Program-made: the position numbers and the translations under genes
Notes under the pieces: model-generated
The model's database searches: none
What the model was told of the DNA's origin: nothing
The model's input: only the letters and a program-made list of their open reading frames with translations
Shown here: piece by piece, positions 1-64,000 of the stretch
How positions within the stretch are numbered: the first letter of the stretch is position 1
Layout: each line of letters opens with the position of its first letter
Origin: Elusimicrobiota bacterium
Lineage (GTDB): Bacteria; Elusimicrobiota; Endomicrobiia; Endomicrobiales; Endomicrobiaceae
Length of the DNA: 64,000 nt
Assembly (NCBI GenBank): GCA_017528425.1
Contig: JAFXOV010000044.1
Span: 62,001 to 126,000, forward strand
Direction of reading: 5' to 3'

Positions 1-647
1 ACATAACAAAGACTTCTGGTCTGTGTTCCTTTACCGAAAACCGTAATGGGTTTATTGTTTAATGCCTGGTTTATAAATTGAGGAACTACTCTTCCGTCGT
101 TCATATTCATTCTTGGTCCGTAAGTATTAAAAATTCTTACTATTTTCGTATCTGTGCCATAAACTCTGTGATAGTTCATAACCAAAGATTCCGAAAATCT
201 TTTTGACTCATCATACATACTTCTTTTTCCTATCGGATTAACATTTCCCCAATAACTTTCTGTTTGTGGATTGATTAACGGATCTCCGTAAACTTCACTT
301 GTAGATGCAATTAAAAACTTTGCTTTATTTTTTCTCGCAAGTTCCAACAAATTGTATGTTCCGTAAGAACCTACAAGCAACGTTTCTATTTTGTATTTAT
401 AGTAAAATATCGGACTTGCTATCGAAGCAAAATTAATTACGGCATCAAACTTTTCTTTTATTGAAAACTTTTTTGTTATATCGATTTTTTTAAATTTAAA
501 TTTCTTGTTGTTTAAAAGGTGTTTTATGTTCTCTTTTTTGCCGGTAACAAAATTATCTATGCAATAAACACTATGACCTTTTTCCAATAACAAATCACAA
601 AAATGCGAACCTAAAAATCCTGCTCCGCCTGCCAACAAAATATTCAT
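1..647 (-). CDS. UDP-glucuronate decarboxylase-like SDR (partial)
   Basis: This is the N-terminal 215 residues of an extended short-chain dehydrogenase; the C-terminus lies beyond the left edge. The Rossmann motif GGAGFLG is at residues 7-13, STSEVYG at about 115-121, and the catalytic YxxxK (YDESK) at 145-149. The stretch [10 protein letters not shown], followed by NDGRVV and ITVFGKG, is typical of UDP-xylose synthases, which oxidise and decarboxylate UDP-glucuronate to UDP-xylose in the cytoplasm for surface glycans. AGGAG lies 6-7 bases before the ATG. A related UDP-glucose or dTDP-glucose epimerase/dehydratase is the alternative, since the substrate-specific C-terminal part is missing. 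Confidence 0.8.
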
Positions 648-673
648 TTTATATCTCCTGATAATATCTTGTT

Positions 674-703
674 ATTATATAAATTTGTTGTGCATATTTA
701 CAA
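674..703 (-). promoter_or_regulatory. Promoter upstream of the SDR gene
   Basis: Reading the minus strand, TTGTAA (698-703) and TATAAT (674-679) are 18 bases apart, with the start codon about 27 bases downstream of the -10 box. This is a sigma-70-type match only. Confidence 0.45.
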
Positions 704-766
704 ATAAAAAAATGTTGATTTTTTAAGCGTTAAGATTAGAAATTACAGGAAAGAAAAATTTGTGAT

Positions 767-2812
767 TTAAACGTCGTAAATATTTATTGCAATATCCAAC
801 AATGTTTCATTGATTTTCATATATTGATCCAAAACATCCAAATGAAGGCTGGATGTTTCAATAGATTCCTGCAACCCTGCATGCAATCTTGCAATATGGT
901 TTCTTTTTAGTTCGTGCATTATTTCGTTTAATTTATCTATATCTTCACTTACTTCTCTTGCCAAAACATCATCTTCTTTAATAAAAGAATCTATAATTTT
1001 CGAACAATTGGTATAAACTATGTTATGCATATGTTTTAAATCTTTCAAACCTTCATCAGAAAATCTCAAATGTCTTCTCATCTTTTCTTGTGATATATAA
1101 ATAATATTTCTGTTGATAATATCGGCAATTTGTTCGAAATCCGCAACTATGTACAAAAGCATAGTTTCTCTTTTAGCCTGTTTTTCGGTAAGTTCGTTCT
1201 GCCCTATTTTAGTTATGTACGGAATTATTTCGTCAACCAAATGAGAAATTTGTAAACATTTATATTTTATTTTTTCTATAACTATTTCGTGTCTTGTTTT
1301 TAATGCATTTATGGAATCTTTCATTACATCCGAAACAATTTCCGATAACCTTTCTATTTCCTGTTTAGATAAATTAAGAGCTCTTTCCGGTTCTCCGACA
1401 TATTTTTCATCTATAAAAGCGGTTCCGAAATGTTTTTCAACGGCAGAACTCGGATAAACAAACATTATGAATTTATGAAGCAACGGAACTATCGGCAAAA
1501 TTATAAATGCGGTAAACAAAGTTACCAATGTATGAGACATAGCGATTTGTCTTGCTATATCGTTTGAAAATACAAAAGTCGAAGTAAAATATTTAACGAA
1601 ATATATCCAACAAAGTTCTCCTTTATAATAAACAAAAGATATAAAAGGATACACTAAAATTACACCTAAAATTTGATATCCTAAATGCCACAACATAACT
1701 CTTTTACCGCTTCTCGGTTGCGTAAGGGAAGCAACTATTGCAGTGGAACATGTTCCTATTTGTGCTCCCAAACAAACACAAATTCCCTGCAACAAAGACA
1801 AAATTCCCGATGACGCCAAAACGATAATAATTCCGACCGTTGCACCGCTGCTGTGTGTAAGTATGGTAAAAAATATACCGAAAAGTATTAACCATAACGG
1901 AGATTGTAAAGTAGCAATTGTTTCTAAAAGTTCGTTATTTAATGTTATCGGAAGCATGGAATCAGACATAAGTTTCATACCGAAAAACAAAAGTCCGAAC
2001 CCGAAAATAGCATCACCTATTTCTATCAATTTTCTCTTTTTTGAAAAGAAGGATAAGAAGTAACCTACTGCCGTAATAATTAAAGCATAATCAACAAGTT
2101 TAAATGCAACAAGCTGTCCGGTTACGGTAGATCCTACCGATGCACCTATAGTTACAGACATTGCCTGAAAAAACGTCATTACACCCGCACTTGTAAGTGT
2201 AATTTGCAACAACAATGTTGCCGTGCTCGACTGATTTATTCCGGTAACAATAAAACCGGTAAAAAAACCTTTTAATCTGGTACTTGTAAATTTTTTAAGT
2301 ATTGTTCTAATATTTTGACCTGCTATCTGTTGGAAAGCGGAATTAACTTTAAACATTCCGAAAAGAAGAAGAGCAGCGCCTCCCAACATTGTGACAATCA
2401 TTATAAAAATCCACTGTTTGCTTAAAACAGAAACGGTAAAATAAACGGGTTCTGCCAAAACATCAACATTTACTATAACCACAATTTTATCTTCCGCTTT
2501 TTTATCTATAAAAACTTTTGATTGTGCGTATCCTTTTTCATCGGTAACTATACTTTCTTCTTGTACTGAAGATTCTTTTGATATTTTGTTATCGGGAAAG
2601 TAACCGTCTGCCACAATAAAATTGACTTTTACATCGGGAACGGGATTACCGGCTTTATCCGTTAAACAAACGACAAGATCGTTTTTTATCTCCGTTCCTC
2701 TAACGGCAAGTTGTTTATCGCCCGATACTTTAGTTAAAACAAAATCCTGCCCTAAACAAATCGCAGGCAAAAGCATTAAAAACAAACAAACAAGTATGTT
2801 TTTTATTTTCAT
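767..2812 (-). CDS. Na/Pi-cotransporter family protein with Ig-like N-terminus and PhoU-like tail
   Basis: The protein has 681 residues. Residues 1-22 form a signal peptide (ending AICLGQ). Residues about 25-130 look like a bacterial Ig-like domain (LTDKAGNPVPDVKVNF, a Big_1-type pattern). From about 133 on there are many hydrophobic helices carrying the duplicated Na_Pi_cotrans signatures NQSSTAT and HSSGATVG. The last 200 residues are helical and charged, as in PhoU-related domains of NptA-like proteins. The family couples sodium to phosphate uptake; the ligand here is not proven. Its start overlaps the cdd stop by four bases (ATGA), so it is probably co-translated with the nucleoside genes, a setting in which phosphate uptake would feed phosphorolysis. 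The extracytoplasmic Ig domain is unusual for the family. Confidence 0.85.
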   Translation of the reverse strand: MKIKNILVCLFLMLLPAICLGQDFVLTKVSGDKQLAVRGTEIKNDLVVCLTDKAGNPVPDVKVNFIVADGYFPDNKISKESSVQEESIVTDEKGYAQSKVFIDKKAEDKIVVIVNVDVLAEPVYFTVSVLSKQWIFIMIVTMLGGAALLLFGMFKVNSAFQQIAGQNIRTILKKFTSTRLKGFFTGFIVTGINQSSTATLLLQITLTSAGVMTFFQAMSVTIGASVGSTVTGQLVAFKLVDYALIITAVGYFLSFFSKKRKLIEIGDAIFGFGLLFFGMKLMSDSMLPITLNNELLETIATLQSPLWLILFGIFFTILTHSSGATVGIIIVLASSGILSLLQGICVCLGAQIGTCSTAIVASLTQPRSGKRVMLWHLGYQILGVILVYPFISFVYYKGELCWIYFVKYFTSTFVFSNDIARQIAMSHTLVTLFTAFIILPIVPLLHKFIMFVYPSSAVEKHFGTAFIDEKYVGEPERALNLSKQEIERLSEIVSDVMKDSINALKTRHEIVIEKIKYKCLQISHLVDEIIPYITKIGQNELTEKQAKRETMLLYIVADFEQIADIINRNIIYISQEKMRRHLRFSDEGLKDLKHMHNIVYTNCSKIIDSFIKEDDVLAREVSEDIDKLNEIMHELKRNHIARLHAGLQESIETSSLHLDVLDQYMKINETLLDIAINIYDV

Positions 2813-3213
2813 TTTTTTAATGTTTTTCCACTAAAAGATTTAGGCAACAAACTTGATATTTTTGTTATTAAAAATTTATCCTGTTTTGTGTTATAAATAA
2901 TATCCGCGGTTTTGGAAAATTCAGATATAACCTGTCTGCATGCCCCGCAAGGAGTAACATCTCCTTTTTTCGAATATATCGCAACAGCTTTTATTTTCTT
3001 ACATCCGTTAGCCACTGCGGTAAATATCGCAACTCTTTCGGCACACATACTTAACCCGTAAGAAGAATTTTCCACATTCGTTCCGCAAAAAACTTTATTA
3101 TCTTCACACAAAACTGCCGCACCTACTTTAAATTTCGAGTACGGACTATACGAATTTTCGGATGCTTGTTTAGCATAATCCAACAATTGTTTGTATGCTT
3201 GTTTTTTGTTCAT
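2809..3213 (-). CDS. cdd: Cytidine deaminase
   Basis: This protein of 134 residues is the usual size of the small tetrameric cytidine deaminase, which converts (deoxy)cytidine to (deoxy)uridine. The zinc site is visible: C57-A-E59 (the CAE motif with the proton-shuttling Glu) and P88-C-G-A-C92-R-Q. The N-terminal SPYSKFKVGAA segment and NVENSSYG complete the signature. It follows mtnP by 15 bases and overlaps the transporter gene by ATGA, so the three are very likely one transcript. Its products feed the pyrimidine phosphorylase encoded upstream. Confidence 0.95.
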   Translation of the reverse strand: MNKKQAYKQLLDYAKQASENSYSPYSKFKVGAAVLCEDNKVFCGTNVENSSYGLSMCAERVAIFTAVANGCKKIKAVAIYSKKGDVTPCGACRQVISEFSKTADIIYNTKQDKFLITKISSLLPKSFSGKTLKK

Positions 3214-3228
3214 AATTTTAATTCCGAA

Positions 3229-4113
3229 TTATTTCTTAAAATATTTGTCCAAAAACAAACTAAGCGCTTCATATGCCGGAGCTTTTGTTACTGTTTCGGG
3301 TGCGGATTGAACGGCATCTTTTAATGCATGCTGACATCCGCATTTAAGCTCTCTTTGTGCCATTTTAGGTATGAGATTTTTAATCAATTTTTTACAAGTG
3401 TTTGCATTTGCATCCATAACTTCCAACACTTTTTCAACGTCAACTTCTTCACCTATTTTTAACACGTCGTAGTCGGTAACCAAAGAAATATTTGCATAAC
3501 AAATTTCTGCTTCCCTGGCAAGCTTTGCTTCGGGAATTGCAGTCATTCCCACAACGGAAAATCCGTTTGCTCTGTTAACTTTGGATTCCGCTCTTGTTGA
3601 AAATTGAGGACCTTCTATACAAACATAAGTGGTATTACTGAAATGATGTTCTATCCCGAGTTCGGTAACCGCCTTATGAACTATATCTCTTAAATCGTTA
3701 CAAAAAGGATCCGCAAAACTTATATGTGCAACTATACCGTTACCGAAAAACGTGTTAACTCTGTTTTTTGTTCTGTCGAAAATTTGTTCGGGAATAACAA
3801 AATCTTTCGGTTTTATTTTGTCTTGTAATGAGCCTACTGCCGTTAATGCAATTATCTGTTCCACTCCTATAGATTTCAAAGCATAAATGTTTGCTCTTAC
3901 ATTTATTTCCGATGGTAAAATAGTATGACCTTTTCCGTGTCTTGGTAAAAAAGCAACTCTTACATCATCAACCGTTCCTATGGTTATCGGTGCAGACGGT
4001 TTTCCGAAAGGAGTATCAATTTCAAAGTCTTTAACATTTTCTATTCCGCTTATTTCACTTATTCCGCTACCGCCGATTACTGCAATTTTTACAGGATCTA
4101 TTTTTTTTACCAT
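3229..4113 (-). CDS. mtnP: S-methyl-5'-thioadenosine phosphorylase family protein
   Basis: The 294 residues match the MTAP/PNP-II family. They show GGSG near residue 14, PRHGKGH around 56-62, PSEINVRANIYALKSIGV, and a late EGPQFSTRAES followed by VGMTAIPEAKLAREAE. The enzyme phosphorolyses 5'-methylthioadenosine (or a purine nucleoside in some members) to base plus (methylthio)ribose-1-phosphate in the cytoplasm. A His-rich or Cys-rich tail (CGCQH near 255) follows the core. It sits in the nucleoside cluster between recJ and cdd. MTA versus inosine specificity cannot be fixed from motifs alone. Confidence 0.88.
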   Translation of the reverse strand: MVKKIDPVKIAVIGGSGISEISGIENVKDFEIDTPFGKPSAPITIGTVDDVRVAFLPRHGKGHTILPSEINVRANIYALKSIGVEQIIALTAVGSLQDKIKPKDFVIPEQIFDRTKNRVNTFFGNGIVAHISFADPFCNDLRDIVHKAVTELGIEHHFSNTTYVCIEGPQFSTRAESKVNRANGFSVVGMTAIPEAKLAREAEICYANISLVTDYDVLKIGEEVDVEKVLEVMDANANTCKKLIKNLIPKMAQRELKCGCQHALKDAVQSAPETVTKAPAYEALSLFLDKYFKK

Positions 4114-4177
4114 TTTACCCCCTAAATCAATTTTATATTTAAATTTTAGTGCATATCATAAAAAACTTCAACCGTTT

Positions 4178-6154
4178 CTAAACGATTTTTACATCCAAAA
4201 TTATCAACTGAACATTGTCTCTGTTCAAATCTATATTAAACAAAATATCGAATTTATCTTTGTATCCGAAATCGTCTATATATTTTGCCGCACCCCAAAA
4301 TACTGCCGGAATACTCATACCGTCTTTACAAACTTTTAATCTTAAATGTTCCTGTGTTTGTCCGATAATAGAAATTTCTTCAAAACTTACACCTTTTAAC
4401 AAAAATATCGGAACGGAATTTGAAGCTCCGAACGGTTCTAAAACGGTTAAATATTTGTATGTGTTTCTGTTTACATCCGTAATTTTCAGTTCACAATCTA
4501 CGTTTATTTTTTTTGCCACCATCTCTTTGGAAATGGACTCTTGTGCTATTTGTTTTATTCTGTCTCTGAATTCGTTTATCTTACCGATTTCTATTGTAAG
4601 TCCTGCCGCTTGATGATGTCCGCCGAATTTAATAAGCAAATCTTTGGTTTTATCAAGTGCAGAAACGATATCAAAACCGTCTATCGATCTGCATGCGCCC
4701 GTTGCTTCCCCTTTTTGTTTATCTTCTATAAACAAGATTACCGGTTTTCCGTACAACTTTACCATTTGCGACGCAACTATGCCGGTAACACCATGGGCTA
4801 AATTACCGGCGGACACAACCAATATATTATCTTTTTCTATATCACATTGCTGTTTTAACAAAATATTAAACTGTCTTATATTTTCATTTTGCAACTCTTT
4901 CCTGTCACTGTTTAATTTTTTTAATTCAACGAAGAAATTGCTTGCATTGTATTTATCGTCGGCAAGAATAAGTTCGGCGGCAACAGATGCTTTTCCCATT
5001 CTGCCTGCGGCATTCAAAATCGGTGCAACATTCCATGATATTGTTTTTGCCGATATTTTTTTACCTTTCAAATATTCTTCAAAAATATAACCGAGCCCAA
5101 ACCTTTTGGAATAATCTTTATTTAATATAGCAAGTCCGCTCTGAACCAATGTTCTGTTTTCGTCCACAAGAGGAACAATATCGGCGACAGAACCCAATGC
5201 AACCAAATCGATATTGTTTTCAAAAAACTCCAACATCCTGCCATCGTTTTCGAATTCTTTTTTTCTGTACTGTCTCAATATTTCATAGGCAAAGTCTTTT
5301 ATATTGTCTTTTGGTTCTGCTTCAACCAACTCTGTATTTTTATTTCCATTATCTGCAAAATATGCAGTATCATTTGTAACTATTTTGGCATATTCCGACA
5401 AATCCGTTTGAGATAAATTTATCTTTCCTTCTTTTATAACATTACCGTTTAACACTATCAAACCGTAAACATTTTCTTGCTCGCAAGCCAAAACAATAAT
5501 TTCTTTATCAAAATATTTTCCGTAAGTTTGCATTAATGCTTGTGAAACTTTAAAAGAAACACCGCAACCTGCAAGTTCTTTAAACGGATACTCACACGAA
5601 TCCGTTTTTGGATCAACAACACAATATGCTTTCGGCAATCCGTCCTGCGGAGGTTCGTGATGGTCGGTAACTATAACTTCCATTCCCAAACTGTTTGCAT
5701 AATCTATCTCGGTAACCGCGGATATTCCGCAATCCACCGTTATTATAAGTTTAACACCTTCCTGTACATATTTATCCAACACCGTACAAGACAGGCCGTA
5801 ACCTTCATCGGAAGGTATATACCAAACTACATTTCCGCCCAAAGTAACAATCGTATTATACAGAATTGTTAATGACGTTATACCGTCAACATCCCTGTCT
5901 GCATAAATAAGAATTTTCTCTTGATTTTCTATCGATTGCTTTATTCTTAATACGGCTTTATACATATCTTTAAAAAGGAAAGGATTAAACAATTCTTCCT
6001 TTTTAGGACAAACAAAATTGTTTATCGCCTCAACCGTATTAAATCCTCTTGATAATAAAACCTTTAAAGTAACTTCAGGTAACCCGGTTTGTTCTTGTAA
6101 CTGATATAAAAATTTTTTATCTATATCTTGAAGTATCCATTTATTCTTTTGCAA
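4178..6154 (-). CDS. recJ: Single-stranded-DNA-specific exonuclease RecJ
   Basis: This is a 658-residue DHH-family 5'-3' exonuclease. Motif I is ADRDVDGITS (D86, D88 and D90 metal ligands), followed by TVDCGIS, TDHHEPP and VDPK. The DHHA1 half carries LNAAGRMGKA, GGHHQAAG and a C-terminal OB-like region. An extra stretch of roughly 90 residues (about 215-300, including acidic NTELVEAEPKDN) is inserted between the DHH core and the VALGSVADIVPL motif; many RecJ proteins are shorter here. It acts in recombination and mismatch repair. The gene is 11 bases from the deoA stop and so probably belongs to the nucleoside operon. Confidence 0.93.
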   Translation of the reverse strand: MQKNKWILQDIDKKFLYQLQEQTGLPEVTLKVLLSRGFNTVEAINNFVCPKKEELFNPFLFKDMYKAVLRIKQSIENQEKILIYADRDVDGITSLTILYNTIVTLGGNVVWYIPSDEGYGLSCTVLDKYVQEGVKLIITVDCGISAVTEIDYANSLGMEVIVTDHHEPPQDGLPKAYCVVDPKTDSCEYPFKELAGCGVSFKVSQALMQTYGKYFDKEIIVLACEQENVYGLIVLNGNVIKEGKINLSQTDLSEYAKIVTNDTAYFADNGNKNTELVEAEPKDNIKDFAYEILRQYRKKEFENDGRMLEFFENNIDLVALGSVADIVPLVDENRTLVQSGLAILNKDYSKRFGLGYIFEEYLKGKKISAKTISWNVAPILNAAGRMGKASVAAELILADDKYNASNFFVELKKLNSDRKELQNENIRQFNILLKQQCDIEKDNILVVSAGNLAHGVTGIVASQMVKLYGKPVILFIEDKQKGEATGACRSIDGFDIVSALDKTKDLLIKFGGHHQAAGLTIEIGKINEFRDRIKQIAQESISKEMVAKKINVDCELKITDVNRNTYKYLTVLEPFGASNSVPIFLLKGVSFEEISIIGQTQEHLRLKVCKDGMSIPAVFWGAAKYIDDFGYKDKFDILFNIDLNRDNVQLIILDVKIV

Positions 6155-6165
6155 TGTAGCTCCTT

Positions 6166-7467
6166 TTAATTTACTATATATTTTATTTTTTTATTTTTTT
6201 TCGTTTTTTCATCACTTATAACATAAGAAGAATTCAATATTTCTATAACATCGTTTATGTCCGTTTTGTTATGGTGCAACTCAAACAAAATATCGTCTTT
6301 ATAAACGAAATCACCTGTTTTTTTATAAATTATTATACCGCTTACGGGATCTATTTTGTCTTCAACTTTAAGTCTTCCCGCACCCAACATACAAGAAGCT
6401 AGTCCTATATTTCTTGTATTTGAAAACTTCAGGTAACCGTCTTCTTTTGCTTTTACGTAACTAACATTTTGAGCTTTACCGAAAACGGAATAATCATCTA
6501 CAACTTTGGGATTTCCTTTCTGTAATTCTATCATTTTTATAAATTTATTTAATGCTTGTCCCGACACAACTTTTTCTTTAGCCATCTTTTGTGCCTGTTC
6601 GAAAGTTTTTACCAAACCTACCTGCTGTATTGTAAACGCAGCCAAATCTATACTCAACTGAACAAAATCGTTATCTGCTTTTCCTTTTAACGCTTCTATC
6701 GTCTGTACAACCTCCAAACTGTTACCTACGGCAATGCCCAACGGTTCATCCATATCGGTAATAACGGCTGTCATATTTCTTCCGAACTGTTTTCCCACAC
6801 TAACCATTTTTTCCGCTAACGATTTTGATCTTTCATATTCCTGTATAAAAGCGGCATTGCCTGTTTTTACGTCCAACAAAATATTCTTTGCACCTTCGGC
6901 AATTTTTTTAGACATTATGCTCGAACAAATTAACGGTATAGATTCTACTGTAGCGGTAACATCTCTTAATGCGTACATTCTTTTATCTACGGGAGCAACT
7001 TCTTTTGTTTGTCCTATCATCGCAAACTTATTTTTCTTTAATACGGAAATAAATTCTTTTATATCAAGATTAACATTAAATCCCGGAATGGATTCCAATT
7101 TATCAAGCGTTCCGCCGGTATGTCCCAATGCTCTGCCGGACATCATAGGAACATAAATGTCGCAACTTGCAAGTATGGGCGCAATAAGCAAAGATGTTCC
7201 GTCACCTACTCCGCCGGTAGAATGTTTATCTGCTGTCGGGCCGTCCAAAAAACTTAAATCTAATATTTCACCGGAGTTTGCCATTGCATCCGTAAGATAA
7301 AAAGTTTCTTGGTCATCAAGGTTTTGAAAATAAACGGACATCAAAAAAGCAGACATTTGATAGTCTGCAATTTCATGTTTATTGTATCCTTCCACCATGA
7401 AAGATATTTCTTCTTTTGATAATTTTTGTCCGTTTCTTTTTTTGTAAATTACATCGTAAGCTCTCAT
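6166..7467 (-). CDS. Pyrimidine-nucleoside (thymidine) phosphorylase
   Basis: The protein has 433 residues, normal for the family. KHSTGGVGDG (residues 81-90) is the phosphate and nucleoside site; SGRALGHTGGTLDKLESIPGF is the glycosyltransferase family 3 signature; a small C-terminal beta-barrel domain follows (GAGRLKVEDKIDP). It splits thymidine, uridine or deoxyuridine to base and (deoxy)ribose-1-phosphate. The start overlaps the punA stop as TAATG, which implies translational coupling of pyrimidine and purine phosphorolysis. Whether it is DeoA-type (thymidine only) or Pdp-type (broad) is undecided. Confidence 0.94.
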   Translation of the reverse strand: MRAYDVIYKKRNGQKLSKEEISFMVEGYNKHEIADYQMSAFLMSVYFQNLDDQETFYLTDAMANSGEILDLSFLDGPTADKHSTGGVGDGTSLLIAPILASCDIYVPMMSGRALGHTGGTLDKLESIPGFNVNLDIKEFISVLKKNKFAMIGQTKEVAPVDKRMYALRDVTATVESIPLICSSIMSKKIAEGAKNILLDVKTGNAAFIQEYERSKSLAEKMVSVGKQFGRNMTAVITDMDEPLGIAVGNSLEVVQTIEALKGKADNDFVQLSIDLAAFTIQQVGLVKTFEQAQKMAKEKVVSGQALNKFIKMIELQKGNPKVVDDYSVFGKAQNVSYVKAKEDGYLKFSNTRNIGLASCMLGAGRLKVEDKIDPVSGIIIYKKTGDFVYKDDILFELHHNKTDINDVIEILNSSYVISDEKTKKNKKIKYIVN

Positions 7468-8309
7468 TAAAATTCCTTTACAAAATTCGTTATTATTTTC
7501 TCCATTGAAACAGCGGCCTTTTTGCCTGCCTTTAAAACCTCTTTATGTGTTAAACTTTTCTTTGAAATACCGCTTGCTTTATTTGATACATAAGTCAATG
7601 CCGTTACTTTAATTTTCATTTGGTTTGCGACTATAGCTTCCGGAACTAAAGACATTCCCACAACGTCACCGCCCAACTTTCTGTAAGCATTAATTTCGGC
7701 GGGAGTCTCATACGAAGGTCCGCTAACCGCAAAATATATACCTTTTTGAACAGCTATTTTGTTCTTTTTTGCTATCTTTGATATTTTATTTATTTCTGTT
7801 TTATCGTATATGTTTGTCATGTCGGGAAATCTGTCGCCAAACTCGTTATAATGTTTCCCTATCAACGGGTTATTTCCCATAAAATTTATATGATCTTTTA
7901 TAACAACTATATCACCCATATTATATTTTTTGTTTATTGCACCGACGGCACAAGTGACAATTAATTTTTCTATCCCCAAAAGTTTCATAAGTCTTACAGG
8001 ATATGTAATATCCTGCATGGAATACCCTTCATAATAATGAAGTCTGCCGCTCATCAACATAATATCGACAGAATTTAATTTACCGAAAAACAATTGACCG
8101 TTATGGCCCTGAACTGTTGATTGTTTAAAGTAAGGAATTTTTTTGTATGGAATGCTTACCGAATTTTTTAATTGATTTTGAATATTGCCTAATCCCGATC
8201 CTAAAATGACAGCAATTTTGGGATTAGCTTTTATTTTATTTCTTATAAAATTTTTAGTTCTTTGCAATTGGTTTAATAACATAAATTTTATAACAATATT
8301 TCTATTCAA
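7467..8309 (-). CDS. punA: Purine nucleoside phosphorylase (PNP-I, trimeric type)
   Basis: The 280 residues carry ILGSGLG (35-41), GHNGQLFFG, SGRLHYYEGY, AVSGPSYETPAEI and GGDVVGMSLVPEA, all hallmarks of the trimeric purine nucleoside phosphorylases that convert inosine, guanosine and their deoxy forms to base plus (deoxy)ribose-1-phosphate. The codon at 8309 is TTG. A second candidate start, ATG at 8282, begins MLLNQLQ and is equally plausible, as neither has a good Shine-Dalgarno. A TATAAT (8324-8329, minus strand) directly upstream suggests the transcript starts here. The PNP is the first gene of punA-deoA-recJ-mtnP-cdd-transporter. Confidence 0.92.
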   Translation of the reverse strand: MNRNIVIKFMLLNQLQRTKNFIRNKIKANPKIAVILGSGLGNIQNQLKNSVSIPYKKIPYFKQSTVQGHNGQLFFGKLNSVDIMLMSGRLHYYEGYSMQDITYPVRLMKLLGIEKLIVTCAVGAINKKYNMGDIVVIKDHINFMGNNPLIGKHYNEFGDRFPDMTNIYDKTEINKISKIAKKNKIAVQKGIYFAVSGPSYETPAEINAYRKLGGDVVGMSLVPEAIVANQMKIKVTALTYVSNKASGISKKSLTHKEVLKAGKKAAVSMEKIITNFVKEF

Positions 8310-8721
8310 ATTTGCTACATATAATTATAGCATAATTAAAAAACAATTAGTAATTAGAAATTAGTAATTAGCAATTTTGGAGTATTTTTTCCCTTTTTCT
8401 TGACCCTCAAAGGCTTTTAAGATTTTGAATTAGAACAAAACATTTATCATCTCTTACCAATAAAATGTGTGGACAACAAAAAAACAGAAAAGATTTTTGT
8501 ATACCTTATTCTTAGCCCTCAAAGACTTTTAAGATTTTGAATTAGAACGAAGTATTTGGCGAATGAAGTGTACGTAAAATAAAAGCGATAGCGATTGGTA
8601 CTCGATTGAGCCAAATACGAAGTTGTAATTCAAAAGATAAAGTCGCTTCGCTAATATAAAAAAATAAAAACACAGAAAGAAGTTTTCTCCTTTCTGTGTT
8701 TTAACTATTTTTTTATATTAA
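8310..8721. repeat. Gene-free 410-base region with direct and inverted repeats
   Basis: No coding region is supported. It holds an AATTAGTAATTAG-type tract (8345-8380). A 33-base direct repeat beginning CCCTCAAAG lies at 8404-8436 and 8516-8548 with one mismatch. An imperfect 25-base inverted repeat has arms 8536-8560 and 8610-8634 ending in GCCAAATAC. The segment 8597-8653 resembles 61119-61175. A terminator closes the region next to the outer-membrane protein gene. Confidence 0.75.
8661..8700 (-). terminator. Rho-independent terminator after the OMP gene
   Basis: An 11-bp perfect stem (8669-8679 with 8690-8700, AACACAGAAAG) has a 10-base loop and, on the minus strand, is followed by a U-rich tract (8661-8668). 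It ends transcription of the 8722-9288 gene. Confidence 0.85.
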
Positions 8722-9288
8722 TTAAAATGTAAATTTATATCCAACTTTCAATTGTAATGCCGAATATTTAAAATCATAAGTGGAAGGCTCACCTATAAAA
8801 GTTGCATTGCTGTTTGAATATAGAAGTTCAAAAACAAAATTTTCCTTTATTGTTGTTCCTACTCCTATTCCCCAATACAAGCCATTTGAATCTACTATAT
8901 CTTCATCAGCATCGGTTCTTAATATTCCATAACCAAGATGAACTAAAGGATAGATGTTATTAAATACATCATTTCCTGTTTCAAACACATATTTTGCTTG
9001 AGTATAGATGTTTGTCCATCCTATTTTCAAGCCATCGGATTTATCCATTTCGGAATTAAAAACATACTGAACACCGGCACCGATTGCCAACTGAGGCATT
9101 ACATAATAAAAGAAATCCACACCGGCTGTAAATGCAGGATCGACATCCGCATCATGGCCATCAATATCTCCGTTACCCATAACATTAAAACCTGCCTTAA
9201 TGTCCAACTCCATTGCTCCTTCATCTGCTGCAAATACAGGTGCTACAAGTGCTACTGCCAACAATACTGCCAAAACTACTTTTCTCAT
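8722..9288 (-). CDS. Small outer-membrane beta-barrel protein (paralogue of 36603 and 37344)
   Basis: This secreted 188-residue protein has a signal peptide (residues 1-20, ending APVFAADEG) and alternating polar/hydrophobic strands. It ends in KVGYKFTF, a C-terminal aromatic beta-signal for outer-membrane insertion. Short barrel repeats such as YPLVHLGYGILRTD and LYWGIGVGTT suggest an OmpW/OmpA-like eight-stranded barrel; no exact family is recognised. A strong AGGAGG precedes the ATG. It is closely similar along its length to the plus-strand tandem pair at 36.6 and 37.3 kb. It lies 29 bases after deoB, so it may be read through from deoB as well as ending in its own terminator. Confidence 0.8.
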   Translation of the reverse strand: MRKVVLAVLLAVALVAPVFAADEGAMELDIKAGFNVMGNGDIDGHDADVDPAFTAGVDFFYYVMPQLAIGAGVQYVFNSEMDKSDGLKIGWTNIYTQAKYVFETGNDVFNNIYPLVHLGYGILRTDADEDIVDSNGLYWGIGVGTTIKENFVFELLYSNSNATFIGEPSTYDFKYSALQLKVGYKFTF

Positions 9289-9317
9289 TTACTTCCTCCT
9301 TTTATAAAAATTACTTC

Positions 9318-10565
9318 TTATTTCTCAAATATTTCGTTCTTAAAACTTGTTCCGTTTTTCATCGGTTCTATTTCAAAAATATCTGCTATTGTTTGAGCAA
9401 TATCAGCCAAAGATTTTCTTGTACCTAAATTAACATTTTGTTTTATTGTTTTACCGTAAACCATTAAAGGCACATATTCTCTTGTGTGATCTGTATGCTT
9501 TGTATATGTAGGATCGCACCCGTGATCTGCCGTAATTATAAGCAAATCTTTTTCCTGCATCGAGCTTATTATTTCGGATAAACGTTCATCAAAAAATTTT
9601 AAACTTTGGGCATACGAACCGACGTTTCTTCTGTGTCCCCAAAGCATATCGAAATCTACCAAATTCGTAAAAATCAGTTGCTTGTCAAAAGATTTTTTCT
9701 TAGATCCGAAATATATCGCATCATCTTCCATATCTAAATTTTTTATGGAATCTATGGTGAGTTGTATTCCGTGAGGGTTGCCTATAGTGTGGTAAGCCGT
9801 AACTATTCCTCTGTTATTGAAAATATCTTTAATTTTACCTATGGCAATAACATTTCCGTCATTATCTTTTATCTTATCCAATATTGTAGTTTGCGGAGGT
9901 TCTAAAGAATAATCTTTTCTGTTGGTCGTTCTTTTAAAAGTTCCGTCTTGTTGACGAATAAACGGTCTTGCTATAACTCTGCCGACGGCATGTTCCCCTT
10001 TCAACATTTTTCTTGCGATATCGCATATCTCATAAAGCCTTTTAAGTCCGCCGAACTTTTCACTGTCTTCGGATGCCGCAACCTGAAATACGGAATCTGC
10101 AGATGTATAAACAATAGGAAAACCCGTATCATAATGTTCTTGTCCTAACTGTTTTATTATTTCCGTTCCGGAAGCAACACAATTACCTAAAATACTTGTC
10201 CCTATTTGTTTTTCGAATTCTTCTATTAACTCTTTCGGGAATCCGTCCGGATATGTAGGAAAAGGTTTATCTAAGACTATCCCTGAAATTTCCCAATGAC
10301 CTGCCGTAGTATCTTTTGCGGGAGACAACGTTGCCATTTTACCGTAACAACCGACGACTTCTTTAGGAATGTATCCGTAAGGTGAAGGTACTATATTGTA
10401 TAAACCCAACTTACCCATATTTTCAAGAACAAAATCTTTTCCGGACTGTTCGAAAATATGCTCTAAGGTATTTGAACCGACATCACTGTATCTGAAAGCA
10501 TCGGGAAGTTCCCCGACACCTACACTGTCTAACACAATCAGTATAATCCTATCTATACTCGACAT
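9318..10565 (-). CDS. deoB: Phosphopentomutase
   Basis: The 415 residues belong to the alkaline-phosphatase superfamily. The nucleophile region is [18 protein letters not shown] (D13 as metal ligand), with [10 protein letters not shown] near residue 90 and the metal site TADHGCDPT followed by [10 protein letters not shown] near 350-365. It moves phosphate between C1 and C5 of ribose and deoxyribose, linking the nucleoside phosphorylases of this window to DeoC and RpiB. GGGGAA lies just upstream of the ATG. It follows the split transketolase in the same direction with a gap of 57 bases. Confidence 0.95.
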
Positions 10566-10622
10566 TTTGTTCCCCGTGTAATAGAATTTACCGGCTGAGC
10601 CAACTTATATTTATAACAAGAA

Positions 10623-11570
10623 TTACTTTCTTTTCAAAACTTTCTTTACGGCTTCAACTATATTTATATCTTTTAATCCGTATTTAACTATTAAATCTGC
10701 CGGTTTTCCCGATTCTCCGAAAGTATCGTTTACTCCGACAAATTCCATAGGAACAGGACTGTTTGCGACAACAACTTCCGCAACGGCACTTCCGAACCCG
10801 CCGAAAATTTGGTGTTCTTCCGCAGTTACAATTGCACCGCAATCTTTAGCGGCTTCAATTATTGCCTGTTTATCTATCGGTTTTATTGTATGTATATTTA
10901 AAACTCTTGCTTTTATTCCTTCTTTTTCCAATATTTCAGCCGCCATCAATGATTCATATACCATTGAACCGCAAGCCATAATACAAACATCGTTACCTTC
11001 TTTCATTTTTACGGCTTTACCTATTTCAAAAGGAGTATTTTCTTCGGTTATTATAGGAACATTTTCTCTTCCGTATCTTATATAAACGGGACCATTATGG
11101 TATGCTGCTGCCATTGTTGCTTTTTTTGTTTCTACCAAATCGCAAGGAACAAGAACCGTCATGTGCGGTAAACATCTCATTATGGAAATTTCTTCCAAAG
11201 CTTGGTGTGTAGCTCCGTCGGGACCAACCATAAGTCCGGAATGAGAACCGCCGATTTTAACGTTTAAGTTGGAATAACAAATTGTTGTTCTTATTTGTTC
11301 CCAAGGTCTTCCGGAAGCAAAAACTCCGTAAGTTGAAACAAACGGTGTAAAACCTGCAACGGCAAGGCCTGCCGCAACACCTAACAAGTTAACTTCAGCT
11401 ATACCGACATTTGCAAATCTGTCCGGAAATTCTTTTTGAAAACCGTTTATTGCAACGGAAGAAACGGTATCTGCTCCGAGAACAAAAATTTTATTGTCTT
11501 TTTTACCTAATTCAACCAACCCTTCTCCGAAACCAAACCTTGTTGCCTTATTACCAAAAACTTTTACCAT
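10623..11570 (-). CDS. Transketolase, C-terminal subunit (Pyr and C domains)
   Basis: This 315-residue subunit contains the pyrimidine-binding and C-terminal halves of transketolase. Seen are GIAEVNLLGVAAGLA with the conserved Glu, VGPDGATHQALEEI, PVYIRYGRE, and the closing VTAEEHQIFGGFGSAV. With the adjacent N-terminal subunit it forms the two-gene transketolase common in archaea and many anaerobic bacteria, transferring two-carbon ketol units between pentose and glycolytic phosphates. A gap of 20 bases separates the two genes. The role fits pentose recycling when no oxidative pentose pathway is present. Confidence 0.94.
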   Translation of the reverse strand: MVKVFGNKATRFGFGEGLVELGKKDNKIFVLGADTVSSVAINGFQKEFPDRFANVGIAEVNLLGVAAGLAVAGFTPFVSTYGVFASGRPWEQIRTTICYSNLNVKIGGSHSGLMVGPDGATHQALEEISIMRCLPHMTVLVPCDLVETKKATMAAAYHNGPVYIRYGRENVPIITEENTPFEIGKAVKMKEGNDVCIMACGSMVYESLMAAEILEKEGIKARVLNIHTIKPIDKQAIIEAAKDCGAIVTAEEHQIFGGFGSAVAEVVVANSPVPMEFVGVNDTFGESGKPADLIVKYGLKDINIVEAVKKVLKRK

Positions 11571-11590
11571 AATTTATATCCCTATTTAAT

Positions 11591-12415
11591 TTATTTTAAA
11601 CTTTCATCTATTTCTTTTAATGCCTGTTCCAACTGCTCGGCATTAGGAGCTTTTCCGTGCCAATCCGCAACGTTTTCCATAAAGGATACACCTTTACCTT
11701 TAACGGTTTTTGCAATTATTGCGGTAGGTTTACCTTTACACTGTTTTGCTTTTGAATAAGCTTCATCTACTTCTTTTAAATTGTGTCCGTCTATTTCTAT
11801 AACATTCCAACCGAAAGATCTGTATTTGTCAGCTATCGGATTAATGTTCAATATATCTTCGACTTTACCGTCTATTTGTAATCCGTTACAATCTACAATT
11901 GCGCACAAATTATCAAGTTTAAAATGAGGAGCACACATAACAGCTTCCCAAACAGAACCTTCCTGTTGTTCACCGTCTCCCATAAGAACATATACTCTGT
12001 TATCTTGTTTTAATGCTTTCATACCTTTTGCAATACCTACGCCGATGGAAAGGCCGTACCCCAAAGAGCCTGTAGAAATTTCTATTCCGGGAATATGTTT
12101 ATCCATGGCAGGATGCCCTTGCAATCTGCCGCCGATTTTTCTTAATGTATCCAATTCTTCTTTAGGTATGCACCCTATTTGAGCAAGTACCGCATACAAA
12201 ACAGGGCAAACATGTCCTTTCGATAAAACAAAATAATCTCTGTTTTTATCTTGGCAATTATCTTTGTTAAAATTCATATGATTATTATATAAATCTACCA
12301 AAAGTTCAACAGCGGATAAACTTCCTCCGGGATGTCCCGAACCTGCCTTTTGTAACATTTTAAGCACGTCTTTTCTTACAGATGCTGATATAATTTTCAA
12401 ATCAGCTATTTCCAT
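11591..12415 (-). CDS. Transketolase, N-terminal (TPP-binding) subunit
   Basis: The 274 residues carry SGHPGGSLSAVELL (catalytic His at 28), FVLSKGHVCPVLYA, and the thiamine diphosphate and Mg motif GDGEQQEGSVWEA with a later DCNGLQIDG. This is the first half of a split transketolase whose partner is directly downstream. It acts in the cytosol on ribose-5-phosphate and xylulose-5-phosphate, downstream of RpiB and the nucleoside enzymes in this region. Length is normal for the split form. No frameshift is seen, so the split is a stable gene arrangement and not a broken gene. Confidence 0.94.
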   Translation of the reverse strand: MEIADLKIISASVRKDVLKMLQKAGSGHPGGSLSAVELLVDLYNNHMNFNKDNCQDKNRDYFVLSKGHVCPVLYAVLAQIGCIPKEELDTLRKIGGRLQGHPAMDKHIPGIEISTGSLGYGLSIGVGIAKGMKALKQDNRVYVLMGDGEQQEGSVWEAVMCAPHFKLDNLCAIVDCNGLQIDGKVEDILNINPIADKYRSFGWNVIEIDGHNLKEVDEAYSKAKQCKGKPTAIIAKTVKGKGVSFMENVADWHGKAPNAEQLEQALKEIDESLK

Positions 12416-12435
12416 TTGCTTCCCCCATTTTTATA

Positions 12436-14154
12436 TTAGCTTTTAATTTCTTTTAATTTATTATATAAATTCATTCTTTCAATTATACCATAAATAATAA
12501 CAGATATGTGTTCCAAAACTTTTACATCGGAACAATTGAAACTCGAATCTTTTTTATTAACAGCAACAACTATCGCAATAACTTTATCTTCATTTTTTAC
12601 CGGTAAAAATACAGCAGACTTTAATTTAACGCTATCGTTTATTAAATTTCTGGAATAATTTTTCAAATCGGAATCTTTATTAAAAATAAAGCAATTACGA
12701 TTATTTATTATATCATTATAAATTGTACCTTTTTTGTTAGCAATTTTTAATATGTTGCTTAAACCGAAAGACCCCTTAACCGAATATAACGTATCTTCTT
12801 TTTCATTATATGTAAAAACACCGAACTTTTCTATATCTAAAATTTCTTTTACTTTCGACGTAATATATTCCATGGAATCAGTTAAATCTATTTTTGTAGT
12901 CACATAAGATCCGATATCGGAGATATTTTTTGTATCTTTTATCTTCTTTATCAAGATACTGTTCGTTTCTATAAGTTCCTTTGAAGCGGTTTCTATTTCC
13001 ATTTCAAGTTTTCTGTTCGTTTCTTTTATTGTCTGATAATCTTTTATTCTGTTTATGAGTGCAACCAAATATTTTGAAACACTGTTTATAATATCGATAT
13101 TATCCGCATTAAAAGAATTTTCTATTTTACTTATTACACTGAAAACGCCTATACATTTTTTATCTTCATCTGTAAGAGGAATGGACATAAACGAGCCAAC
13201 CTTATCATCGCATAATCCGCCTATATTTTCTTTTGTAATTTTGTTTACATCGTTTACAATAATCTCTTTAATTTCACTATATGTGTTCCAAACGTAATTA
13301 TTTTCATCTTTAGGCATAAAAGTTATGTCGGCGTTCAACAAACCGTTTTTGGCAAACACTTTCAATTGTCCGCTTTCATCCGGAATAAACAATGCACACA
13401 TCGAATCTTTTATTCTTTTTTGAACAACATTGAATACAACATGAACCGAATTTACAAGTTCCAAATCCGAACTTACTATGCTTGTTGCCGAAAATAATAA
13501 ATTCATAGTTGTGTTTATGTCAAAAACTTTATTATGCAATTTTTTTAAATCGAAAAATATGTTTTTCCATATTCCGTATTCGTTGGATTCGTCAATATTT
13601 ACTTCTTTATCCATAACTATATTGTTTATCATCGTCTTTATCTGTTTGAAGGGATCAAAAACATATTTTCTAATATAAAGATATGCAACAAAAATAAAAG
13701 CCACCAACAGAAAAATTATGGACATTAGCAATATCGTAATATTTATACCGCTTGAAAATATTTTTGCAAAAAGTTCATAAGACGGCCAAACTTCCACCCA
13801 TCCGACAACCGAATTTTCACTTTTTATAGGATATGACAATTTTAAAACCGATAACAATGCGGAATTTATTTTTGAAGGATTAAAATAATCTTTTTTATTT
13901 TTTATTGTCAGATAACGTATATAATCTTTTTTCTCAAATTCGGAAATAAACTTTTTTGTTTTATCCACCGCAAAATTTTTGTTAACGATTTCGGATAACA
14001 TCTGTTTGGAATCGTCAAACATCGGATATATGCTTTTTTTCAATTCGTTATCAAAAAAAACATACACAAACAAAAACCAAATTAAAATTATAAGCAAAAT
14101 GGCGGAAATTATTATTGAGATATGTTTAACTATTGTTTTATTCATACTCATCAT
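12436..14154 (-). CDS. Membrane protein with tandem GAF domains, no visible output domain
   Basis: The 572-residue protein has a membrane helix at about 10-32, an extracytoplasmic segment of about 100 residues, a second helix at about 137-160, a HAMP-like linker (YIRKYVFDPFKQIKTMI), a first GAF-like domain at about 235-365, a coiled-coil stretch (KETNRKLEMEIETASKEL) and a second GAF-like domain at about 405-565. It ends directly after the second GAF; no kinase, GGDEF, HD-GYP or phosphatase follows. It probably senses a signal and acts through a partner. The first ATG (14154) overlaps deoC by 17 bases; the ATG at 14145 would overlap by 8. It lies between deoC and transketolase. Confidence 0.7.
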   Translation of the reverse strand: MMSMNKTIVKHISIIISAILLIILIWFLFVYVFFDNELKKSIYPMFDDSKQMLSEIVNKNFAVDKTKKFISEFEKKDYIRYLTIKNKKDYFNPSKINSALLSVLKLSYPIKSENSVVGWVEVWPSYELFAKIFSSGINITILLMSIIFLLVAFIFVAYLYIRKYVFDPFKQIKTMINNIVMDKEVNIDESNEYGIWKNIFFDLKKLHNKVFDINTTMNLLFSATSIVSSDLELVNSVHVVFNVVQKRIKDSMCALFIPDESGQLKVFAKNGLLNADITFMPKDENNYVWNTYSEIKEIIVNDVNKITKENIGGLCDDKVGSFMSIPLTDEDKKCIGVFSVISKIENSFNADNIDIINSVSKYLVALINRIKDYQTIKETNRKLEMEIETASKELIETNSILIKKIKDTKNISDIGSYVTTKIDLTDSMEYITSKVKEILDIEKFGVFTYNEKEDTLYSVKGSFGLSNILKIANKKGTIYNDIINNRNCFIFNKDSDLKNYSRNLINDSVKLKSAVFLPVKNEDKVIAIVVAVNKKDSSFNCSDVKVLEHISVIIYGIIERMNLYNKLKEIKS

Positions 14155-14791
14155 CTATCAACTGCAAAGATTTTGATGTTCCTAATCTGCTTGCTCCGGC
14201 TCTTATTAGTTCTTCGGCTTGTTTGTATGTTGATATTCCGCCGGACGCTTTTATTCTTACATTGTTTTTTAAAATCTTTTTAAAAAATTTAATATCTTCA
14301 ACGGTCGCACCCGAAGGAGCAAACCCTGTAGATGTTTTTAAAAAATCTACACCGTTGTTCATTACTATCTTTGCGATTTTCTCTTTTTCTTCTTCGTTCA
14401 AATATGCGGTTTCAACTATTATCTTTAACACCTTTTTCAATGCTGCTTTTCTTAATAAAGCAATTTCTCTTTCAACATATTCAAAATCTTTCGATTTTAA
14501 GGCGGATATATTTATAACGGCATCTATTTCATCCGCACCGCATTTTATGGCTTGTCTTGCTTCAATCAATTTACTTATGTAACTGTTGTACCCCAAAGGA
14601 AATCCTATAACGGTACATACTCTTACTTCACTGTTTATAAGAGCCTGTTTGCAACTTTCCACCATAAACGGAGGTACACATACCGAACAAAATCTTTTAT
14701 CAACCGCCTGCTCGCACAACAACTGAAAATCTTTGTATGTTGCATTGGGTTTTAATAATGTATGATCGATAATAGAGGCTATATTTACCAT
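14138..14791 (-). CDS. deoC: Deoxyribose-phosphate aldolase
   Basis: This 217-residue class I aldolase cleaves 2-deoxyribose-5-phosphate to glyceraldehyde-3-phosphate and acetaldehyde. The Schiff-base lysine is K152 in DFLKTSTGF, with a second lysine at K181 in RIKASGGIST. IDHTLLKP at the N-terminus and CGADEIDAVINI near 84-95 are family motifs. It overlaps the DUF4139 gene upstream by 7 bases and the GAF-domain gene downstream. Its acetaldehyde product could be linked to PduL through an acylating aldehyde dehydrogenase, which is not in the window. Confidence 0.95.
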   Translation of the reverse strand: MVNIASIIDHTLLKPNATYKDFQLLCEQAVDKRFCSVCVPPFMVESCKQALINSEVRVCTVIGFPLGYNSYISKLIEARQAIKCGADEIDAVINISALKSKDFEYVEREIALLRKAALKKVLKIIVETAYLNEEEKEKIAKIVMNNGVDFLKTSTGFAPSGATVEDIKFFKKILKNNVRIKASGGISTYKQAEELIRAGASRLGTSKSLQLIDDEYE

Positions 14792-16140
14792 GTATATTTT
14801 ACCTTATATGTAACTTTTGTTTCCGATTTTGCAGGAACATCGATTTCGAAAACTACGCTGCTTGAATCTTTATTTTCAAATTTGTGTGAATTGGAAGTTA
14901 TCTTCCAGTTAGACCATCCGTAAAAAGTTTCTATAACATCAACTTTTACAGCTTCTTTTTTTGCGTTCTTCAAAACAATTTCGTAGGTTTCTTCGGATTG
15001 TTTTGAAGAATTGTTTCTTGAAGAACTTGTCATCTTCTTTTCTGCGGTAACATCGAAAGCATTACCTAAAGTAAGTCTCATATCTTTATTTTCCGGAGTA
15101 TGATCTATTGTATCTTCTCCTACAAATTCTATAGAATCTCCGTCGCTTTTAAATACTCTTACTTTACCTTTAGGCAAAGGAATTCCCAAGTTGGAAGCTT
15201 TATTGTTTTTGAACTTTAAAGAAATCTCCACTTTATTATTTTTAGAGCTTTGATATGTATATTTTTTTTCTACGGGAACATTTTGTGCCGCAGTAAATTC
15301 TATTTGTTTCTTTTCATTATCTTTTAAGTCTGCTTTTCTTTGCAGTTGATAAATATGATATTCAAAAAAAGATTGTTCCTGAAAACCTGCCTCATCGTAT
15401 GCAGCTTCTGCCATAACAGCATTTTTTGCCAACATAACACCTGTAGCTCTTGTGGCGGGTTTAACCGTATTTACATCACCTGCGACCAACTTTAATTTAG
15501 CATCTTTATATGTTGCACCTGATGTATTGTTTATCGTTACCCAAGCATTCAAATCTACTTTTTTATCGTCTTTATCCAACACGGCAACATAATCTGCCAC
15601 CCAAGAAAAACCCGTGGTTTTGTATGTCAATTCCAACTTTTTCTTACCTGCAACCTTACTGTTAATCAACCAAGACAAAGTCGGTTTTAACATTAACCCG
15701 TCCGGCATTTTCGGCAAGGATATTTCCCCGCTAGGATTAATTACAATCTTATCATTATTAGTCTTTATGATTGTTCCACCCTGAACGGATAACAATTTAC
15801 CGGAAATTTTTTCTTTTTGTGAATTAGGCAAATATCTTTCTACCGTTATATCTTTACCTATGTATTTCTGTAACAATTTGTTACTGTTTACCAAATCGAA
15901 ATCATAGTTTTGTTCAAGAATGGTAATATTGTTTGCATCCGAAAGGAATTTCGGTAACACACTTGTAGGATCTATCTTTGCTGACACATCATCTACTTCT
16001 ATTGTTTGTTTACCGACTTTAACATCCACTTCCTTTGTATCTCTTACAAGTGCAAAATTGTCATTGTATATCGTGACGGCAGCAGAATAAACAAAAGCAG
16101 GCTGAATTGCTAAAAAAAACAAAACAAATAGTTTTTTCAT
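14785..16140 (-). CDS. Secreted DUF4139 protein
   Basis: The 451-residue protein has a signal peptide (1-19, ending VYSAAV) and then the typical opening of the DUF4139 family (TIYNDNFALVRDTKEVDV), in which an N-terminal region precedes a long beta-rich domain (WVADYVAVLDKDDKKVDLNAW). It ends in strand-rich sequence (SKFENKDSSSVVFEIDVP-like) without a membrane anchor. No biochemical role is known for the family in bacteria; it is expected in the periplasm or on the outer membrane. The overlap with deoC suggests co-transcription but gives no functional clue. Family assignment is fairly sure, the function unknown. Confidence 0.78.
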   Translation of the reverse strand: MKKLFVLFFLAIQPAFVYSAAVTIYNDNFALVRDTKEVDVKVGKQTIEVDDVSAKIDPTSVLPKFLSDANNITILEQNYDFDLVNSNKLLQKYIGKDITVERYLPNSQKEKISGKLLSVQGGTIIKTNNDKIVINPSGEISLPKMPDGLMLKPTLSWLINSKVAGKKKLELTYKTTGFSWVADYVAVLDKDDKKVDLNAWVTINNTSGATYKDAKLKLVAGDVNTVKPATRATGVMLAKNAVMAEAAYDEAGFQEQSFFEYHIYQLQRKADLKDNEKKQIEFTAAQNVPVEKKYTYQSSKNNKVEISLKFKNNKASNLGIPLPKGKVRVFKSDGDSIEFVGEDTIDHTPENKDMRLTLGNAFDVTAEKKMTSSSRNNSSKQSEETYEIVLKNAKKEAVKVDVIETFYGWSNWKITSNSHKFENKDSSSVVFEIDVPAKSETKVTYKVKYTW

Positions 16141-16175
16141 ATTTTCCTCTCTTTTATAAATTTACAAAAACACAA

Positions 16176-16616
16176 TCAGTATTGTTGTTCTATTTGAATA
16201 ATTTTATCTATTCTTCTTGAATGTCTTTGTTCAAATTCCGTTTCCAAAAATATTTTAATCCAAGAACAAATATCGTCAGTCGAAGCAAATCTTGCACCCG
16301 CACACATAACATTTGCATTATTGTGCTGTGCTATAAGTTTTGCGGTATCTTTGCTCCAGCAAACTGCAGCTCTGATACCTTTAACTTTGTTTGCAGCTAT
16401 CGACATTCCGATACCTGTTCCGCAAATCAAAATACCTTTGTCGGCATTTTTTGAAACTACATTTTGCGAAACTTTTAAAGCAAAATCGGGATAATCGCAA
16501 CTGTCACTTGAATTTGTTCCGCAATCTATAACTTCATGTCCCAAACCTTTTATAAAAGATAACAACTTGTCTTTTATTTCTATTCCGGCATGGTCACAAC
16601 CGAATGCAATTTTCAT
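16176..16616 (-). CDS. rpiB: Ribose-5-phosphate isomerase B
   Basis: The 146 residues are normal for the RpiB/LacAB family. D8-H9 in FGCDHAG, the catalytic Cys65 in GILICGTGIGMSIAANK, and SRRIDKI near the C-terminus are all present. It interconverts ribose-5-phosphate and ribulose-5-phosphate. It is placed between pduL and the DUF4139 gene, 14 bases from pduL, in the sugar-phosphate cluster. Members of the family can also act on allose-6-phosphate; ribose is favoured by the neighbours deoB and transketolase. Confidence 0.94.
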   Translation of the reverse strand: MKIAFGCDHAGIEIKDKLLSFIKGLGHEVIDCGTNSSDSCDYPDFALKVSQNVVSKNADKGILICGTGIGMSIAANKVKGIRAAVCWSKDTAKLIAQHNNANVMCAGARFASTDDICSWIKIFLETEFEQRHSRRIDKIIQIEQQY

Positions 16617-16630
16617 CTTTGTATCCTTGA

Positions 16631-17215
16631 TTATAATATAAAGAGTTTATCTCCGTTTTTAACACCGGCAGCATTAGCTTCTTCCATATCCAAATGACAT
16701 TCCAATGCCATTTTATCACTTACTCTTGCTATAACGTTATCGAAAACAAGACCTCTTTCACCTTCAGTTTTCAATTTTAAAGAATCGCCGTTTTTTACTC
16801 CGTAAAATTCGGCATCTTTTGTGGTGAAATGAATATGTCTTTTAGCAACAATGCAACCTTCTTTCAAATCTATTGAACCTGCAGGGCCTATAACTTTTAT
16901 AGGTTCCGAACCTGCCAAATCGCCGGACAATCTTATACAAACATTAACGCCCAATCTTATGGCATCGGTTACAAAAATTTCCACCTGAGTTTGTTTTCTT
17001 AACGGTCCTAAAACTCTGACTTTTTCTATTGCTCTTTTAGGTCCCTGTATGGTAACGGTTTCATCACAAGCATGTTCTCCGGGCTGAACCAAATCTTTCG
17101 TTTTTGTTAATGTATGACCTTTACCGAATAATGTTTCCATATCTTCTTTTGACAAATGAATATGTCTGTTGGAAACGTTTGTCAAAATAGGATTTTTTGC
17201 TCTGTTTTCGTTCAT
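16631..17215 (-). CDS. PduL-type phosphate acyltransferase without targeting extension
   Basis: The 194 residues hold two copies of the PduL (PTAC) domain. Metal-binding histidines are visible in NRHIHLS near residue 16 and in KRHIHFTTKDAEFYG near 125. The enzyme converts acyl-CoA and phosphate to acyl-phosphate and CoA, so it can give acetyl-phosphate for ATP formation. The conserved domain starts within about 12 residues of the N-terminus, leaving no room for the helix that targets PduL to microcompartments. It lies 25 bases downstream of tpiA. It is therefore likely cytosolic and serves as the phosphotransacetylase of fermentation. Confidence 0.9.
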   Translation of the reverse strand: MNENRAKNPILTNVSNRHIHLSKEDMETLFGKGHTLTKTKDLVQPGEHACDETVTIQGPKRAIEKVRVLGPLRKQTQVEIFVTDAIRLGVNVCIRLSGDLAGSEPIKVIGPAGSIDLKEGCIVAKRHIHFTTKDAEFYGVKNGDSLKLKTEGERGLVFDNVIARVSDKMALECHLDMEEANAAGVKNGDKLFIL

Positions 17216-17240
17216 TTTATCTTTCCTTCTTTATTAAAAA

Positions 17241-17993
17241 TTATTTGCTGAATTTTACCAAAGCTTCGAAAGAATCTGCTTTCAAGCTTGCTCCGCCTAC
17301 CAATCCGCCGTCGATATCTTCTTTTTTCATAAGTTCGCTTACATTTTCGGGCTTTACAGAACCGCCGTAAAGAATTCTTATTTTATCTGCTGCACAGCAA
17401 TACATTTCTCCGTAAACTTTTCTTATGAAAGCATGAACTTCCTGTGCCTGGTCGGGAGTTGCTGTTTTTCCCGTTCCGATTGCCCAAACAGGTTCATAAG
17501 CTATAACTATTTTTTCCGCATCTTCTTTGGATAAATCTTTCAAACCTTCTCTAACTTGAGATTCAATAACTTTAAATGTAACGTCTGATTCTCTTTCCTG
17601 TAATGTTTCACCTACACAAACTACAGGGATTAAACCGATAGCAAGTGCTGCTTTAACTTTTTTGTTTACCGTTTCGTTTGTTTCACCGAAATATTGTCTC
17701 CTTTCGGAATGTCCGATTATTACATATTTGCAACCTGCATCCACCAACATATTAGGAGCAATTTCTCCGGTATAAGCACCTTTTGCTTCCCAGAATATAT
17801 CTTGTGCACCGATATTGATATTTGTTCCTTTTGTTTCGTTTGCCAAAGCTGAAATTGCGGTAAATGTAGGGCATAACAAAACATCTACGTCCTTAACATC
17901 CGCAATTTTTCCTTTTAATTCATTTACCATAGCAACTGCTTCCGGTATGGTTTTGTTCATCTTCCAGTTTCCTGCCATTAATGGTTTTCTCAT
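17241..17993 (-). CDS. tpiA: Triose-phosphate isomerase
   Basis: The 250 residues are a standard TIM barrel. N9 and K11 lie in GNWKMN, the catalytic H95 in IIGHSERRQYFGE, the catalytic E167 in AYEPVWAIGTGKTATPDQ, and ILYGGSVKPEN forms the phosphate loop. It interconverts dihydroxyacetone phosphate and glyceraldehyde-3-phosphate, the latter also being a product of DeoC in this cluster. AAGGAGATG precedes the start codon by about 5 bases. With pduL and rpiB directly downstream it heads the lower part of the sugar-phosphate operon. Confidence 0.97.
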   Translation of the reverse strand: MRKPLMAGNWKMNKTIPEAVAMVNELKGKIADVKDVDVLLCPTFTAISALANETKGTNINIGAQDIFWEAKGAYTGEIAPNMLVDAGCKYVIIGHSERRQYFGETNETVNKKVKAALAIGLIPVVCVGETLQERESDVTFKVIESQVREGLKDLSKEDAEKIVIAYEPVWAIGTGKTATPDQAQEVHAFIRKVYGEMYCCAADKIRILYGGSVKPENVSELMKKEDIDGGLVGGASLKADSFEALVKFSK

Positions 17994-18086
17994 GATTACA
18001 TCTCCTTTTTTTATTATAATTTGTTGACTTTATTAAATTATATCTATAAAGATACAAGTTTTATATCAAAAAATCAAAGAATTTTA

Positions 18087-19817
18087 TTAGTCTTCTTTAC
18101 TTTTATCCGTATAATAGGAATAATTTTTATAATATCCGTATTTGCTGTAAGTTATACCTTTAGGTTCATACTGAGATATTACTCCGCCCAAAACTTTTAT
18201 TCCCACATTTTTCATTTTTTCCAATGCAATTTCGGCAAGTCTGACATTTGTACTGCCGTACTTTATAACAAACACTGCTTTATTTATATACTTACCCCAC
18301 AACAAAGTATCACTTACAGGCAAAACAGCAGGGCAATCTATAATAACCGTATCATAATTTTCGTTTGCCCATTTTATAAACTTTTCCAACAACGGAGTAT
18401 TTAACAGTTCCGACGGATTCGGAGGTCTTGTTCCCGAAGTCATAACGGAAAGATTAGCAACTTCCGTCTGTTGTACATTGTAAGCAAAATCGGATACTTT
18501 CTTATCTTCGTTCCAAATGTTTGTTAACCCTTTCTCATTAGAAAGTTTAAACACTTTATGAAGTCTGGATCTTCTTAAATCACCATCTACAAGTAAAACT
18601 TTTTTTTGTGTTTGAGCAAGAGCTACAGCTAAATTTACTGCAAAAAAACTTTTACCTTCGCTCTGTACGGAACTTGCAACTATGACAGGTGCATTTCTGT
18701 CATCTGCCAAAGCAAACCCTAACATCGTTCTTACATTTCTTATTTGCTCTGCGGTTAAAATATTCCCTTCTTTTAACATCAACTCATATTCTGTTTTCAG
18801 TTTTTTTATTTTATTTACCGGCACAAACCCCAGGAAAGACAACTTTAGTTTTTCCTGTAAATCTTCGGACGTTTTTATCGTTTTATCCAAGAACTCAACA
18901 ATGAATATAAATAATAAACCTAAAATAATACCGGCACAAAATCCTATCAATAAATTTAAAAGTTTTTTAGGTCTGTACGGTTTATTCGGAACAGTTGCCT
19001 CATCAATTATTCTTATATTGTTTCCGGAAAATTGTCCCGAAAGTTCGATTTTTATACTTTGAATAAGTCTTTTTGTTTCTATATCTATTTTTTCTCTTAT
19101 TGCTTTTAATTGATTTTGAACGGATATAACTTCCGGATGATTTGATGTATACTTTGCCGTAAGTTCAACATAATGTTTATATAATTCTATTTCCTGGTTT
19201 TTAAGATTTTTTATAAAGTCACTGTTTACTACCTGAGGCATGGAATTTAACAATTCCTGTTGTTTTGTACTTTTTTCCGTAGCTTCAAGAGCAGCAATAA
19301 CATCCTTTGCTATTGATACTCTGTTATTTATATTTTCGGTAACAAAAGTATTTGCCAATGTATTTGCTATCTGTACGCATAACTGTTTATCGTAAGATAA
19401 AACTTCAAGGTTTAATAAACGACTTCTCGGTATAGGAATGATTTTTATATGTTTTTTTAATTTGATCCAACCGTTAGGTTCTTTAAATTCGGGAACTTCC
19501 GACAATTTCATACTGTTATAAATTTTTTCAAGTAAAGTTCTCGATTCCAACAATTTGTACTGTGTTCTGTAATAATCTTCATCGGTTGCCCAAGAGCTGA
19601 AAGACGTTGTTTCTATTTTCCCGGATTCTTCCCTGTCTATCAACATAAGAACGGAAGCCTTGTATTTGGGCTGCATTAACATATTAACGGCAACAGCCGC
19701 AACGACACATATAAAAACTATGCCTATTAACAGCCATATTCTTTTAAGTATTACAGACACATAAAAAGTGAAATCTGTTTCATCGTTTTTTATATCATTT
19801 ACAAAATTGTCGTTCAT
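18087..19817 (-). CDS. Polysaccharide copolymerase / bacterial tyrosine kinase (Wzc-like)
   Basis: The 576-residue protein joins a Wzz-type membrane part (helices near 30-50 and 285-305) to a C-terminal BY-kinase. Walker A is QSEGKS (GKS at about 388-390), Walker A' is LLVDGDLRRSR at about 408, and Walker B is VIIDCP at about 493. The tail is a tyrosine cluster (YSKYGYYKNYSYY), the usual autophosphorylation site. It controls length and export of capsule or exopolysaccharide together with the Wza-like lipoprotein encoded 8 bases upstream. No glycosyltransferases or Wzx/Wzy are adjacent. Confidence 0.93.
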   Translation of the reverse strand: MNDNFVNDIKNDETDFTFYVSVILKRIWLLIGIVFICVVAAVAVNMLMQPKYKASVLMLIDREESGKIETTSFSSWATDEDYYRTQYKLLESRTLLEKIYNSMKLSEVPEFKEPNGWIKLKKHIKIIPIPRSRLLNLEVLSYDKQLCVQIANTLANTFVTENINNRVSIAKDVIAALEATEKSTKQQELLNSMPQVVNSDFIKNLKNQEIELYKHYVELTAKYTSNHPEVISVQNQLKAIREKIDIETKRLIQSIKIELSGQFSGNNIRIIDEATVPNKPYRPKKLLNLLIGFCAGIILGLLFIFIVEFLDKTIKTSEDLQEKLKLSFLGFVPVNKIKKLKTEYELMLKEGNILTAEQIRNVRTMLGFALADDRNAPVIVASSVQSEGKSFFAVNLAVALAQTQKKVLLVDGDLRRSRLHKVFKLSNEKGLTNIWNEDKKVSDFAYNVQQTEVANLSVMTSGTRPPNPSELLNTPLLEKFIKWANENYDTVIIDCPAVLPVSDTLLWGKYINKAVFVIKYGSTNVRLAEIALEKMKNVGIKVLGGVISQYEPKGITYSKYGYYKNYSYYTDKSKED

Positions 19818-19825
19818 CTTTTCCT

Positions 19826-20500
19826 CTAAAACATACTCTGCGGAACAAAAATAACATCTCCGGGCATAAGTTCGATATCTAGGGATTTTTTCCCTTGTTT
19901 TGTTATCGCATTAACATCAACATCCAAACTCTTTTGTTTCCCGTTTTCCATTCTTAAAACTTTCACTTTTGACGTGTTGGCAATATCGGTAAATCCGCCT
20001 ACCGAAGTTATTGCTTCAAGAACCGTTATCGATTTTTCCGGCGGGATAGCTATTTCCGAAGGTTTTTGCACCTGTCCTAACACATAAACCATCTTATTTG
20101 CATATTCTTTTATCAACATGGAAACTTGCGGATTTTTGATGTAATATTTCAACTTTTCGGATAATTGTTGTTCTGCTTCCGCTACCGAATAACCGCCGAT
20201 TTTAACATTGCCAACCAAAGGAAACGTAACCATACCGTCGGAAGATATTCTTAATTCTCTATCCATATCTTTTTCCATAAAAACCTTTATTTCAACAAGG
20301 TCTCCGGCTTGTAAGATATAGTTGTTCGATTTTTGAACATCGGAAATATCGTTTAATACACGATTTTGAATATTTTCGACATCTTCTTCCGTGCCGGATT
20401 CAACGGTTATACTGCTTATTTCAGTACTTTTTTGTGTTGAAGCACAGGAAAAAAGGAAAGAAAAAGCAAAACATAATAAAAACAAAACATATCTGTTCAT
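19826..20500 (-). CDS. Wza-like polysaccharide export lipoprotein
   Basis: The 224-residue product starts at ATG 20500 (MNRYVLFLL); an in-frame TTG at 20518 is less likely. A lipobox ends at LFSC, so the mature N-terminus is a lipidated Cys. A polysaccharide-export domain (YILQAGDLVEIKVFMEKDMD, VSEDG-like RISSDGMVTFPLVG) is followed by an SLBB domain (VYVLGQVQKPSEIAIPP). It forms the outer-membrane exit of the export machine. It lies just before the tyrosine kinase gene and 30 bases after the DUF4833 gene. Confidence 0.9.
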   Translation of the reverse strand: MNRYVLFLLCFAFSFLFSCASTQKSTEISSITVESGTEEDVENIQNRVLNDISDVQKSNNYILQAGDLVEIKVFMEKDMDRELRISSDGMVTFPLVGNVKIGGYSVAEAEQQLSEKLKYYIKNPQVSMLIKEYANKMVYVLGQVQKPSEIAIPPEKSITVLEAITSVGGFTDIANTSKVKVLRMENGKQKSLDVDVNAITKQGKKSLDIELMPGDVIFVPQSMF

Positions 20501-20529
20501 AATCTCGATATTATACAAAAAAAGGAAAG

Positions 20530-21036
20530 TTATTTCACTACTATTTTTTGTTGCTGAGTTTCACCGGTTTTAACATCTTTTCCGAACAGTTCATAAAAGC
20601 TTACATTCGGTATACCGAAAGCACCATCAACAGAACCGATATAAACTTTTTCCAAGAAGCAATCAACGTTATTTATCTTTATAACGGCTTTAGCAACACC
20701 GTCATATAAGTCAATAGTCATAGGTTTATCTTTTGCGGCCTTTAATACAAAATCAAAATTTTGTTTCTCGGCATTATATTTAACTTTAAATCCGTAAGCT
20801 TTCTTATCAAAAGCACTTAATTCTTCTCTTTCTCCGTTTTTATATGCATACAAAAGCCAATAAGCATCTATCGGAGATTTTTCATTTATTTTCCCGTCAT
20901 CAGTTAAAACAGCATCATAACTGACAACATTTGCATTTTTACTTCTTTCTATTACAAACAAATTGCTTGTTTTATCGGCATATATATTCATACCAAACAT
21001 CAAAAACAATATTACAAACAAAATTGCTCTTTTCAT
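20530..21036 (-). CDS. Secreted DUF4833-type protein
   Basis: The start at 21036 is chosen because GGAG lies seven bases upstream; the 168 residues then begin MKRAILFVILF, a signal peptide cleaved near NIYADK. The mature part (NLFVIERSKNANVVSYDA, then YWLLYAYKNGEREEL, and AYGFKVKYN) fits the DUF4833 pattern as I remember it. The function is unknown; the protein is probably periplasmic. It sits between addB and the Wza-like gene, with a gap of 58 bases to addB. Confidence 0.7.
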   Translation of the reverse strand: MKRAILFVILFLMFGMNIYADKTSNLFVIERSKNANVVSYDAVLTDDGKINEKSPIDAYWLLYAYKNGEREELSAFDKKAYGFKVKYNAEKQNFDFVLKAAKDKPMTIDLYDGVAKAVIKINNVDCFLEKVYIGSVDGAFGIPNVSFYELFGKDVKTGETQQQKIVVK

Positions 21037-21094
21037 TTTATGCTCCATACTAATAAACATTATTACTATTTAGACATATATTTATACAAAATTG

Positions 21095-23917
21095 TTACTG
21101 CCTGCACAAGTAAAAGTACGGACATTTTTCGCATTCTACATCATCATAAAGCTCACTTCTAAACGGTTCGTCATTATTAATGTCGGAAATAATAAGTTTA
21201 AACTGTTCAAGCAAAACACTAAAATCTATTTTCGAATCTTGTTTTAATAACAAAGTTGTTTTTGAATCTTTTAAAGAATACAGCATTGCATTTCTTACAA
21301 CTTTGTCTTTGTTGAGCTGTTCGTACAAATATTTATAAATTATCAATTGGAACGATTTTATGTTTTTAGCTATCACCTGTCTGCAAAGAGAACTTTCATC
21401 GGAAACAAAATTTTTTACGGCAACGGGAGCTGCCGCATTCCCGGTTTTATAATCTATAATACTTATTGTTCCGTCTTCATTTTCATCTATTCTATCCATT
21501 CGCGAAACCAAATTATATTTAGTTCCGTTTACTTCTACTTTAGAAGAAAAATCTTTTTCCGTATCCAATACCTGCTTAAAGTCTCTTTTTATTTCGGCTT
21601 TCATGAAATCATTCAATTTCTTTTTGAGAAGTTTTCTTAACAAGTACATTTTGCCGGTTTTACCGTTCTTAAAATACTCGTTTATCTTATCATCCAATTT
21701 TTTTTCATAAACATTTTTATCCATACCGATCAACATTTCTTTCGTTAACCCGCTGTGAAAAGTTTCATTTAAAAAATCGTGGACACAGTTTCCTATATTG
21801 ATATTTTCATAATCATCATCATAATCGGTTTGTTCTCCCAATTTAAGCACATACTTGTAATAAAACAGCAGTTTACATTTCATATACGCATCTATGTTTG
21901 TAGCCGAATATTTAAAATTCAACAGATATTTTTTTATTTCGTCCGTTTTAACAATTTCCGGTTTGTTATTGGAAAAAAGTTTGGCAGACAAAACGGCATT
22001 ATTGACCGTTACGGACTTTAAAAGTTTTGTTTCGTACTGTTTCTTCCATACAAGTTCTTCTATGAACCTGCTTCTTATATTAACATTATCATTCGGATAT
22101 ATTAAAGAAACGGATTTTGCTCCGGAAATCAAACCGTAAAATTGATACTTTTGAATATCGGATTCTCTTTCCGAATAACCCATATTCAATAAATTAATAA
22201 CCTCTTTGGGAATCAAAGGATTTATTTCTCTGACATTCGGAACTACGGAATCAGACATAGACACTATAAATACATTTTTAAAAGAAAGACCTCTTGATTC
22301 CATGAAACCCAGCACCTGCAACCCTTTTAAAGGGCTTCCTACAAGATTTATATTACCTGTAGATATAAGATTTTCAAATATCTTCAACAATTCTTTTTGT
22401 GCAAAAATATTATTTGAGCAAAGTGAATTTAAAAATTGGTTTGCTATATCATAAACCATATTCATTGCACCCAAATTGAACGAATATGAGTTTATTAAAC
22501 TTTTTTGGGTTATGATATCTGCAATATTGTTTACGGCTTTACCTAAAGCAGCCATTGTGGAAATATTTTCAAACTTATAAAAAAACATATCAAACAACTC
22601 TGTGATAAGCTCTTTTACTCTATTGGGAGAAACTTCCTGCCAATAATCTGTTATTTTCTTTGAAATATTTTCATGCAGTACAACATTATTTTGAATTTCT
22701 TCCAAAGAAATAAACTGATAAGATTTAAATAAAGCCTTTTTATTTGAAAAATCAAAATTATTAATTATTTCATGAACTATAATTCTTGTAATATCGGAAA
22801 TACCGATAAATCTTATATTTTTAACAAGCGGATTGGAAATTATCGAAACAAAATCTTTTACATAATATTTATTGTTTTCATCTCTGTTTAAATGTGTTTT
22901 AATTAAATCTTTCATTAAAGAAAACACTGTTGTTTTGTTTGCCGGATATCCTACCGCAATATTAATATCTTTCATTATCGAATAAAGTTCACTTGTAACC
23001 GCTTGCAAAATGGTATTATCCGGAACTATTACAACCGTATCTTTAAGTTCGGTTTGCGGTATTTTTTGTATTAAATTTTTAACCAAACATGCTTGTGAAT
23101 AACCGTCATAAGCACTGTAAAATTTAATATTATCGGTTAAATTATCTTTTACGGGTTTTGAAGCACAATTGAAATCTTTATATATTTTGTTTAAGTATTG
23201 CCAGTTATTTTTGTTTCCCCTTATGATAATATCAAGTTTACCGGAATCGAACAAGACTTTAAACATTTCCGTTTCGGATTTATTCAGATAGTAAGGATTA
23301 AACAATATCACCTTATCAAAATCTTTAAAATATTGTTCTATATATTTTTTTGCATTATAGTAAGAATATGCCGTTGTGGTTTTATTCAACTGCTTTATTC
23401 TTTCATGGAACTCTTCTCTTATAAAAGAAATATTTTTTAATAATTCGTTAATGCTTTCGGGAACATCAAAACCAATTTCGGCCTGCATCTGAATGTTAAG
23501 TAATTTATCGTTACTTATTTGTTCCAAATCCAACAAATTTATAAAGTTCAATATTTCGTTGGCCCATTGAAAAAACGAAGAATATGTATATTCATAAAAG
23601 TTTGATGTTTTGAGTTTATTGTGAACGATATCATAAATTATATAACTGCTGTCTATCTTTGATATTTTTTGTGTATTTTGTGCAGCAGAAATCAAATTCA
23701 CAAGTTCATCAAAAGTAAAAAATTTCGGAGGAATAAACGATTTATTTATTTGTTTTGCCAACTCCCTTTTTATAAACATTGCCGGTCTTTTTGACGGCAT
23801 AACAACGGCAATTTTACCGAAATCATTTTCGTTGTTATTTATCGATTCGACAATATACTTTGTTGTATATTCGACAATATTATCATTTAAACAAATATTA
23901 ATTATTTTACTTTTCAT
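21095..23917 (-). CDS. addB: AddB-like recombination nuclease subunit
   Basis: The 940-residue protein has an inactivated helicase-like N-terminal part (FGKIAVVMPSKRPAMFI) and a C-terminal PD-(D/E)XK nuclease (GNCVHDFLNETF near 705, then ISIIDYKTGNA near 815). Four cysteines in AddB-like positions (KCKLLFYYK near 680 and CEKCPYFYLC at the very end) should hold a [4Fe-4S] cluster. With the AddA-like helicase directly upstream (5-base gap) it processes double-strand breaks for RecA. Sequence divergence from Bacillus AddB is large, as expected outside Firmicutes. Confidence 0.85.
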   Translation of the reverse strand: MKSKIINICLNDNIVEYTTKYIVESINNNENDFGKIAVVMPSKRPAMFIKRELAKQINKSFIPPKFFTFDELVNLISAAQNTQKISKIDSSYIIYDIVHNKLKTSNFYEYTYSSFFQWANEILNFINLLDLEQISNDKLLNIQMQAEIGFDVPESINELLKNISFIREEFHERIKQLNKTTTAYSYYNAKKYIEQYFKDFDKVILFNPYYLNKSETEMFKVLFDSGKLDIIIRGNKNNWQYLNKIYKDFNCASKPVKDNLTDNIKFYSAYDGYSQACLVKNLIQKIPQTELKDTVVIVPDNTILQAVTSELYSIMKDINIAVGYPANKTTVFSLMKDLIKTHLNRDENNKYYVKDFVSIISNPLVKNIRFIGISDITRIIVHEIINNFDFSNKKALFKSYQFISLEEIQNNVVLHENISKKITDYWQEVSPNRVKELITELFDMFFYKFENISTMAALGKAVNNIADIITQKSLINSYSFNLGAMNMVYDIANQFLNSLCSNNIFAQKELLKIFENLISTGNINLVGSPLKGLQVLGFMESRGLSFKNVFIVSMSDSVVPNVREINPLIPKEVINLLNMGYSERESDIQKYQFYGLISGAKSVSLIYPNDNVNIRSRFIEELVWKKQYETKLLKSVTVNNAVLSAKLFSNNKPEIVKTDEIKKYLLNFKYSATNIDAYMKCKLLFYYKYVLKLGEQTDYDDDYENINIGNCVHDFLNETFHSGLTKEMLIGMDKNVYEKKLDDKINEYFKNGKTGKMYLLRKLLKKKLNDFMKAEIKRDFKQVLDTEKDFSSKVEVNGTKYNLVSRMDRIDENEDGTISIIDYKTGNAAAPVAVKNFVSDESSLCRQVIAKNIKSFQLIIYKYLYEQLNKDKVVRNAMLYSLKDSKTTLLLKQDSKIDFSVLLEQFKLIISDINNDEPFRSELYDDVECEKCPYFYLCRQ

Positions 23918-23922
23918 AAATT

Positions 23923-26900
23923 TTATTCTATACCCGTATTATCGTTAACATTATGCAAAACTACATTTTCCAAATCGATAACAAAGCACTGCACTTGTTT
24001 ATCCGTATACACTTCTTTTAAAATTTCAACATATTTTTTCATTTGATTATTTATATATTCTCTGTCATATATAGAACTCTTGAAATCCACGACACAAACA
24101 CTATTTTGTTTTATTATTATTTTATCGACTCTTATGGTATTTCCTGATTTATCAACATATTCTTTTTCGTTAAACACAACATTTTTTTCATCAAACAAGT
24201 CCGCTATATTTTTGTTTGATAATATATTTGAAATTTTTTCTTTTAAGAAACCAATATCCTGATTTGAATATACCGCTTGTGTTTTTTTAACGGCATCTTC
24301 AATTTTATTTTGTAAGTTTTTGGAATTAAATGTTTCTATTTGTGATAAAGCATAATGGATTATTTTTCCGTTTAACAAAATATCTTTATGCTTTTTACCG
24401 TAAATTTCTATCGAGCTGTCATTTATTATATCTACAATATCGTTAAGTTGTGTAGAAGATATTTCAATATTGTTTATAAGTTCCCCATCTTCATTTTTGG
24501 ATTGTAAATTTATTTTCTCTTTTTTACCGAATATTCTTTTATTTTCATCTGCAAATATTTCAATATATTTTTCGTTATCTTCATCTTTTTTATTTTTATG
24601 AGTTATAAGTCCGTAAAACTCACATACCGCTCTTGTTGTGGCAACGTATAAACCGTTCAACTCTTCCGACATATTTTTAAAATATTTTTCAAAATAAATA
24701 TTTTTTAAATACTGTGAATAATCATTCATTTCCCTGGTTATTCTTAAAAAAGATATTTCCTTTTCTTTCTCAATCGGAAAAATATTATCAGCATCCGGTT
24801 TTTTTATATAAAAATAGGGCATTATCACAACATTAAATTCCAAGCCTTTTGATTTATGAATCGTTGTAATTTTTATTGCATTTGATGACGGAACTTTTAT
24901 AAAAAACTTCTCGTTTTTTTCATTCTTTTCAAAATCTTTAAAATAATCTATAAAATTTTGTAATCCTTGATTATCCTTTTCGAAATCACAAATAATTTCC
25001 AAAAATCTGTATATTACATTCGAATATTCTTTAAAATTTTCTATTACTTTATACTTCGAAATTAAAGATACCGTCATTTCGTATACGGCAACAAACCCTG
25101 CTCTGTTAAAAAATTCTTCTATATAATCTTTCCATATTTGGGGATATGTTGACCTGAACAGAATGTAAAGGTTTATATCACTTTTTGTTTCAATACAATT
25201 ATCGGTTACGAATTTAACTATATCTTCTTTGTTTAATCCCGTTGCTTTTAAAAAGATATCACTCGTAATAAACGAGACAAATGAAATATTATCTATCGGC
25301 ATATTAAAAAACTGTAACGAACTGAACAATTCTTTTATTATTTGAGAATTTACAATATTTAATGTTTGGAAAGACTCTATATCTATATCCTTTTCCAACA
25401 GCCATTTACCTATCTTTTCTATCTCTTTATTTGTTCTGCAAATTATTGTTATATCTTTATTTGAAAATCTTTTATTTACATCTTCTACCGTTTCATACAA
25501 ATATTTTTTTACTATTTCATCAACATCTTCTTCACTGTATTCTTTATATGATATTTCAACATAACCGGACTCTTTTCTTATACTTTTTTGTTGAGAATCT
25601 TTAAAAACTTCGACTATTCCTTCGCAATATTTTTTTATATCATCTAAATCTTTATCTTTACCTATATAATCCAATAACTTAATTATATTATCCTGCGAAT
25701 ACAAACTGTTATTAAAATCAACTATTGCTTTACAACTTCGATAATTCGTATCCAACAAAAGATGTTGCGGATTATAATTGGCAAATTCTATTTGAGGAAT
25801 ATCGAAGATTTTGTAGTCTCCGCCTCTAAAACCGTAAATTGCCTGTTTCTTGTCCCCTACATAAAAAAACGTACCGCCTTTAGATAAATTTTCTTCCACT
25901 ATAAGCTTTAATGTCTGCCATTGCGTTTGGTTTGTATCTTGAAATTCATCTATAAGGAAATCAGTAAAATTATTGGATAAGCTTAAATATATTTCAGGAG
26001 CCAAATTCTGTTCATAAAAGACTTTTGATACCTGTTTATTTATGTCCTGTAAAAACATTACAGAATCCAGTTTTGACCTTATTTCGAATTCCTTCAAAAT
26101 ATTATCAAACATTTTTATGTAATTGTCATAATAATGTTTGGCTTTAAATTCCATAAAATCATGAATAATCTTTTGTCCCTCTAAGAATAGTTCCTCGAAT
26201 TCCGCACTATGTTGGTCAGGTGAAATTTTTTTGTAAGGAAATTTATCTTTTGAAAAGTAAGAAGTTATTTTACCTGTGTACAGTGATTTCTTTTCGGAAA
26301 CTATATCGTCAATATAGTTTGAAAAGTATCCGTTGGTTATTTTTTTTATATCTTTTATTTTAGAAATTTTTTCACAAATATTTACGAAAGCGGAGTTTAA
26401 TTCAGACAACTTTTTCGAATACTTTTCTTTCTTTTTCATTTCCACGATTTTTTTCGTTACTTCTTTTTTGTATAAATCCTTGAATGTTTCCGAGATATTT
26501 CTCCTGATACTCCAAGAAGCCGTGCTGTCTACAATATACTGGTCAAAAAAACAATCCAAATCGTTTTGTATTTTTTTATCTTCAAAAGATTTATCCAAAA
26601 AAACATCTATGGAATAATCAATATAATCGTCATAAGAATCTAAAATTTGATAATTCGGAGACACTCCTAATTTTAATGCACATGCCTTTATTATCAAATT
26701 TATAAAACTGTCTATGGTTTTTACGTTAAAATGTTCGAAATTCTTTATTATATTATTTACTGCTATATCGGCATTTGAAGGTATTTTTGATTTAGGAATA
26801 TCTACTGCAGTTAACACATCTTTTACATCTTGTCCCAAAGATATTTTTTTCAGATATTTTATTATCCTTTCTTTCATTTCAATGGTAGCTTTATTTGTAA

Positions 26901-27048
26901 ATGTAAGTGCAAGGATATTGTTTAACGGAGGATTTGTTTTTGATGAATCAAAATTCAACAACAAAGAAATGTATCTCTTTGCCAAATTATGAGTTTTGCC
27001 CGAACCTGCCGAGGCTTCGACTGATATAAAATTAGATTCTTTTTCCAT
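23923..27048 (-). CDS. addA: AddA-like UvrD-family helicase/nuclease
   Basis: The 1041-residue superfamily 1 helicase has Walker A ASAGSGKTHN at 9-18, LALTFTNKATIEMKERI (motif Ia), DEFQDTNQTQW (motif II), GDKKQAIYGFRGGD (motif III) and TTIHKSKGLEFNVV (motif V). A C-terminal RecB-type nuclease is suggested by VDKIIIKQNSVCVVDFKSS. It pairs with the AddB-like protein to unwind and resect broken ends. It lies downstream of smpB and upstream of addB, all one direction. Confidence 0.9.
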   Translation of the reverse strand: MEKESNFISVEASAGSGKTHNLAKRYISLLLNFDSSKTNPPLNNILALTFTNKATIEMKERIIKYLKKISLGQDVKDVLTAVDIPKSKIPSNADIAVNNIIKNFEHFNVKTIDSFINLIIKACALKLGVSPNYQILDSYDDYIDYSIDVFLDKSFEDKKIQNDLDCFFDQYIVDSTASWSIRRNISETFKDLYKKEVTKKIVEMKKKEKYSKKLSELNSAFVNICEKISKIKDIKKITNGYFSNYIDDIVSEKKSLYTGKITSYFSKDKFPYKKISPDQHSAEFEELFLEGQKIIHDFMEFKAKHYYDNYIKMFDNILKEFEIRSKLDSVMFLQDINKQVSKVFYEQNLAPEIYLSLSNNFTDFLIDEFQDTNQTQWQTLKLIVEENLSKGGTFFYVGDKKQAIYGFRGGDYKIFDIPQIEFANYNPQHLLLDTNYRSCKAIVDFNNSLYSQDNIIKLLDYIGKDKDLDDIKKYCEGIVEVFKDSQQKSIRKESGYVEISYKEYSEEDVDEIVKKYLYETVEDVNKRFSNKDITIICRTNKEIEKIGKWLLEKDIDIESFQTLNIVNSQIIKELFSSLQFFNMPIDNISFVSFITSDIFLKATGLNKEDIVKFVTDNCIETKSDINLYILFRSTYPQIWKDYIEEFFNRAGFVAVYEMTVSLISKYKVIENFKEYSNVIYRFLEIICDFEKDNQGLQNFIDYFKDFEKNEKNEKFFIKVPSSNAIKITTIHKSKGLEFNVVIMPYFYIKKPDADNIFPIEKEKEISFLRITREMNDYSQYLKNIYFEKYFKNMSEELNGLYVATTRAVCEFYGLITHKNKKDEDNEKYIEIFADENKRIFGKKEKINLQSKNEDGELINNIEISSTQLNDIVDIINDSSIEIYGKKHKDILLNGKIIHYALSQIETFNSKNLQNKIEDAVKKTQAVYSNQDIGFLKEKISNILSNKNIADLFDEKNVVFNEKEYVDKSGNTIRVDKIIIKQNSVCVVDFKSSIYDREYINNQMKKYVEILKEVYTDKQVQCFVIDLENVVLHNVNDNTGIE

Positions 27049-27069
27049 TATTTTGGTGTAAGTAAAGAG

Positions 27070-27537
27070 TTAATAAATTTCTCTTTCCATCTCTCTTTTA
27101 ATATCTTTTCTTTTTAAATCTTCTCTTTTATCGTAAGTTGTTTTACCTTTAGCAAGACCTATAAGAGCTTTTATTTTTCCGTATTTTGAAACATATATCT
27201 CCAACGGAACAACGGTTAACCCTTTTTCCTTGGATTTAGAAAAGATTTTAGTAATTTCCTGTTTATGAAGGAGAAGTTTTCTTAATCTTTTTGTCTGATA
27301 TTCCTGTATATGCGTGGATATTTGTAAATAAGGTGCAATGTATACATTTTCCAAAAAAGCTTCACCGTTATTAATTCTTACCAAAGAATCCACCAAACTT
27401 GCATTGTGTAATCTTAACGATTTAACTTCATAACCGGACAAAACAATCCCCGCCTCATATTCTTCCAAAATATGATAGTTGTGATATGCTTTTTTGTTCG
27501 ATACTAAAACTTTTTTTTCTGCGTTTTTGTTTCCCAT
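27070..27537 (-). CDS. smpB: SsrA-binding protein SmpB
   Basis: The 155 residues match SmpB: AYHNYHILEEYEAGIVLSG, EVKSLR, ENVYIAPY, RLRKLLLHKQEI and a basic C-terminal tail ending GKTTYDKREDLKRKD. It binds tmRNA and rescues stalled ribosomes. It is divergent from tRNA-Arg, with about 106 bases between the genes. The tmRNA gene itself is not in this window. Confidence 0.96.
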   Translation of the reverse strand: MGNKNAEKKVLVSNKKAYHNYHILEEYEAGIVLSGYEVKSLRLHNASLVDSLVRINNGEAFLENVYIAPYLQISTHIQEYQTKRLRKLLLHKQEITKIFSKSKEKGLTVVPLEIYVSKYGKIKALIGLAKGKTTYDKREDLKRKDIKREMEREIY

Positions 27538-27588
27538 AACACCAACTATTTTACCAAAAATATAACAAAAAAAGTATATGTGTTTATG

Positions 27589-27617
27589 TTGACAAAAAAC
27601 GTTAAATCTTTTAAAAT
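27589..27617 (+). promoter_or_regulatory. Promoter of tRNA-Arg
   Basis: A perfect TTGACA (27589-27594), a 17-base spacer and TAAAAT (27612-27617) lie 27 bases before the tRNA. This is the clearest sigma-70-type promoter in the window. Confidence 0.8.
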
Positions 27618-27643
27618 CTTTAAGTCACGGTATTAACCGTATT

Positions 27644-27717
27644 GCGCCCATAGCTCAATTGGATAGAGCGTTTGACTACGAATCAAAAGGCTAGAGGTTC
27701 AACTCCTCTTGGGCGCG
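27644..27717 (+). tRNA. tRNA-Arg (ACG)
   Basis: The cloverleaf can be folded by eye. Acceptor stem GCGCCCA pairs with TGGGCGC, D arm GCTC/GAGC, anticodon stem TTTGA/TCAAA around loop CTACGAA (anticodon ACG), and T stem AGAGG/CCTCT around TTCAACT. The CCA end is not encoded. It reads CGN arginine codons after A34-to-I editing. It is probably co-transcribed with nfu, whose ATG is 33 bases downstream. Confidence 0.97.
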
Positions 27718-27749
27718 GACAGTTTTTTAACAAATTTAAGGAGTATAAG

Positions 27750-27971
27750 ATGAAAGAAAAAGTTGAAGCAATTTTGAATCAGGTAAGGCCTGCTCTTATA
27801 GCTGACGGAGGAAATGTTGAATTGGTGGACGTTACACCGGACAACATCGTAAAAGTAAGATTACAAGGTCATTGCGGAAGTTGCCCTATGGCAATGATGA
27901 CATTGGAAATGGGAATAAAAAAAGCTATCCAGGAAGCTCTTCCGGAAATAAAAGACGTTGTTGCAGTATAG
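27750..27971 (+). CDS. NifU C-terminal-domain Fe-S scaffold (Nfu)
   Basis: The 73 residues are a stand-alone NifU-like domain. RPALIADGGNVELV and the cluster-binding CGSC in GHCGSCPMAMMTLEMG are diagnostic. It carries and transfers [4Fe-4S] clusters. AAGGAG precedes the ATG at 27750 by about five bases; a longer frame from upstream would run through the tRNA and is rejected. It is followed after 3 bases by the phosphodiesterase gene. Confidence 0.93.
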   Translation: MKEKVEAILNQVRPALIADGGNVELVDVTPDNIVKVRLQGHCGSCPMAMMTLEMGIKKAIQEALPEIKDVVAV

Positions 27972-27974
27972 TAA

Positions 27975-28454
27975 ATGAAGATAGGTATTTTATCTGACAC
28001 ACACAACAATATAGATAAAATATTGAAAGCTATAGATTTTTTTAATCTCCGGCAGGTAGAGTTCGTTTTACATGCCGGAGATTTTTCTTATCCTGAATCG
28101 GCAAGATACTTTTCAAAATTAAATGTTCCGTTTTTAGCTGTTTTCGGAAACAACGATTTCGATTATTACGGTTTATCAAAAACCATTGAAAAATTCGGCA
28201 GTATTTACGAACCGCCTTACGATTTTGTTCTGGATAACAAAAGTTTTTTATTAACACACCATTTATACACACCGACAAAAAAGTTTGATTATATAATCTA
28301 CGGACACACTCACAGACCTTCAATAACAAAAACTTCCAACGGATTACTTATAAATCCCGGAGAAGTGACCGGCAGAAGATACGGAAGAAGCACGGTTGCC
28401 GTTCTTGATACAACAGCGAACCGTGCCGAAATATTTGACTTGGATTTGGAATAA
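27975..28454 (+). CDS. YfcE/MJ0936-type metallophosphodiesterase
   Basis: The 159 residues hold the calcineurin-like metal motifs: SDTHNN at 7-12, HAGDFSYPE, FGNND, THH and YGHTHRP, ending NPGEVTGRR. Members hydrolyse phosphodiesters in vitro; the natural substrate is unknown. It sits directly after nfu on the plus strand and converges on the PspC gene with only three bases between the stops. Confidence 0.92.
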   Translation: MKIGILSDTHNNIDKILKAIDFFNLRQVEFVLHAGDFSYPESARYFSKLNVPFLAVFGNNDFDYYGLSKTIEKFGSIYEPPYDFVLDNKSFLLTHHLYTPTKKFDYIIYGHTHRPSITKTSNGLLINPGEVTGRRYGRSTVAVLDTTANRAEIFDLDLE

Positions 28455-28457
28455 TAA

Positions 28458-28682
28458 TTATTTTATTATATCAGGGTTTGATCCGCCTGAATACGGATCT
28501 ACCGGCATAATAAAATATGCAATTATGTATATGAGTCCTACAGGAAAAAAGCCTGTAAATATAAGCAATAAAATCATTATTATTCTTACGACGGTTTTAT
28601 CCATACCAAAATACTGTGCTAATCCGGAACATATACCAAAAATAATTTTATCGTTAGGTAATCTTGTTAACTGTTTTGACAT
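28458..28682 (-). CDS. PspC-domain membrane protein
   Basis: The 74 residues are one PspC domain: LTRLPNDKIIFGICSGLAQYFG, then a transmembrane helix (VRIIMILLLIFTGFFPVGLIYIIAYFIM). The domain is found in phage-shock-type stress regulators and many short stand-alone membrane proteins. GGGAGAA precedes the ATG. No pspA is near, so a general envelope-stress role is only suggested. Confidence 0.9.
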   Translation of the reverse strand: MSKQLTRLPNDKIIFGICSGLAQYFGMDKTVVRIIMILLLIFTGFFPVGLIYIIAYFIMPVDPYSGGSNPDIIK

Positions 28683-28695
28683 TTTATTCTCCCGT

Positions 28696-30354
28696 TTATT
28701 TTTTATTATCTGCTTCTCTTATTTGTACTCTTCTTATTTTACCGCTTATAGTTTTGGGCAACTCATCCACAAATTCAACTATTCTGGGATATTTGTAAGG
28801 AGCTGTAACCCTTTTAACATGGTTTTGCAATTCTTTTTTCAAATCGTCACTTGCTTTAAAACCTTTTGCCAAAACAACGGTTGCTTTAACAATTTGTCCT
28901 CTGTCAGGATCGGGAACTGCGGTTATTGCACATTCCAATACCGCCGGATGTTCCAATAATGCACTTTCAACTTCAAAAGGCCCGATTCTGTATCCCGAAC
29001 TTTTTATAACATCATCAACTCTACCGACAAACCAAATATATCCGTCTTCATCTCTGTATGCGGTATCACCGGTAAAATATAATCCGTCATGCAAAACTTG
29101 TTTCGTAAGTTCAGGGTCTTTATAGTAGCCGTTAAATAATCCTGCCGGTTTTTCTCCGTGAAGTCTTACAACAATTTGTCCGACTTCACCGAACTCACAA
29201 GATTTATAATCATCATCAACTATATCTATATCATAATACGGTGCCGGTTTTCCTATTGAACCCGGTTTCGGTGTCATCATAGGAAAATTACCTATAATGG
29301 AAACAAGTTCGGTTTGACCGTAAGACTCCATTAATCTTACACCTGTAATTTTTTTCCAATTGTTATACATTTCAGCATCCAAAGGTTCACCTGCAATCGT
29401 ACAATATTTTAAGTTCGACAAATCATAACTCGGTATATCTTCTTTTATCAAATATCTGTATATTGTCGGAGGTGCACAGAAAGATGTAACTTTATGTTTG
29501 GAAATTTGTTCCAAAATATCTTTCGGTGTAAACTTATCAAAATCATAAACAAATACTGCCGTACCTGTTATCCATTGAGCATAAATTTTTCCCCACGCGG
29601 CTTTTGCCCAACCGGTATCGGCAACGGTTATATGTAATCCGTTTTCCTGAAGGTTATGCCATTGACCTACAATCAAAAGTCCTAAAGGATATGTAAAATC
29701 GTGTGTTACCATTTTAGGCATTCCGGTTGTTCCGGAAGTAAAATACAAAAGCATATTGTCGTGGTTTGTTGTTGCCTGGTCACCTTGCGGTCTTTCAAAT
29801 ACATCGGACTCTTTTTCTATTTCTTCGGTAAAATTGTACCAACCGTCGGCACCTTTGCTGTTTACACAAACTTTATATTTTAATGTAGGTGTTTTACTTT
29901 GCGATTTATTTACAACATCTACAAGACCGTGAGCATCTACAACAACAGCCATTTTAACATCTGCTGCATTACATCTGTAAACAATATCTTTTTCCGTTAA
30001 TAAATGTGTTGCAGGTATACCTATTGCTCCTATTTTATGAAGCGCAACAACGGAAAACCAAAACTCAAATCTTCTTTTTAAAATAAGTAAAACGGTATCA
30101 CCTTTTTTTATACCTATTCTTTTAAAAAAGTTTGCGGTTTTATTTGTATATTTTTTAATATCTTCAAATGTAAAAGTTTTTTCCAAACCTTTATCATCGC
30201 ACCAAACAAGAGCTTTTTTATTAGGTTCTTGCTTTGCCCATTCATCAACGATATCAAAACCGAAATTAAAGTTTTCAGGCACGGTTATTTTAAAATTTTT
30301 CACAAAATCTTCATATTTATCAAAATGTTTTGTCGTTATATATTTTTCTAACAT
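28696..30354 (-). CDS. AMP-binding acyl-CoA synthetase
   Basis: The 552 residues belong to the ANL superfamily and most resemble acetyl/medium-chain acyl-CoA synthetases. The P-loop is LLYFTSGTTGMPK, followed by SYGQTE, the hinge motif YFTGDTAYRDEDGYIWFVGR, and the C-terminal lysine in KTISGKIRR. It activates a carboxylic acid with ATP and CoA. It lies 12 bases after the cupin regulator gene, so the pair is probably one operon in which that regulator senses the substrate or product. The precise acid is not determinable. Confidence 0.9.
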   Translation of the reverse strand: MLEKYITTKHFDKYEDFVKNFKITVPENFNFGFDIVDEWAKQEPNKKALVWCDDKGLEKTFTFEDIKKYTNKTANFFKRIGIKKGDTVLLILKRRFEFWFSVVALHKIGAIGIPATHLLTEKDIVYRCNAADVKMAVVVDAHGLVDVVNKSQSKTPTLKYKVCVNSKGADGWYNFTEEIEKESDVFERPQGDQATTNHDNMLLYFTSGTTGMPKMVTHDFTYPLGLLIVGQWHNLQENGLHITVADTGWAKAAWGKIYAQWITGTAVFVYDFDKFTPKDILEQISKHKVTSFCAPPTIYRYLIKEDIPSYDLSNLKYCTIAGEPLDAEMYNNWKKITGVRLMESYGQTELVSIIGNFPMMTPKPGSIGKPAPYYDIDIVDDDYKSCEFGEVGQIVVRLHGEKPAGLFNGYYKDPELTKQVLHDGLYFTGDTAYRDEDGYIWFVGRVDDVIKSSGYRIGPFEVESALLEHPAVLECAITAVPDPDRGQIVKATVVLAKGFKASDDLKKELQNHVKRVTAPYKYPRIVEFVDELPKTISGKIRRVQIREADNKK

Positions 30355-30366
30355 ATTTTTCTCCGA

Positions 30367-30927
30367 TTAATTTAAAATTGTAGCGAGAAATCTAAGTTGC
30401 TTATTACCTAAAGCCATCATTGCATGTTCTGTTCCTGAATCAAAATAAATGCTGTCTCCAGGATTTAAAATAACTTCCTGATTCTTATAAAAGAACTTCA
30501 TTTGTCCTTCAAGAATATAGTTAAATTCATGTCCTTCGTGAGCATATTTATGAATATCACTTTTTTCTTCTTTTTCAGGATCAACGGTTACCATAAAAAA
30601 TTCCGCTTTCTTATTAATAAAATTATATGCCAAATCCTGATACTTATATTCTTTTCTTCTGTCTATTGAAAGACCTTTATCTTTTCTTACTACACTGAAC
30701 TTTTTAAGTTTAGGTTCTTCACCGGTTAAAAGAACGGTCAACTCTATATTGAATTTGCCTGCCATCGCATACAAAAAACTTACAGGAATATCGCATTCTC
30801 CGCTTTCATACTCGATATATTTGTCTACAGCTACATTAAGTTCCTTTGCCATTGATTCAATAGACATATCGGAAATTTCTCTTAACTCTTTAATTCGCTT
30901 TGCAATCAATTTAATATTTTCTAACAT
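30367..30927 (-). CDS. XRE-family regulator with C-terminal cupin
   Basis: The 186 residues combine an N-terminal helix-turn-helix of the Cro/C1 type (AKRIKELREISDMSIESMAKEL, 9-60) with a cupin fold (HEGHEFNYILEGQMKFFY, LNPGDSIYFDSGTEHAM, 120-175). Such proteins bind a small ligand and control neighbouring genes. AGGGAGG lies about eight bases before the ATG. It precedes the acyl-CoA synthetase and likely regulates it. Confidence 0.93.
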   Translation of the reverse strand: MLENIKLIAKRIKELREISDMSIESMAKELNVAVDKYIEYESGECDIPVSFLYAMAGKFNIELTVLLTGEEPKLKKFSVVRKDKGLSIDRRKEYKYQDLAYNFINKKAEFFMVTVDPEKEEKSDIHKYAHEGHEFNYILEGQMKFFYKNQEVILNPGDSIYFDSGTEHAMMALGNKQLRFLATILN

Positions 30928-30963
30928 TTTACTGCCTCCCTGCCTTATAATAAATATTCGTAA

Positions 30964-30992
30964 ATTTTATAAATTTAATTCCGTAAAAGCAA
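30964..30992 (-). promoter_or_regulatory. Promoter of the XRE-cupin / acyl-CoA synthetase operon
   Basis: Minus strand TTGCTT (30987-30992), 17-base spacer and TAAAAT (30964-30969), 37 bases before the start codon. Confidence 0.4.
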
Positions 30993-31031
30993 CTTAAATC
31001 TGCTCTAATGTTATGTCTTTTAATAGGCTTG

Positions 31032-31622
31032 TTATTGCTTATCTTTCAGCTGTTTGTAAATGAACTTAATATTCTTTTTAAGTTCGGCAAGTGTTCCGGA
31101 ATTGTCTATAGTGATATCTGCCATCTTCATTTTGTCTTCTATAGGCATTTGCAATGCTATTCTTTTTGTTGCTTCTTCTTTGGAAAGTTTATCCCTTCTC
31201 ATAAGTCTTGATAACTGCAAATGATACTTTGCATATATAACTATAACTTTATCACAAATTCTGTCTAATCCCACTTCAAAAAGTAACGGAGCATCAACAA
31301 TAATATCAGTGCTGTTATACTTTTTGGCTATTATTTCGTTGGTTTTTCTTATTATGTGCGGATGGATTATTCTTTCAAGCTCGATTTTTGCCTGTTTATC
31401 GGCAAATATAATTGATGCCAACTTTTTTCTGTTTAATGTTCCGTCATCTTTAAGAACATCCGTTCCGAACGTACCGACAATATCTTTCAAACATTTACTG
31501 TCTTTGGCAGTTAATGTTCTTGATATCTTATCGGCATCGATTATATAACAACCGATTTGCTTAAATACTTTAGATGATTGACTTTTACCGGTACCTATGC
31601 TACCCGTAAGCCCGATTATCAT
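31032..31622 (-). CDS. coaE: Dephospho-CoA kinase
   Basis: The 196 residues begin MIIGLTGSIGTGKS (P-loop 7-14), with DADKISR, IVDAPLLFEVGLD and the lid region RDKLSKEEATKRI. It performs the last step of CoA synthesis. The ATG at 31622 is chosen because GAGG lies seven bases before it; the frame can extend to a TTG at 31634. The Shine-Dalgarno abuts the end of an AT-rich repeat that separates coaE from polA. Confidence 0.93.
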   Translation of the reverse strand: MIIGLTGSIGTGKSQSSKVFKQIGCYIIDADKISRTLTAKDSKCLKDIVGTFGTDVLKDDGTLNRKKLASIIFADKQAKIELERIIHPHIIRKTNEIIAKKYNSTDIIVDAPLLFEVGLDRICDKVIVIYAKYHLQLSRLMRRDKLSKEEATKRIALQMPIEDKMKMADITIDNSGTLAELKKNIKFIYKQLKDKQ

Positions 31623-31636
31623 TTTATACCTCAAAA

Positions 31637-31811
31637 AGACAATTTATAATTTACAATTTATAATTTATAATTTTGGCGTCCTTCGAACTAATTTTTAATA
31701 GATTACTTCGCTCCGCTCGTAATGACGACTTTTGTCATTGCGAAGGGCTTTAGCCCTGTGGCAATCCATTGCCGTTCATTGTAAATTATACATTATAAAT
31801 TATTAATTGCA
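31637..31811. repeat. AT-rich inverted-end repeat element between polA and coaE
   Basis: The left end (about 31638-31672) and right end (about 31777-31811) are built from ATTTATAAT/ATTTACAAT words in inverted order. Between them are two palindromic units, TAGATTACTTCGCTCCGCTCGTAATGAC (31699-31726) and GTCATTGCGAAGGGCTTTAGCCC...GGCAATCC. The right end overlaps the last codons of polA. A second element of the same design lies at 53416-53555. Confidence 0.75.
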
Positions 31812-34540
31812 GTTAAATCCGCCCAATTAGTTCCTATTTTAACTTCCACCAACAAAGGAACATCCAATTTTACCGCATGTTCCATTTCATATTTTAGCAT
31901 ATTTATAACAATATTTTCTTCTTCTTTCGGCACTTCCAACAACAAATCATCATGAACCTGTAAAAGTATCTTGGATTTTAAGTTCTGTTCTTTTAACTTT
32001 TTGGATACGTTTATCATTGCTATCTTAATAATATCAGCGGATGTTCCTTGTACCGGAGTATTAAGTGCCATTCTTTCACCGAAAGATACTATTTGTTTGT
32101 TGGAAGAATTTATTTCCGGAATGTATCTTATTCTGCCGGTGATAGTTTGAACATACCCTTTTTGTTTTGTTTCTTCTATTATTCTGTTAGACCAATTTTT
32201 TATACCTATATACTTTGAAAAATAACTGTCTATATACTCTTTTGCCTGTTTAACCGGAATATCCAACTGTTTAGATAACCCGAACGAAGATATTCCGTAA
32301 ACTATACCGAAATTTATGGACTTTGCAGCCATTCTTTGCTGTTTCGTAACATCTTCTTTTTTTGCTATGTTAAATACTTCCATAGCGGTTGCCGTATGAA
32401 TATCCTGTCCGGAACAAAAAGCTTTAATTAAATTTTTATCTTTGGATATATGAGCCAAAGACCTTAAATCTATCTGTGAATAATCTGCGGAAACGAAAAT
32501 GTTACCTTCACCCGCTACAAAAACTTTTCTGAATCTTCTGCCATACTCGGTTCTTATAGGAATATTTTGCAAGTTCGGATCCGAAGATGAAAGTCTGCCC
32601 GTTGTAGTTATTGCCTGATTAAATATTGTGTGTATTCTTTCCCCTTCTATTTCGTTAAATCTTCTAACCGAATCTACATAAGTGGATTTTAATTTTTGTA
32701 ATTCTCTGTATTTTAATATTTCGTTAGCTATATCGTATTGCGACAATTCCGCCAAAACAGACTCATCGGTAGAATATCCCGTTTTAGTTTTTTTAATTAC
32801 CGGCAAATTCAACTTTTCAAATAATATTACAGCCAACTGTTTGGGTGAATTTATGTTAAAAGTTTCGCCTGCCAAATCATAAATTTTTTGTTCAATTACC
32901 AATATTGCGTTTATTAATTCTTTATCAAAATCATCTAAAAACTTTTTATCTGTTTTTATACCTGCCGATTCCATTTCGTATAACACCTGAACTATCGGCA
33001 TTTCTATATCGTAAAACAAGCTTGATAAATTGATTTTGTTTAACTCGTTTATCAATATATCTTTTAAGTTGTAAAGACTTATGGATTTTGAACAAGAATA
33101 GTCTGCCAAAGTTTGTATATCTATGTTGTCTGCTTTTATTTTTTTTGTACCTTTGGAAAAAATTTCTTCATCGGTTTTTATATGGAAACTAAGATATTTT
33201 AATGCCAATTGTTCTATGGTATGAGATTGTGACGGGTTAATACAATAAGAAGCTATCATAACATCAAAACTGATATTTTTTAAATCTATATTTAACGTTT
33301 TAAGTATATGTTTAACAAACTTTAAATCACAACCGGTAAACTTTATATTTTCATTTTCAAATACCGGTTTAAATATTTCAACAAAATCATCTTGCTGTAT
33401 TTGTTGCAATATAAAATCGTTATGGTTTATCGGGATATAATAATTATTATCCGTTCCGTAACATAAAGAAACACCTACCACCAAATCCTGCATTATGCCC
33501 GAACCCGCAGTTTCTATATTTATCGATATTTCTTTTTGTCGTAAAAGTTCTTGTTTAAGTGCCTGTGCTTTTTCCGTGGTATCTGCTATCTTTACTATAT
33601 TTTTTGTTTCTTTATGTATTACTTTTTGTTGAACCGGTTGAACGGATTTTGGTACAGCACTAACAGTTTCCTGCTGTAAAGAAAACGTATCTTGTTGAGG
33701 TTTGTTTTGTATAAAACTGTATAATTCATATTGCTTAAAAAAGTCCTGTGCGGTTTCAAACAGATTATCGTTAAATTTCAAATCTTCCATGGAAACGTTT
33801 ATCGGTACATTAAGTTCAAGTTGCACTAATTTCTTGCTTAACAAAACATCGTTTGCACCGTCTTTAATTGCCTGAGATATTTTACCCTTTATGGAATCCG
33901 CATTTGCAATAATATCTTCAACGGAACCGTAAGTATTTATAAGCTTTACCGCTGTTTTTTCTCCTATACCTTTAACACCGCAAACGTTATCGCAATTGTC
34001 TCCCATCAAAGCCAACATATCTACGATTTTGTCGGGATACAAGCCGTACTTTTCATAAACTTTTTGACTGTCAAACATTATATTTTTAGATTCGTTCCAA
34101 ATATGAATATTGTCATTAACCAACTGAAACAAATCTTTATCGCCGGTAACAATAACAACTTTTACACCTTCTTTTTCGGCTTTTTTTGCTACCGTTCCTA
34201 TAACGTCGTCCGCCTCGAATCCTGCCTGTTCGAAATGCGCCAATTTCATGGCATCAACAGCTTGTCTTGCTATCGGCATTTGTTTCTTTAAATCTTCGTC
34301 TATTTCTTTTCTGTTAGCTTTATATACAGGCGATAACTGATGTCTGAAATTTTTTGAAGGATGATCAAAACATACTGCTATATAATCCGGTTTTTGTTCG
34401 TTTTTTACTTTATTGATAAGTTTTATAAAACCGTAAACGGCATTTGTAGGAATACCGGCAGATGTTGTAAGCGGTCTTATTGCATGGTATGCTCTGTGAA
34501 TATATGCACTTGCATCGATTATATATAAAACTTTGTCCAT
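31793..34540 (-). CDS. polA: DNA polymerase I with degenerate proofreading site
   Basis: The 915 residues have three parts. The 5'-nuclease domain is at 1-290 (IIDASAYIHRAYHA, VTGDKDLFQLV, GVKGIGEKTA). The 3'-5' exonuclease-like domain is at about 320-520. The family A polymerase is at 560-915 (DYSQIDLRSLAHIS, RMAAKSINFGIVYG, QVHDDLLLEV). In the middle domain three of the four expected catalytic acids look replaced: INIETAG for DxE, GCDLKFV where NxxxD is expected, and YSCSK where YxxxD is expected. Proofreading is therefore probably lost, as in Taq polymerase. The stop codon and last residues lie in repeat DNA. Confidence 0.95.
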   Translation of the reverse strand: MDKVLYIIDASAYIHRAYHAIRPLTTSAGIPTNAVYGFIKLINKVKNEQKPDYIAVCFDHPSKNFRHQLSPVYKANRKEIDEDLKKQMPIARQAVDAMKLAHFEQAGFEADDVIGTVAKKAEKEGVKVVIVTGDKDLFQLVNDNIHIWNESKNIMFDSQKVYEKYGLYPDKIVDMLALMGDNCDNVCGVKGIGEKTAVKLINTYGSVEDIIANADSIKGKISQAIKDGANDVLLSKKLVQLELNVPINVSMEDLKFNDNLFETAQDFFKQYELYSFIQNKPQQDTFSLQQETVSAVPKSVQPVQQKVIHKETKNIVKIADTTEKAQALKQELLRQKEISINIETAGSGIMQDLVVGVSLCYGTDNNYYIPINHNDFILQQIQQDDFVEIFKPVFENENIKFTGCDLKFVKHILKTLNIDLKNISFDVMIASYCINPSQSHTIEQLALKYLSFHIKTDEEIFSKGTKKIKADNIDIQTLADYSCSKSISLYNLKDILINELNKINLSSLFYDIEMPIVQVLYEMESAGIKTDKKFLDDFDKELINAILVIEQKIYDLAGETFNINSPKQLAVILFEKLNLPVIKKTKTGYSTDESVLAELSQYDIANEILKYRELQKLKSTYVDSVRRFNEIEGERIHTIFNQAITTTGRLSSSDPNLQNIPIRTEYGRRFRKVFVAGEGNIFVSADYSQIDLRSLAHISKDKNLIKAFCSGQDIHTATAMEVFNIAKKEDVTKQQRMAAKSINFGIVYGISSFGLSKQLDIPVKQAKEYIDSYFSKYIGIKNWSNRIIEETKQKGYVQTITGRIRYIPEINSSNKQIVSFGERMALNTPVQGTSADIIKIAMINVSKKLKEQNLKSKILLQVHDDLLLEVPKEEENIVINMLKYEMEHAVKLDVPLLVEVKIGTNWADLTAINNL

Positions 34541-34543
34541 GAA

Positions 34544-34560
34544 AAAATCCTGCGGATTTT
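34544..34560 (-). promoter_or_regulatory. Short hairpin enclosing the polA Shine-Dalgarno
   Basis: On the minus strand AAAATCC-GCA-GGATTTT forms a 7-bp stem with a 3-base loop, ending 3 bases before the polA ATG; its AGGA would be the ribosome-binding site. It occupies the whole gap after trxB. Confidence 0.5.
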
Positions 34561-35477
34561 TATCCTTCTATAAAATGTTGAGCGGAAATTGCTGCTATCG
34601 CACCGTCACCTGCAGCCGTAACAACTTGTCTTAATAGTTTTTGTCTTACATCACCGCAAGCAAAAATACCTTGAACAGATGTGTTCATGTTGTCATCGGT
34701 TACAATATAACCTGCTTCGTTTAATTTGATAGCTGTATTATTTAAAAAGTTTGTGTTAGGTAACCAACCTACAAAAACAAATATTCCGTTAACCGCCAAC
34801 TGTGACGAAATATTGTTTTTAACATTTTTTAATGTTATTTCTTCTACGGTAAGGTTACCTGAAATTTTTTCTACGACAGAATCAAATATTATGTTTATTT
34901 TGGGTTCTGCAAAAACTTTTTCCTGCAAAATTTTTGCAGCTCTGAATTGATCTCTTCTGTGAATCAAATTAACTTTAGCAGCAAATTTTGTTAAATATAA
35001 TGCTTCTTGTAATGCGGAATCTCCCCCGCCCACAACTGCAATTTCTTTATTTCTGAAAAACGGTCCGTCGCAAGTAGCACAATACGATACACCTTTACCT
35101 ATAAATTCCTGTTCACCTCCAACTGCCAACTTCTTAAAATTGGCACCGCTTGCTATAATAACCGTTTTTGTAAAATATTCTTTATTGTCAGAAAGTACAA
35201 CTTTTTTTATTGCATCTTCGGTTTCAACAGCAGATGCTTCACCGTAAACTATTTCGCAACCGAAAGTTCTTGCTTGCTTTTCCATCTTCATTGCAAGCTC
35301 AAACCCGTTTATTCCTTCTTCAAATCCGGGATAATTTTCAAGGTGATCCGTTATTGCAATCTGCCCGCCGCAACCTGCTTTTTCTATAAGTAAAGTTTTA
35401 AGTCTTGCTCTTGAAGCATATATCGCAGCAGACATACCGGAAGGGCCGCCGCCGACTATTATAACATCATATATCAT
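34560..35477 (-). CDS. trxB: Thioredoxin reductase
   Basis: The 305-residue flavoprotein has the FAD motif VGGGPSGMSAAIYASR at 8-23, the redox-active CATC in VSYCATCDGPFF near 132-139, the NADPH motif VGGGDSALQEAL and the C-terminal FACGDVR. It reduces thioredoxin with NADPH. It is followed by polA and preceded by the TlpA-like and thioredoxin genes, forming a trxA-tlpA-trxB redox operon. Confidence 0.96.
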   Translation of the reverse strand: MIYDVIIVGGGPSGMSAAIYASRARLKTLLIEKAGCGGQIAITDHLENYPGFEEGINGFELAMKMEKQARTFGCEIVYGEASAVETEDAIKKVVLSDNKEYFTKTVIIASGANFKKLAVGGEQEFIGKGVSYCATCDGPFFRNKEIAVVGGGDSALQEALYLTKFAAKVNLIHRRDQFRAAKILQEKVFAEPKINIIFDSVVEKISGNLTVEEITLKNVKNNISSQLAVNGIFVFVGWLPNTNFLNNTAIKLNEAGYIVTDDNMNTSVQGIFACGDVRQKLLRQVVTAAGDGAIAAISAQHFIEG

Positions 35478-35507
35478 ATTTTATTCTCTCTGTTTTAGTG
35501 ATTTTTT

Positions 35508-35984
35508 CTACAGTAATTTTTTTATATCTTTTTGCCAAAGTTCTTCCACACCGGGAGCAAACCCAACGTACTTGTTATAAATTTCTCCGTTCTTGTCTAT
35601 TATAAAAAATCTCGGTATGGATGAAATTTTATAGTTGGATATCACTTTTTTGTCACTTAACAATACGGGATAATTCATTTTCTGTTTTTTCATAAATTTT
35701 AATATTGTGTCTTTATCTTCTTGCAAGTTTATACCCAATACAACAAAATCTTCATTATCTTTATATTGTTCATACAAATTTTCTACTGCGGGAATAGAAG
35801 CTCTGCAAGGAGGACACCAAGTTGCCCAAAAATCTATAAATACAACTTTACCTTTATAATCGGATAAAGATACAGGTTTACCTTCCAAATCCTGCAAAGT
35901 AAAATCATAAGAAACTTCTGCACAAGATAGAGAAACACATGCTATTACAAACAACAACAGAATAAACAGTTTTTTATAAAACAT
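35508..35984 (-). CDS. TlpA-family periplasmic thiol-disulfide protein
   Basis: The 158 residues begin with a hydrophobic signal ([18 protein letters not shown]), possibly a lipoprotein signal with Cys near 20, then a thioredoxin-like AhpC/TSA-Redoxin domain: [15 protein letters not shown], the active site [10 protein letters not shown], and [13 protein letters not shown] with the cis-proline. It reduces disulfides or cytochrome apoproteins outside the cytoplasm. The start overlaps the trxA stop by 11 bases. Confidence 0.9.
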
Positions 35985-36294
35985 TATTTAACTCCTGCTC
36001 TATAGCGGTTTTAGGCCTGAATCCTACCATTTTGTTTATTGGTTTTCCGCCTTTAAATATTATAAGGCAAGGAATAGATGTTATTTGAAACTGTGATGAC
36101 AAAGACATATTTTCATCGGTATTAACTTTACCTACTTTTATTTTGCCGTCATATTCTTTTGCTATTTCATCTACTACAGGTAACAACATTTTGCAAGGTC
36201 CGCACCATGGAGCCCAAAAGTCGAGCAATACGGGAATATCCGATTTTACAACCTCCTGTTCAAAATTTGCTTCTGTTATAACTATTTCCGCCAT
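35974..36294 (-). CDS. trxA: Thioredoxin
   Basis: The 106 residues are a standard thioredoxin with active site [10 protein letters not shown] near 28-37 and the cis-proline loop [12 protein letters not shown] near 74. It is reduced by the TrxB encoded two genes downstream. GGAGGAATAAG precedes the ATG. It has a promoter immediately upstream. Confidence 0.97.
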
Positions 36295-36331
36295 CTTATT
36301 CCTCCATAAATTATTTTTTTGTATTAGTTAG

Positions 36332-36361
36332 ATTATACTAAAAACAATATAAAATTGCCAA
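36332..36361 (-). promoter_or_regulatory. Promoter of the trxA operon
   Basis: Minus strand TTGGCA (36356-36361), 18-base spacer, TATAAT (36332-36337), 37 bases before the trxA ATG. Confidence 0.55.
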
Positions 36362-36530
36362 AGACAATTTTACAATTAGAAATTAGTAATGAGAAATTAG
36401 AAATTAACGGCAACGACAAAATTGAGGTATGGATGTATGGAAGTATAGAGGTATGGAAACGACAACGGATGGATTGCCACGGGCTAAAGCCCTCGCAATG
36501 AACGGCAATTAGTAATTTAGGTATGTGTGA
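36362..36530. repeat. Repeat-filled intergenic region
   Basis: The gap between divergent trxA and the OMP gene (36295-36602) has no ORF of note. It carries an AATTAGAAATTAG tract (36374-36405), a GTATGGAAGTATAGAGGTATGG block (36424-36460) shared with 56423 and 60880, and the palindromic unit ATTGCCACGGGCTAAAGCCCTCGCAATGA (36472-36501). Confidence 0.75.
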
Positions 36531-36533
36531 ATA

Positions 36534-36562
36534 TTGATTTTTATATAAAATTATGCAATAAT
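36534..36562 (+). promoter_or_regulatory. Promoter of the first tandem OMP gene
   Basis: TTGATT (36534-36539), 17-base spacer, AATAAT (36557-36562). The same sequence with the same spacing recurs at 37277-37305 before the second copy, which supports function. Confidence 0.6.
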
Positions 36563-36602
36563 TTTGGGGTAGTTAAATTTAATTTAAGGAGAAAGAAAAC
36601 AA

Positions 36603-37172
36603 ATGAAAAAAGGATTGTTGGCTTTGTTGTTGGCAGTAGCTCTTGTAGCACCTGTTTTTGCAGCAGACGAAGGTACAATGGAATTGGACATTAAAGCAGG
36701 TTTTAACCTTATGTCCAGTGCAGAGGTTGAAAGTGAAAGCCAGGATATAGATCCTGCATTCACAGCCGGAGTAGATTTCTTTTATTATGTAATGCCTCAA
36801 TTGGCAATCGGTGCCGGTGTTCAATATGTTTTCAATTCTGAAGTAGCAGATTCTCATGGTATGAAAGCAGGTTGGACAAATCTTTATGCACAAGCAAAAT
36901 ATGTATTTGAAACAGGAAGCGATATTTTTAACAATGTTTATCCTTTAGTTCAAATCGGTTATGGAATTTTAAGAACAGATCCAGATGAAGATTTTATAGA
37001 TTCAAACGGATTATATTGGGGTATCGGTGCAGGAACAACAATAAACAAATGTATTGTTCTTGAACTTCTTTATTCAAATGGTAATGCAACACTTAAACTT
37101 GATCCTTGGACTACAGGAGATTTAAAGTATTCAACAATCCAATTGAAAGTTGGTTATAAATTTACTTTCTAA
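36603..37172 (+). CDS. Small outer-membrane beta-barrel protein, tandem copy 1
   Basis: The 189 residues have a signal peptide (1-20, APVFAADEG) and an amphipathic beta-strand mature part ending KVGYKFTF, an outer-membrane insertion signal. It is near identical in layout to the protein at 8722-9288 (shared PAFTAGVDFFYYVMPQLAIG and FNNVYPLV-like segments) and similar to the next gene. AAGGAGAAAG lies upstream of the ATG. It has its own promoter and terminator. The exact family is not recognised. Confidence 0.8.
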   Translation: MKKGLLALLLAVALVAPVFAADEGTMELDIKAGFNLMSSAEVESESQDIDPAFTAGVDFFYYVMPQLAIGAGVQYVFNSEVADSHGMKAGWTNLYAQAKYVFETGSDIFNNVYPLVQIGYGILRTDPDEDFIDSNGLYWGIGAGTTINKCIVLELLYSNGNATLKLDPWTTGDLKYSTIQLKVGYKFTF

Positions 37173-37191
37173 TTAATATAAAAAAACAATT

Positions 37192-37230
37192 AAAGCACAG
37201 GAAGAATTTTTCTTTCTGTGCTTTTTGTTT
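37192..37230 (+). terminator. Rho-independent terminator after OMP copy 1
   Basis: AAAGCACAG (37192-37200) pairs with CTGTGCTTT (37216-37224), extended by G-U pairs inside, and a T-rich run follows. Confidence 0.85.
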
Positions 37231-37276
37231 TTTATATAGGCGAAACGGCAATTAGTAATTTAGCTGTGTGTGAATA

Positions 37277-37305
37277 TTGATTTTAACATAAAATTATGCA
37301 ATAAT
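37277..37305 (+). promoter_or_regulatory. Promoter of the second tandem OMP gene
   Basis: TTGATT (37277-37282), 17 bases, AATAAT (37300-37305); the flanking bases (GTGTGAATA before, GGTAGTTAAATTT after) also match the copy at 36534. Confidence 0.6.
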
Positions 37306-37343
37306 TTTTCAGGTAGTTAAATTTTTGTATAAGGATAAAAAAA

Positions 37344-37919
37344 ATGAAAAAAAGTTTATTGGCTTTATTGTTGGCAGTAGCACTTGTAACACCTGTTTTT
37401 GCGACAGATAACAAGGTAGGTGAAATAGACGTTAAGGCAGGTTTTAATTTTATGTCTAATGTAACAGTTGATAATACTGATTATGATAAAAGTGTTGATT
37501 CTGCATTTGCAGCCGGTGCAGATTTATTCTTTTGTTTAACGCCCCAGTTAGCAATCGGTGCAGGTGTTGATTATATTTTCAATCATGAACTGCCAAATTT
37601 GGATGGTTTGAAAGCAGGTTGGACAAATATCTACGTACAGGCAAAATATATGTTTGAAACAGGAAATAATATTTTTAATAATGTTTATCCGTTATTTCAA
37701 ATAGGTGGAAGTATATTAAGGTTAGACACTGATTCTGAGACTGAAGTGGATTCAAACGGATTGTATTGGGCAATTGGTGCAGGTACAACAATAAAAGAAA
37801 ATTTTCTTCTTGAAATTCTTTATTCAAAATGTAATGCAAAAGTTAAAGAAGATTTCTTTAGAGGTGATTTAAAATATTCAACATTGCAGTTGAAAGTTGG
37901 ATATAAACTTCCCTTCTAA
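37344..37919 (+). CDS. Small outer-membrane beta-barrel protein, tandem copy 2
   Basis: The 191-residue paralogue has a signal peptide ending TPVFATDN and a mature barrel with the shared segments LAIGAGVDYIFNHE, FNNVYPLFQIGGSILRL and SNGLYWAIGAGTT, ending KVGYKLPF. It is more diverged than copy 1 is from the 8722 gene. It ends before a strong bidirectional terminator. The tandem arrangement with duplicated promoter indicates local duplication of about 740 bases. Confidence 0.8.
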   Translation: MKKSLLALLLAVALVTPVFATDNKVGEIDVKAGFNFMSNVTVDNTDYDKSVDSAFAAGADLFFCLTPQLAIGAGVDYIFNHELPNLDGLKAGWTNIYVQAKYMFETGNNIFNNVYPLFQIGGSILRLDTDSETEVDSNGLYWAIGAGTTIKENFLLEILYSKCNAKVKEDFFRGDLKYSTLQLKVGYKLPF

Positions 37920-37930
37920 TTAATATATTA

Positions 37931-37967
37931 TAAAAAAGCAGGGAGATATCTTCTCCCTGCTTTTTTT
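37931..37967. terminator. Bidirectional terminator
   Basis: A perfect 12-bp stem (AAAGCAGGGAGA, 37935-37946, with 37952-37963) is flanked by A-runs on the left and T-runs on the right. It can stop the plus-strand OMP transcript and the converging minus-strand Tad transcript. Confidence 0.9.
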
Positions 37968-37988
37968 ATTTTTTAATTACCAATTATT

Positions 37989-39113
37989 TTAGAGTGGTAC
38001 CAAGTGGGCATCCCAACCGCCGAGCTCGGCTTCGTTGTACTTATAAATCGGAGTTTCTTTATTTAACGGTTCGGTAATTATTTTTCTTGTTGCCTCTTCG
38101 GCATAATAGGCAGCTGCAGCTATACCGACCGCAGCACAAACTTGTCCTACAGCCGGAATATAAGCTACCGCTTGTATTATGTTATAAAAGACAAAAAGTT
38201 GTTGTGCTACCATAGGTGACAAAAGTGCTGCCGTAATATAAGATAAACCTGTACTTGTGTCTTCTTTTTCGGGAAACATAGGACCTTTAACATTATATAA
38301 TCCCGCAGCACCCAAACTATACAATACAGGCATATCAACATCAAAGACATTTTTGAATAACGGGTATCCGTCATTTTTTGAAGGAGTTTTTATTCCTATA
38401 CCTACCAACTTTTTATCATAAAAGTCCGTATCTTGAACATACCAAGACACATTATCTTTCATATATTGTCTGGGTATAACTATATGATAATGTTTTGCTT
38501 GAACATCGAGACAAAAATTCATTGTTTTATAATAAGTTATCCCTTTAGTATTTCTTTTTATACCTAACCAAACTTTCGGATCGGTTATATTAAAATTAAA
38601 CAAATTTGTTCCTTTGGCATATCTTGAAGGTATAACAAAAACTTTATAATCTTTATCGGGAATATTTTTCATTAACAGCGCCGATTGAACCATATAGTTT
38701 GTAAGTAAAAGATCTTGAAACTGTTGTATTGAATTTACAAGCTTTTTCATTTTCAATACACCGCTGTACCTTTCGTTTACGGCAACACCTGCTTTGGGAC
38801 AATAATAGTCGCAAAACGGACCGGGTATCATCGAACCGCCAACCTTATCGGTAGAAAAAGACGGAAACATTGCTATCATGGGGTACGATGCCGTAGATAA
38901 AACTGTTGCCATTAAACTGTTTGTTGCACCCAACAAATTTAATGTTCTTGCCTGCAAATTTGCAACGGATATTACCGTGTTGTCAACATAGTTTTGTAAT
39001 ATCATTTTATCTCTTAAAATTTTGGCAATATTTACCATCATTGCCCAACTGAATATAAGGATTAACGACATTACAAGCATATAAGGTAATACCTGACCTT
39101 TTCTATTGTTCAT
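37989..39113 (-). CDS. TadG/TadE-like pseudopilin or pilus-assembly protein
   Basis: Taking the ATG at 39113 (which overlaps the preceding stop by 11 bases) gives 374 residues beginning MNNRKGQVLPYMLVMSLILI, a short basic leader followed by a hydrophobic helix, as in TadE/TadG proteins. The remainder is a long exported domain with a second hydrophobic, Ala-rich stretch (VAYIPAVGQVCAAVGIAAAAYYA) near the C-terminus. Such proteins take part in type IVc (Tad/Flp) pilus assembly. No ATPase or prepilin peptidase is in the window. The frame stays open upstream to 39164. Confidence 0.6.
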   Translation of the reverse strand: MNNRKGQVLPYMLVMSLILIFSWAMMVNIAKILRDKMILQNYVDNTVISVANLQARTLNLLGATNSLMATVLSTASYPMIAMFPSFSTDKVGGSMIPGPFCDYYCPKAGVAVNERYSGVLKMKKLVNSIQQFQDLLLTNYMVQSALLMKNIPDKDYKVFVIPSRYAKGTNLFNFNITDPKVWLGIKRNTKGITYYKTMNFCLDVQAKHYHIVIPRQYMKDNVSWYVQDTDFYDKKLVGIGIKTPSKNDGYPLFKNVFDVDMPVLYSLGAAGLYNVKGPMFPEKEDTSTGLSYITAALLSPMVAQQLFVFYNIIQAVAYIPAVGQVCAAVGIAAAAYYAEEATRKIITEPLNKETPIYKYNEAELGGWDAHLVPL

Positions 39114-39597
39114 ATTCAGGAAACTCTTTTGCATCGGGATATGCCTTATTGTAAAATTCTTCATCGGGAGATTTTACCATTCTTGCCCTTGCAGACTGCT
39201 CTCTGTAAAACAAAGAATTGAAAAATTGCCCGAACATTATTCTTGTATTGTAACCGACTTTTACATTATGTTTATTTATTTTTTTGTTGCTGTGATCTAA
39301 AATTTTGTTGCCTAAAATATCTTCGTCCCAATGTGTGGTTTTATAATAAAATACACTCTTGGAACTTAACATATATGCCGTAAGAAGCTTTGATACTGTT
39401 TCTTTTGCGGTATCGGCAATTTCTTTATTTTTTGTTACAACTATTTTTCTTGTAGCCGAAAAAGCGCTGTAATTCAAAAACATATCGTCCGCAACAATAA
39501 TACAAACTTGTATTGCAGCAAACATTAAAACCGTTATTATACAGGCAATTATAAATCCTTCCAAAAAAGATTGTCCTTTATTGTTAAAACAAAACAT
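39103..39597 (-). CDS. TadE-like membrane protein
   Basis: The ATG at 39597 has GGGAG six bases upstream and gives 164 residues starting MFCFNNKGQSFLEGFIIACI. The NNKGQSxLE segment followed by a hydrophobic helix is a TadE-type N-terminus, with the conserved Glu at about 13. The mature part is exported and rich in Lys and Thr. It overlaps both neighbours: 14 bases with the pilin-like gene upstream and 11 with the TadG-like gene. Confidence 0.6.
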   Translation of the reverse strand: MFCFNNKGQSFLEGFIIACIITVLMFAAIQVCIIVADDMFLNYSAFSATRKIVVTKNKEIADTAKETVSKLLTAYMLSSKSVFYYKTTHWDEDILGNKILDHSNKKINKHNVKVGYNTRIMFGQFFNSLFYREQSARARMVKSPDEEFYNKAYPDAKEFPEYEQ

Positions 39598-39763
39598 TTG
39601 ATACTCCCGCAATAAAGGAAATAAAATCGAATTTATGTTTCCATGCAATAACAAAAAGTTTTACCATACCGTAACTTGCGGCAAACATAACAAGAGTAAA
39701 CAAAACATACTCTACCGCAGCTTGTCCCGATTTATTGTTTATGATATTTAGAATTGTTTTCAT
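39584..39763 (-). CDS. 59-residue Flp/TadE-like pilin candidate
   Basis: This short gene is easy to miss. It encodes 59 residues beginning MKTILNIINNKSGQAAVEYV, then a hydrophobic helix (LFTLVMFAASYGMVKLFVIA). The GQAAVEY motif is that of Flp and TadE pilins, where Glu-Tyr follows the prepilin cleavage point by four to six residues. The ATG overlaps the secretin-like gene stop (ATGA) and its own stop lies inside the next gene, so it is tightly coupled to both. It could be the major or a minor pilin; length favours Flp. Confidence 0.62.
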   Translation of the reverse strand: MKTILNIINNKSGQAAVEYVLFTLVMFAASYGMVKLFVIAWKHKFDFISFIAGVSNVLF

Positions 39764-40488
39764 TGTTCTATAATTTTCGGAGTAACAAAGATTAAAACAT
39801 TCGTTTTGTTATCTTTTACTTTTGTATTTTTGAACAATGTTCCGAGTAAAGGAATATCGGAAAGTATAGGAATACCCGAAGATGTTTTATCTTTATAATT
39901 TTCTATAAGACCCGCAATAACTATGGTTTGCTGATTTTTTAATATAACACTTGATCTTGCCTGCCTTTTGGCAATGTTCGGAAACCCCTGAACGGCATTT
40001 GCCCAATCGAGTCTTGAAAGTTCAGTTTCTATAACTAAATCTATTCTGTCCTCTTCCAAAATTTTCGGTAAAATTTCCATAATAATTCCGTACTCTTTCC
40101 ATTCTACATTACCGCCTGAAACACCCGATACTGCTATAGGAAATTCCCCTCCGACCAAAAATCTTGCTTTTGTTCCGGACTTTGTTACAAGTTTAGGATT
40201 GGATAATACTTGTGCCGAACCGCTTTCCTGTAAAAGTTTAAGTTTGGCACTTAACGGAGTGTATCTTACCCAATCGTTAAATTCCACAAGTGACGGATAA
40301 ACGGTGTTACCTTCACCGTTTGTAACAAAAAGTTCACCGGTAGAAATTTCATCCACCCACTTTATTCCGTACTCTTTGGCTTTGTTATTATTTATTTCGG
40401 TTATTTCTATGGATATTTCAACTAATTGTTCCGCAAATATAGCAGTAGAAATAAAAAGTAAAGTTATTAAGATAAAAAACTTCTTCAT
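39760..40488 (-). CDS. Short secretin-domain protein (RcpA/CpaC or GspD-like)
   Basis: The 242 residues have a signal peptide (1-19, IFAEQ) and the secretin homology region only: VEISIEITEINNNKAKEYGI, SAQVLSNPKLVTKSGTKARF, GEFPIAV, and the end motif GIPILSDIPLLGTLFKNTK. Full secretins are about 450-700 residues with N-terminal periplasmic domains, which are missing here. It may be a reduced outer-membrane channel for the pilin-like proteins encoded downstream. It begins directly after the gcvT stop. Confidence 0.82.
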   Translation of the reverse strand: MKKFFILITLLFISTAIFAEQLVEISIEITEINNNKAKEYGIKWVDEISTGELFVTNGEGNTVYPSLVEFNDWVRYTPLSAKLKLLQESGSAQVLSNPKLVTKSGTKARFLVGGEFPIAVSGVSGGNVEWKEYGIIMEILPKILEEDRIDLVIETELSRLDWANAVQGFPNIAKRQARSSVILKNQQTIVIAGLIENYKDKTSSGIPILSDIPLLGTLFKNTKVKDNKTNVLIFVTPKIIEQ

Positions 40489-41562
40489 TTATTTCTTTGC
40501 TCTTTTATAAAACGGTTTAGGAACAATTGTTATGTTTCTGAGATTGTTATGAACTTTTATTTGTATCGGCAAACTTTCGTCCGTTGAAACATCTATCAAT
40601 GCCATACCGATAGCTTTTTTAAATGTAGGTGAAAAACTTCCGCTTGTAACATAACCGATTTTTTTATCGTTCAAATAAACTTCATCGTGTGCTCTTGCTA
40701 TACCGTTTTGGCATATAAAAGCTACTAACTTTTTGGAAGGAGTATCTTTTATTTTTTCTATTTCGGATTTTCCTATAAAATCTTTATTCCAAAATACTGT
40801 TTTTATAAATCCCGCATCTATCGGATTAATTTCTTCGGATATTTCGTGACCGTGTAACGGCATACAAGCTTCAAGTCTTAATGTATCTCTGCAACCGAGA
40901 CCGCAGGGTTTTGCACCGAGTTCAACAAGTTTAGACCATATATATTCCGCACAGTTATTGGATATAAGAATTTCAAATCCGTCTTCACCGGTATAACCTG
41001 TTCTTGCTATCTTTGAGAAGTTTGCGGATTGACCTTTAAAAGAAATATCTTTCGCGGTAAAATATTTCATTGAAGCTATTTCTCCGTCAACTATTTGAGA
41101 AACAATTTCTACTGCTTTAGGGCCTTGAACGGCCATCATGGAAATTTCTTTGCTTATATTTTTTATATCCACATTATCCAATTTATTTTCGTTTAGCCAA
41201 GCGAAATCTTTATCTAAGTTTCCAGCATTTACCACCATCATGTAATAGTTTTCGAATTTATATACTATGATATCGTCTTTTATTCCGCCTTGTTTATTTA
41301 AAAGCATGGAATATCTTGCTTTATATAACGGCAAATTAGACATATCCGATATTGTTACATAATCCAAAAATTTACCTGCATTTTCTCCCGATATAATAAA
41401 TGTTCCCATGTGAGAAGTATCAAATATACCTACAGAATTTCTAACCGCATTATGTTCTTCTATAATAGAAGTATATTGAACCGGCATATCCCATCCGCCG
41501 AATTCGGTAAATTTTGCACCTGCTTTTTGGTGCATAGAATGTAAGAATGTTTCTTTTAACAT
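40489..41562 (-). CDS. gcvT: Glycine cleavage system T protein (aminomethyltransferase)
   Basis: The ATG at 41562 has AAAGGGGA just upstream and gives 357 residues starting MLKETFLHSMHQ. Motifs are FGGWDMPVQYTSIIEEHNAVR, FDTSHMG, MAVQGPKA, RTGYTGEDGFEIL and ACMPLHGHEI. It transfers the methylene of glycine to tetrahydrofolate and releases ammonia. lpdA follows upstream by 22 bases; gcvP and gcvH are not in the window. The frame upstream to 41604 has no start with a good Shine-Dalgarno. Confidence 0.93.
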   Translation of the reverse strand: MLKETFLHSMHQKAGAKFTEFGGWDMPVQYTSIIEEHNAVRNSVGIFDTSHMGTFIISGENAGKFLDYVTISDMSNLPLYKARYSMLLNKQGGIKDDIIVYKFENYYMMVVNAGNLDKDFAWLNENKLDNVDIKNISKEISMMAVQGPKAVEIVSQIVDGEIASMKYFTAKDISFKGQSANFSKIARTGYTGEDGFEILISNNCAEYIWSKLVELGAKPCGLGCRDTLRLEACMPLHGHEISEEINPIDAGFIKTVFWNKDFIGKSEIEKIKDTPSKKLVAFICQNGIARAHDEVYLNDKKIGYVTSGSFSPTFKKAIGMALIDVSTDESLPIQIKVHNNLRNITIVPKPFYKRAKK

Positions 41563-41584
41563 ACTGTCCCCTTTTATATAAAAA

Positions 41585-42868
41585 TTACTTTTTAATTGCT
41601 TCAAAAATCAGTTCGGAAAGTCCCGGATGGAAGAACATATCTTTCGATAAATCCGTAACTTTCATATCAGATTTTATTATCATTGTTGCAGACTCTATGA
41701 GTTCATCTGCATTTACACCTATTATCCAAACACCTATAACCTTTTTGGAAACATTATCTACGGCTACTTTTATCCAACCTGTTCTTTGTCCTTCTATTTG
41801 TGCTCTTGCATTTGAAATAAAAGTTGATTTTCCAAAGGAAACATCTTTATAACTGTCATAATCAACTGCTTTCACCGATGCTACGGGAGGAAACGAAAAA
41901 ACGACTTTCGGCACAGGATTTTTTGATTGTAAATTTTCGGCAACATTTATTGCATCCTGTTCGGCGGTATATGCCAAAAATCCTTTAGCGGTAATATCTC
42001 CTATAGCAAAAATATTATCTACATTTGTTGCATAATTTTGTGTTGATACAAATTTTCTGTTATCTAAATTTAAACCTATATTCTCCGGCTTTAGTTCATC
42101 GGCATTAGACTTTCTTCCCGCAACTATCAAGATTTTTTCAAAGCTGTCTTTATCTTTTAATGTATCGGTACAAGAAACTTCAACTTTTATTCCCTGTCTT
42201 GCCAACACTTTTGAAAGTTCTTGTGCCAAATCGCTGTCTTCACTGGGTAAAATCTGCGGACAAATTTCTCTTAAAGTAACTTTACAACCGAAACTTGCAA
42301 ATATGGAACTTAACTCTATACCGATTGCTCCTGCACCTATAACAAGCATACTTTTGGGAACTTCCGTTAAGTTTAAAGCATCGGTAGAATCGATATATTT
42401 TTGATGATCGTATTCAACGGTTGGAATTGATTTGGTTTCCGAACCCGTTGCAATAATTATTTTGTCTGCAAATATACTTATTTCTTCCGTTTCTGTTTTA
42501 ACATTAAGCTCGTTTTTATTTTTAAAACTTGCCGTTCCTTTTATAATATCAACTTTGTTTGCGGTAAGTAATCTTGATACACCTTTAACTAAATTTTCAA
42601 CTAATCTGTTTTTTTTATTTATTATTTCCTGAAAATTTACAGGTTCCAAGGAAGATTTTAAGCCATACTCATAAGATTTTGATATTGTTTGTTTTACCGA
42701 TGCTGCCTGCCACAAAAACTTTGTTGGAATACAACCTCTGTTTAAACAAGTACCACCCAAATTATCTTTTTCGATTATTACAACCTTTTTACCTTGTTTA
42801 GCAAAATTTATTGCACAATTGTATCCTGCAGGTCCCGCACCTATAACGGCTATATCGTATTTTTCCAT
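41585..42868 (-). CDS. lpdA: Dihydrolipoamide dehydrogenase
   Basis: The 427-residue flavoprotein starts MEKYDIAVIGAGPAGYN. The redox disulfide is GGTCLNRGCIPTK near 38-50; the NAD motif VIGAGAIGIELSSIFASFG and C-terminal HPGLSELIFEA with the catalytic His are present. It serves the glycine cleavage system (gcvT lies downstream) or a 2-oxoacid dehydrogenase. A length of about 430 is on the short side for Lpd. The frame continues to 42913 without a good start. Confidence 0.93.
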   Translation of the reverse strand: MEKYDIAVIGAGPAGYNCAINFAKQGKKVVIIEKDNLGGTCLNRGCIPTKFLWQAASVKQTISKSYEYGLKSSLEPVNFQEIINKKNRLVENLVKGVSRLLTANKVDIIKGTASFKNKNELNVKTETEEISIFADKIIIATGSETKSIPTVEYDHQKYIDSTDALNLTEVPKSMLVIGAGAIGIELSSIFASFGCKVTLREICPQILPSEDSDLAQELSKVLARQGIKVEVSCTDTLKDKDSFEKILIVAGRKSNADELKPENIGLNLDNRKFVSTQNYATNVDNIFAIGDITAKGFLAYTAEQDAINVAENLQSKNPVPKVVFSFPPVASVKAVDYDSYKDVSFGKSTFISNARAQIEGQRTGWIKVAVDNVSKKVIGVWIIGVNADELIESATMIIKSDMKVTDLSKDMFFHPGLSELIFEAIKK

Positions 42869-42905
42869 GATTAAATTCCAATTAATAAAATTAACAAGTA
42901 AATAT

Positions 42906-44055
42906 TTTACCAAATTATGAGATTTTTAGATATAGAACTGATTTCGGGTATATCAATATTTTTTTGGAAGATTCAACAATTATCCGAATTTATAATCTCA
43001 CTATACTAGATTGAAATTGGTACAATATCACTAAATATAGTGGCAATTTCAAATATACTACCATATAGCTTTTTAATTTCTAAAAACTATATTTCAGGTA
43101 TTTTTATGTCACGTTTGTAAGTCAATTTATGAATAAAACTTTTTTCACAGGCTTTCTTAAAATCCGCATTAGATATTTTTTTCACCTTTTCAGCCTTACT
43201 TAAAATAATATGTATATTTCCATCGTTTTCATTCAGAGAGTAACCATAATATAATTTTTTGAAATCCCTATCATTTTCAAGCAAAGCAATAAACAAATAA
43301 TGATGTACAAAGTAATTCAAAGAAAAATTTTCATTTTTCCAGTATTCTGTTATTGCTGCCTCCCATTTTGAAATGAGTTGATTGTACTGTTTTGAATAAA
43401 TAAAGCAATTATTTATAAAAGTCTTCGCAAATTTTCCAACACTCCTATAAATAAAAAAATCTGAATTATAAATATATCTTGGCAATTGAGAAGTTAGTAA
43501 GCAAGTTGCATCCAGCCAAAAACCACCATATTGTTTAAGTAAATAAACTCTTATAATGTCTGAAAAATGTGCATTGCCAATTATGTTTTTTCTATGTTTC
43601 TCCATTATAAACTCTGGCAATGAAAGATAATTATTTAAGTTATCGTATGTAATAACCTTAACTTCAAAATCTTTCGGCTTATTTTTTCTAAAGGATTGAA
43701 AACATTTTTTTACCAGTTCCGGAGCATTATCTTCACCCTGAAGCCAACATGTCCAAATATAGTTTCCACATTTGCAATCTTTTTTTTCTAATTCAATACC
43801 TTTTGCATACCGACTTAAATATTTTACACAACGTTCCCTGTTAACTGGTGAAATTTTATCGCGAAAAGAATCCCTTGCGGACTTGTTCCAAAACACCAAC
43901 GAAGATAATAAATTAGCACATAGTTTCGTTACATTTAATGCAATTTTATTCATTTTTTTAAAAAATACTTTTTTAAGTGATTAGAAAAACTATTTTATAA
44001 CCTGTCTTTATCGTAATGCTGGTTATTTTACTAAATTATGAGATATTTTGATATA
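42906..44055. repeat. 30-base direct repeats flanking the glycosyltransferase gene
   Basis: TTTTACCAAATTATGAGATT... at 42906-42935 and its counterpart at 44026-44055 agree at 27 of 30 bases. They bracket the whole 43087-43953 gene. Each copy also lies upstream of a minus-strand gene (lpdA and the glycosyltransferase), so a shared promoter element is the alternative to an insertion scar. Confidence 0.65.
43087..43953 (-). CDS. Capsular-polysaccharide-type glycosyltransferase (Caps_synth/GT32-like)
   Basis: The 288 residues show NYIWTCWLQGEDNAPELVKKC, a middle GNAHFSDIIRVYLLKQYGGFWLDATCLL (the GGxWLD sugar-nucleotide/metal motif) and a His-rich end. This is the pattern of the capsular synthesis proteins related to GT32 enzymes. 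It would add a sugar to a surface glycan. There is no clear Shine-Dalgarno before the ATG. The gene is AT-rich even for this region and is bracketed by 30-base direct repeats, suggesting recent acquisition. It follows the ATP-grasp gene of the peptide operon. Confidence 0.8.
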   Translation of the reverse strand: MNKIALNVTKLCANLLSSLVFWNKSARDSFRDKISPVNRERCVKYLSRYAKGIELEKKDCKCGNYIWTCWLQGEDNAPELVKKCFQSFRKNKPKDFEVKVITYDNLNNYLSLPEFIMEKHRKNIIGNAHFSDIIRVYLLKQYGGFWLDATCLLTSQLPRYIYNSDFFIYRSVGKFAKTFINNCFIYSKQYNQLISKWEAAITEYWKNENFSLNYFVHHYLFIALLENDRDFKKLYYGYSLNENDGNIHIILSKAEKVKKISNADFKKACEKSFIHKLTYKRDIKIPEI

Positions 44056-44062
44056 ATTTTTT

Positions 44063-45004
44063 TTAATCGTTCAAAAACTTTTCCGGTAACTTTAACATTT
44101 CTCCGAATTTATAGTCCCATTCAATAGGATCAAACGGAGATGTACCGTTACCCGGAGTAAAAGTTAATTCCCCTACATAAATGTTATTATTACCGTCTTC
44201 ATATAAATCAACTCTGACTAAAGGAAAAGGTTTTGCCAATTTTTCCGCGATACTAATCATTTCATCGTAATTATTAATTTCCAACTTTACTTTACTGTTG
44301 TTTAACACATTATCATTTATAAAAGGCTGTAATTTTAAATTTCTGTCATAAAAATTAAAAAATTTTGCGCCTTCATGTATTCCGGTTACCATCAAATATT
44401 TATAGTCCCCGTTAAAACAAAGAAATTTATAGTTCTGTGCAATTAATCCGTCTTTTCCTAAAAGCAATTTCTCGCAAATAATTCTCGGTTTTATATCTTT
44501 GTATTGCCACTCAAAATTCAAATAATAAAAATTTTTTTCCGGTCTGGTCCAAAAGTTAAGCTTTTTTATTGCACGGGCAACATCAAACGTTGATTTATCC
44601 CGGCATAAAATATTTTGTCTGCAACCCCAATTTGTTTTTACTATAAATTGATTCGGAAACTTATCAAACTCTATTTCTTCGGGGGTATTATAAAAACCTA
44701 AACAAGGGACTAAATATTTTTCACCTGCGACATCTTTTATATAATTTCTTACCTCTATTTTATCCGAACATTTTGTCATTAACGGATTATGATAGTAGAA
44801 TTTTAGCCATTGAATTTTTTCATTGAAAGTTTTGGGATTATCCAAATTCAACTTATAATTCAACTGTTGTTTGAATTGAACTTCTAAAACATACCGAATT
44901 TCTTCTTTGGTTATTTTTTGTGATTGTCCGGAACGAATTCTTTTATATTTAAAATTTAGTATATGTTTTAAATTGTTCCATTTCTTTTTAATTTTATCTA
45001 TCAT
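44063..45004 (-). CDS. TupA-like ATP-grasp protein
   Basis: The start at 45004 overlaps the radical SAM stop as ATGA and gives 313 residues (MIDKIKKKWNNLKHI). The sequence fits TupA-like ATP-grasp proteins: KTFNEKIQWLKFYYHNPLMTKCSDK, then DKIEVRNYI, FIVKTNWGCRQN, ICEKLL, and DLYEDGNNNIYVGELTFTPGNG with metal-binding acidic and Asn residues near the end. ATP-grasp enzymes join a carboxylate to an amine through an acyl-phosphate. The family takes its name from teichuronopeptide synthesis and is common in glycan loci. The coupling to the radical SAM gene suggests a joint task. Confidence 0.8.
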   Translation of the reverse strand: MIDKIKKKWNNLKHILNFKYKRIRSGQSQKITKEEIRYVLEVQFKQQLNYKLNLDNPKTFNEKIQWLKFYYHNPLMTKCSDKIEVRNYIKDVAGEKYLVPCLGFYNTPEEIEFDKFPNQFIVKTNWGCRQNILCRDKSTFDVARAIKKLNFWTRPEKNFYYLNFEWQYKDIKPRIICEKLLLGKDGLIAQNYKFLCFNGDYKYLMVTGIHEGAKFFNFYDRNLKLQPFINDNVLNNSKVKLEINNYDEMISIAEKLAKPFPLVRVDLYEDGNNNIYVGELTFTPGNGTSPFDPIEWDYKFGEMLKLPEKFLND

Positions 45005-46029
45005 ACTTCTTTCCAACATTGCGGATCTGCTGCATAAAAATTGTGCGTTTTGCCGTAAGCCACGGCAGGACATCCTCTGCAAAAGCTTAACAACTCGCAT
45101 TTGGAACACTTTTCGAATTTATCGTAATCTCTGTATCGTTCCATTTCGTTGAACCAAACATCCGATATTTTGTTTTCTAAAGCATTTCCTACTTTACCGT
45201 CAAATCTTCTGCAAGCGAGCAAATCTCCGTTTGAACAAATAGTCATGTGGCTATTTCCGCAATTGCAACCGTCATATATGATTCCTTTTTCCGCCCGTTC
45301 GGGAATTTTAAAAATTCCTTTTTCGTAAAGATACAATGTCCACAAATGATCTTTATATCCGAAATAAGTTTTACAGCCTTTACTTTTATATTGTTGAAAT
45401 TTGTTATAACATTTATCCAACAACTCTCTGTATTCCAACGGTTTTATATTTGTATCTTTTTGCAAACTTGTAGGACAATATCTTGCAAAACCGAAGATAT
45501 TTACTTCATGTTCAACAACAACATCTATAAGGTCAGGAATTTCATTTATATTCTTGTCCGAAACGGTTGTCATTATAACAGAATCAATTCCGGCATCATT
45601 TATACATTTTATTTTTTCCAGAGTAATATCAAAAGAGCCCGGTTTTCTGAACCAATCGTGTGTTTGTTTCATGCCGTCTATCGACATTTGATAACTATCA
45701 CAGCCGTAACTTTTTAATTTTTTGCAAAGTTCGGTATCTATATGAAAAGGATTACCTAAAATTGAAAACTCACAATTGTGATTTTTCATTATTTCAAGTA
45801 AACTCCAAAAATCTTTGTTAAGAAGAGGATCTCCGCCGGTAATTACAAAGTTAGGTTTTCTGGCGACCTTTGAACAAAATTCAATACAGTTATCAAAAAC
45901 TTTTTTCATTTGTTCCAAAGACATAGAAACTATAGGTTTGGTTACGTTTTCCGAAAAGATATAACAATGCTTACATCTTTGATCACATTCATCCGTTATA
46001 TGCCATTGAAAAGAAAAATATTGTTTCAT
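45001..46029 (-). CDS. Radical SAM/SPASM peptide maturase
   Basis: The 342 residues open with HITDECDQRCKHCYIF; C15, C19 and C22 form the CxxxCxxC site for the SAM-binding [4Fe-4S] cluster, followed by VITGGDPLL and YQMSIDG. The C-terminal SPASM region has many Cys (DGCNCGNSHMTICSNGD, LACRRFDG, CSKCELLSFCRGC, and a final DPQC) for auxiliary clusters. SPASM enzymes make thioether or C-C bonds in ribosomal peptides. I recall similar maturases for very Cys-rich peptides (the so-called ACGX system), but membership was not tested. The gene follows the candidate precursor by 57 bases. Confidence 0.9.
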   Translation of the reverse strand: MKQYFSFQWHITDECDQRCKHCYIFSENVTKPIVSMSLEQMKKVFDNCIEFCSKVARKPNFVITGGDPLLNKDFWSLLEIMKNHNCEFSILGNPFHIDTELCKKLKSYGCDSYQMSIDGMKQTHDWFRKPGSFDITLEKIKCINDAGIDSVIMTTVSDKNINEIPDLIDVVVEHEVNIFGFARYCPTSLQKDTNIKPLEYRELLDKCYNKFQQYKSKGCKTYFGYKDHLWTLYLYEKGIFKIPERAEKGIIYDGCNCGNSHMTICSNGDLLACRRFDGKVGNALENKISDVWFNEMERYRDYDKFEKCSKCELLSFCRGCPAVAYGKTHNFYAADPQCWKEV

Positions 46030-46041
46030 ATATTCCTACAT

Positions 46042-46073
46042 AAAAAAAAGACCCCTTTATAAAAAAGAGGTCT
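46042..46073 (-). terminator. Attenuator-like hairpin between precursor and radical SAM gene
   Basis: On the minus strand AGACCTCTTT and AAAGGGGTCT pair (one G-U; arms about 46064-46073 and 46049-46058) and are followed by a run of U (46042-46048). The hairpin lies 13 bases before the radical SAM start. It would let most transcripts stop after the peptide gene, giving more precursor than enzyme. Confidence 0.8.
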
Positions 46074-46086
46074 CTTATATTTAAAA

Positions 46087-46293
46087 TTATTTTGACGGCA
46101 TACAAGATGCTGTTTTTGTTACCATACCACAACCCACAGGTCTCTTTACCGCTTGGCAAGACACACCGCGACCTGTTGACTTTGCTATAACATTGCAACC
46201 GGTAGCCTCATGTATATTAACAGCAATATTACAACCCGTTGACTTATTATTTTGTATTTCTGCATTCCAAGCATATAAATTCTTTAAAGACAT
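46087..46293 (-). CDS. Cys-rich candidate RiPP precursor
   Basis: The start at 46293 is set by AGGAGG seven bases upstream; the longer frame to 46350 runs into the promoter. The 68-residue peptide begins MSLKNLYAWNAEIQNNKS, a likely leader, and then has five Cys at 21, 33, 46, 55 and 64, each preceded by Gly or Ser in a loose repeat (TGCNI, TGCNV, VSCQA, VGCGM, ASCMP). Other small residues (Thr, Ala, Val) fill the rest; no signal peptide and no Gly-Gly site is seen. Its place before a SPASM enzyme, with its own promoter and attenuator, marks it as the substrate. Confidence 0.78.
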   Translation of the reverse strand: MSLKNLYAWNAEIQNNKSTGCNIAVNIHEATGCNVIAKSTGRGVSCQAVKRPVGCGMVTKTASCMPSK

Positions 46294-46338
46294 TTTATAC
46301 CTCCTAACTAATTTCTGTATTAATAGGTACTTTATTCT

Positions 46339-46367
46339 ATTATATACCACTTTTTGCTTTTTTGCAA
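46339..46367 (-). promoter_or_regulatory. Promoter of the peptide operon
   Basis: Minus strand TTGCAA (46362-46367), 17-base spacer and TATAAT (46339-46344) lie about 45 bases before the precursor ATG and directly after the proS stop. Confidence 0.7.
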
Positions 46368-46373
46368 CAACTT

Positions 46374-48098
46374 TTATACTTCATATTTCTTAAGTTCTTC
46401 CACTATTTTTGAAACTATTTCTTCTTTCTTAACTATTTGTGCTCCGGATTTATCGTCTTTTCTGTTTTTGAATTCAACATTGCCGTTCTTAAGATTTTTT
46501 TCACCGATAGTAATTCTAAACGGTATACCTATCAAATCGGCATCTTTAAACTTTATACCTGCTCTTTCATCTCTGTCATCAAGCAACACATCTATTTTTA
46601 ATGCTCTGAGTTCTTTATATATTGCTTCAGCAGTTTCTTTTATTTGTTCGTTATTAAAATCAACAGGTATAATGGAAACTTTATATGCGGCAAGAGGTAC
46701 CGGCCAAATGATACCGTTCTCATCGTAAGATTGTTCTATTGTTGCCGCAAGTATTCTTGTTACACCTATACCGTAACAGCCCATAATCATTAAATTTTCT
46801 TTACCGTTGGCATCAAGATATGTTGCTTTCATGGATTTGGAATATTTTGTTCCGAGTTTAAATATGTGTCCTATTTCTATACCTCTGGAAAACTGCAACT
46901 TTTCTTTTTTGCATCTCGGGCAAACATCACCGTGAACAACTTTTCTTAAATCAGCAACGACGTCTGCTTTATAATCTTTATTATAATTTACATTTTTTAT
47001 GTGCATATCATCTTTATTTGCACCGATAACACCGTTAACAATATTTACAACCGAATAATCGGCATATATTTTAATTTTTTTCTTTAAATTTACGGGACCT
47101 GCAAAACCGACTTTTGCACCTGTAACTTCCATAATAATTTCGGGTGTTGCAAGTTCAAGTTCACTGCAACCTATTACGGATTGCAACTTTATTTCGTTAA
47201 TTTCGTAATCACCTCTTACCAAAACAGCTATCGGGTTACCGTCTGCAACATAAATAATTGTTTTAATGAATTTTTGCGCGGAAGAATTTAAAAATTTGGA
47301 AACGTCTTCGATAGTTCCTACATTGGGTGTGGAAATTTCCTGCATATCCAACACTTGTTCGTTGGATTTTTCGTATATATCTTCCAAGCATTCCGCTTTT
47401 TCGGAGTTCGCACCGTAACCGCAATTGCACCATGCAATTTCTTCTTCACCTGTATCTGCAAGCACCATAAACTCATGAGAAAAGTTTCCGCCTATTGCAC
47501 CGGCAGCAGCTTCAACGGCTCTGAATTTGAATCCGCATCTTTTACAAATTCTTTCATAAGCGGCATAAACTTTTTTATAATATTCTTCCAAATCCGCTTC
47601 GGTTGCATGGAAAGAATATGCATCTTTCATTATAAATTCTCTTGCTCTCATAACACCGAATCTCGGTCTTATTTCATCTCTGAACTTTATACCAAACTGA
47701 TAAAGCATCACAGGCAACTGTTTATAAGATCTTATAAAACTTCTTGCAAGGTCCGTAATTGCTTCTTCGTGCGTAGGAGCAAGTGCAAATTCCGCATTTT
47801 TTCTATCTTTTATTCTGAAAAGTTCTTTACCGTAAACATTCCATCTTCCCGTTTCTATCCACAATTCTTTGGGTAACAACAACGGAAGTTTTACTTCCTG
47901 TCCGTCTATTGAAGCCATTTCTTCTCTGATAACGGTCATAACATTTTCAAGTGTTTTTAATCCTAACGGCAAAATTTCAAAAAGTCCGCTGCCCAATTTT
48001 TTTACCATTCCGGAACGAACCATAAGTTTTGCCGAAATGTTATCCATATCCGAAGGTGCTTCTTTTAATGTTGGTATAAAAGCTTTTGAAAAGTACAT
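46374..48098 (-). CDS. proS: Prolyl-tRNA synthetase
   Basis: The 574 residues are the bacterial-type enzyme with an editing domain. Motif 2 lies in FALAPTHEEAITDLARSFIRSYKQLP, followed by RDEIRPRFGVMRAREFIMKDAYSFH; the insertion (INS) editing domain occupies about 225-400, and LMIMGCYGIGVTR leads to motif 3. It charges tRNA-Pro. CGGAG lies about seven bases before the ATG. It is transcribed towards the peptide operon and no terminator is visible between them. Confidence 0.97.
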   Translation of the reverse strand: MYFSKAFIPTLKEAPSDMDNISAKLMVRSGMVKKLGSGLFEILPLGLKTLENVMTVIREEMASIDGQEVKLPLLLPKELWIETGRWNVYGKELFRIKDRKNAEFALAPTHEEAITDLARSFIRSYKQLPVMLYQFGIKFRDEIRPRFGVMRAREFIMKDAYSFHATEADLEEYYKKVYAAYERICKRCGFKFRAVEAAAGAIGGNFSHEFMVLADTGEEEIAWCNCGYGANSEKAECLEDIYEKSNEQVLDMQEISTPNVGTIEDVSKFLNSSAQKFIKTIIYVADGNPIAVLVRGDYEINEIKLQSVIGCSELELATPEIIMEVTGAKVGFAGPVNLKKKIKIYADYSVVNIVNGVIGANKDDMHIKNVNYNKDYKADVVADLRKVVHGDVCPRCKKEKLQFSRGIEIGHIFKLGTKYSKSMKATYLDANGKENLMIMGCYGIGVTRILAATIEQSYDENGIIWPVPLAAYKVSIIPVDFNNEQIKETAEAIYKELRALKIDVLLDDRDERAGIKFKDADLIGIPFRITIGEKNLKNGNVEFKNRKDDKSGAQIVKKEEIVSKIVEELKKYEV

Positions 48099-48139
48099 TT
48101 TTATGCTCCGATAAATTATTATAAATTTTTATTCCGTAT

Positions 48140-48169
48140 ATTTTATCATTTTTTATACTAAATAAACAA
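48140..48169 (-). promoter_or_regulatory. Candidate promoter of proS
   Basis: Minus strand TTGTTT (48164-48169), 18 bases, TAAAAT (48140-48145), 42 bases before the start. The -35 overlaps the U-tract of the upstream terminator. Confidence 0.35.
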
Positions 48170-48202
48170 AAAAAGCTTCCGTTATTTTTTAACGGAAGCT
48201 TT
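48166..48202 (-). terminator. Rho-independent terminator after the 48224 gene
   Basis: AAAGCTTCCGTT (48172-48183) and AACGGAAGCTTT (48191-48202) form a perfect 12-bp stem, followed on the minus strand by UUUUUUUGUUU. Confidence 0.9.
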
Positions 48203-48223
48203 ATTAAATTTTTAAGCCGTTAT

Positions 48224-48994
48224 TTAATCTTTATCATACTGTTCTTTAAGTTTTTGCAAATATTGTTGTTTCATTTCATTTTCATTAAAAGACGACATAT
48301 TTGAAGAGTTAATAATGAAAGTGTTTTTCGGTAATGTTAACATTTTTTTAGATATGTTGTTACTGAAATCTATAATATCAATGGTCTCTTTTTTCTGTAC
48401 TGCGGACTTCCATTCCGTTTCTCTTTTATATTTGCTTCTTATAACGTGTTCAATTCTTGTGGGATAACCGTACTGCTCGGCTATATAGAATTTTAACACT
48501 CTTTGTACGGTAAACGGTTTATTGTACTCATCAAGCATTTTTTTCTCGCTGACAACTTTTTCCGCTGCCTGGCATTGGTATCCGTTAGCAATTCCTCTGT
48601 TTAATAATACCAATTCTTTATAATTAAGATTTTCAAAACTTTTAAAAGCTTCTTCTATATCTTCTTTTGCATCTTCAGGTAAAACAGTGGCAGACAAAAG
48701 CGTAACTTTCGACGATTCCGGTAAAACCGGAAGTTGATACATCTTGTTATCGCAGACAAGATATTTGTTACCGCCATATTCTTCGGATTCAAACAATTTG
48801 CTGTTACCTCTTTCGGAAATTGTAAATTTTCTTTTATCGCCGCCTTCATAATCACTCGGCAAAATAACCGTGTATGTTATACCTTGTTCTTGCATACTGT
48901 TTTTTTTAACTTGTAAATATGTGGCAACATCTGCGGCACAAACAACACTTGCCGCACATATTAAACTTGCAAGAACAACGCCTAATTTTTTCAT
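48224..48994 (-). CDS. Periplasmic LolA/DUF4412-like protein
   Basis: The ATG at 48994 with GGAG upstream gives 256 residues starting MKKLGVVLASLIC, a signal peptide ending VVCAAD. The mature sequence has lipoprotein-carrier-like strands (FTISERGNSKLF, GGNKYLVCDNKMYQLP) and ends in a charged helix (ENEMKQQYLQKLKEQYDKD). It shares layout with the neighbour at 49016: Gly-Tyr-x-Cys-Gln near the middle (NGYQCQA versus NGYACQV), a YGYPT/YGLPT motif and a LPKNTFII/LPEGVNIM end. The two are probably diverged paralogues. Function is not known. Confidence 0.7.
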   Translation of the reverse strand: MKKLGVVLASLICAASVVCAADVATYLQVKKNSMQEQGITYTVILPSDYEGGDKRKFTISERGNSKLFESEEYGGNKYLVCDNKMYQLPVLPESSKVTLLSATVLPEDAKEDIEEAFKSFENLNYKELVLLNRGIANGYQCQAAEKVVSEKKMLDEYNKPFTVQRVLKFYIAEQYGYPTRIEHVIRSKYKRETEWKSAVQKKETIDIIDFSNNISKKMLTLPKNTFIINSSNMSSFNENEMKQQYLQKLKEQYDKD

Positions 48995-49015
48995 GCTTTT
49001 AATCTCCAAACCTGT

Positions 49016-49636
49016 TTACTGTATATTTTGTAAAAGACTTTCCGGTGAAAAGTTTGACACATCCATAATATTAACACCTTCTGGTAAAACAAACAAACTG
49101 TCTTTTACATTTCCCGTTTTAAAATTTGTTATATTCGTTTCCGAAGTTTCTTCTTTCACATAAGTAGGTAATCCGTAATCGTCCGTTAAATAATATTCAA
49201 CATCACTGCCGTCATCTTTAGATTTGAACACTTGGCAGGCATAACCGTTTTTCGTTGTTTTTTCAACAAAATTCAGTTCATCCGCTTTATCCTGGATTGC
49301 ATCAAACGTAGCTTGTTTAATATCTGTGTTTTCCATGTTCATTTTCATGGCAACATTATCTTTTTCGGAAAAAATATACACGTTGTTACCATCCATTATT
49401 GTACTTCCCTGCGGTGCATCTATTCTTATTTTTTCCCCTTTCATGTAAACCTTTGCCTTAAGAGTTTTTTTGTTTTTCGTTCCGGTTACAACATGAATGT
49501 TATAACTTATCCCCTGATTCTTTAAAGATTCCATCTTATCAAAAGCATTTTTGAACATTTCTTTAGAATCCGCGGCAAACAAAGAACTTACCGCAAAGCA
49601 ACAAATTGTTAAACACAACATTAAACTTTTTTTCAT
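49016..49636 (-). CDS. Periplasmic LolA/DUF4412-like protein, paralogue
   Basis: The 206 residues have a signal peptide (1-21, SSLFAADSK) and then a beta-rich domain: VYMKGEKIRIDAPQGSTIMD, NVYIFSEKDNVAMKM, NGYACQVFKS, YYLTDDYGLPTYVK. This is the outline of the LolA/DUF4412 fold, which binds lipid or lipoprotein in the periplasm. AGGAGAA precedes the ATG. It lies 21 bases upstream of its paralogue. A true LolA function is not claimed. Confidence 0.68.
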   Translation of the reverse strand: MKKSLMLCLTICCFAVSSLFAADSKEMFKNAFDKMESLKNQGISYNIHVVTGTKNKKTLKAKVYMKGEKIRIDAPQGSTIMDGNNVYIFSEKDNVAMKMNMENTDIKQATFDAIQDKADELNFVEKTTKNGYACQVFKSKDDGSDVEYYLTDDYGLPTYVKEETSETNITNFKTGNVKDSLFVLPEGVNIMDVSNFSPESLLQNIQ

Positions 49637-49657
49637 TATAATTCTCCTGAACTAAAC

Positions 49658-49903
49658 CTATATTGAAACGGCTTTTACTTTAACCCCGCTTAATTTAGAC
49701 AACTTCTTGGTCATTAAAGTTACTTCTCTTTTGTTTCCCAAGAATTCCAATATTATAAGACCGGTCTGAGAACATTTTTTCGGGGTGCTGCCCGTAATAC
49801 CTAATCTTGTTTTTATAAGGCAACCGTATTCACTTAAAACTTCCTGAACGGCAACTGCCGTATTTTTTCTGTGTTCAACCGAAATAATAACAATGTTTTT
49901 CAT
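49658..49903 (-). CDS. TM1266-type ACT-like regulator
   Basis: The 81 residues (VEHRKNTAVAVQEVLSEYG, IKTRLGITGS, LIILEFLGNKREV, LSGVKVKAVSI) match the small ACT/ferredoxin-like proteins annotated as iron-only hydrogenase system regulators. In other anaerobes they lie near [FeFe]-hydrogenase maturation genes; none is present here. The start overlaps the deacetylase stop by four bases (ATGA). The role in this context is open. Confidence 0.72.
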   Translation of the reverse strand: MKNIVIISVEHRKNTAVAVQEVLSEYGCLIKTRLGITGSTPKKCSQTGLIILEFLGNKREVTLMTKKLSKLSGVKVKAVSI

Positions 49904-50592
49904 AGTTTTTCCTCCTGATTTCTTTTATTTATCATTTCCCCTACCGTTACAAAATTATATTTTTTTTCTTTTAATTTATCTATCAATGCCGGCAACATTT
50001 TTACGATTTTAGGATTTTTCTGTAAATCGTGCATAAGAAAAATTGTGCCGGGTTTGGCATTTTCCAAATACAGTTTCAACATTTCTTCCTGATCCAAATC
50101 TCTTTCCCAATCTATACCGAAAGTCCAATTAATTATTTTATAGTTTGTTTCTTTTGCAATCTCTATCGCATCTTCTCTTAAATATCCGTGCGGAAACCTT
50201 ACCAACTTTGTTCTGTAACCGGTAATATCTCTTATTAAATCCTGACACGACAACAGTTCTTCTTTTATTTTTTCTTCTTTACCTGTTTCTTCATCATACC
50301 TGAAAAAGTTCATATGGTTGTATGTATGATTCGCAAGTTCGTGCCCTTTGGAATAAATTTCTTTTACAAGTTTCGGCCTTTTGACAACGGATGTTCCCAA
50401 AAGAAAAAATGTGGCTTTAACATCTTTTTTATCTAAAATCTTTAATATATCTTTTGTGTTTAAACCGGGCCCGTCATCAAAAGAAAGAGCTATTTCTTTT
50501 ATATCGGAACTGCCCCTTGTATAAAACACCTGTTCCGCATATAAAGGCACGGCAACAATTAAAAGCAACAGTATAAAAACTATTTTTTTCAT
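49900..50592 (-). CDS. Polysaccharide deacetylase (NodB-type)
   Basis: The 230 residues have a signal peptide (1-19, PLYAEQ) and the NodB homology domain. SFDDGPG near 37-43 holds the catalytic Asp and metal-binding Asp; HELANHTYNHMNF near 88 gives the two metal His; RFPHGYLRED and FLMHDLQ complete the site. It removes N-acetyl groups from peptidoglycan or another glycan outside the cytoplasm. It follows the lipid kinase gene by six bases. Confidence 0.93.
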   Translation of the reverse strand: MKKIVFILLLLIVAVPLYAEQVFYTRGSSDIKEIALSFDDGPGLNTKDILKILDKKDVKATFFLLGTSVVKRPKLVKEIYSKGHELANHTYNHMNFFRYDEETGKEEKIKEELLSCQDLIRDITGYRTKLVRFPHGYLREDAIEIAKETNYKIINWTFGIDWERDLDQEEMLKLYLENAKPGTIFLMHDLQKNPKIVKMLPALIDKLKEKKYNFVTVGEMINKRNQEEKL

Positions 50593-50598
50593 GTTTTT

Positions 50599-51183
50599 TT
50601 AAAAGAATCTTGCAATATATGTTAATATACCCGCATTTATTATTTGCATCCAAAAATTGTCGTTTAAAGGCCAAGGAATCGTTTCTATAAAAGCGGCGAT
50701 AAGTGCACCGACAACCGCAAACTGCCAAGTGGGCAACACTATTAGACCCACAATTAAGCAAGCCATAAAACAGGCAAATGTTCCTTCCAAAGATTTCCCT
50801 GCATATATTTTATGTTTACCGTAAGCTTTACCGAAAAGAGCGGCACAAGCATCACCGAACGCAAGATACAAAAAACTTGCCAACACAAACGTTTTTTCCG
50901 GAAACAAAAGTATTGTTAAAAATGCTCCCGAAAGTGTCCACGGCAAACCGCTTATTTTATGAGTTTCGGATTCTCTGTGAACACCGCCCAAAACTTTCAA
51001 TATAAACACATTAAACTTTTCATTTCTTGCTCTGATAAACTCGCCCAGCAACACAATTATTATTGCAATTAACAAACCTGTCAAAACTACGGTTTTAGGC
51101 AAGAACCAGTATGCCGCAACATAAATAAGTGTAAGAATGTGGAACGTCTTTCTTTTTATTTCGTCTTTAGGAAAACCAAACAT
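50599..51183 (-). CDS. CTP-type polyprenol/diacylglycerol kinase (SEC59/DGK1/VTE5-like)
   Basis: The 194-residue membrane protein has about six hydrophobic helices. KRKTFHILTLIYVAAYWF near the start, FLYLAFGDACAALFGKAYGKHK and GKSLEGTFACF are typical of the dolichol kinase / DGK1 / phytol kinase family, which phosphorylates lipid alcohols with CTP. GGAG precedes the ATG; the start overlaps the M50 gene by 28 bases. The lipid is unknown; undecaprenol or a diacylglycerol is possible. Confidence 0.82.
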   Translation of the reverse strand: MFGFPKDEIKRKTFHILTLIYVAAYWFLPKTVVLTGLLIAIIIVLLGEFIRARNEKFNVFILKVLGGVHRESETHKISGLPWTLSGAFLTILLFPEKTFVLASFLYLAFGDACAALFGKAYGKHKIYAGKSLEGTFACFMACLIVGLIVLPTWQFAVVGALIAAFIETIPWPLNDNFWMQIINAGILTYIARFF

Positions 51184-51842
51184 TTATATACTCCGATAAA
51201 AATATATTTATAAAAACTTACTATATCAAAAAATGTGTTAACAAAAAAATCCGCAACATATATGTGACTCGGGAATATCCACGCCAAAACTAATACTACC
51301 ATTATTATATTAATAAAACAAACAAACACCAACGAAAAAAACTTTCCGTAAATTTTCATATCTTCCTGGCCTACTTTAATTGCATAAAAAGTCAGTGCAT
51401 AATAAAAGGCAAGAGACATACCTGCAAAAAACAAAAACCAGGAATATATTCTTGTAATATCCATAAACCAACCGAGAGCAAAATATATAAGGATAATTAT
51501 TATCGGATATATCGGGAAGAAATAAGGTGACAATGTTATAAAGATATTATCTTTTGTTAAAGTGACACTGCCTTTATTTGCCGAAACTTTAAACTTTTTT
51601 ATTTGGGCTCCGCTTAAAAGGCCGGTCAGTGCGTGTGTTAATTCGTGTCCGAAAACATAAGTGGACATCGGCTTGAAAAATATTACCTGGAACAAAAAAT
51701 AAACGGCTATTCCTATCCAGAAAGGAACAATATTCGTGTCTGTTTGGCCGGCAAAAGAAAAAAACAATTTTAAGAAATTGTAGATTAATGCCACCAATGC
51801 CGGTAACAACAAAACCGCTATAATAAATCTTACTTTATTCAT
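51156..51842 (-). CDS. M50-type membrane metalloprotease
   Basis: The 228 residues carry FGHELTHALTGLLSG; HELTH (70-74 region) is the zinc HExxH motif inside a membrane helix. Several more helices follow. The later NPDG-type motif typical of S2P proteases is not obvious, so this is a divergent member. It overlaps the lipid-kinase gene and is preceded by an outer-membrane protein gene. Target unknown. Confidence 0.75.
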   Translation of the reverse strand: MNKVRFIIAVLLLPALVALIYNFLKLFFSFAGQTDTNIVPFWIGIAVYFLFQVIFFKPMSTYVFGHELTHALTGLLSGAQIKKFKVSANKGSVTLTKDNIFITLSPYFFPIYPIIIILIYFALGWFMDITRIYSWFLFFAGMSLAFYYALTFYAIKVGQEDMKIYGKFFSLVFVCFINIIMVVLVLAWIFPSHIYVADFFVNTFFDIVSFYKYIFIGVYKCLVFLKTK

Positions 51843-51864
51843 TTTATATTATTGAATTACCTTG

Positions 51865-52599
51865 TTAAAATGCTGAACTAAGGCCGAAAGTGTACGATAC
51901 ATAACCGTCGTAAACACTTATACCTACAGTTCCGTTAATAATAATGGCTGATACGGAAACACCGGCATAATAGCCGAACCCTTCATAACTGCCTTCCAAA
52001 TTTTGTCTGTATGAAGATTTCGGTTTAGCTATTGTTTTATCCCAACCTATACCTACGTAAGGTGTAACTATAGGAAGATTAAACGTTGCAACCGCACCCA
52101 GCCCCAAATTGTTGCCGTCCACCTTGTTTTCACCGTCATCCGCATTAAGAATTGTGTACATACCGTGAACACTGATTGAGGGAATAACAAGATCTCTGCC
52201 TTCAAACACCAAACATCTTAAACCGCCGCCGTAAATATTTGTATCTTGCAAATATCCGTACTTTGCCAATATATCAAGTTGTTCGGAAAGTCTTATTCCG
52301 CCGGTAAGCATAGGAACATAAAGTTCGTTAATATCTTCGGCTTTCATTATTTCGTTTGTTATCTTGTTATAATTTATTTTAAGGTGCAAATCTATTCCGG
52401 AAACGCCCAAAACTGCCGAAGCGCTGAAACTTCCGCCTGTCATAATATTTCCCAAATCGGATGCCAAATTATTTAAATAATGTTGTGCCTGTTCTTCTGT
52501 TGCATTATCAAGAACTTCATTGAATTTGCTGAAGGGTCCTGCAAGCACAACGGTTGATGCAAAGCATAAAACGGAAACAAGCATAAATATTTTTTTCAT
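51865..52599 (-). CDS. Outer-membrane beta-barrel protein, unassigned
   Basis: The ATG at 52599 has GGAG six bases upstream and follows the coaX stop by one base. The 244 residues have a signal peptide (1-19, TVVLAGPFSK) and a beta-strand-rich mature part with a transporter/porin-like repeating pattern (GGIRLSEQLDILAKYGYLQD, VSAIIINGTVGISVYDGY) and an aromatic C-terminus (FGLSSAF). It is probably an outer-membrane barrel; I do not recognise the family. Confidence 0.6.
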   Translation of the reverse strand: MKKIFMLVSVLCFASTVVLAGPFSKFNEVLDNATEEQAQHYLNNLASDLGNIMTGGSFSASAVLGVSGIDLHLKINYNKITNEIMKAEDINELYVPMLTGGIRLSEQLDILAKYGYLQDTNIYGGGLRCLVFEGRDLVIPSISVHGMYTILNADDGENKVDGNNLGLGAVATFNLPIVTPYVGIGWDKTIAKPKSSYRQNLEGSYEGFGYYAGVSVSAIIINGTVGISVYDGYVSYTFGLSSAF

Positions 52600-52600
52600 A

Positions 52601-53401
52601 TTATGCTCCAATATTTTCTTTTTCCCAAATTATTTTTATACCTTCCAAAGTTAATTCGGGTATAACACTTTCTATTTCTTCCATCTCTTTTACCATAAGA
52701 TATGAAAGACCGCCGGTAGCAATAACTTTTATGTTATCTGCCACCATCTCATTTTTTATTCTGTGCAAAATTTCTTTTACCAACCCGATATATCCGTAAT
52801 ACAAACCGGACTGTATACATTCAACAGTTGATCTTCCTACAATCCTTGCGGGCATATTCAACGTAACCTGCGGCAATTTTGCGGTTTTTTGTGTTAATGC
52901 TTCAGCGGAAATTAAAGGTCCTGCGGTTATTACACCGCCCAAATAACTTCCGTCTTTATCTATACAATCAAAAGTCGTTGCCGTTCCGAAATCTATAACT
53001 ATAGATGCCGTTTTATATCTTTCATAAACCGCAACTGCATCGGCAATTCTGTCTGCACCGACTTCTTCGGGGTTACCGTACAAAAATTTGAGTCCCCCTG
53101 CTCTTTTGCTTGTAATAAACATTGCATCTTTTTTGAAATATCTTTTTGTTAAATCGGCAAACACGTTATCAAGTGAAGGCACAACGCTTGCGATAGCTAC
53201 CGCTTTAATTTGTTGTTGCGATATATCTATTTTCGAATAATAAAATATGTCCAAAATTTTTATTGCATACTCGTCTGCCGTTTTCTTTTTGGATGTTGCT
53301 ATTCTCCAAATTTGGAACGGTTTATCTTCAATTTTGTTCCCGTTGAATTTAAATAATCCGAGTGTGATATTTGTGTTTCCGATATCTATTGCTAAAAACA
53401 T
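52601..53401 (-). CDS. coaX: Type III pantothenate kinase
   Basis: The 266 residues begin MFLAIDIGNTNITLGLF, the ASKHA phosphate loop, with GADRIADAVAVYERY, VIDFGTATTFDCID and GGVITAGPLISAEAL. It performs the first step of CoA synthesis and pairs in function with coaE at 31 kb. AAGGAG precedes the ATG and directly abuts the AT-rich repeat at 53416. A biotin-protein ligase gene, often its neighbour, is not adjacent. Confidence 0.95.
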   Translation of the reverse strand: MFLAIDIGNTNITLGLFKFNGNKIEDKPFQIWRIATSKKKTADEYAIKILDIFYYSKIDISQQQIKAVAIASVVPSLDNVFADLTKRYFKKDAMFITSKRAGGLKFLYGNPEEVGADRIADAVAVYERYKTASIVIDFGTATTFDCIDKDGSYLGGVITAGPLISAEALTQKTAKLPQVTLNMPARIVGRSTVECIQSGLYYGYIGLVKEILHRIKNEMVADNIKVIATGGLSYLMVKEMEEIESVIPELTLEGIKIIWEKENIGA

Positions 53402-53415
53402 GATGTCTCCTTAAA

Positions 53416-53555
53416 AAGACAATGTATAATTTACAATTTATAATTTATAATTAATGTATTTTTCACTTTGCGAAAAATCTAATAATTTAACAAAAATTGC
53501 TTCGCAATTTTTACCGAAATTATACATTGTACATTGTACATTATAAATTAAATAA
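53416..53555. repeat. AT-rich inverted-end repeat element between fumB and coaX
   Basis: The left end (53418-53453) is GACAATGTATAATTTACAAT-like, and the right end (53519-53552) repeats ACATTGTACATTATAAATTA in inverted sense. A GC-richer core palindrome (AAAATTGCTTCGCAATTTT, 53492-53511) lies between. The right end supplies the stop codon of the fumarase beta gene. Confidence 0.7.
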
Positions 53556-54062
53556 GCTGTTCCCGTTACAATCTATTCCTACTGTCAACGGAAAATTTTC
53601 TATTTTTATTTCGTAAATTGCTTCCGGTCCCAAATCTTCAAAAGCTATTAACTTAAAACTTTTTACTTTTTCGGCTATCAATGCTCCCACTCCGCCGGTA
53701 GCAAGCAAATATATTGATTTATTTTTTTGTATCGAATCAAAAACTTCTTTACTTCTTTTACCTTTACCGATAAGGATTTTTACACCGTTATCCAACATTT
53801 TCGGTGTATAAACATCCATTCTCGAAGATGTTGTCGGTCCGCAAGAACCGATAATCTTGTCCGGTGCATTAGGGCACGGCCCGCAATAATATATACAAGC
53901 ATCTTTTAACTGTATCGGTAATTGTTTACCGCTGTTTAAAAGTTCAACCAATCTTTTATGTGCCTGATCTCTTGCGGTATAAATAGTTCCCGTAAGTTCT
54001 ATTTTTGTTCCCGCTTTAAAATCTTTAATATTTTGTAATAATTGTTCTATTGTTATTTTCAT
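53541..54062 (-). CDS. Fumarate hydratase class I, beta subunit
   Basis: The ATG at 54062 overlaps the alpha stop by four bases (ATGA) and gives 173 residues beginning MKITIEQLL. Motifs are ARDQAHKRL, YYCGPCPNAPDKIIGSCGPTT and TGGVGALIAEKVK; the substrate-binding segment is conserved. With the alpha subunit it forms an oxygen-sensitive Fe-S hydratase that interconverts fumarate and malate. Tartrate dehydratase is a related alternative. The last residues and stop lie in repeat DNA. Confidence 0.93.
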   Translation of the reverse strand: MKITIEQLLQNIKDFKAGTKIELTGTIYTARDQAHKRLVELLNSGKQLPIQLKDACIYYCGPCPNAPDKIIGSCGPTTSSRMDVYTPKMLDNGVKILIGKGKRSKEVFDSIQKNKSIYLLATGGVGALIAEKVKSFKLIAFEDLGPEAIYEIKIENFPLTVGIDCNGNSLFNL

Positions 54063-54898
54063 AATGTTATTGTTTTTCTTCTGCAAGAATGACACTGCAC
54101 ATTTATTGCTACCGGCATAGATGCTATATGGCACGGTTTTGTTTCAATAAATACGGCAAGTGCCGTAGGGTTACCGCCAAGCCCCATAGGTCCGATATTT
54201 AATTTGTTTATTTCTTCCAACAATTCTTTTTCTTTATCGTTATAATCTTGTTTTATATTTTTGCTGCCTATTGTTCTCAACAATGCTTTTTTTGCAAGAA
54301 GGCCTACACTTGCGAAATCTCCCCCTATACCGAGCCCTACTATTACGGGAGGACAAGCATTTGCACCTTTAAGTTTCATACTTTCCATAACAAAATTTTT
54401 TATACCCTGCCAACCGTCAAGCGGTGTAAGCATTTTTAAAAAGCTTGCATTTTCGCTACCGCCGCCTTTAGTTAATATTGTAATTTCTATTTTGTCTCCA
54501 TCAACGAAATCGCAATATATGTTTGCGGGTGTGTTATCTTTTGTATTTACTCTGTTTAAAGGATCACTTACAATAGATTTTCTTAAATAATATTTTGTGT
54601 AACCTTGCGATACACCTTTATTTATTGCAGTAACTATATCGTCACCGACAATTTCCACTTCCTTACCGATTTTCACAAAGAAGTTCGCAGTTCCGGTATC
54701 TTGGCACAATGCAATCTTTTTTTCTTTTGCTATTTTTGCATTTTCCAAAATTTCTTTTAAAATGTTGTCGGATATGGAATTATCGTTTTTTATGTGAGAT
54801 GATATGCAATCAACAACATCCTGCGGCAAATTAAAATTTACATCACCGCAAAGCTCACAAACTTTATTGATAATTTCTTCACTGTTTACTGTTCTCAT
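54059..54898 (-). CDS. Fumarate hydratase class I, alpha subunit
   Basis: The ATG at 54898 with GGAGAG upstream gives 279 residues beginning MRTVNSEEIINKV. ALCQDTGTANFF holds the first cluster Cys; GGGSENASFLKML, ACPPVIVGLGIGG and the closing VAINVQCHSCRRK supply the rest of the Fe-S site. It is coupled to the beta subunit by ATGA. Together with the malic enzyme upstream it links fumarate, malate and pyruvate. Confidence 0.93.
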   Translation of the reverse strand: MRTVNSEEIINKVCELCGDVNFNLPQDVVDCISSHIKNDNSISDNILKEILENAKIAKEKKIALCQDTGTANFFVKIGKEVEIVGDDIVTAINKGVSQGYTKYYLRKSIVSDPLNRVNTKDNTPANIYCDFVDGDKIEITILTKGGGSENASFLKMLTPLDGWQGIKNFVMESMKLKGANACPPVIVGLGIGGDFASVGLLAKKALLRTIGSKNIKQDYNDKEKELLEEINKLNIGPMGLGGNPTALAVFIETKPCHIASMPVAINVQCHSCRRKTITL

Positions 54899-54900
54899 TA

Positions 54901-54919
54901 AAAAACTCTCCGAGTTTTT
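54901..54919 (-). promoter_or_regulatory. Short hairpin overlapping the fumarase alpha Shine-Dalgarno
   Basis: Minus strand AAAAACTC-GGA-GAGTTTTT forms an 8-bp stem with a 3-base loop ending two bases before the ATG region; GGAGAG is inside it. Compare the hairpin before polA. Confidence 0.5.
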
Positions 54920-54925
54920 ACAACA

Positions 54926-55024
54926 TAGATTGCCGCACTTCGTTCGCAATGACTGTTTTTAGTTTTTTTATTGGAGGTTGCCTCTAAAGCTCGTGGTCAA
55001 CCGGAAATAAAGAAAACTAAAAAC
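54926..55024. repeat. Palindromic unit and inverted repeat between malic enzyme and fumarase genes
   Basis: TAGATTGCCGCACTTCGTTCGCAATGAC (54926-54953) belongs to the dispersed palindromic family. Beside it, GTTTTTAGTTTTTTT (54955-54969) pairs with AAGAAAACTAAAAAC (55010-55024) with one mismatch, enclosing a GC-richer core. It may form a hairpin after the malic enzyme stop but has no U-tract. Confidence 0.65.
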
Positions 55025-55032
55025 GACAACAA

Positions 55033-56367
55033 CTATTTGGATTTTTTTATAAATCCGTTTTTCATCATATCTGCAGTTAATGCTCTGCTTCTTTTTATCA
55101 TACTCATTGCTTGAGCATAAAACTGGTCGTAACTTGCTTTTCTTTGTGCAACTTTTTCTTTTATTGCTTTTACCGCAACTGCCGCTGCGACTTTCGGATA
55201 AACTTTCCAATCGTCCATTGTCGGCAATATCTGTGTAGGTTTTATTTTGTTGTCGGCAATACATGAAGCAAGTTCTACCGCTGCGGTAATACACATATTG
55301 TCTGTTATTGTTGTTGCTCTTGCATCGAGTGTTCCTCTGAATACTCCCGGGAAACCTAATGAGTTATTAACCTGATTTTCAAAATCGCTTCTGCCTGTAG
55401 CAACTACTGCCGCTCCTGCTTCTTTTGCTTCCCACGGCCATATTTCGGGAACAGGGTTTGCACATGTAAATACTATAGGATTTTTTGCCATCTTTTTAAT
55501 CCATTCTTTCTTTATTACGTTTGGTCCCGGTGTAGATAAACATATTAAAACATCTGCATTTTCCATTGCAGTTTCTATTGTACCTTCAACATTTGAACCG
55601 TTGGTGTCACAACACATTGCCCATTTTTCAGGATGCGAATTTTTCAACTCTTTTCTCTTTTTGTTCAATGTTCCTTTAGAATCCACCATTATTATGTTTG
55701 CAGGATTTGCACCGTAAAACATTATAAGTCTTGCAATACAAATATTTGCAGAACCCGCACCGAGCATTGCAATTTTAACCTTGGATATTTTTTTGTTAAC
55801 TACTTTTAATGCATTTATTAAACCTGCAAGAGTAACCAATGCCGTTCCCTGCTGATCGTCGTGCCATACAGGAATATGACATTCTTTTCTTAACGTGTAA
55901 AGTATAGGAAAACATTTCGGTTGAGCAATATCTTCCAAGTTTACTCCGCCGAAAGAAGGTTGCAAAATTTTAACGGTATTTATTATTTCCTGCTGATCTT
56001 TCGTCGCAAGACAAATAGGATAAGCATCTACTCCGCCGAGATATTTGTATAACAATGCTTTACCTTCCATAACAGGCATTGCAGCTTCGGGGCCTATATC
56101 ACCAAGACCCAACACTCTTGTTCCGTCGCTGACAACGGCAACGGAGTTCCATTTGTTTGTATGTTCGTAAGCAAGTTCCAATTGTTTGTTTATATCTTTA
56201 CAAACCGCAGCTACTCCCGGGCTGTACCAAATAGCAAAATCGTTAAAATCTCTTATTCTGCATTTAGGAACAACTTCTATTTTACCTTTATAAAAAGGGT
56301 GTAATCTTCTTGCATCTTTAGACGGTTTTTCCGCTAATTTTAAAAGTTTTTTTACGTTTGTTTTCAT
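55033..56367 (-). CDS. Malic enzyme (NAD(P)-dependent, MaeB-type short form)
   Basis: The 444 residues include [12 protein letters not shown] near 69-80, [53 protein letters not shown] and the Rossmann motif [15 protein letters not shown]. It decarboxylates malate to pyruvate. It lacks the phosphotransacetylase-like C-terminal domain of long MaeB. It is followed by the fumarase genes, so fumarate to malate to pyruvate can be run as a unit. NAD versus NADP preference is undecided. Confidence 0.94.
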
Positions 56368-56419
56368 AACATATTTTCCTTTTATATTAATTAATAATTA
56401 TCTTGTAAATTATACCATA

Positions 56420-56555
56420 TTGGAGGGATGGAAGTATAGAGGTATAGAGGGATGGAAACGACTGAACGACTAATAGAAAAAATATTTTGATAGATTCCGG
56501 ATCAAGTCCGGAATGACGGATGGAAAAATATTAAGGTCGTTATAGGTCGTTTAGA
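56420..56555. repeat. Repeats between malic enzyme and the PorV-like gene
   Basis: GGATGGAAGTATAGAGGTATAG-type block (56423-56462) and TAGATTCCGGATCAAGTCCGGAATGAC (56491-56517). No gene is seen. Confidence 0.75.
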
Positions 56556-57485
56556 TTAATTGAATCTAAACGACAATGCTATAAAATGTGAACCGTAACT
56601 CTCTTCTATTTCAAAAGGTAATTCAAACGCATAATCTACTATCAAGGTGGCTTCGTTTGCAAACACAAATTCATACCCGAAACCGATATTAACTGCTTCT
56701 TCTCTGCCGCCTAATCTTATTCCCAACTTATCGTCCAACACATAACTTTCCAAACCTAACCTAAACTTTGTTTCACCGTCTATAAGTATTAAATCCAAAT
56801 CGGCGGTAAATGTAGGTATGTTAACATACGGCAACAACTCACTGAAATATCCGATACCAAATACTGTCATGTTTTTAACGGAATCTTTTTCTTCGTAACC
56901 CATATCGGGTGACGTTAAATATTTGCTGCTGAAACCTAACCTTAACCCGTTCTCAAAGGTTGCAAGTAAACCGATATCGCAGGTTACGGCACCTTTACTG
57001 TCGGAAAGGTCTTTATCTTCTTCATCAAAGTTTATTTCCTGTCTTAAATACTTTAAGTTCAAACCGGCAGACAACATTACAAACTCTTCGTCCACTTCCA
57101 ACAAGTCGTTAACTTTTCTTGCGTAACCTAAATTAAATGTATCGTATCTTGCAAGGGCGGGTGTCCCGAGTGACGACCATGCAAACGATACTGATCCCCA
57201 CTCTTCCGTTACAGGATACACGGCACCCAAATAATTTGCTGCTATTTCCACACCGTCGAGCCCTGCAAACAGCCTTGAACCCATTAAGGTTATTTCTTTT
57301 TGTCCGCAGTTTGCTATACCTGCAATATTATATAAAGGAGCATTAGCATCGTTTGCTACGGCGGTAAATGCTCCGCCCATACCCAATGCTCTTACACCCC
57401 AATAGGTATCTTCAAAAGCCGCATATACCTGTTGGCTCATTGCAACAATTATGGTTAATAATAATACCGCTAAAAACTTTTTCAA
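56556..57485 (-). CDS. PorV/PorQ-like outer-membrane protein, module 1
   Basis: The 309 residues use a TTG start at 57485 with GGAG eight bases upstream. After the signal peptide (QVYAAFED) comes WGVRALGMGGAFTAVANDANAPLYN, the opening of PorV/PorQ and UPF0164-like barrels, where GMGGAFTAVAxD is diagnostic. The rest is a long beta-barrel ending IALSFRFN. PorV-type proteins receive exported cargo at the outer membrane in type IX secretion. The paralogue at 61185 is similar along the whole length. Confidence 0.8.
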   Translation of the reverse strand: MKKFLAVLLLTIIVAMSQQVYAAFEDTYWGVRALGMGGAFTAVANDANAPLYNIAGIANCGQKEITLMGSRLFAGLDGVEIAANYLGAVYPVTEEWGSVSFAWSSLGTPALARYDTFNLGYARKVNDLLEVDEEFVMLSAGLNLKYLRQEINFDEEDKDLSDSKGAVTCDIGLLATFENGLRLGFSSKYLTSPDMGYEEKDSVKNMTVFGIGYFSELLPYVNIPTFTADLDLILIDGETKFRLGLESYVLDDKLGIRLGGREEAVNIGFGYEFVFANEATLIVDYAFELPFEIEESYGSHFIALSFRFN

Positions 57486-57716
57486 AAAATACTCCGTATT
57501 TTCAATTAGTAATTAGTAATTAGCAATTAGTAATTTCGGTGTGCCTACGGCACTAATTTTTTATAGATTCTGAATCAAGTTCAGAATGACAACTACGAGA
57601 TCCCGTATCAAGTACGGGATGACACCCTGTCTTTTTGTCATTGCGAGGCGACTTTGTCGCCGTGGCAATCTATTTTCTATAGATTACTTCGCTTCGCTCG
57701 TAATGACGACCTTCCG
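57486..57716. repeat. Repeat cluster between FlgD-tail gene and PorV-like gene (module 1)
   Basis: An AATTAGTAATTAG tract (57504-57535) is followed by TGTGCCTACGGCACTAATTTTTTATAG, then four palindromic units: AGATTCTGAATCAAGTTCAGAATGAC, AGATCCCGTATCAAGTACGGGATGAC, GTCATTGCGAGGCGACTTTGTCGCC..GGCAATCTA and TAGATTACTTCGCTTCGCTCGTAATGAC. No gene is seen. Confidence 0.8.
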
Positions 57717-58874
57717 CTACCAAACAAATGCTATCGTTCCGCTGATAACCTTACCGCCTTTCAACTTAATCTGGTACACATAAGTGCCGCTGGATGCCCA
57801 ATCACCGCTGTTGTTGGTACCTTTCCTACCTTTCCATTCAAAGCCGTCCGCATTGCCGACGGTAAGTTCGGCAACCTTTTTACCGCTAATGGTGTATATC
57901 TTAACAACATCGCCGTCTTTCAATCCCTTGAACATGAATCCGCCGTAAGTTGAAATTCTCGATTTTACTCTTACTCTGTTCTTTGGTCTGTAACTCTTAT
58001 CTTCTTCTTTCGCCTTTTCAAATATACCGTAATATCCTAAACTGCTGATGTTTGCTATAACGGTTTTATTTTGTAAATCCGTTTTGGTTATAGGAATACT
58101 GCTCCAACTGTCCGAATCGTTTTGTTTATACTTTAAAACGAAATCGGTAGATGTCGGGTTAACACCGTAATAAAAAGTTGCTTTTATCGGTGATAATATT
58201 TCTATGTTTGCAGGGATAGAATAAACCTGATACAATGCCGCCATCTGTTCCGTGGACGAAATATAATCTTCCACACCTAACTGTTTTATTATTATTTGTG
58301 CATCGGTGCTTAACGAGTTCGGTGCAATTTCAAGTTTGGTGCTGTCGTACTGTTGGTTACCCGAACCAAATTCCACAACACCGCCAACAGATGCTGTAAC
58401 ATCTTTTGTTATAGTATCTGTAAGTTCGGCATGTTGAGGTTGTGTTCCCGAAGGGAAAGTGACAGTTTTAATAATTGTTCCCTGCTCGTCACGGAAATCT
58501 ACAACTATTTGGTAATCTACATTTGTGGAAGATTCCAAAAATGTCGGCAACTGTATAAAAAATTCTTCGTTGTTTTTGATGGTTATTCCTTCACCCGGCG
58601 GTTCCTGCTCAACAGAGCCGCCGTCAACGGAATAATCTATTCTTGCCGTTGCATTAGCATTTGAATAACTGCCAAAATCTACAGATATTTTTGCATTTAG
58701 TATTTTATCTATCGACGATACCGTTTCTATTGCCGTATGAGTTATTTTAGGAAGAATAACACCGCCGAAACTTGCAAATGCAGACAATACCCTTAATGGT
58801 TCTGCTGCATAAAGATACACAGAAACACCAAGCAAAACTATTAAAGATAATAGACCTGCGATTCTTTTTTTCAT
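57717..58874 (-). CDS. Secreted surface protein with FlgD/Ig-type C-terminal tail, module 1
   Basis: The 385 residues have a signal anchor or signal peptide (1-24, YLYAAEP), two or three beta-rich domains (about 30-290), and a C-terminal 80-residue tail (IYTISGKKVAEL, WKGRKGTNNSGDWASSGTYVYQIK, ending SGTIAFVW) that matches the FlgD Ig-like / outer-membrane sorting-domain pattern. The tail end GTIAFVW is the same as in the paralogue at 62273. It lies between the surface proteins at 58935 and 59787 and the PorV-like gene. It is probably cell-surface cargo. Confidence 0.75.
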   Translation of the reverse strand: MKKRIAGLLSLIVLLGVSVYLYAAEPLRVLSAFASFGGVILPKITHTAIETVSSIDKILNAKISVDFGSYSNANATARIDYSVDGGSVEQEPPGEGITIKNNEEFFIQLPTFLESSTNVDYQIVVDFRDEQGTIIKTVTFPSGTQPQHAELTDTITKDVTASVGGVVEFGSGNQQYDSTKLEIAPNSLSTDAQIIIKQLGVEDYISSTEQMAALYQVYSIPANIEILSPIKATFYYGVNPTSTDFVLKYKQNDSDSWSSIPITKTDLQNKTVIANISSLGYYGIFEKAKEEDKSYRPKNRVRVKSRISTYGGFMFKGLKDGDVVKIYTISGKKVAELTVGNADGFEWKGRKGTNNSGDWASSGTYVYQIKLKGGKVISGTIAFVW

Positions 58875-58893
58875 TATAAATTAAACCAACCGG

Positions 58894-58925
58894 TTGGATA
58901 GCGGTATAAAAATACCGCTATCCAA
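58894..58925 (-). promoter_or_regulatory. Perfect 14-bp intercistronic hairpin
   Basis: TTGGATAGCGGTAT (58894-58907) pairs with its complement at 58912-58925 around a 4-base loop, between the 58935 gene and the FlgD-tail gene. The minus strand has no U-tract after it, so it is more likely an mRNA processing or stability element than a terminator. Confidence 0.6.
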
Positions 58926-58934
58926 GGAAATTAG

Positions 58935-59750
58935 TTATTCGGTTATAGAACCAAATGTAATAGTTGTTGTTCCATAACTAGAACCACCCATTACATTTTT
59001 AAACTCTGCACCAAAGAATATAAAAATATCATCATTTACATACCATTGTGTATATTGATTATCATCACTCATACCAACCCACAAACCACCAGCTGCACCA
59101 CTTATTCCAAGAATTTTATTTTCTCTATTTATATTCTCTGCGCCAAAATCAGAATCTAATTTATCTTTTAGATCTCTAAATCCAGTTGAGTAAAAACGAT
59201 TATCCCCACTAATACCTCCGGTAGAAAAATCAGGTAAAGTTGTTCTATATCCATATGCAGGTTTTGTTGAAGTTTCGCTATCGGTTTTACTTACAAAAAC
59301 AGCTCTAATAAGAGCATGATCTCCCTTTTGATATGTAGATGTATTTCCAGCTCTTATAAGTCCTGCATATGAACCTTCATTTGCTGCATTTGCTTTATAA
59401 GTCCCAGCAGCAGTATTATTAGTAAATAAATATATACTTGTTCCACCTTGTAAGGATGTTAAATTAGATGTAACTTTTGCAAAGGTTGTTGCATTTGCCC
59501 ATTGCGCTTCGTCTTTTCCTGGTTGGATATTAGATATGTCAAAAATTATTTTATCGGCATTTTCTCCTGTCTTAGCTGTATATGTTGATAAATCCTTACC
59601 TGCACCGGTCCAATCATAAAGAGAAACAGAAAAAGATAGTTCTGCTGCTGCAAATGTTACTTCTGCAGTCTTTACTTGATTAGCTGCAAAAGCTGTTCCT
59701 GCCATACATACCAATGCTAATACTACTACTAAATTAAAAAACTTCTTCAT
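58935..59750 (-). CDS. Secreted protein of unknown family, copy B
   Basis: The 271 residues have a signal peptide (1-22, AFAANQ) and a beta-rich mature part with LSFSVSLYDW, FDISNIQPGKDEAQWANA, TSIYLFTNNT, ISGAAGGLWVGMSDDN and a C-terminal GTTTITFG. It is clearly a paralogue of the upstream 59787 protein. Its DNA has far fewer CG dinucleotides than its neighbours, which suggests a different history or strong divergence. I recognise no known family; a surface or appendage subunit is possible. Confidence 0.75.
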   Translation of the reverse strand: MKKFFNLVVVLALVCMAGTAFAANQVKTAEVTFAAAELSFSVSLYDWTGAGKDLSTYTAKTGENADKIIFDISNIQPGKDEAQWANATTFAKVTSNLTSLQGGTSIYLFTNNTAAGTYKANAANEGSYAGLIRAGNTSTYQKGDHALIRAVFVSKTDSETSTKPAYGYRTTLPDFSTGGISGDNRFYSTGFRDLKDKLDSDFGAENINRENKILGISGAAGGLWVGMSDDNQYTQWYVNDDIFIFFGAEFKNVMGGSSYGTTTITFGSITE

Positions 59751-59786
59751 GCTAAAATACCTCCGTTTTTATTTTTTAATACAAAA

Positions 59787-60581
59787 TTATTCTATTGATT
59801 GAACAAACTTTATTGTTTCTGTTCCGTAATGTGATCCACCGGTTACATGGTCAAAGTTTGCACCGAAGAACATAATAACATCTTCGCTTCCTGCATACCA
59901 GTTATAAGGATCTACAGTTTGTCCTGACGGTACACCATAACCTACCCAAATACCGCCGTTTGCACCGCTTGTACCGATAACTCTTGCACTTTCAGGTAAA
60001 GTTGAAAAATTACTATCGCTGAAATCTGCTAAAATTCTTGAACCTTGATATGGTTCTTCTGCACTGAAATCTGCAGGTTTTGTTGATTTATAATCAGCAT
60101 TTGCATCTGATATTTTTTTGCATTTTACAAACAACGGAGCATAATCTCCGGGTTGATATGATGCTGTAGCTTCTTTTCTTACAAGACCGCTGTAAAGAGT
60201 TTTATCTCCGTCAGTTCTTCCGGCTTTTGCTTTATAGTCTCCATCCGTTGTGTTTTTTGTGTACATATAAACGGTTGTTCCTGCCTGTTGAGAAGATAAG
60301 TTAGACGAAATTTTTGCAAAAACATCTCCGGATGCCCATTGTGCATCTGTATTACCGAGAGTAACACCCGACAAATCGAAAGAAACCGAGCCTACACCTG
60401 TTCCCGTATAAGTGGTGAAATCTTTACCTGATTCCCATTCATACAAATCAACGGAAAATGTCATTGCTACAGGGTCAAACGATGCAAATGCAGATTTTAT
60501 AATGTTTACATCTGCGAAAGCCGATGTTGCCATAAAAACTGTTACTGCCAAAACTGCCAATAAACTAAATACTTTCTTCAT
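59787..60581 (-). CDS. Secreted protein of unknown family, copy A
   Basis: The 264 residues have a signal peptide (1-23, SAFADVN) and the same pattern as the next gene: MTFSVDLYEWESGKDF, SFDLSGVTLGNTDAQWAS, TTVYMYTKNTTDGDYK, GTSGANGGIWVGYG, FFGANFDHVTGGSHYGTETIKF. GGAGG precedes the ATG. A promoter, a short leader frame and a hairpin lie 130-280 bases upstream. The pair may be surface-layer or fibre proteins displayed by the PorV-like barrel; this is inference from location. Confidence 0.75.
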   Translation of the reverse strand: MKKVFSLLAVLAVTVFMATSAFADVNIIKSAFASFDPVAMTFSVDLYEWESGKDFTTYTGTGVGSVSFDLSGVTLGNTDAQWASGDVFAKISSNLSSQQAGTTVYMYTKNTTDGDYKAKAGRTDGDKTLYSGLVRKEATASYQPGDYAPLFVKCKKISDANADYKSTKPADFSAEEPYQGSRILADFSDSNFSTLPESARVIGTSGANGGIWVGYGVPSGQTVDPYNWYAGSEDVIMFFGANFDHVTGGSHYGTETIKFVQSIE

Positions 60582-60723
60582 ACTAAACTACCTCCGTAAA
60601 TATTTTTTACTGCATACTTCTTACTTCCAACTGCTCCAAAACTTTACTGAAAAAATTTGTTTCTACCTCCTTAAAAACTTTTTTGCACCTCCTGTAATAA
60701 GTATATTTAACTCCAAAAATTAA

Positions 60724-60763
60724 AAATAAAAAAAGCACATAAGGAAAAACCCTATGTGCTTTT
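60724..60763 (-). terminator. Terminator or attenuator in the leader of the 59787 gene
   Basis: AAAAGCACAT (60731-60740) pairs with ATGTGCTTTT (60754-60763), continued by an AGG/CCT pairing next to a one-base bulge, and the minus strand runs into UUUUUUUAUUUUU. It lies about 140 bases before the start codon of the 59787 gene and about 65 bases after a strong promoter. Confidence 0.85.
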
Positions 60764-60815
60764 AATTAGAATATATAAATACTTCTTGATTATACATCAA
60801 CAGGTATCTATTCAT
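60762..60815 (-). CDS. Possible 17-residue leader peptide
   Basis: ATG at 60815 opens MNRYLLMYNQEVFIYSN, with its stop at the foot of the terminator stem. The Shine-Dalgarno is weak (AAGAG). Placement after a promoter and in front of a terminator is the only support, so it may instead be part of a small non-coding RNA. Confidence 0.3.
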   Translation of the reverse strand: MNRYLLMYNQEVFIYSN

Positions 60816-60828
60816 AATTAGCTCTTTT

Positions 60829-60857
60829 ATTATAACAAAAATCTTAGGGAAAATCAA
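60829..60857 (-). promoter_or_regulatory. Promoter before the leader/terminator module
   Basis: Minus strand TTGATT (60852-60857), exactly 17 bases, TATAAT (60829-60834). Confidence 0.65.
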
Positions 60858-60869
60858 AGATTTTTGTTT

Positions 60870-61184
60870 GAGGGATAGATGTATGGAAGTATAGAGATAT
60901 GGAAAAGACAAACGGCTGGATTGCCACGGGCTAAAGCCCTCGCAATGACACGACTTCGTCGTTGGTCGTTGTCGTGGTCGTTAGAGAACGAATAGTTTGT
61001 GACGAACTGAAGTGTTTTAAAATTGCGGTGTACATGTCGCGAAAGCGGTACATAAGATTTTAAAACACAAAAGTGTAGTCCAAAATATTCGTTCGATATA
61101 AAGAAAATTTTTTTGAAAGGTACTCGAAGGAGAAAAATACGAAGTTAGAATTTAAAAGATAAATCCGTTTCGCTATTCCGTTTC
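60870..61184. repeat. Repeat-rich gene-free region with a large inverted repeat
   Basis: No gene is supported. It holds the GATGTATGGAAGTATAGAGATATGG block (60880-60915), the ATTGCCACGGGCTAAAGCCCTCGCAATGACA palindrome (60920-60950), and a large imperfect hairpin. The hairpin's outer arms are GAACGAATA 60986-60994 with 61086-61094, and its inner arms are GTGTTTTAAAAT 61012-61023 with 61057-61068. The segment 61119-61175 resembles 8597-8653. Confidence 0.75.
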
Positions 61185-62111
61185 TTAGAAGCGGAATGAA
61201 AGTGCTATAAAGTGAGAGCCATAAGACTCTTCCAATTCCAACGGAAGTTCAAACGCATAATCCACAATCAATTTTGTTTCGTTTGCGAACGCAAACTCAT
61301 ATCCGAAACCGATATCAAAAGCTTCTTCTCTACCGCCAAGTCTTATTGCAAGTTTTCTATCCAAAATATAACTTTCTACACCGGCTCTTATAAATGTTTC
61401 GCTGTCTCTAAACATTACATCTAAAGCTGCCGTAAAGTAAGGTATTTTTATTAAAGGTAACTCATCACTGTAATAACTTAAACCTACAACATTTATATTT
61501 TTTACTTCATCTTTTTCCATAAATCCGATATCTGCAGGAACGATATATTTGCTGCTGAAACCTACACCGATACCGTTTGCAAACATTGCTAAAATGCCGA
61601 TATCACCGGTTGCAGCACCTTTATAAGTTTCAAATTCTGTTTCTTCCACACCAAACTTAACTTCCTGCATTAAATACTTGAAATTAACACCGGCGCTTAA
61701 TTCAACAACTTCTTTGTCTAATCTTAATATATCGTTCAATACTCTTGCATAACCGATATTGAACGTATCTTCTCTTCTTAACCCCGGTGTTGATATGGAA
61801 GACCATGCAAACGATATTGTTCCGATATTGGCGCTTATGGGATGAACATACCCTGCATAGTTTGCACCGATTTCCACGCCTTCAAGACCTGCAAAGAGTC
61901 TTGATCCCATCAACGTTACTTCTTTTTGTGCGGCAAATGCCGTACCTGCAACGTTGTATAAAGGTGCGTTAGCATCGTTGGAAACGGCAGTAAATGCTCC
62001 GCCCATACCCAATGCTCTTACACCCCAATAGGTATCGTCAAAAGCTGCAAACACAGTTTGTGCCGATACTGACATTATTAAGAGTAATGAAAACAACAAT
62101 ATTTTTTTCAT
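61185..62111 (-). CDS. PorV/PorQ-like outer-membrane protein, module 2
   Basis: Taking the ATG at 62111 gives 308 residues with a signal peptide (1-24, TVFAAFDD) and WGVRALGMGGAFTAVSNDANAPLYN. The barrel continues to IALSFRF. It is closely similar to the protein at 56556 (for example RLGGREEAFDIGFGYEFAFANE versus the matching region there). No good Shine-Dalgarno is seen; a TTG at 62135 is in frame. It lies downstream of a second FlgD-tail gene, as in module 1. Confidence 0.8.
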   Translation of the reverse strand: MKKILLFSLLLIMSVSAQTVFAAFDDTYWGVRALGMGGAFTAVSNDANAPLYNVAGTAFAAQKEVTLMGSRLFAGLEGVEIGANYAGYVHPISANIGTISFAWSSISTPGLRREDTFNIGYARVLNDILRLDKEVVELSAGVNFKYLMQEVKFGVEETEFETYKGAATGDIGILAMFANGIGVGFSSKYIVPADIGFMEKDEVKNINVVGLSYYSDELPLIKIPYFTAALDVMFRDSETFIRAGVESYILDRKLAIRLGGREEAFDIGFGYEFAFANETKLIVDYAFELPLELEESYGSHFIALSFRF

Positions 62112-62135
62112 AAAATTTTTTAATTTAAAACTCAA

Positions 62136-62272
62136 CTACAATTAGTAATTTTTGTGTGCCTAAGGCACTAATTTTTTATAGATTGCCACACTTCGTTCGC
62201 AATGACAAGCAAAAAAGAACTAATTTTTTATAGATTCCGGATCAAGTCCGGAATGACAACTATTTCAAAAAA
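62136..62272. repeat. Repeat cluster between FlgD-tail gene and PorV-like gene (module 2)
   Basis: TGTGCCTAAGGCACTAATTTTTTATAG (62154-62180) continues into AGATTGCCACACTTCGTTCGCAATGAC. A second ACTAATTTTTTATAG with AGATTCCGGATCAAGTCCGGAATGAC ends at 62260. The same lead block is present at 57540 in module 1. Confidence 0.8.
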
Positions 62273-63466
62273 CTACCAAACGAAAGCGATTGTTCCGCTT
62301 ATAACGTCTCCGCCGCTCTTCAACTTAATTTGGTAAATATATGTTCCGCTTTCCGCCCAATCACCGTTATCTTTTCTACCGTCCCAAATGGTAGGATCGG
62401 AACCGTCTGCGGATATCTTTCTTACTTTTCTGCCTTTCAAATTGTATATTGTTATACTGTCACCCTGTTGCAAATACTTAAATTCAAATCCGGGATATGT
62501 GCTGCCTATTTTACCTTTTACAACTATTCTGTTGTCCGGTCTGTAACTTGAATTATTTAAGTTAATACTTTCAATAACTCTGTAAGCACCCAACTTTGCC
62601 GCAACAAAAGAGTATATTTGGTTAGTTTTATCTACAGACAAGTTTGCACCTGCGGCAGTTTCCCAATCAAACCCGTTTTCATATTGCATACTGAACTTGT
62701 TTGCACTTGTTTCGTTTTGCAAAGGAAGATTTTTTATTTGTATAGGACTTTCAATTTCCGATAATCCTTCAACTTCAACGGAAGCCGTTGAAATTACGTT
62801 TTCTCTTGTGGAACCCGAACCGGAACCCTGTGACGAAGAATCCGTATCGTCAAGGAAGTTGACCGTAACTTTATGTTCACCGCTGTAAGCTCCCGCAGGA
62901 ACCGTAACGGTTACATAACCGTTATCCCCTTCTTTAGATTGGTCTCCGCAGAAAACTTTTTTCTGCCCGCCTTCGGATCCGTTAATGGTTTCTTCTATTA
63001 CACTTACAACGTTTGCGGTAACAAACGTTTCCGAAGATGCATCTACCGGAGTATAAAGGATATAATCTCCGTCTTCGGTAGCAAACGTAACTTTAATTCT
63101 GTATTCTATAATTTGATTATCTTTTGTTATTGCACCTTTTTCCGTGCCGATATAAAAAGCTCTTTTGTTAGGAACAGCATCTTTTGTTACTTCAACAACT
63201 TCGCCGGAATCCAACTTATATTCCAAAACTGCATTTGCGGCACTTGCTTCACCGAAATTTGCAAGAACTTTTGCATTCAATATTCCGCCTGCCAAAACAG
63301 TTTCTATCTGCTCGTGTTCCACTATAGGATCTATAAAAGTAAAATTAACTTCGGATGTTATTGTTTTTACCGTTTCGGTTGAAGCGGCATAAACATTAAC
63401 CAATCCGAGCGATACCAACAAAGCGGATACTATTAAGATTGAAAAATTTTTAAAAACTCTTTCCAT
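62273..63466 (-). CDS. Secreted surface protein with FlgD/Ig-type C-terminal tail, module 2
   Basis: The 397 residues start with a signal peptide (1-27, VNVYAAS), pass through beta-rich domains (ILNAKVLANFGEASAANAVLEY near 65) and end in the same tail as the 57717 protein (IYNLKGRKVRKI, WDGRKDNGDWAESGTYIYQIKLK, SGTIAFVW). A low-complexity Ser/Gly stretch (DSSSQGSGSGS) lies near 230. The start overlaps the upstream gene by 34 bases. It is a probable surface cargo protein paired with the PorV-like barrel downstream. Confidence 0.75.
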   Translation of the reverse strand: MERVFKNFSILIVSALLVSLGLVNVYAASTETVKTITSEVNFTFIDPIVEHEQIETVLAGGILNAKVLANFGEASAANAVLEYKLDSGEVVEVTKDAVPNKRAFYIGTEKGAITKDNQIIEYRIKVTFATEDGDYILYTPVDASSETFVTANVVSVIEETINGSEGGQKKVFCGDQSKEGDNGYVTVTVPAGAYSGEHKVTVNFLDDTDSSSQGSGSGSTRENVISTASVEVEGLSEIESPIQIKNLPLQNETSANKFSMQYENGFDWETAAGANLSVDKTNQIYSFVAAKLGAYRVIESINLNNSSYRPDNRIVVKGKIGSTYPGFEFKYLQQGDSITIYNLKGRKVRKISADGSDPTIWDGRKDNGDWAESGTYIYQIKLKSGGDVISGTIAFVW

Positions 63467-64000
63467 TTAGCTTTTAACTTTTCCCAAAAACTTTTTATTT
63501 TTTCTATACTATCTTTTTCAACTTTAAACTTAACTTCTTTTGTTGCCTGTTTGCCTAAATCTTTTATTGTAAAAACAGCAACGTATGTTCCTTCGTCCAA
63601 TGGTCCTATGCTGTCAATAAATATTTTCGAACTTTCACAAAATGTAGGAACTGTTTCTTCTATATTAACAACTTTTATTTCCTTTGTTTTTTTAGAATCA
63701 AAAATCTGTATTTGGCCGGAATGTCTTATATGAACATTACCGGTATTTTTTATAAGCATCTTATAATAAAAATTCTCATCTCTGTCACCTTTAGCAAAAT
63801 CCACAGACTCTATTTCAAAATTTATATTTTCGGTTCCTTCGACTATAACATAAATAGGGACGGAAATTGAAAGATTTATCATTTCACTTTGATCCACACT
63901 GAACTTTACCCTGCCGCAAAGAGAACCTTTCATTTTATCGTTTATGGTAACTTCGTAAGGAACTGTTACCGTTTCGCCTGGGTTCATATTAAATTCCATT
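63433..64000 (-). CDS. Ig-like/chaperone-like exported protein (5' end outside window)
   Basis: About 188 residues are visible, and the frame continues past the right edge, so the true start is probably missing. The sequence is beta-rich: MNPGETVTVPYEVTINDK, LCGRVKFSVDQSEMINLSISVPIYVIVEG, then KNTGNVHIRHSGQIQIFD and FTIKDLGKQATKEVKFKVE, ending in a Lys/Trp-rich helix (KSFWEKLKAKWKEFLKIF). The pattern resembles Ig-fold periplasmic chaperone-like proteins found beside surface-protein genes. Its stop lies inside the FlgD-tail gene, showing tight linkage. Confidence 0.6.
   Translation of the reverse strand, partial: MEFNMNPGETVTVPYEVTINDKMKGSLCGRVKFSVDQSEMINLSISVPIYVIVEGTENINFEIESVDFAKGDRDENFYYKMLIKNTGNVHIRHSGQIQIFDSKKTKEIKVVNIEETVPTFCESSKIFIDSIGPLDEGTYVAVFTIKDLGKQATKEVKFKVEKDSIEKIKSFWEKLKAKWKEFLKIFQS

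What the first reader, a model, noticed from the sequence alone, without database searches (positions are those of the whole stretch)
37989..40488. Minimal Tad/Flp-like cluster with a hidden 59-residue pilin gene
Four genes overlap in series: a secretin homology domain only (242 residues), a 59-residue GQAAVEY pilin-like protein, a TadE-like and a TadG-like protein. The classical assembly ATPase (TadA), TadB/C and prepilin peptidase are missing here. A reduced outer-membrane ring together with pseudopilins could be a split locus or a stripped-down secretion device.
Basis: partly seen in the sequence, partly recalled or inferred. Interest (0 to 1): 0.6.

Follow-up and report, generated by a model that had tools for sequence, protein, structure and literature searches.

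The report
Scattered Tad pilus, bare-barrel secretin
These four genes are the outer part of a surface-fibre (Tad pilus) machine whose motor genes sit elsewhere in the same rumen bacterium, and its exit pore is cut down to a bare barrel, a trait found wherever it was looked for in this bacterial phylum.

Summary
Four overlapping minus-strand genes (40488-37989) encode a 242-aa secretin, a 59-aa class III pilin, and TadE-like and TadG-like proteins, under purifying selection. The split-locus reading is right: the same genome carries TadE1-Flp-CpaB-TadZA-TadB-TadC on contig C38 without a secretin, and one prepilin peptidase on C34. In 76 family genomes the short secretin and TadZA occur or are absent together (44 both, 4+2 single, 26 neither); they share one contig in L086 and, outside the family, in L136, L240, L241, L242. 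The 'stripped-down device' reading fails for the machine but holds for the secretin: only the RcpA barrel is left (residues 20-242 on RcpA 131-372, Z 14.4), without the N-domain that binds RcpC or the pilotin-binding tail. This is not local decay: 58 of 58 measured Tad-type secretins across Elusimicrobiota lack the N-domain, against 0 of 42 outside. The CpaB C-terminal hairpin motif is absent too (0 of 41, against 18 of 26). Both halves of the known inner-to-outer-membrane joint are missing; the replacement coupling is open.

The parts
39760..40488 (-). SecS: Tad-type secretin of 242 aa, Sec signal peptide directly followed by the secretin barrel; no N-domain, no C-terminal pilotin tail
   Evidence: PF00263 E 6e-46; model pLDDT 74; residues 20-242 align with RcpA 131-372, Z 14.4, rmsd 6.3, 157 aligned; best sequence hits in PDB include RcpA 8odn
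39584..39763 (-). 59-aa class III prepilin (minor or second pilin), GQAAVEY after a short basic leader; overlaps SecS by 4 nt
   Evidence: 16 sequences aligned, invariant Q14, E18, L21, W41
39103..39597 (-). TadE2: TadE-like minor pilin, 164 aa, start ATG at 39597
37989..39134 (-). TadG-like protein, 381 aa, start ATG at 39134 (an in-frame ATG at 39113 is possible); long N-terminal helix, conserved GGWxAHLVP end
   Evidence: model of the 380 residues after the start, pLDDT 84, no PDB fold match at E<=0.001
37932..37966 (.). Symmetric terminator-like hairpin (15 pairs) between TadG and a convergent outer-membrane protein gene
   Evidence: 3 such sites found, 3.0 expected, so only suggestive
40489..41604 (-). 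gcvT-like gene directly upstream; neighbour that probably shares the transcript, not part of the machine
   Evidence: gcvT lies upstream of the island in 15 of 20 relatives' loci

Best explanation
The four genes are the outer-membrane and pilin/minor-pilin module of one dispersed Tad (type IVc) pilus machine. The motor and alignment module (TadE1, Flp, CpaB/RcpC, TadZ-TadA, TadB, TadC) is on contig C38 of the same genome, and the single PilD-type peptidase on C34 probably processes the prepilins. SecS forms the outer-membrane ring through which the Flp fibre leaves; the 59-aa pilin, TadE2 and TadG would be minor pilins or tip/initiation subunits. The secretin is a bare barrel: the N-domain that RcpC/CpaB grips in Pseudomonas and the C-terminal residues that the TadD pilotin grips are absent, and CpaB lacks its matching C-terminal hairpin motif. 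So in Elusimicrobiota the inner and outer membrane parts must be coupled in another way: CpaB meeting the barrel base directly (in Endomicrobiia perhaps through its conserved helical tail), an unrecognised adaptor, or only loosely through the fibre. Shown by sequence: the gene sets, linkage, co-occurrence and the paired loss. Inferred: that one pilus uses both halves, the roles of the minor pilins, peptidase sharing, and any coupling.
For: Motor module on C38 with Pfam matches T2SSE 6.5e-62, two T2SSF, RcpC 3e-17, Flp_Fap 1.5e-7 (just under its cut-off), TadE 6.6e-9, and no secretin in 20 of 20 relatives' motor loci. Co-occurrence 44/4/2/26 of 76, Fisher 5.7e-14, not corrected for descent. Joint decay in G022, G040 and G043 (in G040 the secretin frame is intact while TadE2, TadG and TadZA are in pieces). 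One contig carries SecS-pilin-TadE2-TadG-TadD-TadE1-Flp-CpaB-TadZA-TadB-TadC in L086; SecS and CpaB-TadZA are together in L136, L240, L241, L242 and in the compact operons L230-L235, L244, L245, L247, L260-L266. Of the 44 genomes with both halves, 22 have no PilQ match, so the motor cannot depend on PilQ there. At most one prepilin peptidase per genome, found in 57 of 76. N-domain loss in 44 of 44 plus 14 of 14 loci against 0 of 42; hairpin motif 0 of 41 against 18 of 26; N-domain profile absent from 9 Elusimicrobiota genomes but found in 4 of 4 controls, two of them not in the profile. Published joint: RcpA N-domain binds RcpC (PMC12307814, sections 8, 9, 11 read); RcpA C-terminus binds TadD (PMC10499894, sections 9 and 11 read).
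Against: No experiment on these proteins was seen. Six of 76 genomes have only one half (four secretin only, two TadZA only; mostly fragmented or incomplete drafts). Co-occurrence partly reflects shared descent and genome reduction. The window genome is a 64-contig draft with 4.69% estimated contamination, though genus mates with 1% show the same split. In Endomicrobiaceae the CpaB tail is not short (51-56 residues after D2, inside the outside range of 35-99); only its sequence differs, so the paired loss is cleanest in the other Elusimicrobiota (15-20 residues). The hairpin is judged from a regular expression, which also misses 8 of 26 outside. The SecS model is middling (pLDDT 74) and no ring was modelled. 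A trans-acting N-domain too divergent for the profile is not excluded.
Confidence: 0.82

Rival explanations
1. A decayed or degenerate copy of a Tad locus: the secretin lost its N-terminus by decay and the island is on its way out.
For: True decay of this island exists in relatives G043, G040 and G022.
Against: dN/dS 0.05-0.29 in all 12 pairs tested; the short secretin is kept in 48 of 76 family genomes, two of them with one in-frame stop; the same short form is in 24 measured loci of 13 other families and in L136.
Confidence: 0.03
2. A separate, self-standing mini secretion device made of SecS plus pseudopilins, independent of the C38 Tad motor (possibly driven by the type IV pilus PilB/PilC).
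For: Different contigs, own pilin and TadE copies; some other Elusimicrobiota have a second short TadA-like ATPase (349-405 aa) right after SecS, so the outer module may once have had a motor of its own.
Against: No ATPase or platform protein accompanies the island in this family; strong co-occurrence with TadZA; the motor loci have no other secretin; 22 of 44 genomes with both halves show no PilQ match.
Confidence: 0.1
3. The N-domain is not lost but supplied in trans by an unrecognised periplasmic protein, like CpaI in Caulobacter.
For: CpaI is a stand-alone RcpA-N-like protein proposed to bridge CpaB and the secretin (PMC13170226, passages read). Compact Elusimicrobiota operons fuse a roughly 240-370-residue N-terminal part to TadB.
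Against: An N-domain profile finds nothing in 9 Elusimicrobiota genomes (best E 0.04) while 4 of 4 controls score 1e-20 to 1e-50. CpaB has also lost the motif that would bind such a domain.
Confidence: 0.3

Closest known systems
Tad/Flp (type IVc) pilus of Pseudomonas and Caulobacter (RcpA/CpaC, RcpC/CpaB, TadA/CpaF, TadB/C, TadE/F/G, TadD, Flp)
   Same: Motor, platform, alignment protein, Flp pilin, TadE/G-like proteins and secretin barrel all present
   Different: Genes scattered over at least two contigs; no own prepilin peptidase; secretin without N-domain and C-terminal tail; CpaB without the hairpin motif; TadZ-like part probably fused to TadA
Tad locus of Endomicrobium and Elusimicrobium minutum reported in PMC8809381 (section 10 and passages read)
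   Same: Same family of loci; that paper already notes Tad-like regions in E. proavitum, E. minutum and symbionts, and pseudogenes in Rs-D17
   Different: The text I read says nothing of the secretin's domains, of the split, or of the phylum-wide pattern; its supplements were not read
RcpA of P. aeruginosa (8odn)
   Same: Barrel fold, Z 14.4 over 157 residues
   Different: RcpA has N-domain 28-112, a linker, and a C-terminus to 416 that binds TadD (PMC10499894); SecS has neither
Filamentous phage pIV secretin (7ofh)
   Same: Barrel fold, Z 15.4
   Different: Phage export, no Tad genes; deposited chain sequence of 414 aa, with N-terminal domains (recalled)
Caulobacter CpaI
   Same: Precedent for a separate N-domain-like bridging protein (PMC13170226, passages read)
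   Different: No such protein recognised here

Membership tests
Tad/Flp pilus system | TadA/CpaF-type ATPase | tested here: met
   C38, T2SSE 6.5e-62 in a 630-aa protein
Tad/Flp pilus system | Two platform proteins TadB and TadC | tested here: met
   Two adjacent T2SSF proteins on C38
Tad/Flp pilus system | Flp pilin and TadE-type minor pilins | tested here: met
   Flp_Fap 1.5e-7 (31.6 bits, cut-off 32.2) and TadE 6.6e-9 on C38
Tad/Flp pilus system | RcpC/CpaB alignment protein | tested here: met
   PF16976 3.2e-17
Tad/Flp pilus system | Secretin of Tad type | tested here: met
   Relatives outside the phylum are secretins beside TadA-type genes; RcpA barrel match
Tad/Flp pilus system | Own prepilin peptidase (TadV/FppA) | tested here: not met
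   Single PilD-type A24 enzyme on C34; at most one in each of 76 genomes. Exchange of peptidases between systems is noted in PMC6668835 (passage read), so I do not treat this as disqualifying
Tad/Flp pilus system | TadD pilotin | tested here: inconclusive
   Only a 591-aa protein with a C-terminal TPR part on C31 matches TadD-like TPR parts
Tad/Flp pilus system | TadZ | tested here: inconclusive
   Own TadZA N-terminal part has no relevant Pfam match; its relative in L260 matches CbiA/AAA_31
RcpA/CpaC secretin (full architecture) | N-terminal domain (PF13629 T2SS-T3SS_pil_N) | tested here: not met
   Absent in SecS and in 4 of 4 other Elusimicrobiota secretins scanned; present in 6 of 6 outside secretins. 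So SecS is a derived relative, not a standard RcpA
RcpA/CpaC secretin (full architecture) | C-terminal pilotin-binding tail | tested here: not met
   0-4 residues after the core in 44 Elusimicrobiota loci; median 36, range 1-200, in 42 outside loci
Type IVa pilus/T2SS secretin (PilQ/GspD) | STN and Secretin_N domains | tested here: not met
   Absent in SecS; present in the C38 PilQ

The most novel reading that the evidence does not exclude
The whole phylum Elusimicrobiota builds Tad pili with a secretin reduced to its barrel and a CpaB without its docking hairpin: the joint known to tie the inner-membrane cage to the outer-membrane pore has been removed on both sides. The pilus either crosses an unbridged periplasm or uses a new coupling, for instance CpaB seated directly on the barrel base through its Endomicrobiia-specific helical tail, or a periplasmic domain fused to TadB in the other classes. 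A pore that assembles without the known pilotin tail would be among the smallest cellular pilus secretins.
Probability: 0.5. Interest if true: 0.75.

Novelty: new variant of a known kind. Interest (0 to 1): 0.6.

Why it matters
Tad machines were recently explained as a continuous channel in which the secretin N-domain and the CpaB/RcpC hairpin hold the two membranes together. A phylum that lacks both sides of that contact, in loci that look intact and (in the window's genus) are under purifying selection, is a natural experiment on whether the bridge is needed at all. It also gives a very small secretin (about 222 mature residues) for asking what a pilus pore minimally requires, and a case of a usually one-locus system that is scattered yet kept across a family.

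Tried and rejected
Pfam and NCBIfam on the window's own pilin, TadE2 and TadG gave nothing relevant. Foldseek and VIA-align on the TadG model gave no meaningful match: no hit at E<=0.001, best Z 7.2 over 58 helical residues. Rfam on 36000-44000: none. TadD search: the TPR query of L086 finds proteins with frames of about 590 aa in most Tad-bearing genomes; the same type lies directly upstream of SecS in L242 and L249 and is 32-34% identical over full length to the one on C31, so it may be a third fragment of the locus, but I do not claim it. Considered and rejected: an assembly break as the cause of the split. The island lies in the interior of its contig, and in single-contig G047 the halves are about 183 kb apart. 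Paper searches for Tad or pili together with Endomicrobia, Elusimicrobia or Elusimicrobiota, for Elusimicrobium minutum with pilus, for Endomicrobi with genome reduction/pili/flagellates, and for truncated or minimal secretins listed no paper whose title or abstract describes the N-domain loss; open-licence full texts only, and I read passages of six papers, not the rest of the lists. PMC11257099 has no hit for pili, pilus, Tad or secretin (whole-word find).

Rows dropped before counts: L236, L237 and L239 were left out of the secretin counts as non-Tad (L236's next gene has an MshEN domain; L237 and L239 judged by similarity of gene order and length; all three have 59-89 residues before the core); L160 (contig edge) and L093 (decayed) gave no measurement; CpaB was measurable in 26 of 43 outside loci. 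The 14 long-frame loci were chosen because their reported frames looked long; all 14 show a signal-peptide-like stretch next to the core (judged by eye). Loci in other families were taken from the top of the listing, not at random.

Full report
Observation. On the minus strand at 40488-37989 four genes overlap head to tail: a 242-aa secretin (here SecS), a 59-aa pilin with GQAAVEY, a TadE-like protein (start ATG 39597) and a TadG-like protein (start ATG 39134). SecS matches only the secretin domain (PF00263, residues 86-241, E 6e-46). Overlaps are 4, 14 and 32 nt, and SecS abuts a gcvT-like gene. Nei-Gojobori-style counts against three relatives give dN/dS 0.05-0.29 for all 12 gene pairs.

Where it comes from. 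The window is part of a 2.08 Mb, 64-contig draft. One genus mate's contig (35,454 bp, G067:C10) has the length and match of the record 'Candidatus Ruminimicrobiellum ovillum', so I place the window in or next to that rumen genus of Endomicrobiaceae, phylum Elusimicrobiota; this is inference from a contig length and identity.

The rest of the machine. In the same genome, contig C38 carries TadE1, Flp, CpaB, a 630-aa TadA-type ATPase with an N-terminal extension, TadB and TadC in one run after serS. No secretin is among them. The only other secretin found in the genome is a 425-aa protein with STN and Secretin_N domains in a cluster with pilM, a PilQ. The only prepilin peptidase found is a PilD-type enzyme on C34 near a PilT-like ATPase. 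Across the family no genome has more than one peptidase match (57 of 76 have one).

Linkage of the two halves. SecS at E<=1e-50 is in 48 of 76 family genomes and TadZA at E<=1e-100 in 46 of 76; both 44, SecS only 4 (G040, G053, G066, G070), TadZA only 2 (G028, G059), neither 26 (my count; Fisher 5.7e-14, not corrected for descent). Among the 31 genomes at least 90% complete and at most 5% contaminated the counts are 27, 1, 0, 3. In G043 and G022 both halves are broken, and in G040 TadZA, TadE2 and TadG are broken. The four-gene island is complete in 16 of 20 loci fetched, with gcvT upstream in 15 of 20. The motor set is complete in 19 of 20 loci, and no SecS match is in any of the 20. In G058 one contig (L086) carries SecS-pilin-TadE2-TadG-TadD-TadE1-Flp-CpaB-TadZA-TadB-TadC; that genome has a second SecS island elsewhere. 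Outside the family, L136, L240, L241 and L242 carry SecS and motor genes in one locus. Of the 44 genomes with both halves, 22 show no PilQ match, so PilQ cannot be the general exit pore for the C38-type motor. An assembly break does not explain the split: G047 is a single contig and its halves lie about 183 kb apart.

The bare barrel. The SecS model (pLDDT 74) aligns over residues 20-242 with RcpA 131-372 (Z 14.4, rmsd 6.3, 157 aligned). Residue 20 is where the signal peptide (IFA/EQ, judged by eye) ends. RcpA's N-domain is residues 28-112 and residues 412-416 bind the TadD pilotin (PMC10499894, sections 9 and 11 read); RcpC binds the RcpA N-domain, and its C-terminal hairpin is needed for function in cells (PMC12307814, sections 8, 9, 11 read). 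SecS has neither part.

It is phylum-wide as far as sampled. In 340 Elusimicrobiota genomes a profile of SecS has matches in 305 (this includes PilQ-type secretins, and the listing was cut). I measured the residues before the core in 19 family loci (20-36), 25 loci of other Elusimicrobiota (24 from 13 other families, plus L136; 20-57), and 42 outside loci (104-448). Fourteen further loci whose reported frame looked long all have a signal-peptide-like stretch directly before the core, and all lie beside CpaB and TadZA. PF13629, the pilus N-terminal family, is in 6 of 6 outside secretins scanned and 0 of 4 other Elusimicrobiota secretins. An N-domain profile found nothing in nine Elusimicrobiota genomes (best 0.04) and scored 1e-20 to 1e-50 in four control genomes, two of which were not in the profile. 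After D2, CpaB has 15-20 residues in 16 of 20 other Elusimicrobiota, 51-52 in the four Endomicrobiia-type ones and 51-56 in 21 family loci, against 35-99 in 26 outside. The outside tails often end in a strand such as VEIYRG followed by a short second strand; the pattern [VIL]x[VIT]x[RS]G is in 18 of 26 outside and 0 of 41 Elusimicrobiota. The family's own tail instead ends in a conserved KEALEIINKYS-like stretch that looks helical (by eye). So length is not reduced in the window's own family; the motif is what is missing.

History. The compact arrangement in the other Elusimicrobiota is Flp/pilin, TadE, CpaB, SecS, TadZA, TadB, TadC, TadD. L260 lies on a 1,643,562-bp contig, the size I recall for Elusimicrobium minutum; PMC8809381 (section 10 read) already names a Tad-like region there and in Endomicrobium. 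Several Endomicrobiia-type loci carry SecS, pilin, TadE2, TadG, TadE1, Flp, CpaB and TadZA together, and some loci have a second TadA-like ATPase of 349-405 aa right after SecS. The simplest path is: N-domain lost in or before the phylum ancestor, outer module rearranged in Endomicrobiia, then moved behind gcvT in Endomicrobiaceae. I built no tree. Tad systems are usually one-locus and often transferred (PMC6668835, passages read), so this scattered and widely kept case is unusual.

Verdict. A real, functional-looking split Tad locus (most likely), whose secretin and CpaB show a phylum-wide change at the known trans-periplasmic joint. The machine belongs to a known kind; the joint is a new variant. 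How the coupling works is not resolved here.

Noticed in passing
L242:4518-5567, L249:10504-11562, L238:8455-9522, L248:9394-10611, L144:7272-8339: A second, short TadA-like ATPase (349-405 aa, without the TadZ-like part; P-loop intact by eye in the four read out) directly or closely after the bare secretin; possibly a dedicated retraction motor. Absent from the window's genome.
   Followed up: partly
L260:4986-6593 and similar TadB genes in L230-L233, L244, L245, L247, L261-L266: TadB carries an extra N-terminal part of roughly 240-370 residues, in L260 starting with what looks like a signal peptide; a candidate new periplasmic link.
   Followed up: no
L200:7734-9509 (own contig C31): 591-aa protein, N-terminal part beta-rich and barrel-like by eye, C-terminal TPR part related to TadD-like proteins; its relatives sit directly upstream of SecS in L242 and L249.
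   Followed up: partly
G020:C1:24480-25178 and G021:C69:3694-4392: Short secretin with one in-frame TAA in two genomes that keep TadZA.
   Followed up: no
window 56556-58874 and 61185-63466: Two similar pairs of a roughly 310-aa outer-membrane-protein-like gene and a 385-397-aa protein with a shared C-terminal end (SGTYVYQIKLKGG or close), a tandem arrangement.
   Followed up: no
window 8722-9288, 36603-37172, 37344-37919; L200:1866-2441: A repeated family of small outer-membrane-barrel-like proteins (188-191 aa; 62-63% identical to the 37344 copy within the window).
   Followed up: no

Follow-up and report, generated by a model that had tools for sequence, protein, structure and literature searches.

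The minus strand of a 64-kb stretch of DNA from a rumen-type Elusimicrobiota bacterium, referred to here as the window, holds a compact group of genes for a short Cys-rich peptide, a radical SAM/SPASM enzyme, and an ATP-grasp ligase. The locus raises the question of whether such a group defines a new class of RiPP or belongs to a system that has already been named. A sequence-only reading had favored a new precursor class, with thioether bridges of the sactipeptide or ranthipeptide kind and an ATP-grasp ligase coupled to the maturase.

SPASM maturases recognize the leader of their substrate and modify its core by means of a SAM-derived radical. In RefSeq, the ACGX family comprises a maturase gene, acgM, and a partner gene for an ACGX-repeat peptide, acgA, as on a Roseburia plasmid. 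A literature search found no described ACGX product, and we know of none.

In this study, we examine the maturase, its candidate precursors, and their genomic surroundings in the source genome, in related species, and in acgM loci of other bacteria and archaea. The ACGX family is known; what stands out is a system split over two loci, a diverged second core, and a coupling to a TupA-like gene that is specific to the genus. The data favor a split and relocated ACGX module in which one maturase probably serves two precursors, one in cis and one in trans.

Results

Layout of the cassette

Every feature that the sequence-only reading had listed (AGGAGG, a 68-residue peptide with five Cys, a hairpin, a radical SAM/SPASM gene, and an ATP-grasp gene coupled through ATGA) was located in its place on the minus strand of the window. 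The whole cassette (42869-46373) lies between proS and lpdA. A pattern scan finds TTGCAA-17-TATAAT (46339-46367) just upstream of the precursor gene, as had been read, but as a promoter this is suggestive only, because promoter-like sites are common in this AT-rich region and occur near the level expected by chance (24, versus 19.7 +/- 4.5 in shuffles). An AGGAGG ribosome-binding site, read from the sequence (46300-46305), stands 6 nt before the ATG at 46293 of the 68-codon precursor gene, which we call acgA2 (46087-46293). A hairpin with a T-run (46046-46076) separates acgA2 from acgM (45001-46029). The region that bears it (46086-46030) folds better than 200 of 200 shuffles (z = -3.6), and Candidatus Ruminimicrobiellum bubulum, a second species with the cassette, has a hairpin at the same position (z = -5.6). 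This hairpin is probably an attenuator or partial terminator, and it would hold the precursor in excess. The start codon of the TupA-like ATP-grasp gene (44063-45004; 313 aa), at 45004, overlaps the acgM stop codon by 4 nt as ATGA, and in R. bubulum the two genes abut. Elsewhere in the window, downstream of gcvT (37989-40488), TadE/TadG-like pseudopilin and secretin-like genes mark what appears to be a Tad-type pilus region.

AcgM is a member of the ACGX maturase family

AcgM scores 575.4 bits against the NCBIfam model TIGR04340 (rSAM_ACGX; cut-off 400) and spans model positions 1-341 of 341; it is a full member of this named RiPP maturase family. Its translation contains the CxxxCxxC motif (C15, C19, and C22) and a seven-Cys SPASM pattern, CX12GX4C followed by CX2CX5CX2C and a final Cys, and the Pfam SPASM match is above cut-off. 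The earlier recognition of a radical SAM RiPP-type operon is thereby upheld. Two outcomes had been named as counting against it, an enzyme of a non-peptide family and a small peptide not conserved beside homologues of the enzyme; instead, the profile search placed AcgM in a RiPP family and the neighborhood survey found the peptide conserved. The non-peptide families AhbD and NirJ were rejected at 110-131 bits, far under their cut-offs.

The second-best NCBIfam family is SbtM, a thio(seleno)oxazole RiPP maturase (TIGR04082; 167 bits, cut-off 350). AcgM shares with PapB, CteB, SkfB, SuiB, and StsB the architecture of a radical SAM, SPASM-type peptide enzyme, and the solved structure nearest to it is SkfB, followed by 5wgg and 5v1q (taken here as CteB and SuiB), so that all three would be peptide maturases. 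Unlike the ranthipeptide and sactipeptide maturases, however, AcgM remains far under the cut-offs of 300-625 bits set for these families (StsB, 68.5 of 625; PapB, 67.4 of 340; SkfB, 58.1 of 300). It therefore falls outside the characterized thioether-forming families, and the thioether class assigned earlier is not borne out by these scores.

A search of the source genome found one copy of acgM, and the gene is present in 3 of 341 Elusimicrobiota genomes. It is well constrained between the window and R. bubulum (dN/dS 0.09). No relative was found on viral contigs; four plasmid records appeared in the acgM search, and the one examined carries an ordinary ACGX locus.

A divergent precursor beside acgM and a canonical-looking one elsewhere

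The acgA2 product, MSLKNLYAWNAEIQNNKSTGCNIAVNIHEATGCNVIAKSTGRGVSCQAVKRPVGCGMVTKTASCMPSK, begins with the ACGX leader (MSLKNLYAWN), and its gene lies directly upstream of acgM. It matches TIGR04341 with 22.2 bits (E 1.6e-4), below the curated cut-off of 28; all five precursors of the genus are under that cut-off, the canonical-looking ones at 20-26 bits. A Pfam match to ComC_SSD was below cut-off and was set aside. Because a homologue occupies the same position in R. bubulum, and given the TIGR04341 E value, acgA2 is more than a chance open reading frame. Like the ACGX system (TIGR04341/TIGR04340), the locus combines a maturase above cut-off with a leader of the form M(A/S)L(S/K)NLxxW, a precursor directly upstream, and a core that is short, Cys-rich, and of the repeat type. 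Unlike that system, the core consists of GCN, GCN, SCQ, GCG, and SCM placed over 9-13 residues rather than ACG repeats, with Cys at 21, 33, 46, 55, and 64 (spacing 12, 13, 9, and 9). The Cys-Gly pair has been lost at four of the five Cys, leaving a core that lacks the repeated Cys-Gly (ACG) of the family. Gly follows Cys at 3 of 9 positions in the R. bubulum cassette peptide, at 8 of 8 in both orphan precursors described below, and at 163 of 172 in a sample of 27 precursors from outside the genus. By sequence, then, acgA2 appears to be a divergent member of TIGR04341 and a paralogue of the canonical-looking precursor in the same genome, its spread-out Cys pattern being best read as a locally diverged core. 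A Methanobrevibacter sp. (L007:9306-9569) encodes, near a canonical acgA-acgM pair, a second and diverged ACGX-leader peptide with SCC repeats and Cys-Gly at 1 of 9 Cys, an apparent archaeal parallel to this divergence.

When the source genome (G000) was queried with the acgA2 peptide, one further place was found, on contig C48 (1209-1385), which encodes MALKNLYGWNGGISTISSPCGCGSKKNATPCGCGSKKNATPCGCGSKKNASPCGCGSK. This orphan acgA has the same leader as acgA2 and a regular Cys-Gly core with PCGCGSKK repeats. On its 3' side lie genes that, by sequence reading, encode a MarR regulator, a PNPOx/4Fe-4S (PNPOx-ferredoxin) protein, and an MDR-type reductase; no acgM was found alongside at this locus. 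One caution is that C48 measures 5.7 kb and that its assembly carries 4.69% contamination, although R. bubulum (G312) has the same acgM-less junction on a 158-kb contig. In the genus, acgM and acgA-type precursors co-occur, both being found in exactly the same three genomes. The dN/dS of the orphan precursor between the window species and R. bubulum is 0.04. Mainly because the orphan is so strongly constrained with no maturase gene beside it, we consider it probable that the one acgM of the genome acts on this precursor in trans.

The maturase gene has probably moved between two loci

In the congener G314, acgM is located between acgA and marR. The orphan contig of the source genome is colinear with G314 in two blocks, and the acgM segment is missing from it exactly, from the acgA hairpin to the start of marR. 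At the other site, only 3 bp separate proS from lpdA in the congeners G314, G315, and G317, whereas the window species and R. bubulum carry the acgA2-acgM-TupA cassette between these two genes. The acgM tree joins the window and R. bubulum sequences (100/99) and then G314 (95/96), which fits a single history within the genus that included a move, although acgM may instead have been lost from the one locus and gained at the other independently. The ancestral locus of the genus was likely acgA-acgM-marR, followed by the genes for the PNPOx-ferredoxin and MDR reductase proteins, as in G314. From there acgM would have moved to the cassette between proS and lpdA that also holds acgA2 and the TupA-like gene, splitting the ACGX module. 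Synonymous divergence between the window and R. bubulum is approximately 0.7 in the cassette and 0.31-0.42 in the flanking genes, and this excess makes recombination in the cassette likely.

Neighbors of acgM within and outside the genus

The survey beyond the genus took in approximately 68 acgM loci, which come from methanogens and Clostridia-type genomes. Recurrent neighbors of acgM in these loci are an HxlR regulator, a nitroreductase or MDR reductase, and a PNPOx-ferredoxin, to which many Clostridia add a macrodomain protein and a Sir2-type protein. Exporters or peptidases were not recurrent (L066, L005, L006, L147, and other Clostridia). The redox-type, macrodomain, and Sir2-type neighbors, together with the lack of a recurrent exporter or peptidase, suggest an intracellular role in stress or redox metabolism rather than a secreted antibiotic. 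The window locus differs in having a TupA-like gene beside acgM and no HxlR/MarR regulator, nitroreductase or MDR reductase, or PNPOx-ferredoxin gene.

The cassette TupA-like protein is assigned to PF14305 (149.5 bits, cut-off 25, E 1.5e-43). Its residues K123, E178, D266, and E279 are invariant among eight members from the genus and, from reading the sequence, are candidate ATP-grasp residues; a profile search found no related solved structure. The gene is kept beside acgM in R. bubulum (71%; dN/dS 0.26). The coupling to an ATP-grasp gene, which the sequence-only reading had made part of the new class, is thus real in these two species, but none of the approximately 68 other acgM loci has a TupA gene beside acgM. 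A TupA search of 103 stretches from outside the genus, many of which span only about 1.5 kb per side, gave no significant match. The coupling is a feature of two species and not a property of the family. Other loci of the genus, without acgM, carry TupA paralogues that share 53-60% identity with the cassette copy, which was probably drawn from that pool. The source genome carries three further TupA-like ATP-grasp genes, with unrelated genes between them, on contig C4 (39215-46040).

A Caps_synth glycosyltransferase gene (43087-43953; PF05704, E 6e-62) lies 3' of the TupA-like gene in the window and was rejected as a core part of the cassette, because R. bubulum lacks it and direct repeats flank it. 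Each of these repeats (44024-44055 and, before lpdA, 42903-42934) is a copy of the stretch located 3' of TupA in R. bubulum, and a vestigial 3' end of a TupA gene is preserved just before lpdA (42957-43000; E 3e-28 in a blastn comparison with the 3' end of the R. bubulum TupA gene and its flank). The repeats and the remnant indicate that Caps_synth was probably added by duplication or recombination at TupA, outside the conserved unit, and the interval 42903-44055 appears to record an exchange in which TupA copies recombined.

Discussion

The results point to an ACGX module whose maturase gene has been separated from its canonical-looking precursor and now resides next to a diverged one. AcgM would bind the leader common to both precursors, M[SA]LKNLYxWN, cleave SAM, abstract hydrogens near Cys, and install an oxidative Cys-centered modification, either a thioether or a thiooxazole as made by SbtM.

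Whether the TupA-like enzyme takes part is a separate matter, since acgM and TupA could be chance neighbors at the proS-lpdA integration spot, with no joint function, and still belong to a relocated module. We regard this as nearly as likely as not. The genus has several copies of TupA, Caps_synth is a later arrival at the TupA repeats, and the cassette is more divergent at synonymous sites than its flanks, all of which are in keeping with chance; the tight coupling of the two genes, kept in two species, speaks against it. In Campylobacter jejuni, the C-terminal TupA-like domain of Cj1438 catalyzes amide bond formation at the C6 carboxylate of GlcA (PMC11800379). The cassette protein is of the same domain type but stands alone and is coupled to acgM, and its substrate is conjectural. 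By analogy, it most likely would form an amide bond at a carboxylate of a surface glycan and be co-transcribed with the other cassette genes. That it acts on the cassette peptide is possible, the only point in its favor being the tight gene coupling in two species. The fullest version, in which AcgM acts on both precursors, on one of them in trans, and TupA then links Lys amines of the cassette peptide to the carboxylate of a surface glycan, strikes us as highly improbable.

A further alternative concerns chemistry only and is likewise compatible with the relocated module: the modification may be a thiooxazole-like or other single-residue Cys oxidation (-4 H) of the kind carried out by SbtM. 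Substrates of SbtM lose four hydrogens, and a thiooxazole is formed (PMC11002830). The SbtM score of AcgM is well over those of PapB (67), StsB (68), and SkfB (58), and a thioether is therefore not accepted as the default. On the other hand, 167 bits is far under the SbtM cut-off, the non-peptide family AhbD reaches 131, the window precursor has no Sec, and general similarity does not fix the chemistry. We hold SbtM-like oxidation as a tentative candidate, and both it and the thioether (-2 H) stand.

Another alternative is that acgA2 is a decaying paralogue that is no longer a substrate, with AcgM retained to modify the canonical precursor in trans. The window copy lacks Cys found in its R. 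bubulum homologue (TGRGVSCQ versus TGCGCSSCQ, for example), and core length differs; modification of acgA2 has perhaps been lost or altered, because all but one of its Cys have lost the C-G pair typical of the family. Nevertheless, acgA2 retains an open frame, leader, ribosome-binding site, and hairpin, and its dN/dS of approximately 0.25, a rough value on 48 aligned codons with many alignment gaps, also argues against decay, which we judge unlikely. Still less likely is the original proposal of a new, thioether-bridged class with the ATP-grasp as dedicated tailoring ligase: the core is clearly unlike ACGX repeats, the two enzyme genes are coupled through ATGA, and TupA adjoins acgM in a second species, but AcgM is above the cut-off of the very family from which it had been set apart, its peptide has the leader of the canonical precursors, and TupA and acgM each occur without the other.

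A split and relocated module means that, in the source bacterium, acgM has been uncoupled from its usual redox-type neighborhood, with an orphan precursor still maintained under constraint at another locus. Annotation by score cut-off overlooks such precursors, as it does all five in the genus. The arrangement as a whole, in which acgM also stands next to another precursor whose core differs, provides a natural test of the roles of leader and core in ACGX modification.

Follow-up and report, generated by a model that had tools for sequence, protein, structure and literature searches.

Does a TupA-like ATP-grasp ligase act on a peptide or on a glycan when its gene overlaps the gene of a radical SAM peptide maturase? 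The question is raised by a locus in the window (i.e., the whole stretch of 64 kb that was analysed) from a 2.08-Mb genome (G000) of the Candidatus Ruminimicrobiellum genus, a group of Elusimicrobiota from the rumen. Rumen members of the same family are reported to have been suspected of living with ciliates (PMC11257099).

The locus lies on the minus strand (the plus-strand reading of the ligase interval has 20 stops) and comprises, in the order of transcription, proS, an ACGX-type peptide gene, a hairpin, the maturase, the TupA-like ligase, a Caps_synth glycosyltransferase, lpd, and gcvT (Table 1; the names of proS, lpd, and gcvT come from reading, without homology search). The sequence-only reading that had pointed to this locus did not give the strand and overlooked both the gene of the precursor and the hairpin that separates it from the maturase. 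The pair that it had described, an ATP-grasp protein joined to a radical SAM protein by an ATGA overlap, was confirmed by the profile matches to both proteins. A Shine-Dalgarno-like stretch for the ligase (GGAAAG) was located at 45014-45009. The same reading had taken the overlap to imply balanced synthesis of the two proteins, a claim that did not hold up: the 4-nt ATGA type occurs in 4/56 same-strand neighbouring ORF pairs of the window (ORFs ≥ 80 aa, mechanically picked), so that the overlap alone says little, and as a sign of function it was rejected.

Table 1. Features of the maturase-ligase locus in the window, followed by the repeat-peptide genes found next to TupA paralogs at loci L035, L081, and L082
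Feature	Position	Strand	Basis
proS	48098-46374	-	named by reading
ACGX-type precursor peptide, 68 aa	46087..46293	-	TIGR04341, 22.2 bits (cut-off 28); AGGAGG ribosome site and ATG
Terminator-like hairpin in the peptide/maturase gap	46046..46076	-	-15.6 kcal/mol, z -3.9
Radical SAM/SPASM maturase, ACGX family (acgM), 342 aa	45001..46029	-	TIGR04340, 575 bits (cut-off 400)
TupA-like ATP-grasp amidoligase (predicted), 313 aa	44063..45004	-	PF14305, 149.5 bits (cut-off 25)
ATGA shared by the maturase stop and the ligase start	45001..45004	-	sequence reading
TupA-lpd spacer repeat, copy 1	44024..44055	-	alignment
Caps_synth glycosyltransferase, lineage-specific insert	43087..43953	-	PF05704, 209.9 bits
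TupA 3' end remnant in the glycosyltransferase/lpd gap	42966..43000	-	aligns to the C-terminus of the R. bubulum TupA and the adjoining spacer
TupA-lpd spacer repeat, copy 2	42903..42934	-	alignment
Repeat-peptide gene (G000, contig C4)	L035 8982-9134	-	
Repeat-peptide gene	L081 7345-7473		
Repeat-peptide gene	L082 2628-2681		

The ligase matched PF14305 (ATPgrasp_TupA, E-value 1.5e-43) as its only Pfam family, with a weak XcbA match as the only one in NCBIfam; no graspetide or microviridin model matched it in either collection. It keeps the RVD and GELTF motifs, with R264, D266, E279, and T281 invariant in an alignment of 25 sequences, and by family it is predicted to be an ATP-dependent carboxylate-amine ligase. 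A TupA-like domain, that of Cj1438C (Campylobacter jejuni capsule), is reported to convert the GlcA C6 carboxylate into an amide (PMC11800379). Searching the PDB by sequence, with the ligase as the sole query, gave no match. The structural comparison with graspetide ligases that had been proposed for the ATP-grasp site was run with a predicted model (pLDDT 90.8, pTM 0.88) and returned generic ATP-grasp matches: the top Foldseek matches included the graspetide ligases PsnB and AMdnB, which scored about the same as D-Ala ligases, PurK, and ArgX/LysX (among the 50 matches listed, identity was 9-19% and TM, normalised to the query, 0.36-0.45). With these generic matches tied, the fold gives no pointer to the substrate.

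The upstream partner was assigned by profile search to the rSAM_ACGX family (TIGR04340) and carries a SPASM domain. Its putative precursor has the leader MSLKNLYAWN and a Cys/Lys core that contains TGC[GN]-like motifs. It stays under the cut-off of the TIGR04341 precursor model, as do the corresponding peptide of Candidatus Ruminimicrobiellum bubulum (G006, same genus, contig JAGCCP010000039.1; 9.5 bits) and the canonical-type ACGX peptide of a third genome, G003 (23.3 bits). The window and R. bubulum precursors are 37.5% identical over 64 columns. In their cores (residues from 15 on), Lys occurs 5 times in the window and 12 times in R. bubulum, and Asp/Glu once and not at all, respectively. 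The lack of Asp/Glu cannot be read as a signature of the ligase, as it is common to the ACGX peptides of the genus that have no adjoining TupA gene (that of G003 and the second peptides described below); all 25 precursors recovered from 60 ACGX loci of other families (see below) had at least 4 Asp/Glu in the core.

Both the window genome (contig C48) and R. bubulum (contig C25) encode a second, canonical-looking ACGX peptide of 58 aa with PCGCGSKKNA repeats (L135, 1209-1385; L136, 8812-8988), after which come MarR and redox genes in a layout similar to that of G003, without an intervening maturase; the R. bubulum locus also lacks the FMN/4Fe-4S gene. In these two genomes the sole TIGR04340 gene over the cut-off is therefore the one at the proS-lpd locus, beside a diverged precursor that keeps the leader (MSLKNLYAWN vs. 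MALKNLYGWN), and both peptides are probably served by the one maturase. The arrangement also illustrates how a RiPP-like locus can change, with a second precursor that has diverged, a maturase placed away from the canonical site, and a further, putative tailoring gene coupled to it.

The order of precursor, hairpin, maturase, and ligase is the same in R. bubulum, likewise between proS and lpd, with a peptide/maturase hairpin of z -6.6 and a maturase/ligase junction that reads TAATG (1-nt overlap). Identity between the two species was 98.8% for proS, 88.2% for the maturase, and 70.6% for the ligase, with dN/dS values of 0.026, 0.09, and 0.26, respectively. The ligase is thus under purifying selection, constrained yet fast-evolving, and its fast change is not peculiar to it, since other genes of the compared stretch reach identities as low as 69.4%. 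The conservation of the pair in two close species could be plain synteny.

The glycosyltransferase downstream, which the sequence-only reading had regarded as leaving a glycan role open, is not conserved. No Caps_synth match was found at the R. bubulum locus, where the spacer to lpd follows directly after TupA. In the window, the interval between ligase and lpd (42903-44055) holds a copy of this spacer after TupA, the glycosyltransferase, a fragment of the TupA 3' end, and a second spacer copy, a layout suggestive of a recombination or duplication scar. The glycosyltransferase was rejected as a member of the system on both grounds (absence at the R. bubulum locus and position within the scar).

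Across 340 genomes of the phylum, TIGR04340 was over its cut-off in three (the window genome, G003, and R. bubulum), and the coupling of maturase and TupA was seen only in the window genome and R. bubulum. The three Ruminimicrobiellum maturases formed one clade in the tree (100/97), with the two TupA-coupled proteins nested within it (100/100). The G003 locus is of the usual kind and consists of peptide, maturase, MarR, an FMN/4Fe-4S protein, and a Zn-dehydrogenase (named from an annotated relative), without TupA. Beyond the phylum, 51/397 genomes in the family of a Hungatella-labelled genome (which we take to be Lachnospiraceae) and 31/138 in that of a Methanobrevibacter-labelled genome (Methanobacteriaceae) exceeded the cut-off. 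In a neighbourhood scan with R. bubulum as the positive control, none of 60 ACGX loci from these two families had a TupA gene within ~1.5 kb (30 of 55 matches listed for the Hungatella family and 30 of 34 for the Methanobrevibacter family, mostly the best-scoring; 10/60 loci end early at contig ends, and a TupA gene farther off or cut away would escape). It was likewise not found in the larger loci L039-L042 or in three plasmid loci (L125-L127), and G341, one of the scanned genomes, carries TupA genes on a different contig. The maturase family does not need TupA, given the 0/60 loci with one nearby, and TupA was rejected as a general ACGX partner. The usual partners in the 30 Hungatella-family loci were HTH (28), nitroreductase (17), FMN/4Fe-4S (16), and Zn-dehydrogenase (9) genes, and no relatives of these were found in the 64-kb window (tblastn) or in the 19.9-kb stretch of R. 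bubulum. Within the open-licence literature, no paper was found on the ACGX maturase (TIGR04340) or on RiPPs that combine radical SAM and ATP-grasp enzymes in Elusimicrobiota.

PF14305 itself was present in 22/340 phylum genomes, and the statement that TupA-like proteins are usually met in glycan loci agrees with their surroundings. Ten neighbours of phylum TupA genes were scanned (out of 31 neighbour ORFs extracted): a domain for polysaccharide synthesis, Wzy_C, or a glycosyltransferase exceeded the cut-off in eight, one had a sub-cut-off glycosyltransferase match, and one is an Antibiotic_NAT protein. Two plasmid relatives (out of 140 records with a match) adjoin a flippase in one case and sulfate-activation and methyltransferase genes in the other. 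Within the genus, 11 PF14305 matches were found in 6/11 genomes, and eight of these form a clade of their own (100/100, stem 0.7). The remaining matches are those of G001 and G008 (contig C100), which fall among other TupAs of the phylum and have glycan-like surroundings by reading, and a fragment in G009 that was left out of the tree. In R. bubulum (a MAG rated 100% complete) the maturase-coupled ligase is the sole match. Two of the eight clade members are maturase-coupled, three stand behind a repeat-peptide gene, and three have no peptide directly upstream; the latter (TupA1 of G000, TupA3 of G000 and G008) lack a peptide of their own but lie a few kb from a repeat peptide. The regions of the clade paralogs also contain PMT_2, GtrA, GT2, DegT, and amine-oxidase-like genes. 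The co-occurrence check that the sequence-only reading had suggested gave a mixed outcome: most homologues lack the radical SAM gene and most have glycan genes near them, yet not always, as 5/8 clade genes directly follow a peptide gene or a peptide-maturase pair. One locus of the window genome (L035, 6192-13263) carries three divergent TupA paralogs within ~7 kb, with unrelated genes between them and GT2 and DegT adjoining the outermost.

In three species (G000 contig C4, G003 contig C21, G008 contig C24), a clade TupA directly follows a small peptide gene led by a Shine-Dalgarno stretch. The peptide gene lies between yihY and the TupA gene, in a stretch that runs from yihY to an OmpA-like gene. 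The product in the window genome is MKLGDGPVEALKFGDGPVVALKFGDGPTVLSKIGDGPAAVSKIGDGPVPK; that of G003 is 42 aa long with a K-x-G-G repeat, and that of G008 is a truncated form of 17 aa. A strong hairpin stands in the peptide/ligase gap (z -4.9 in G000 and -6.9 in G003, the two loci folded). Across the repeats of the G000 peptide, five in number, codons for G-D-G-P vary at third positions only, as translation predicts. The start pattern of these peptides was recovered from 3/61 genomes, exactly the three named, with no occurrence in the reversed control, and no Pfam or NCBIfam model matched the G000 and G003 peptides; this K-x-G-[DG]-G repeat peptide gene is previously undescribed. With 6 (G000) and 4 (G003) Asp/Glu, a crosslink is less excluded for these peptides than for the ACGX-type core, and most G003 repeats are without Asp. 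A screen of 319 small ORFs beside TupA in 30 Hungatella-family and 25 phylum loci (L097-L121, including the clade loci L116 and L117) yielded no further repeat peptide: it flagged the known G000 peptide and a 30-aa low-complexity ORF without glycine (filter: a minimum of 28 aa and a Shine-Dalgarno-like stretch, together with either a repeat score ≥ 0.3 or > 20% Gly; blind to the 17-aa peptide of G008).

Taken from gene order, alignments, and trees, the best single reading is that a genus-specific TupA amidoligase was recruited to peptide tailoring in a RiPP-like operon, although we hold it tentatively, at somewhat less than an even chance. The position of close TupA relatives behind other repeat peptides suggests that the ligase now acts on peptides. 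The claim that use in peptide modification would be unusual stands in so far as such use appears both unusual and plausible, the latter because of the likely cognate precursor, the pairing in a second species, and the three paralogs beside a repeat peptide; the crosslink of graspetide type that it also envisaged fits poorly with a core almost without Asp/Glu. Close behind, and still a serious rival that we consider quite possible, is the decoration of a surface glycan, e.g., as a uronic acid amide of the Cj1438C kind, with the adjacency to the maturase being accidental or a matter of co-regulation. The characterised TupA-like domain has a sugar acid as its reported substrate, not a peptide (PMC11800379), nine of the ten neighbours scanned beside phylum TupA genes are of glycan type (one of them by a sub-cut-off match), a glycosyltransferase adjoins the ligase in the window, and the paralogs have PMT_2, GtrA, GT2, and DegT genes in their vicinity. 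The peptide reading also has against it the three clade members without a directly upstream peptide and the three genus matches outside the clade, two of which sit in glycan-like surroundings. Against the glycan reading, the glycosyltransferase is missing from the R. bubulum locus and lies within the scar, R. bubulum has no second PF14305 match, and five of the eight clade members stand behind a peptide gene or a peptide-maturase pair. The readings overlap, and the probabilities given to them need not sum to one.

An amide between a Lys or the N-terminus of the maturase product and the carboxylate of a uronic acid, which would tie the peptide to a surface glycan, would join the peptide and glycan readings. 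It would unite the GlcA carboxylate reported as substrate (PMC11800379) with the Lys-rich, Asp/Glu-poor cores, and peptide and glycan-type genes share a paralog region; we nevertheless regard it as unlikely. Less likely again, and in our view improbable, is that the ligase is a passenger of recombination among TupA copies, without a special link to the peptide system. Such an origin would suit the dispersal of TupA copies in the genus and, at the locus, the leftover TupA 3' end and the doubled spacer; against it, the maturase-ligase coupling persists in two species, with a dN/dS of 0.26 and conserved motifs. Least credence is given to a macrocyclase that, like graspetide ligases, would join Asp/Glu to Lys, Ser, or Thr side chains within the peptide. 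The presence of PsnB and AMdnB among the top structural matches and the GDGP repeats with Lys and Asp in the paralog peptide of the window genome speak for it; the single Asp/Glu in the window core and their absence from that of R. bubulum, the about equal matches to D-Ala ligases, PurK, and ArgX/LysX, the lack of a matching graspetide model, and the mostly Asp-free repeats of the G003 peptide make it very improbable.

Under peptide tailoring, the maturase would recognise the conserved leader M[SA]LxNLYxWN and modify the Cys-containing core, and the TupA ligase would next make an amide on the modified peptide. Since the cores are rich in Lys and almost free of Asp/Glu, the peptide would serve as the amine donor through its Lys residues, and the activated carboxylate would be external, for instance that of an amino acid or of a uronic acid like the one used by Cj1438C; the joining of an external carboxylate to a peptide Lys is the most likely form of this reaction. 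Extended to the whole clade, the proposal would make the Ruminimicrobiellum TupAs new peptide-tailoring enzymes that place an external carboxylate, possibly a glycan uronic acid, onto the Lys of repeat peptides to give acylated or glycan-conjugated products, with one branch acting after radical SAM modification; this wider version is doubtful. If the ligase does work on peptides, a glycan-decorating family gains a peptide branch, and the K-x-G-[DG]-G peptides become a second, independent substrate candidate.

Several known systems resemble parts of this locus. It shares with the ACGX system (TIGR04340 acgM, TIGR04341 acgA) a maturase over the cut-off, a short leader ending in W[NH], Cys repeats, and a precursor directly upstream, but its precursor is sub-cut-off, TGC[GN]-like motifs replace ACGX, the usual neighbours are missing, and a TupA ligase is added. 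The window ligase agrees with the TupA-like amidoligases (PF14305; Cj1438C) in family, in its predicted fold (ATP-grasp), and in the conserved residues of the motifs, whereas it stands behind a peptide maturase, belongs to a separate clade, and lacks a conserved glycan or capsule cluster. The graspetide ligases PsnB and AMdnB are likewise ATP-grasp enzymes encoded with a precursor peptide, but they belong to another sequence family, and the window core is almost free of the Asp/Glu residues concerned. In 'grasp-with-spasm' systems, a radical SAM/SPASM protein and a RimK/microviridin-type ATP-grasp enzyme are combined with a small Bacteroidota precursor, a composition that, compared by description, differs from the present one in its ATP-grasp type, which is TupA here; no paper on these systems was found in the open-licence literature. 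ArgX/LysX, which act with LysW in amino acid biosynthesis, offer a fold match and an ATP-grasp reaction on a small carrier protein, but have no radical SAM partner.

Some further observations concern the maturase family and the window at large. On a Methanosphaera plasmid (L126, 5001-6025), the maturase is annotated as two consecutive CDS that correspond to the radical SAM and SPASM parts. A macrodomain hydrolase and a Sir2-family deacetylase follow the ACGX loci L127 (7322-8972; Roseburia as annotated) and L039 (10308-11934; the Hungatella-labelled genome, gene names by reading), hinting at a tie to ADP-ribosylation. On the plus strand of the window, two tandem paralogous genes (36603-37172 and 37344-37919) encode small proteins with near-identical signal peptides that are outer-membrane-like by reading.
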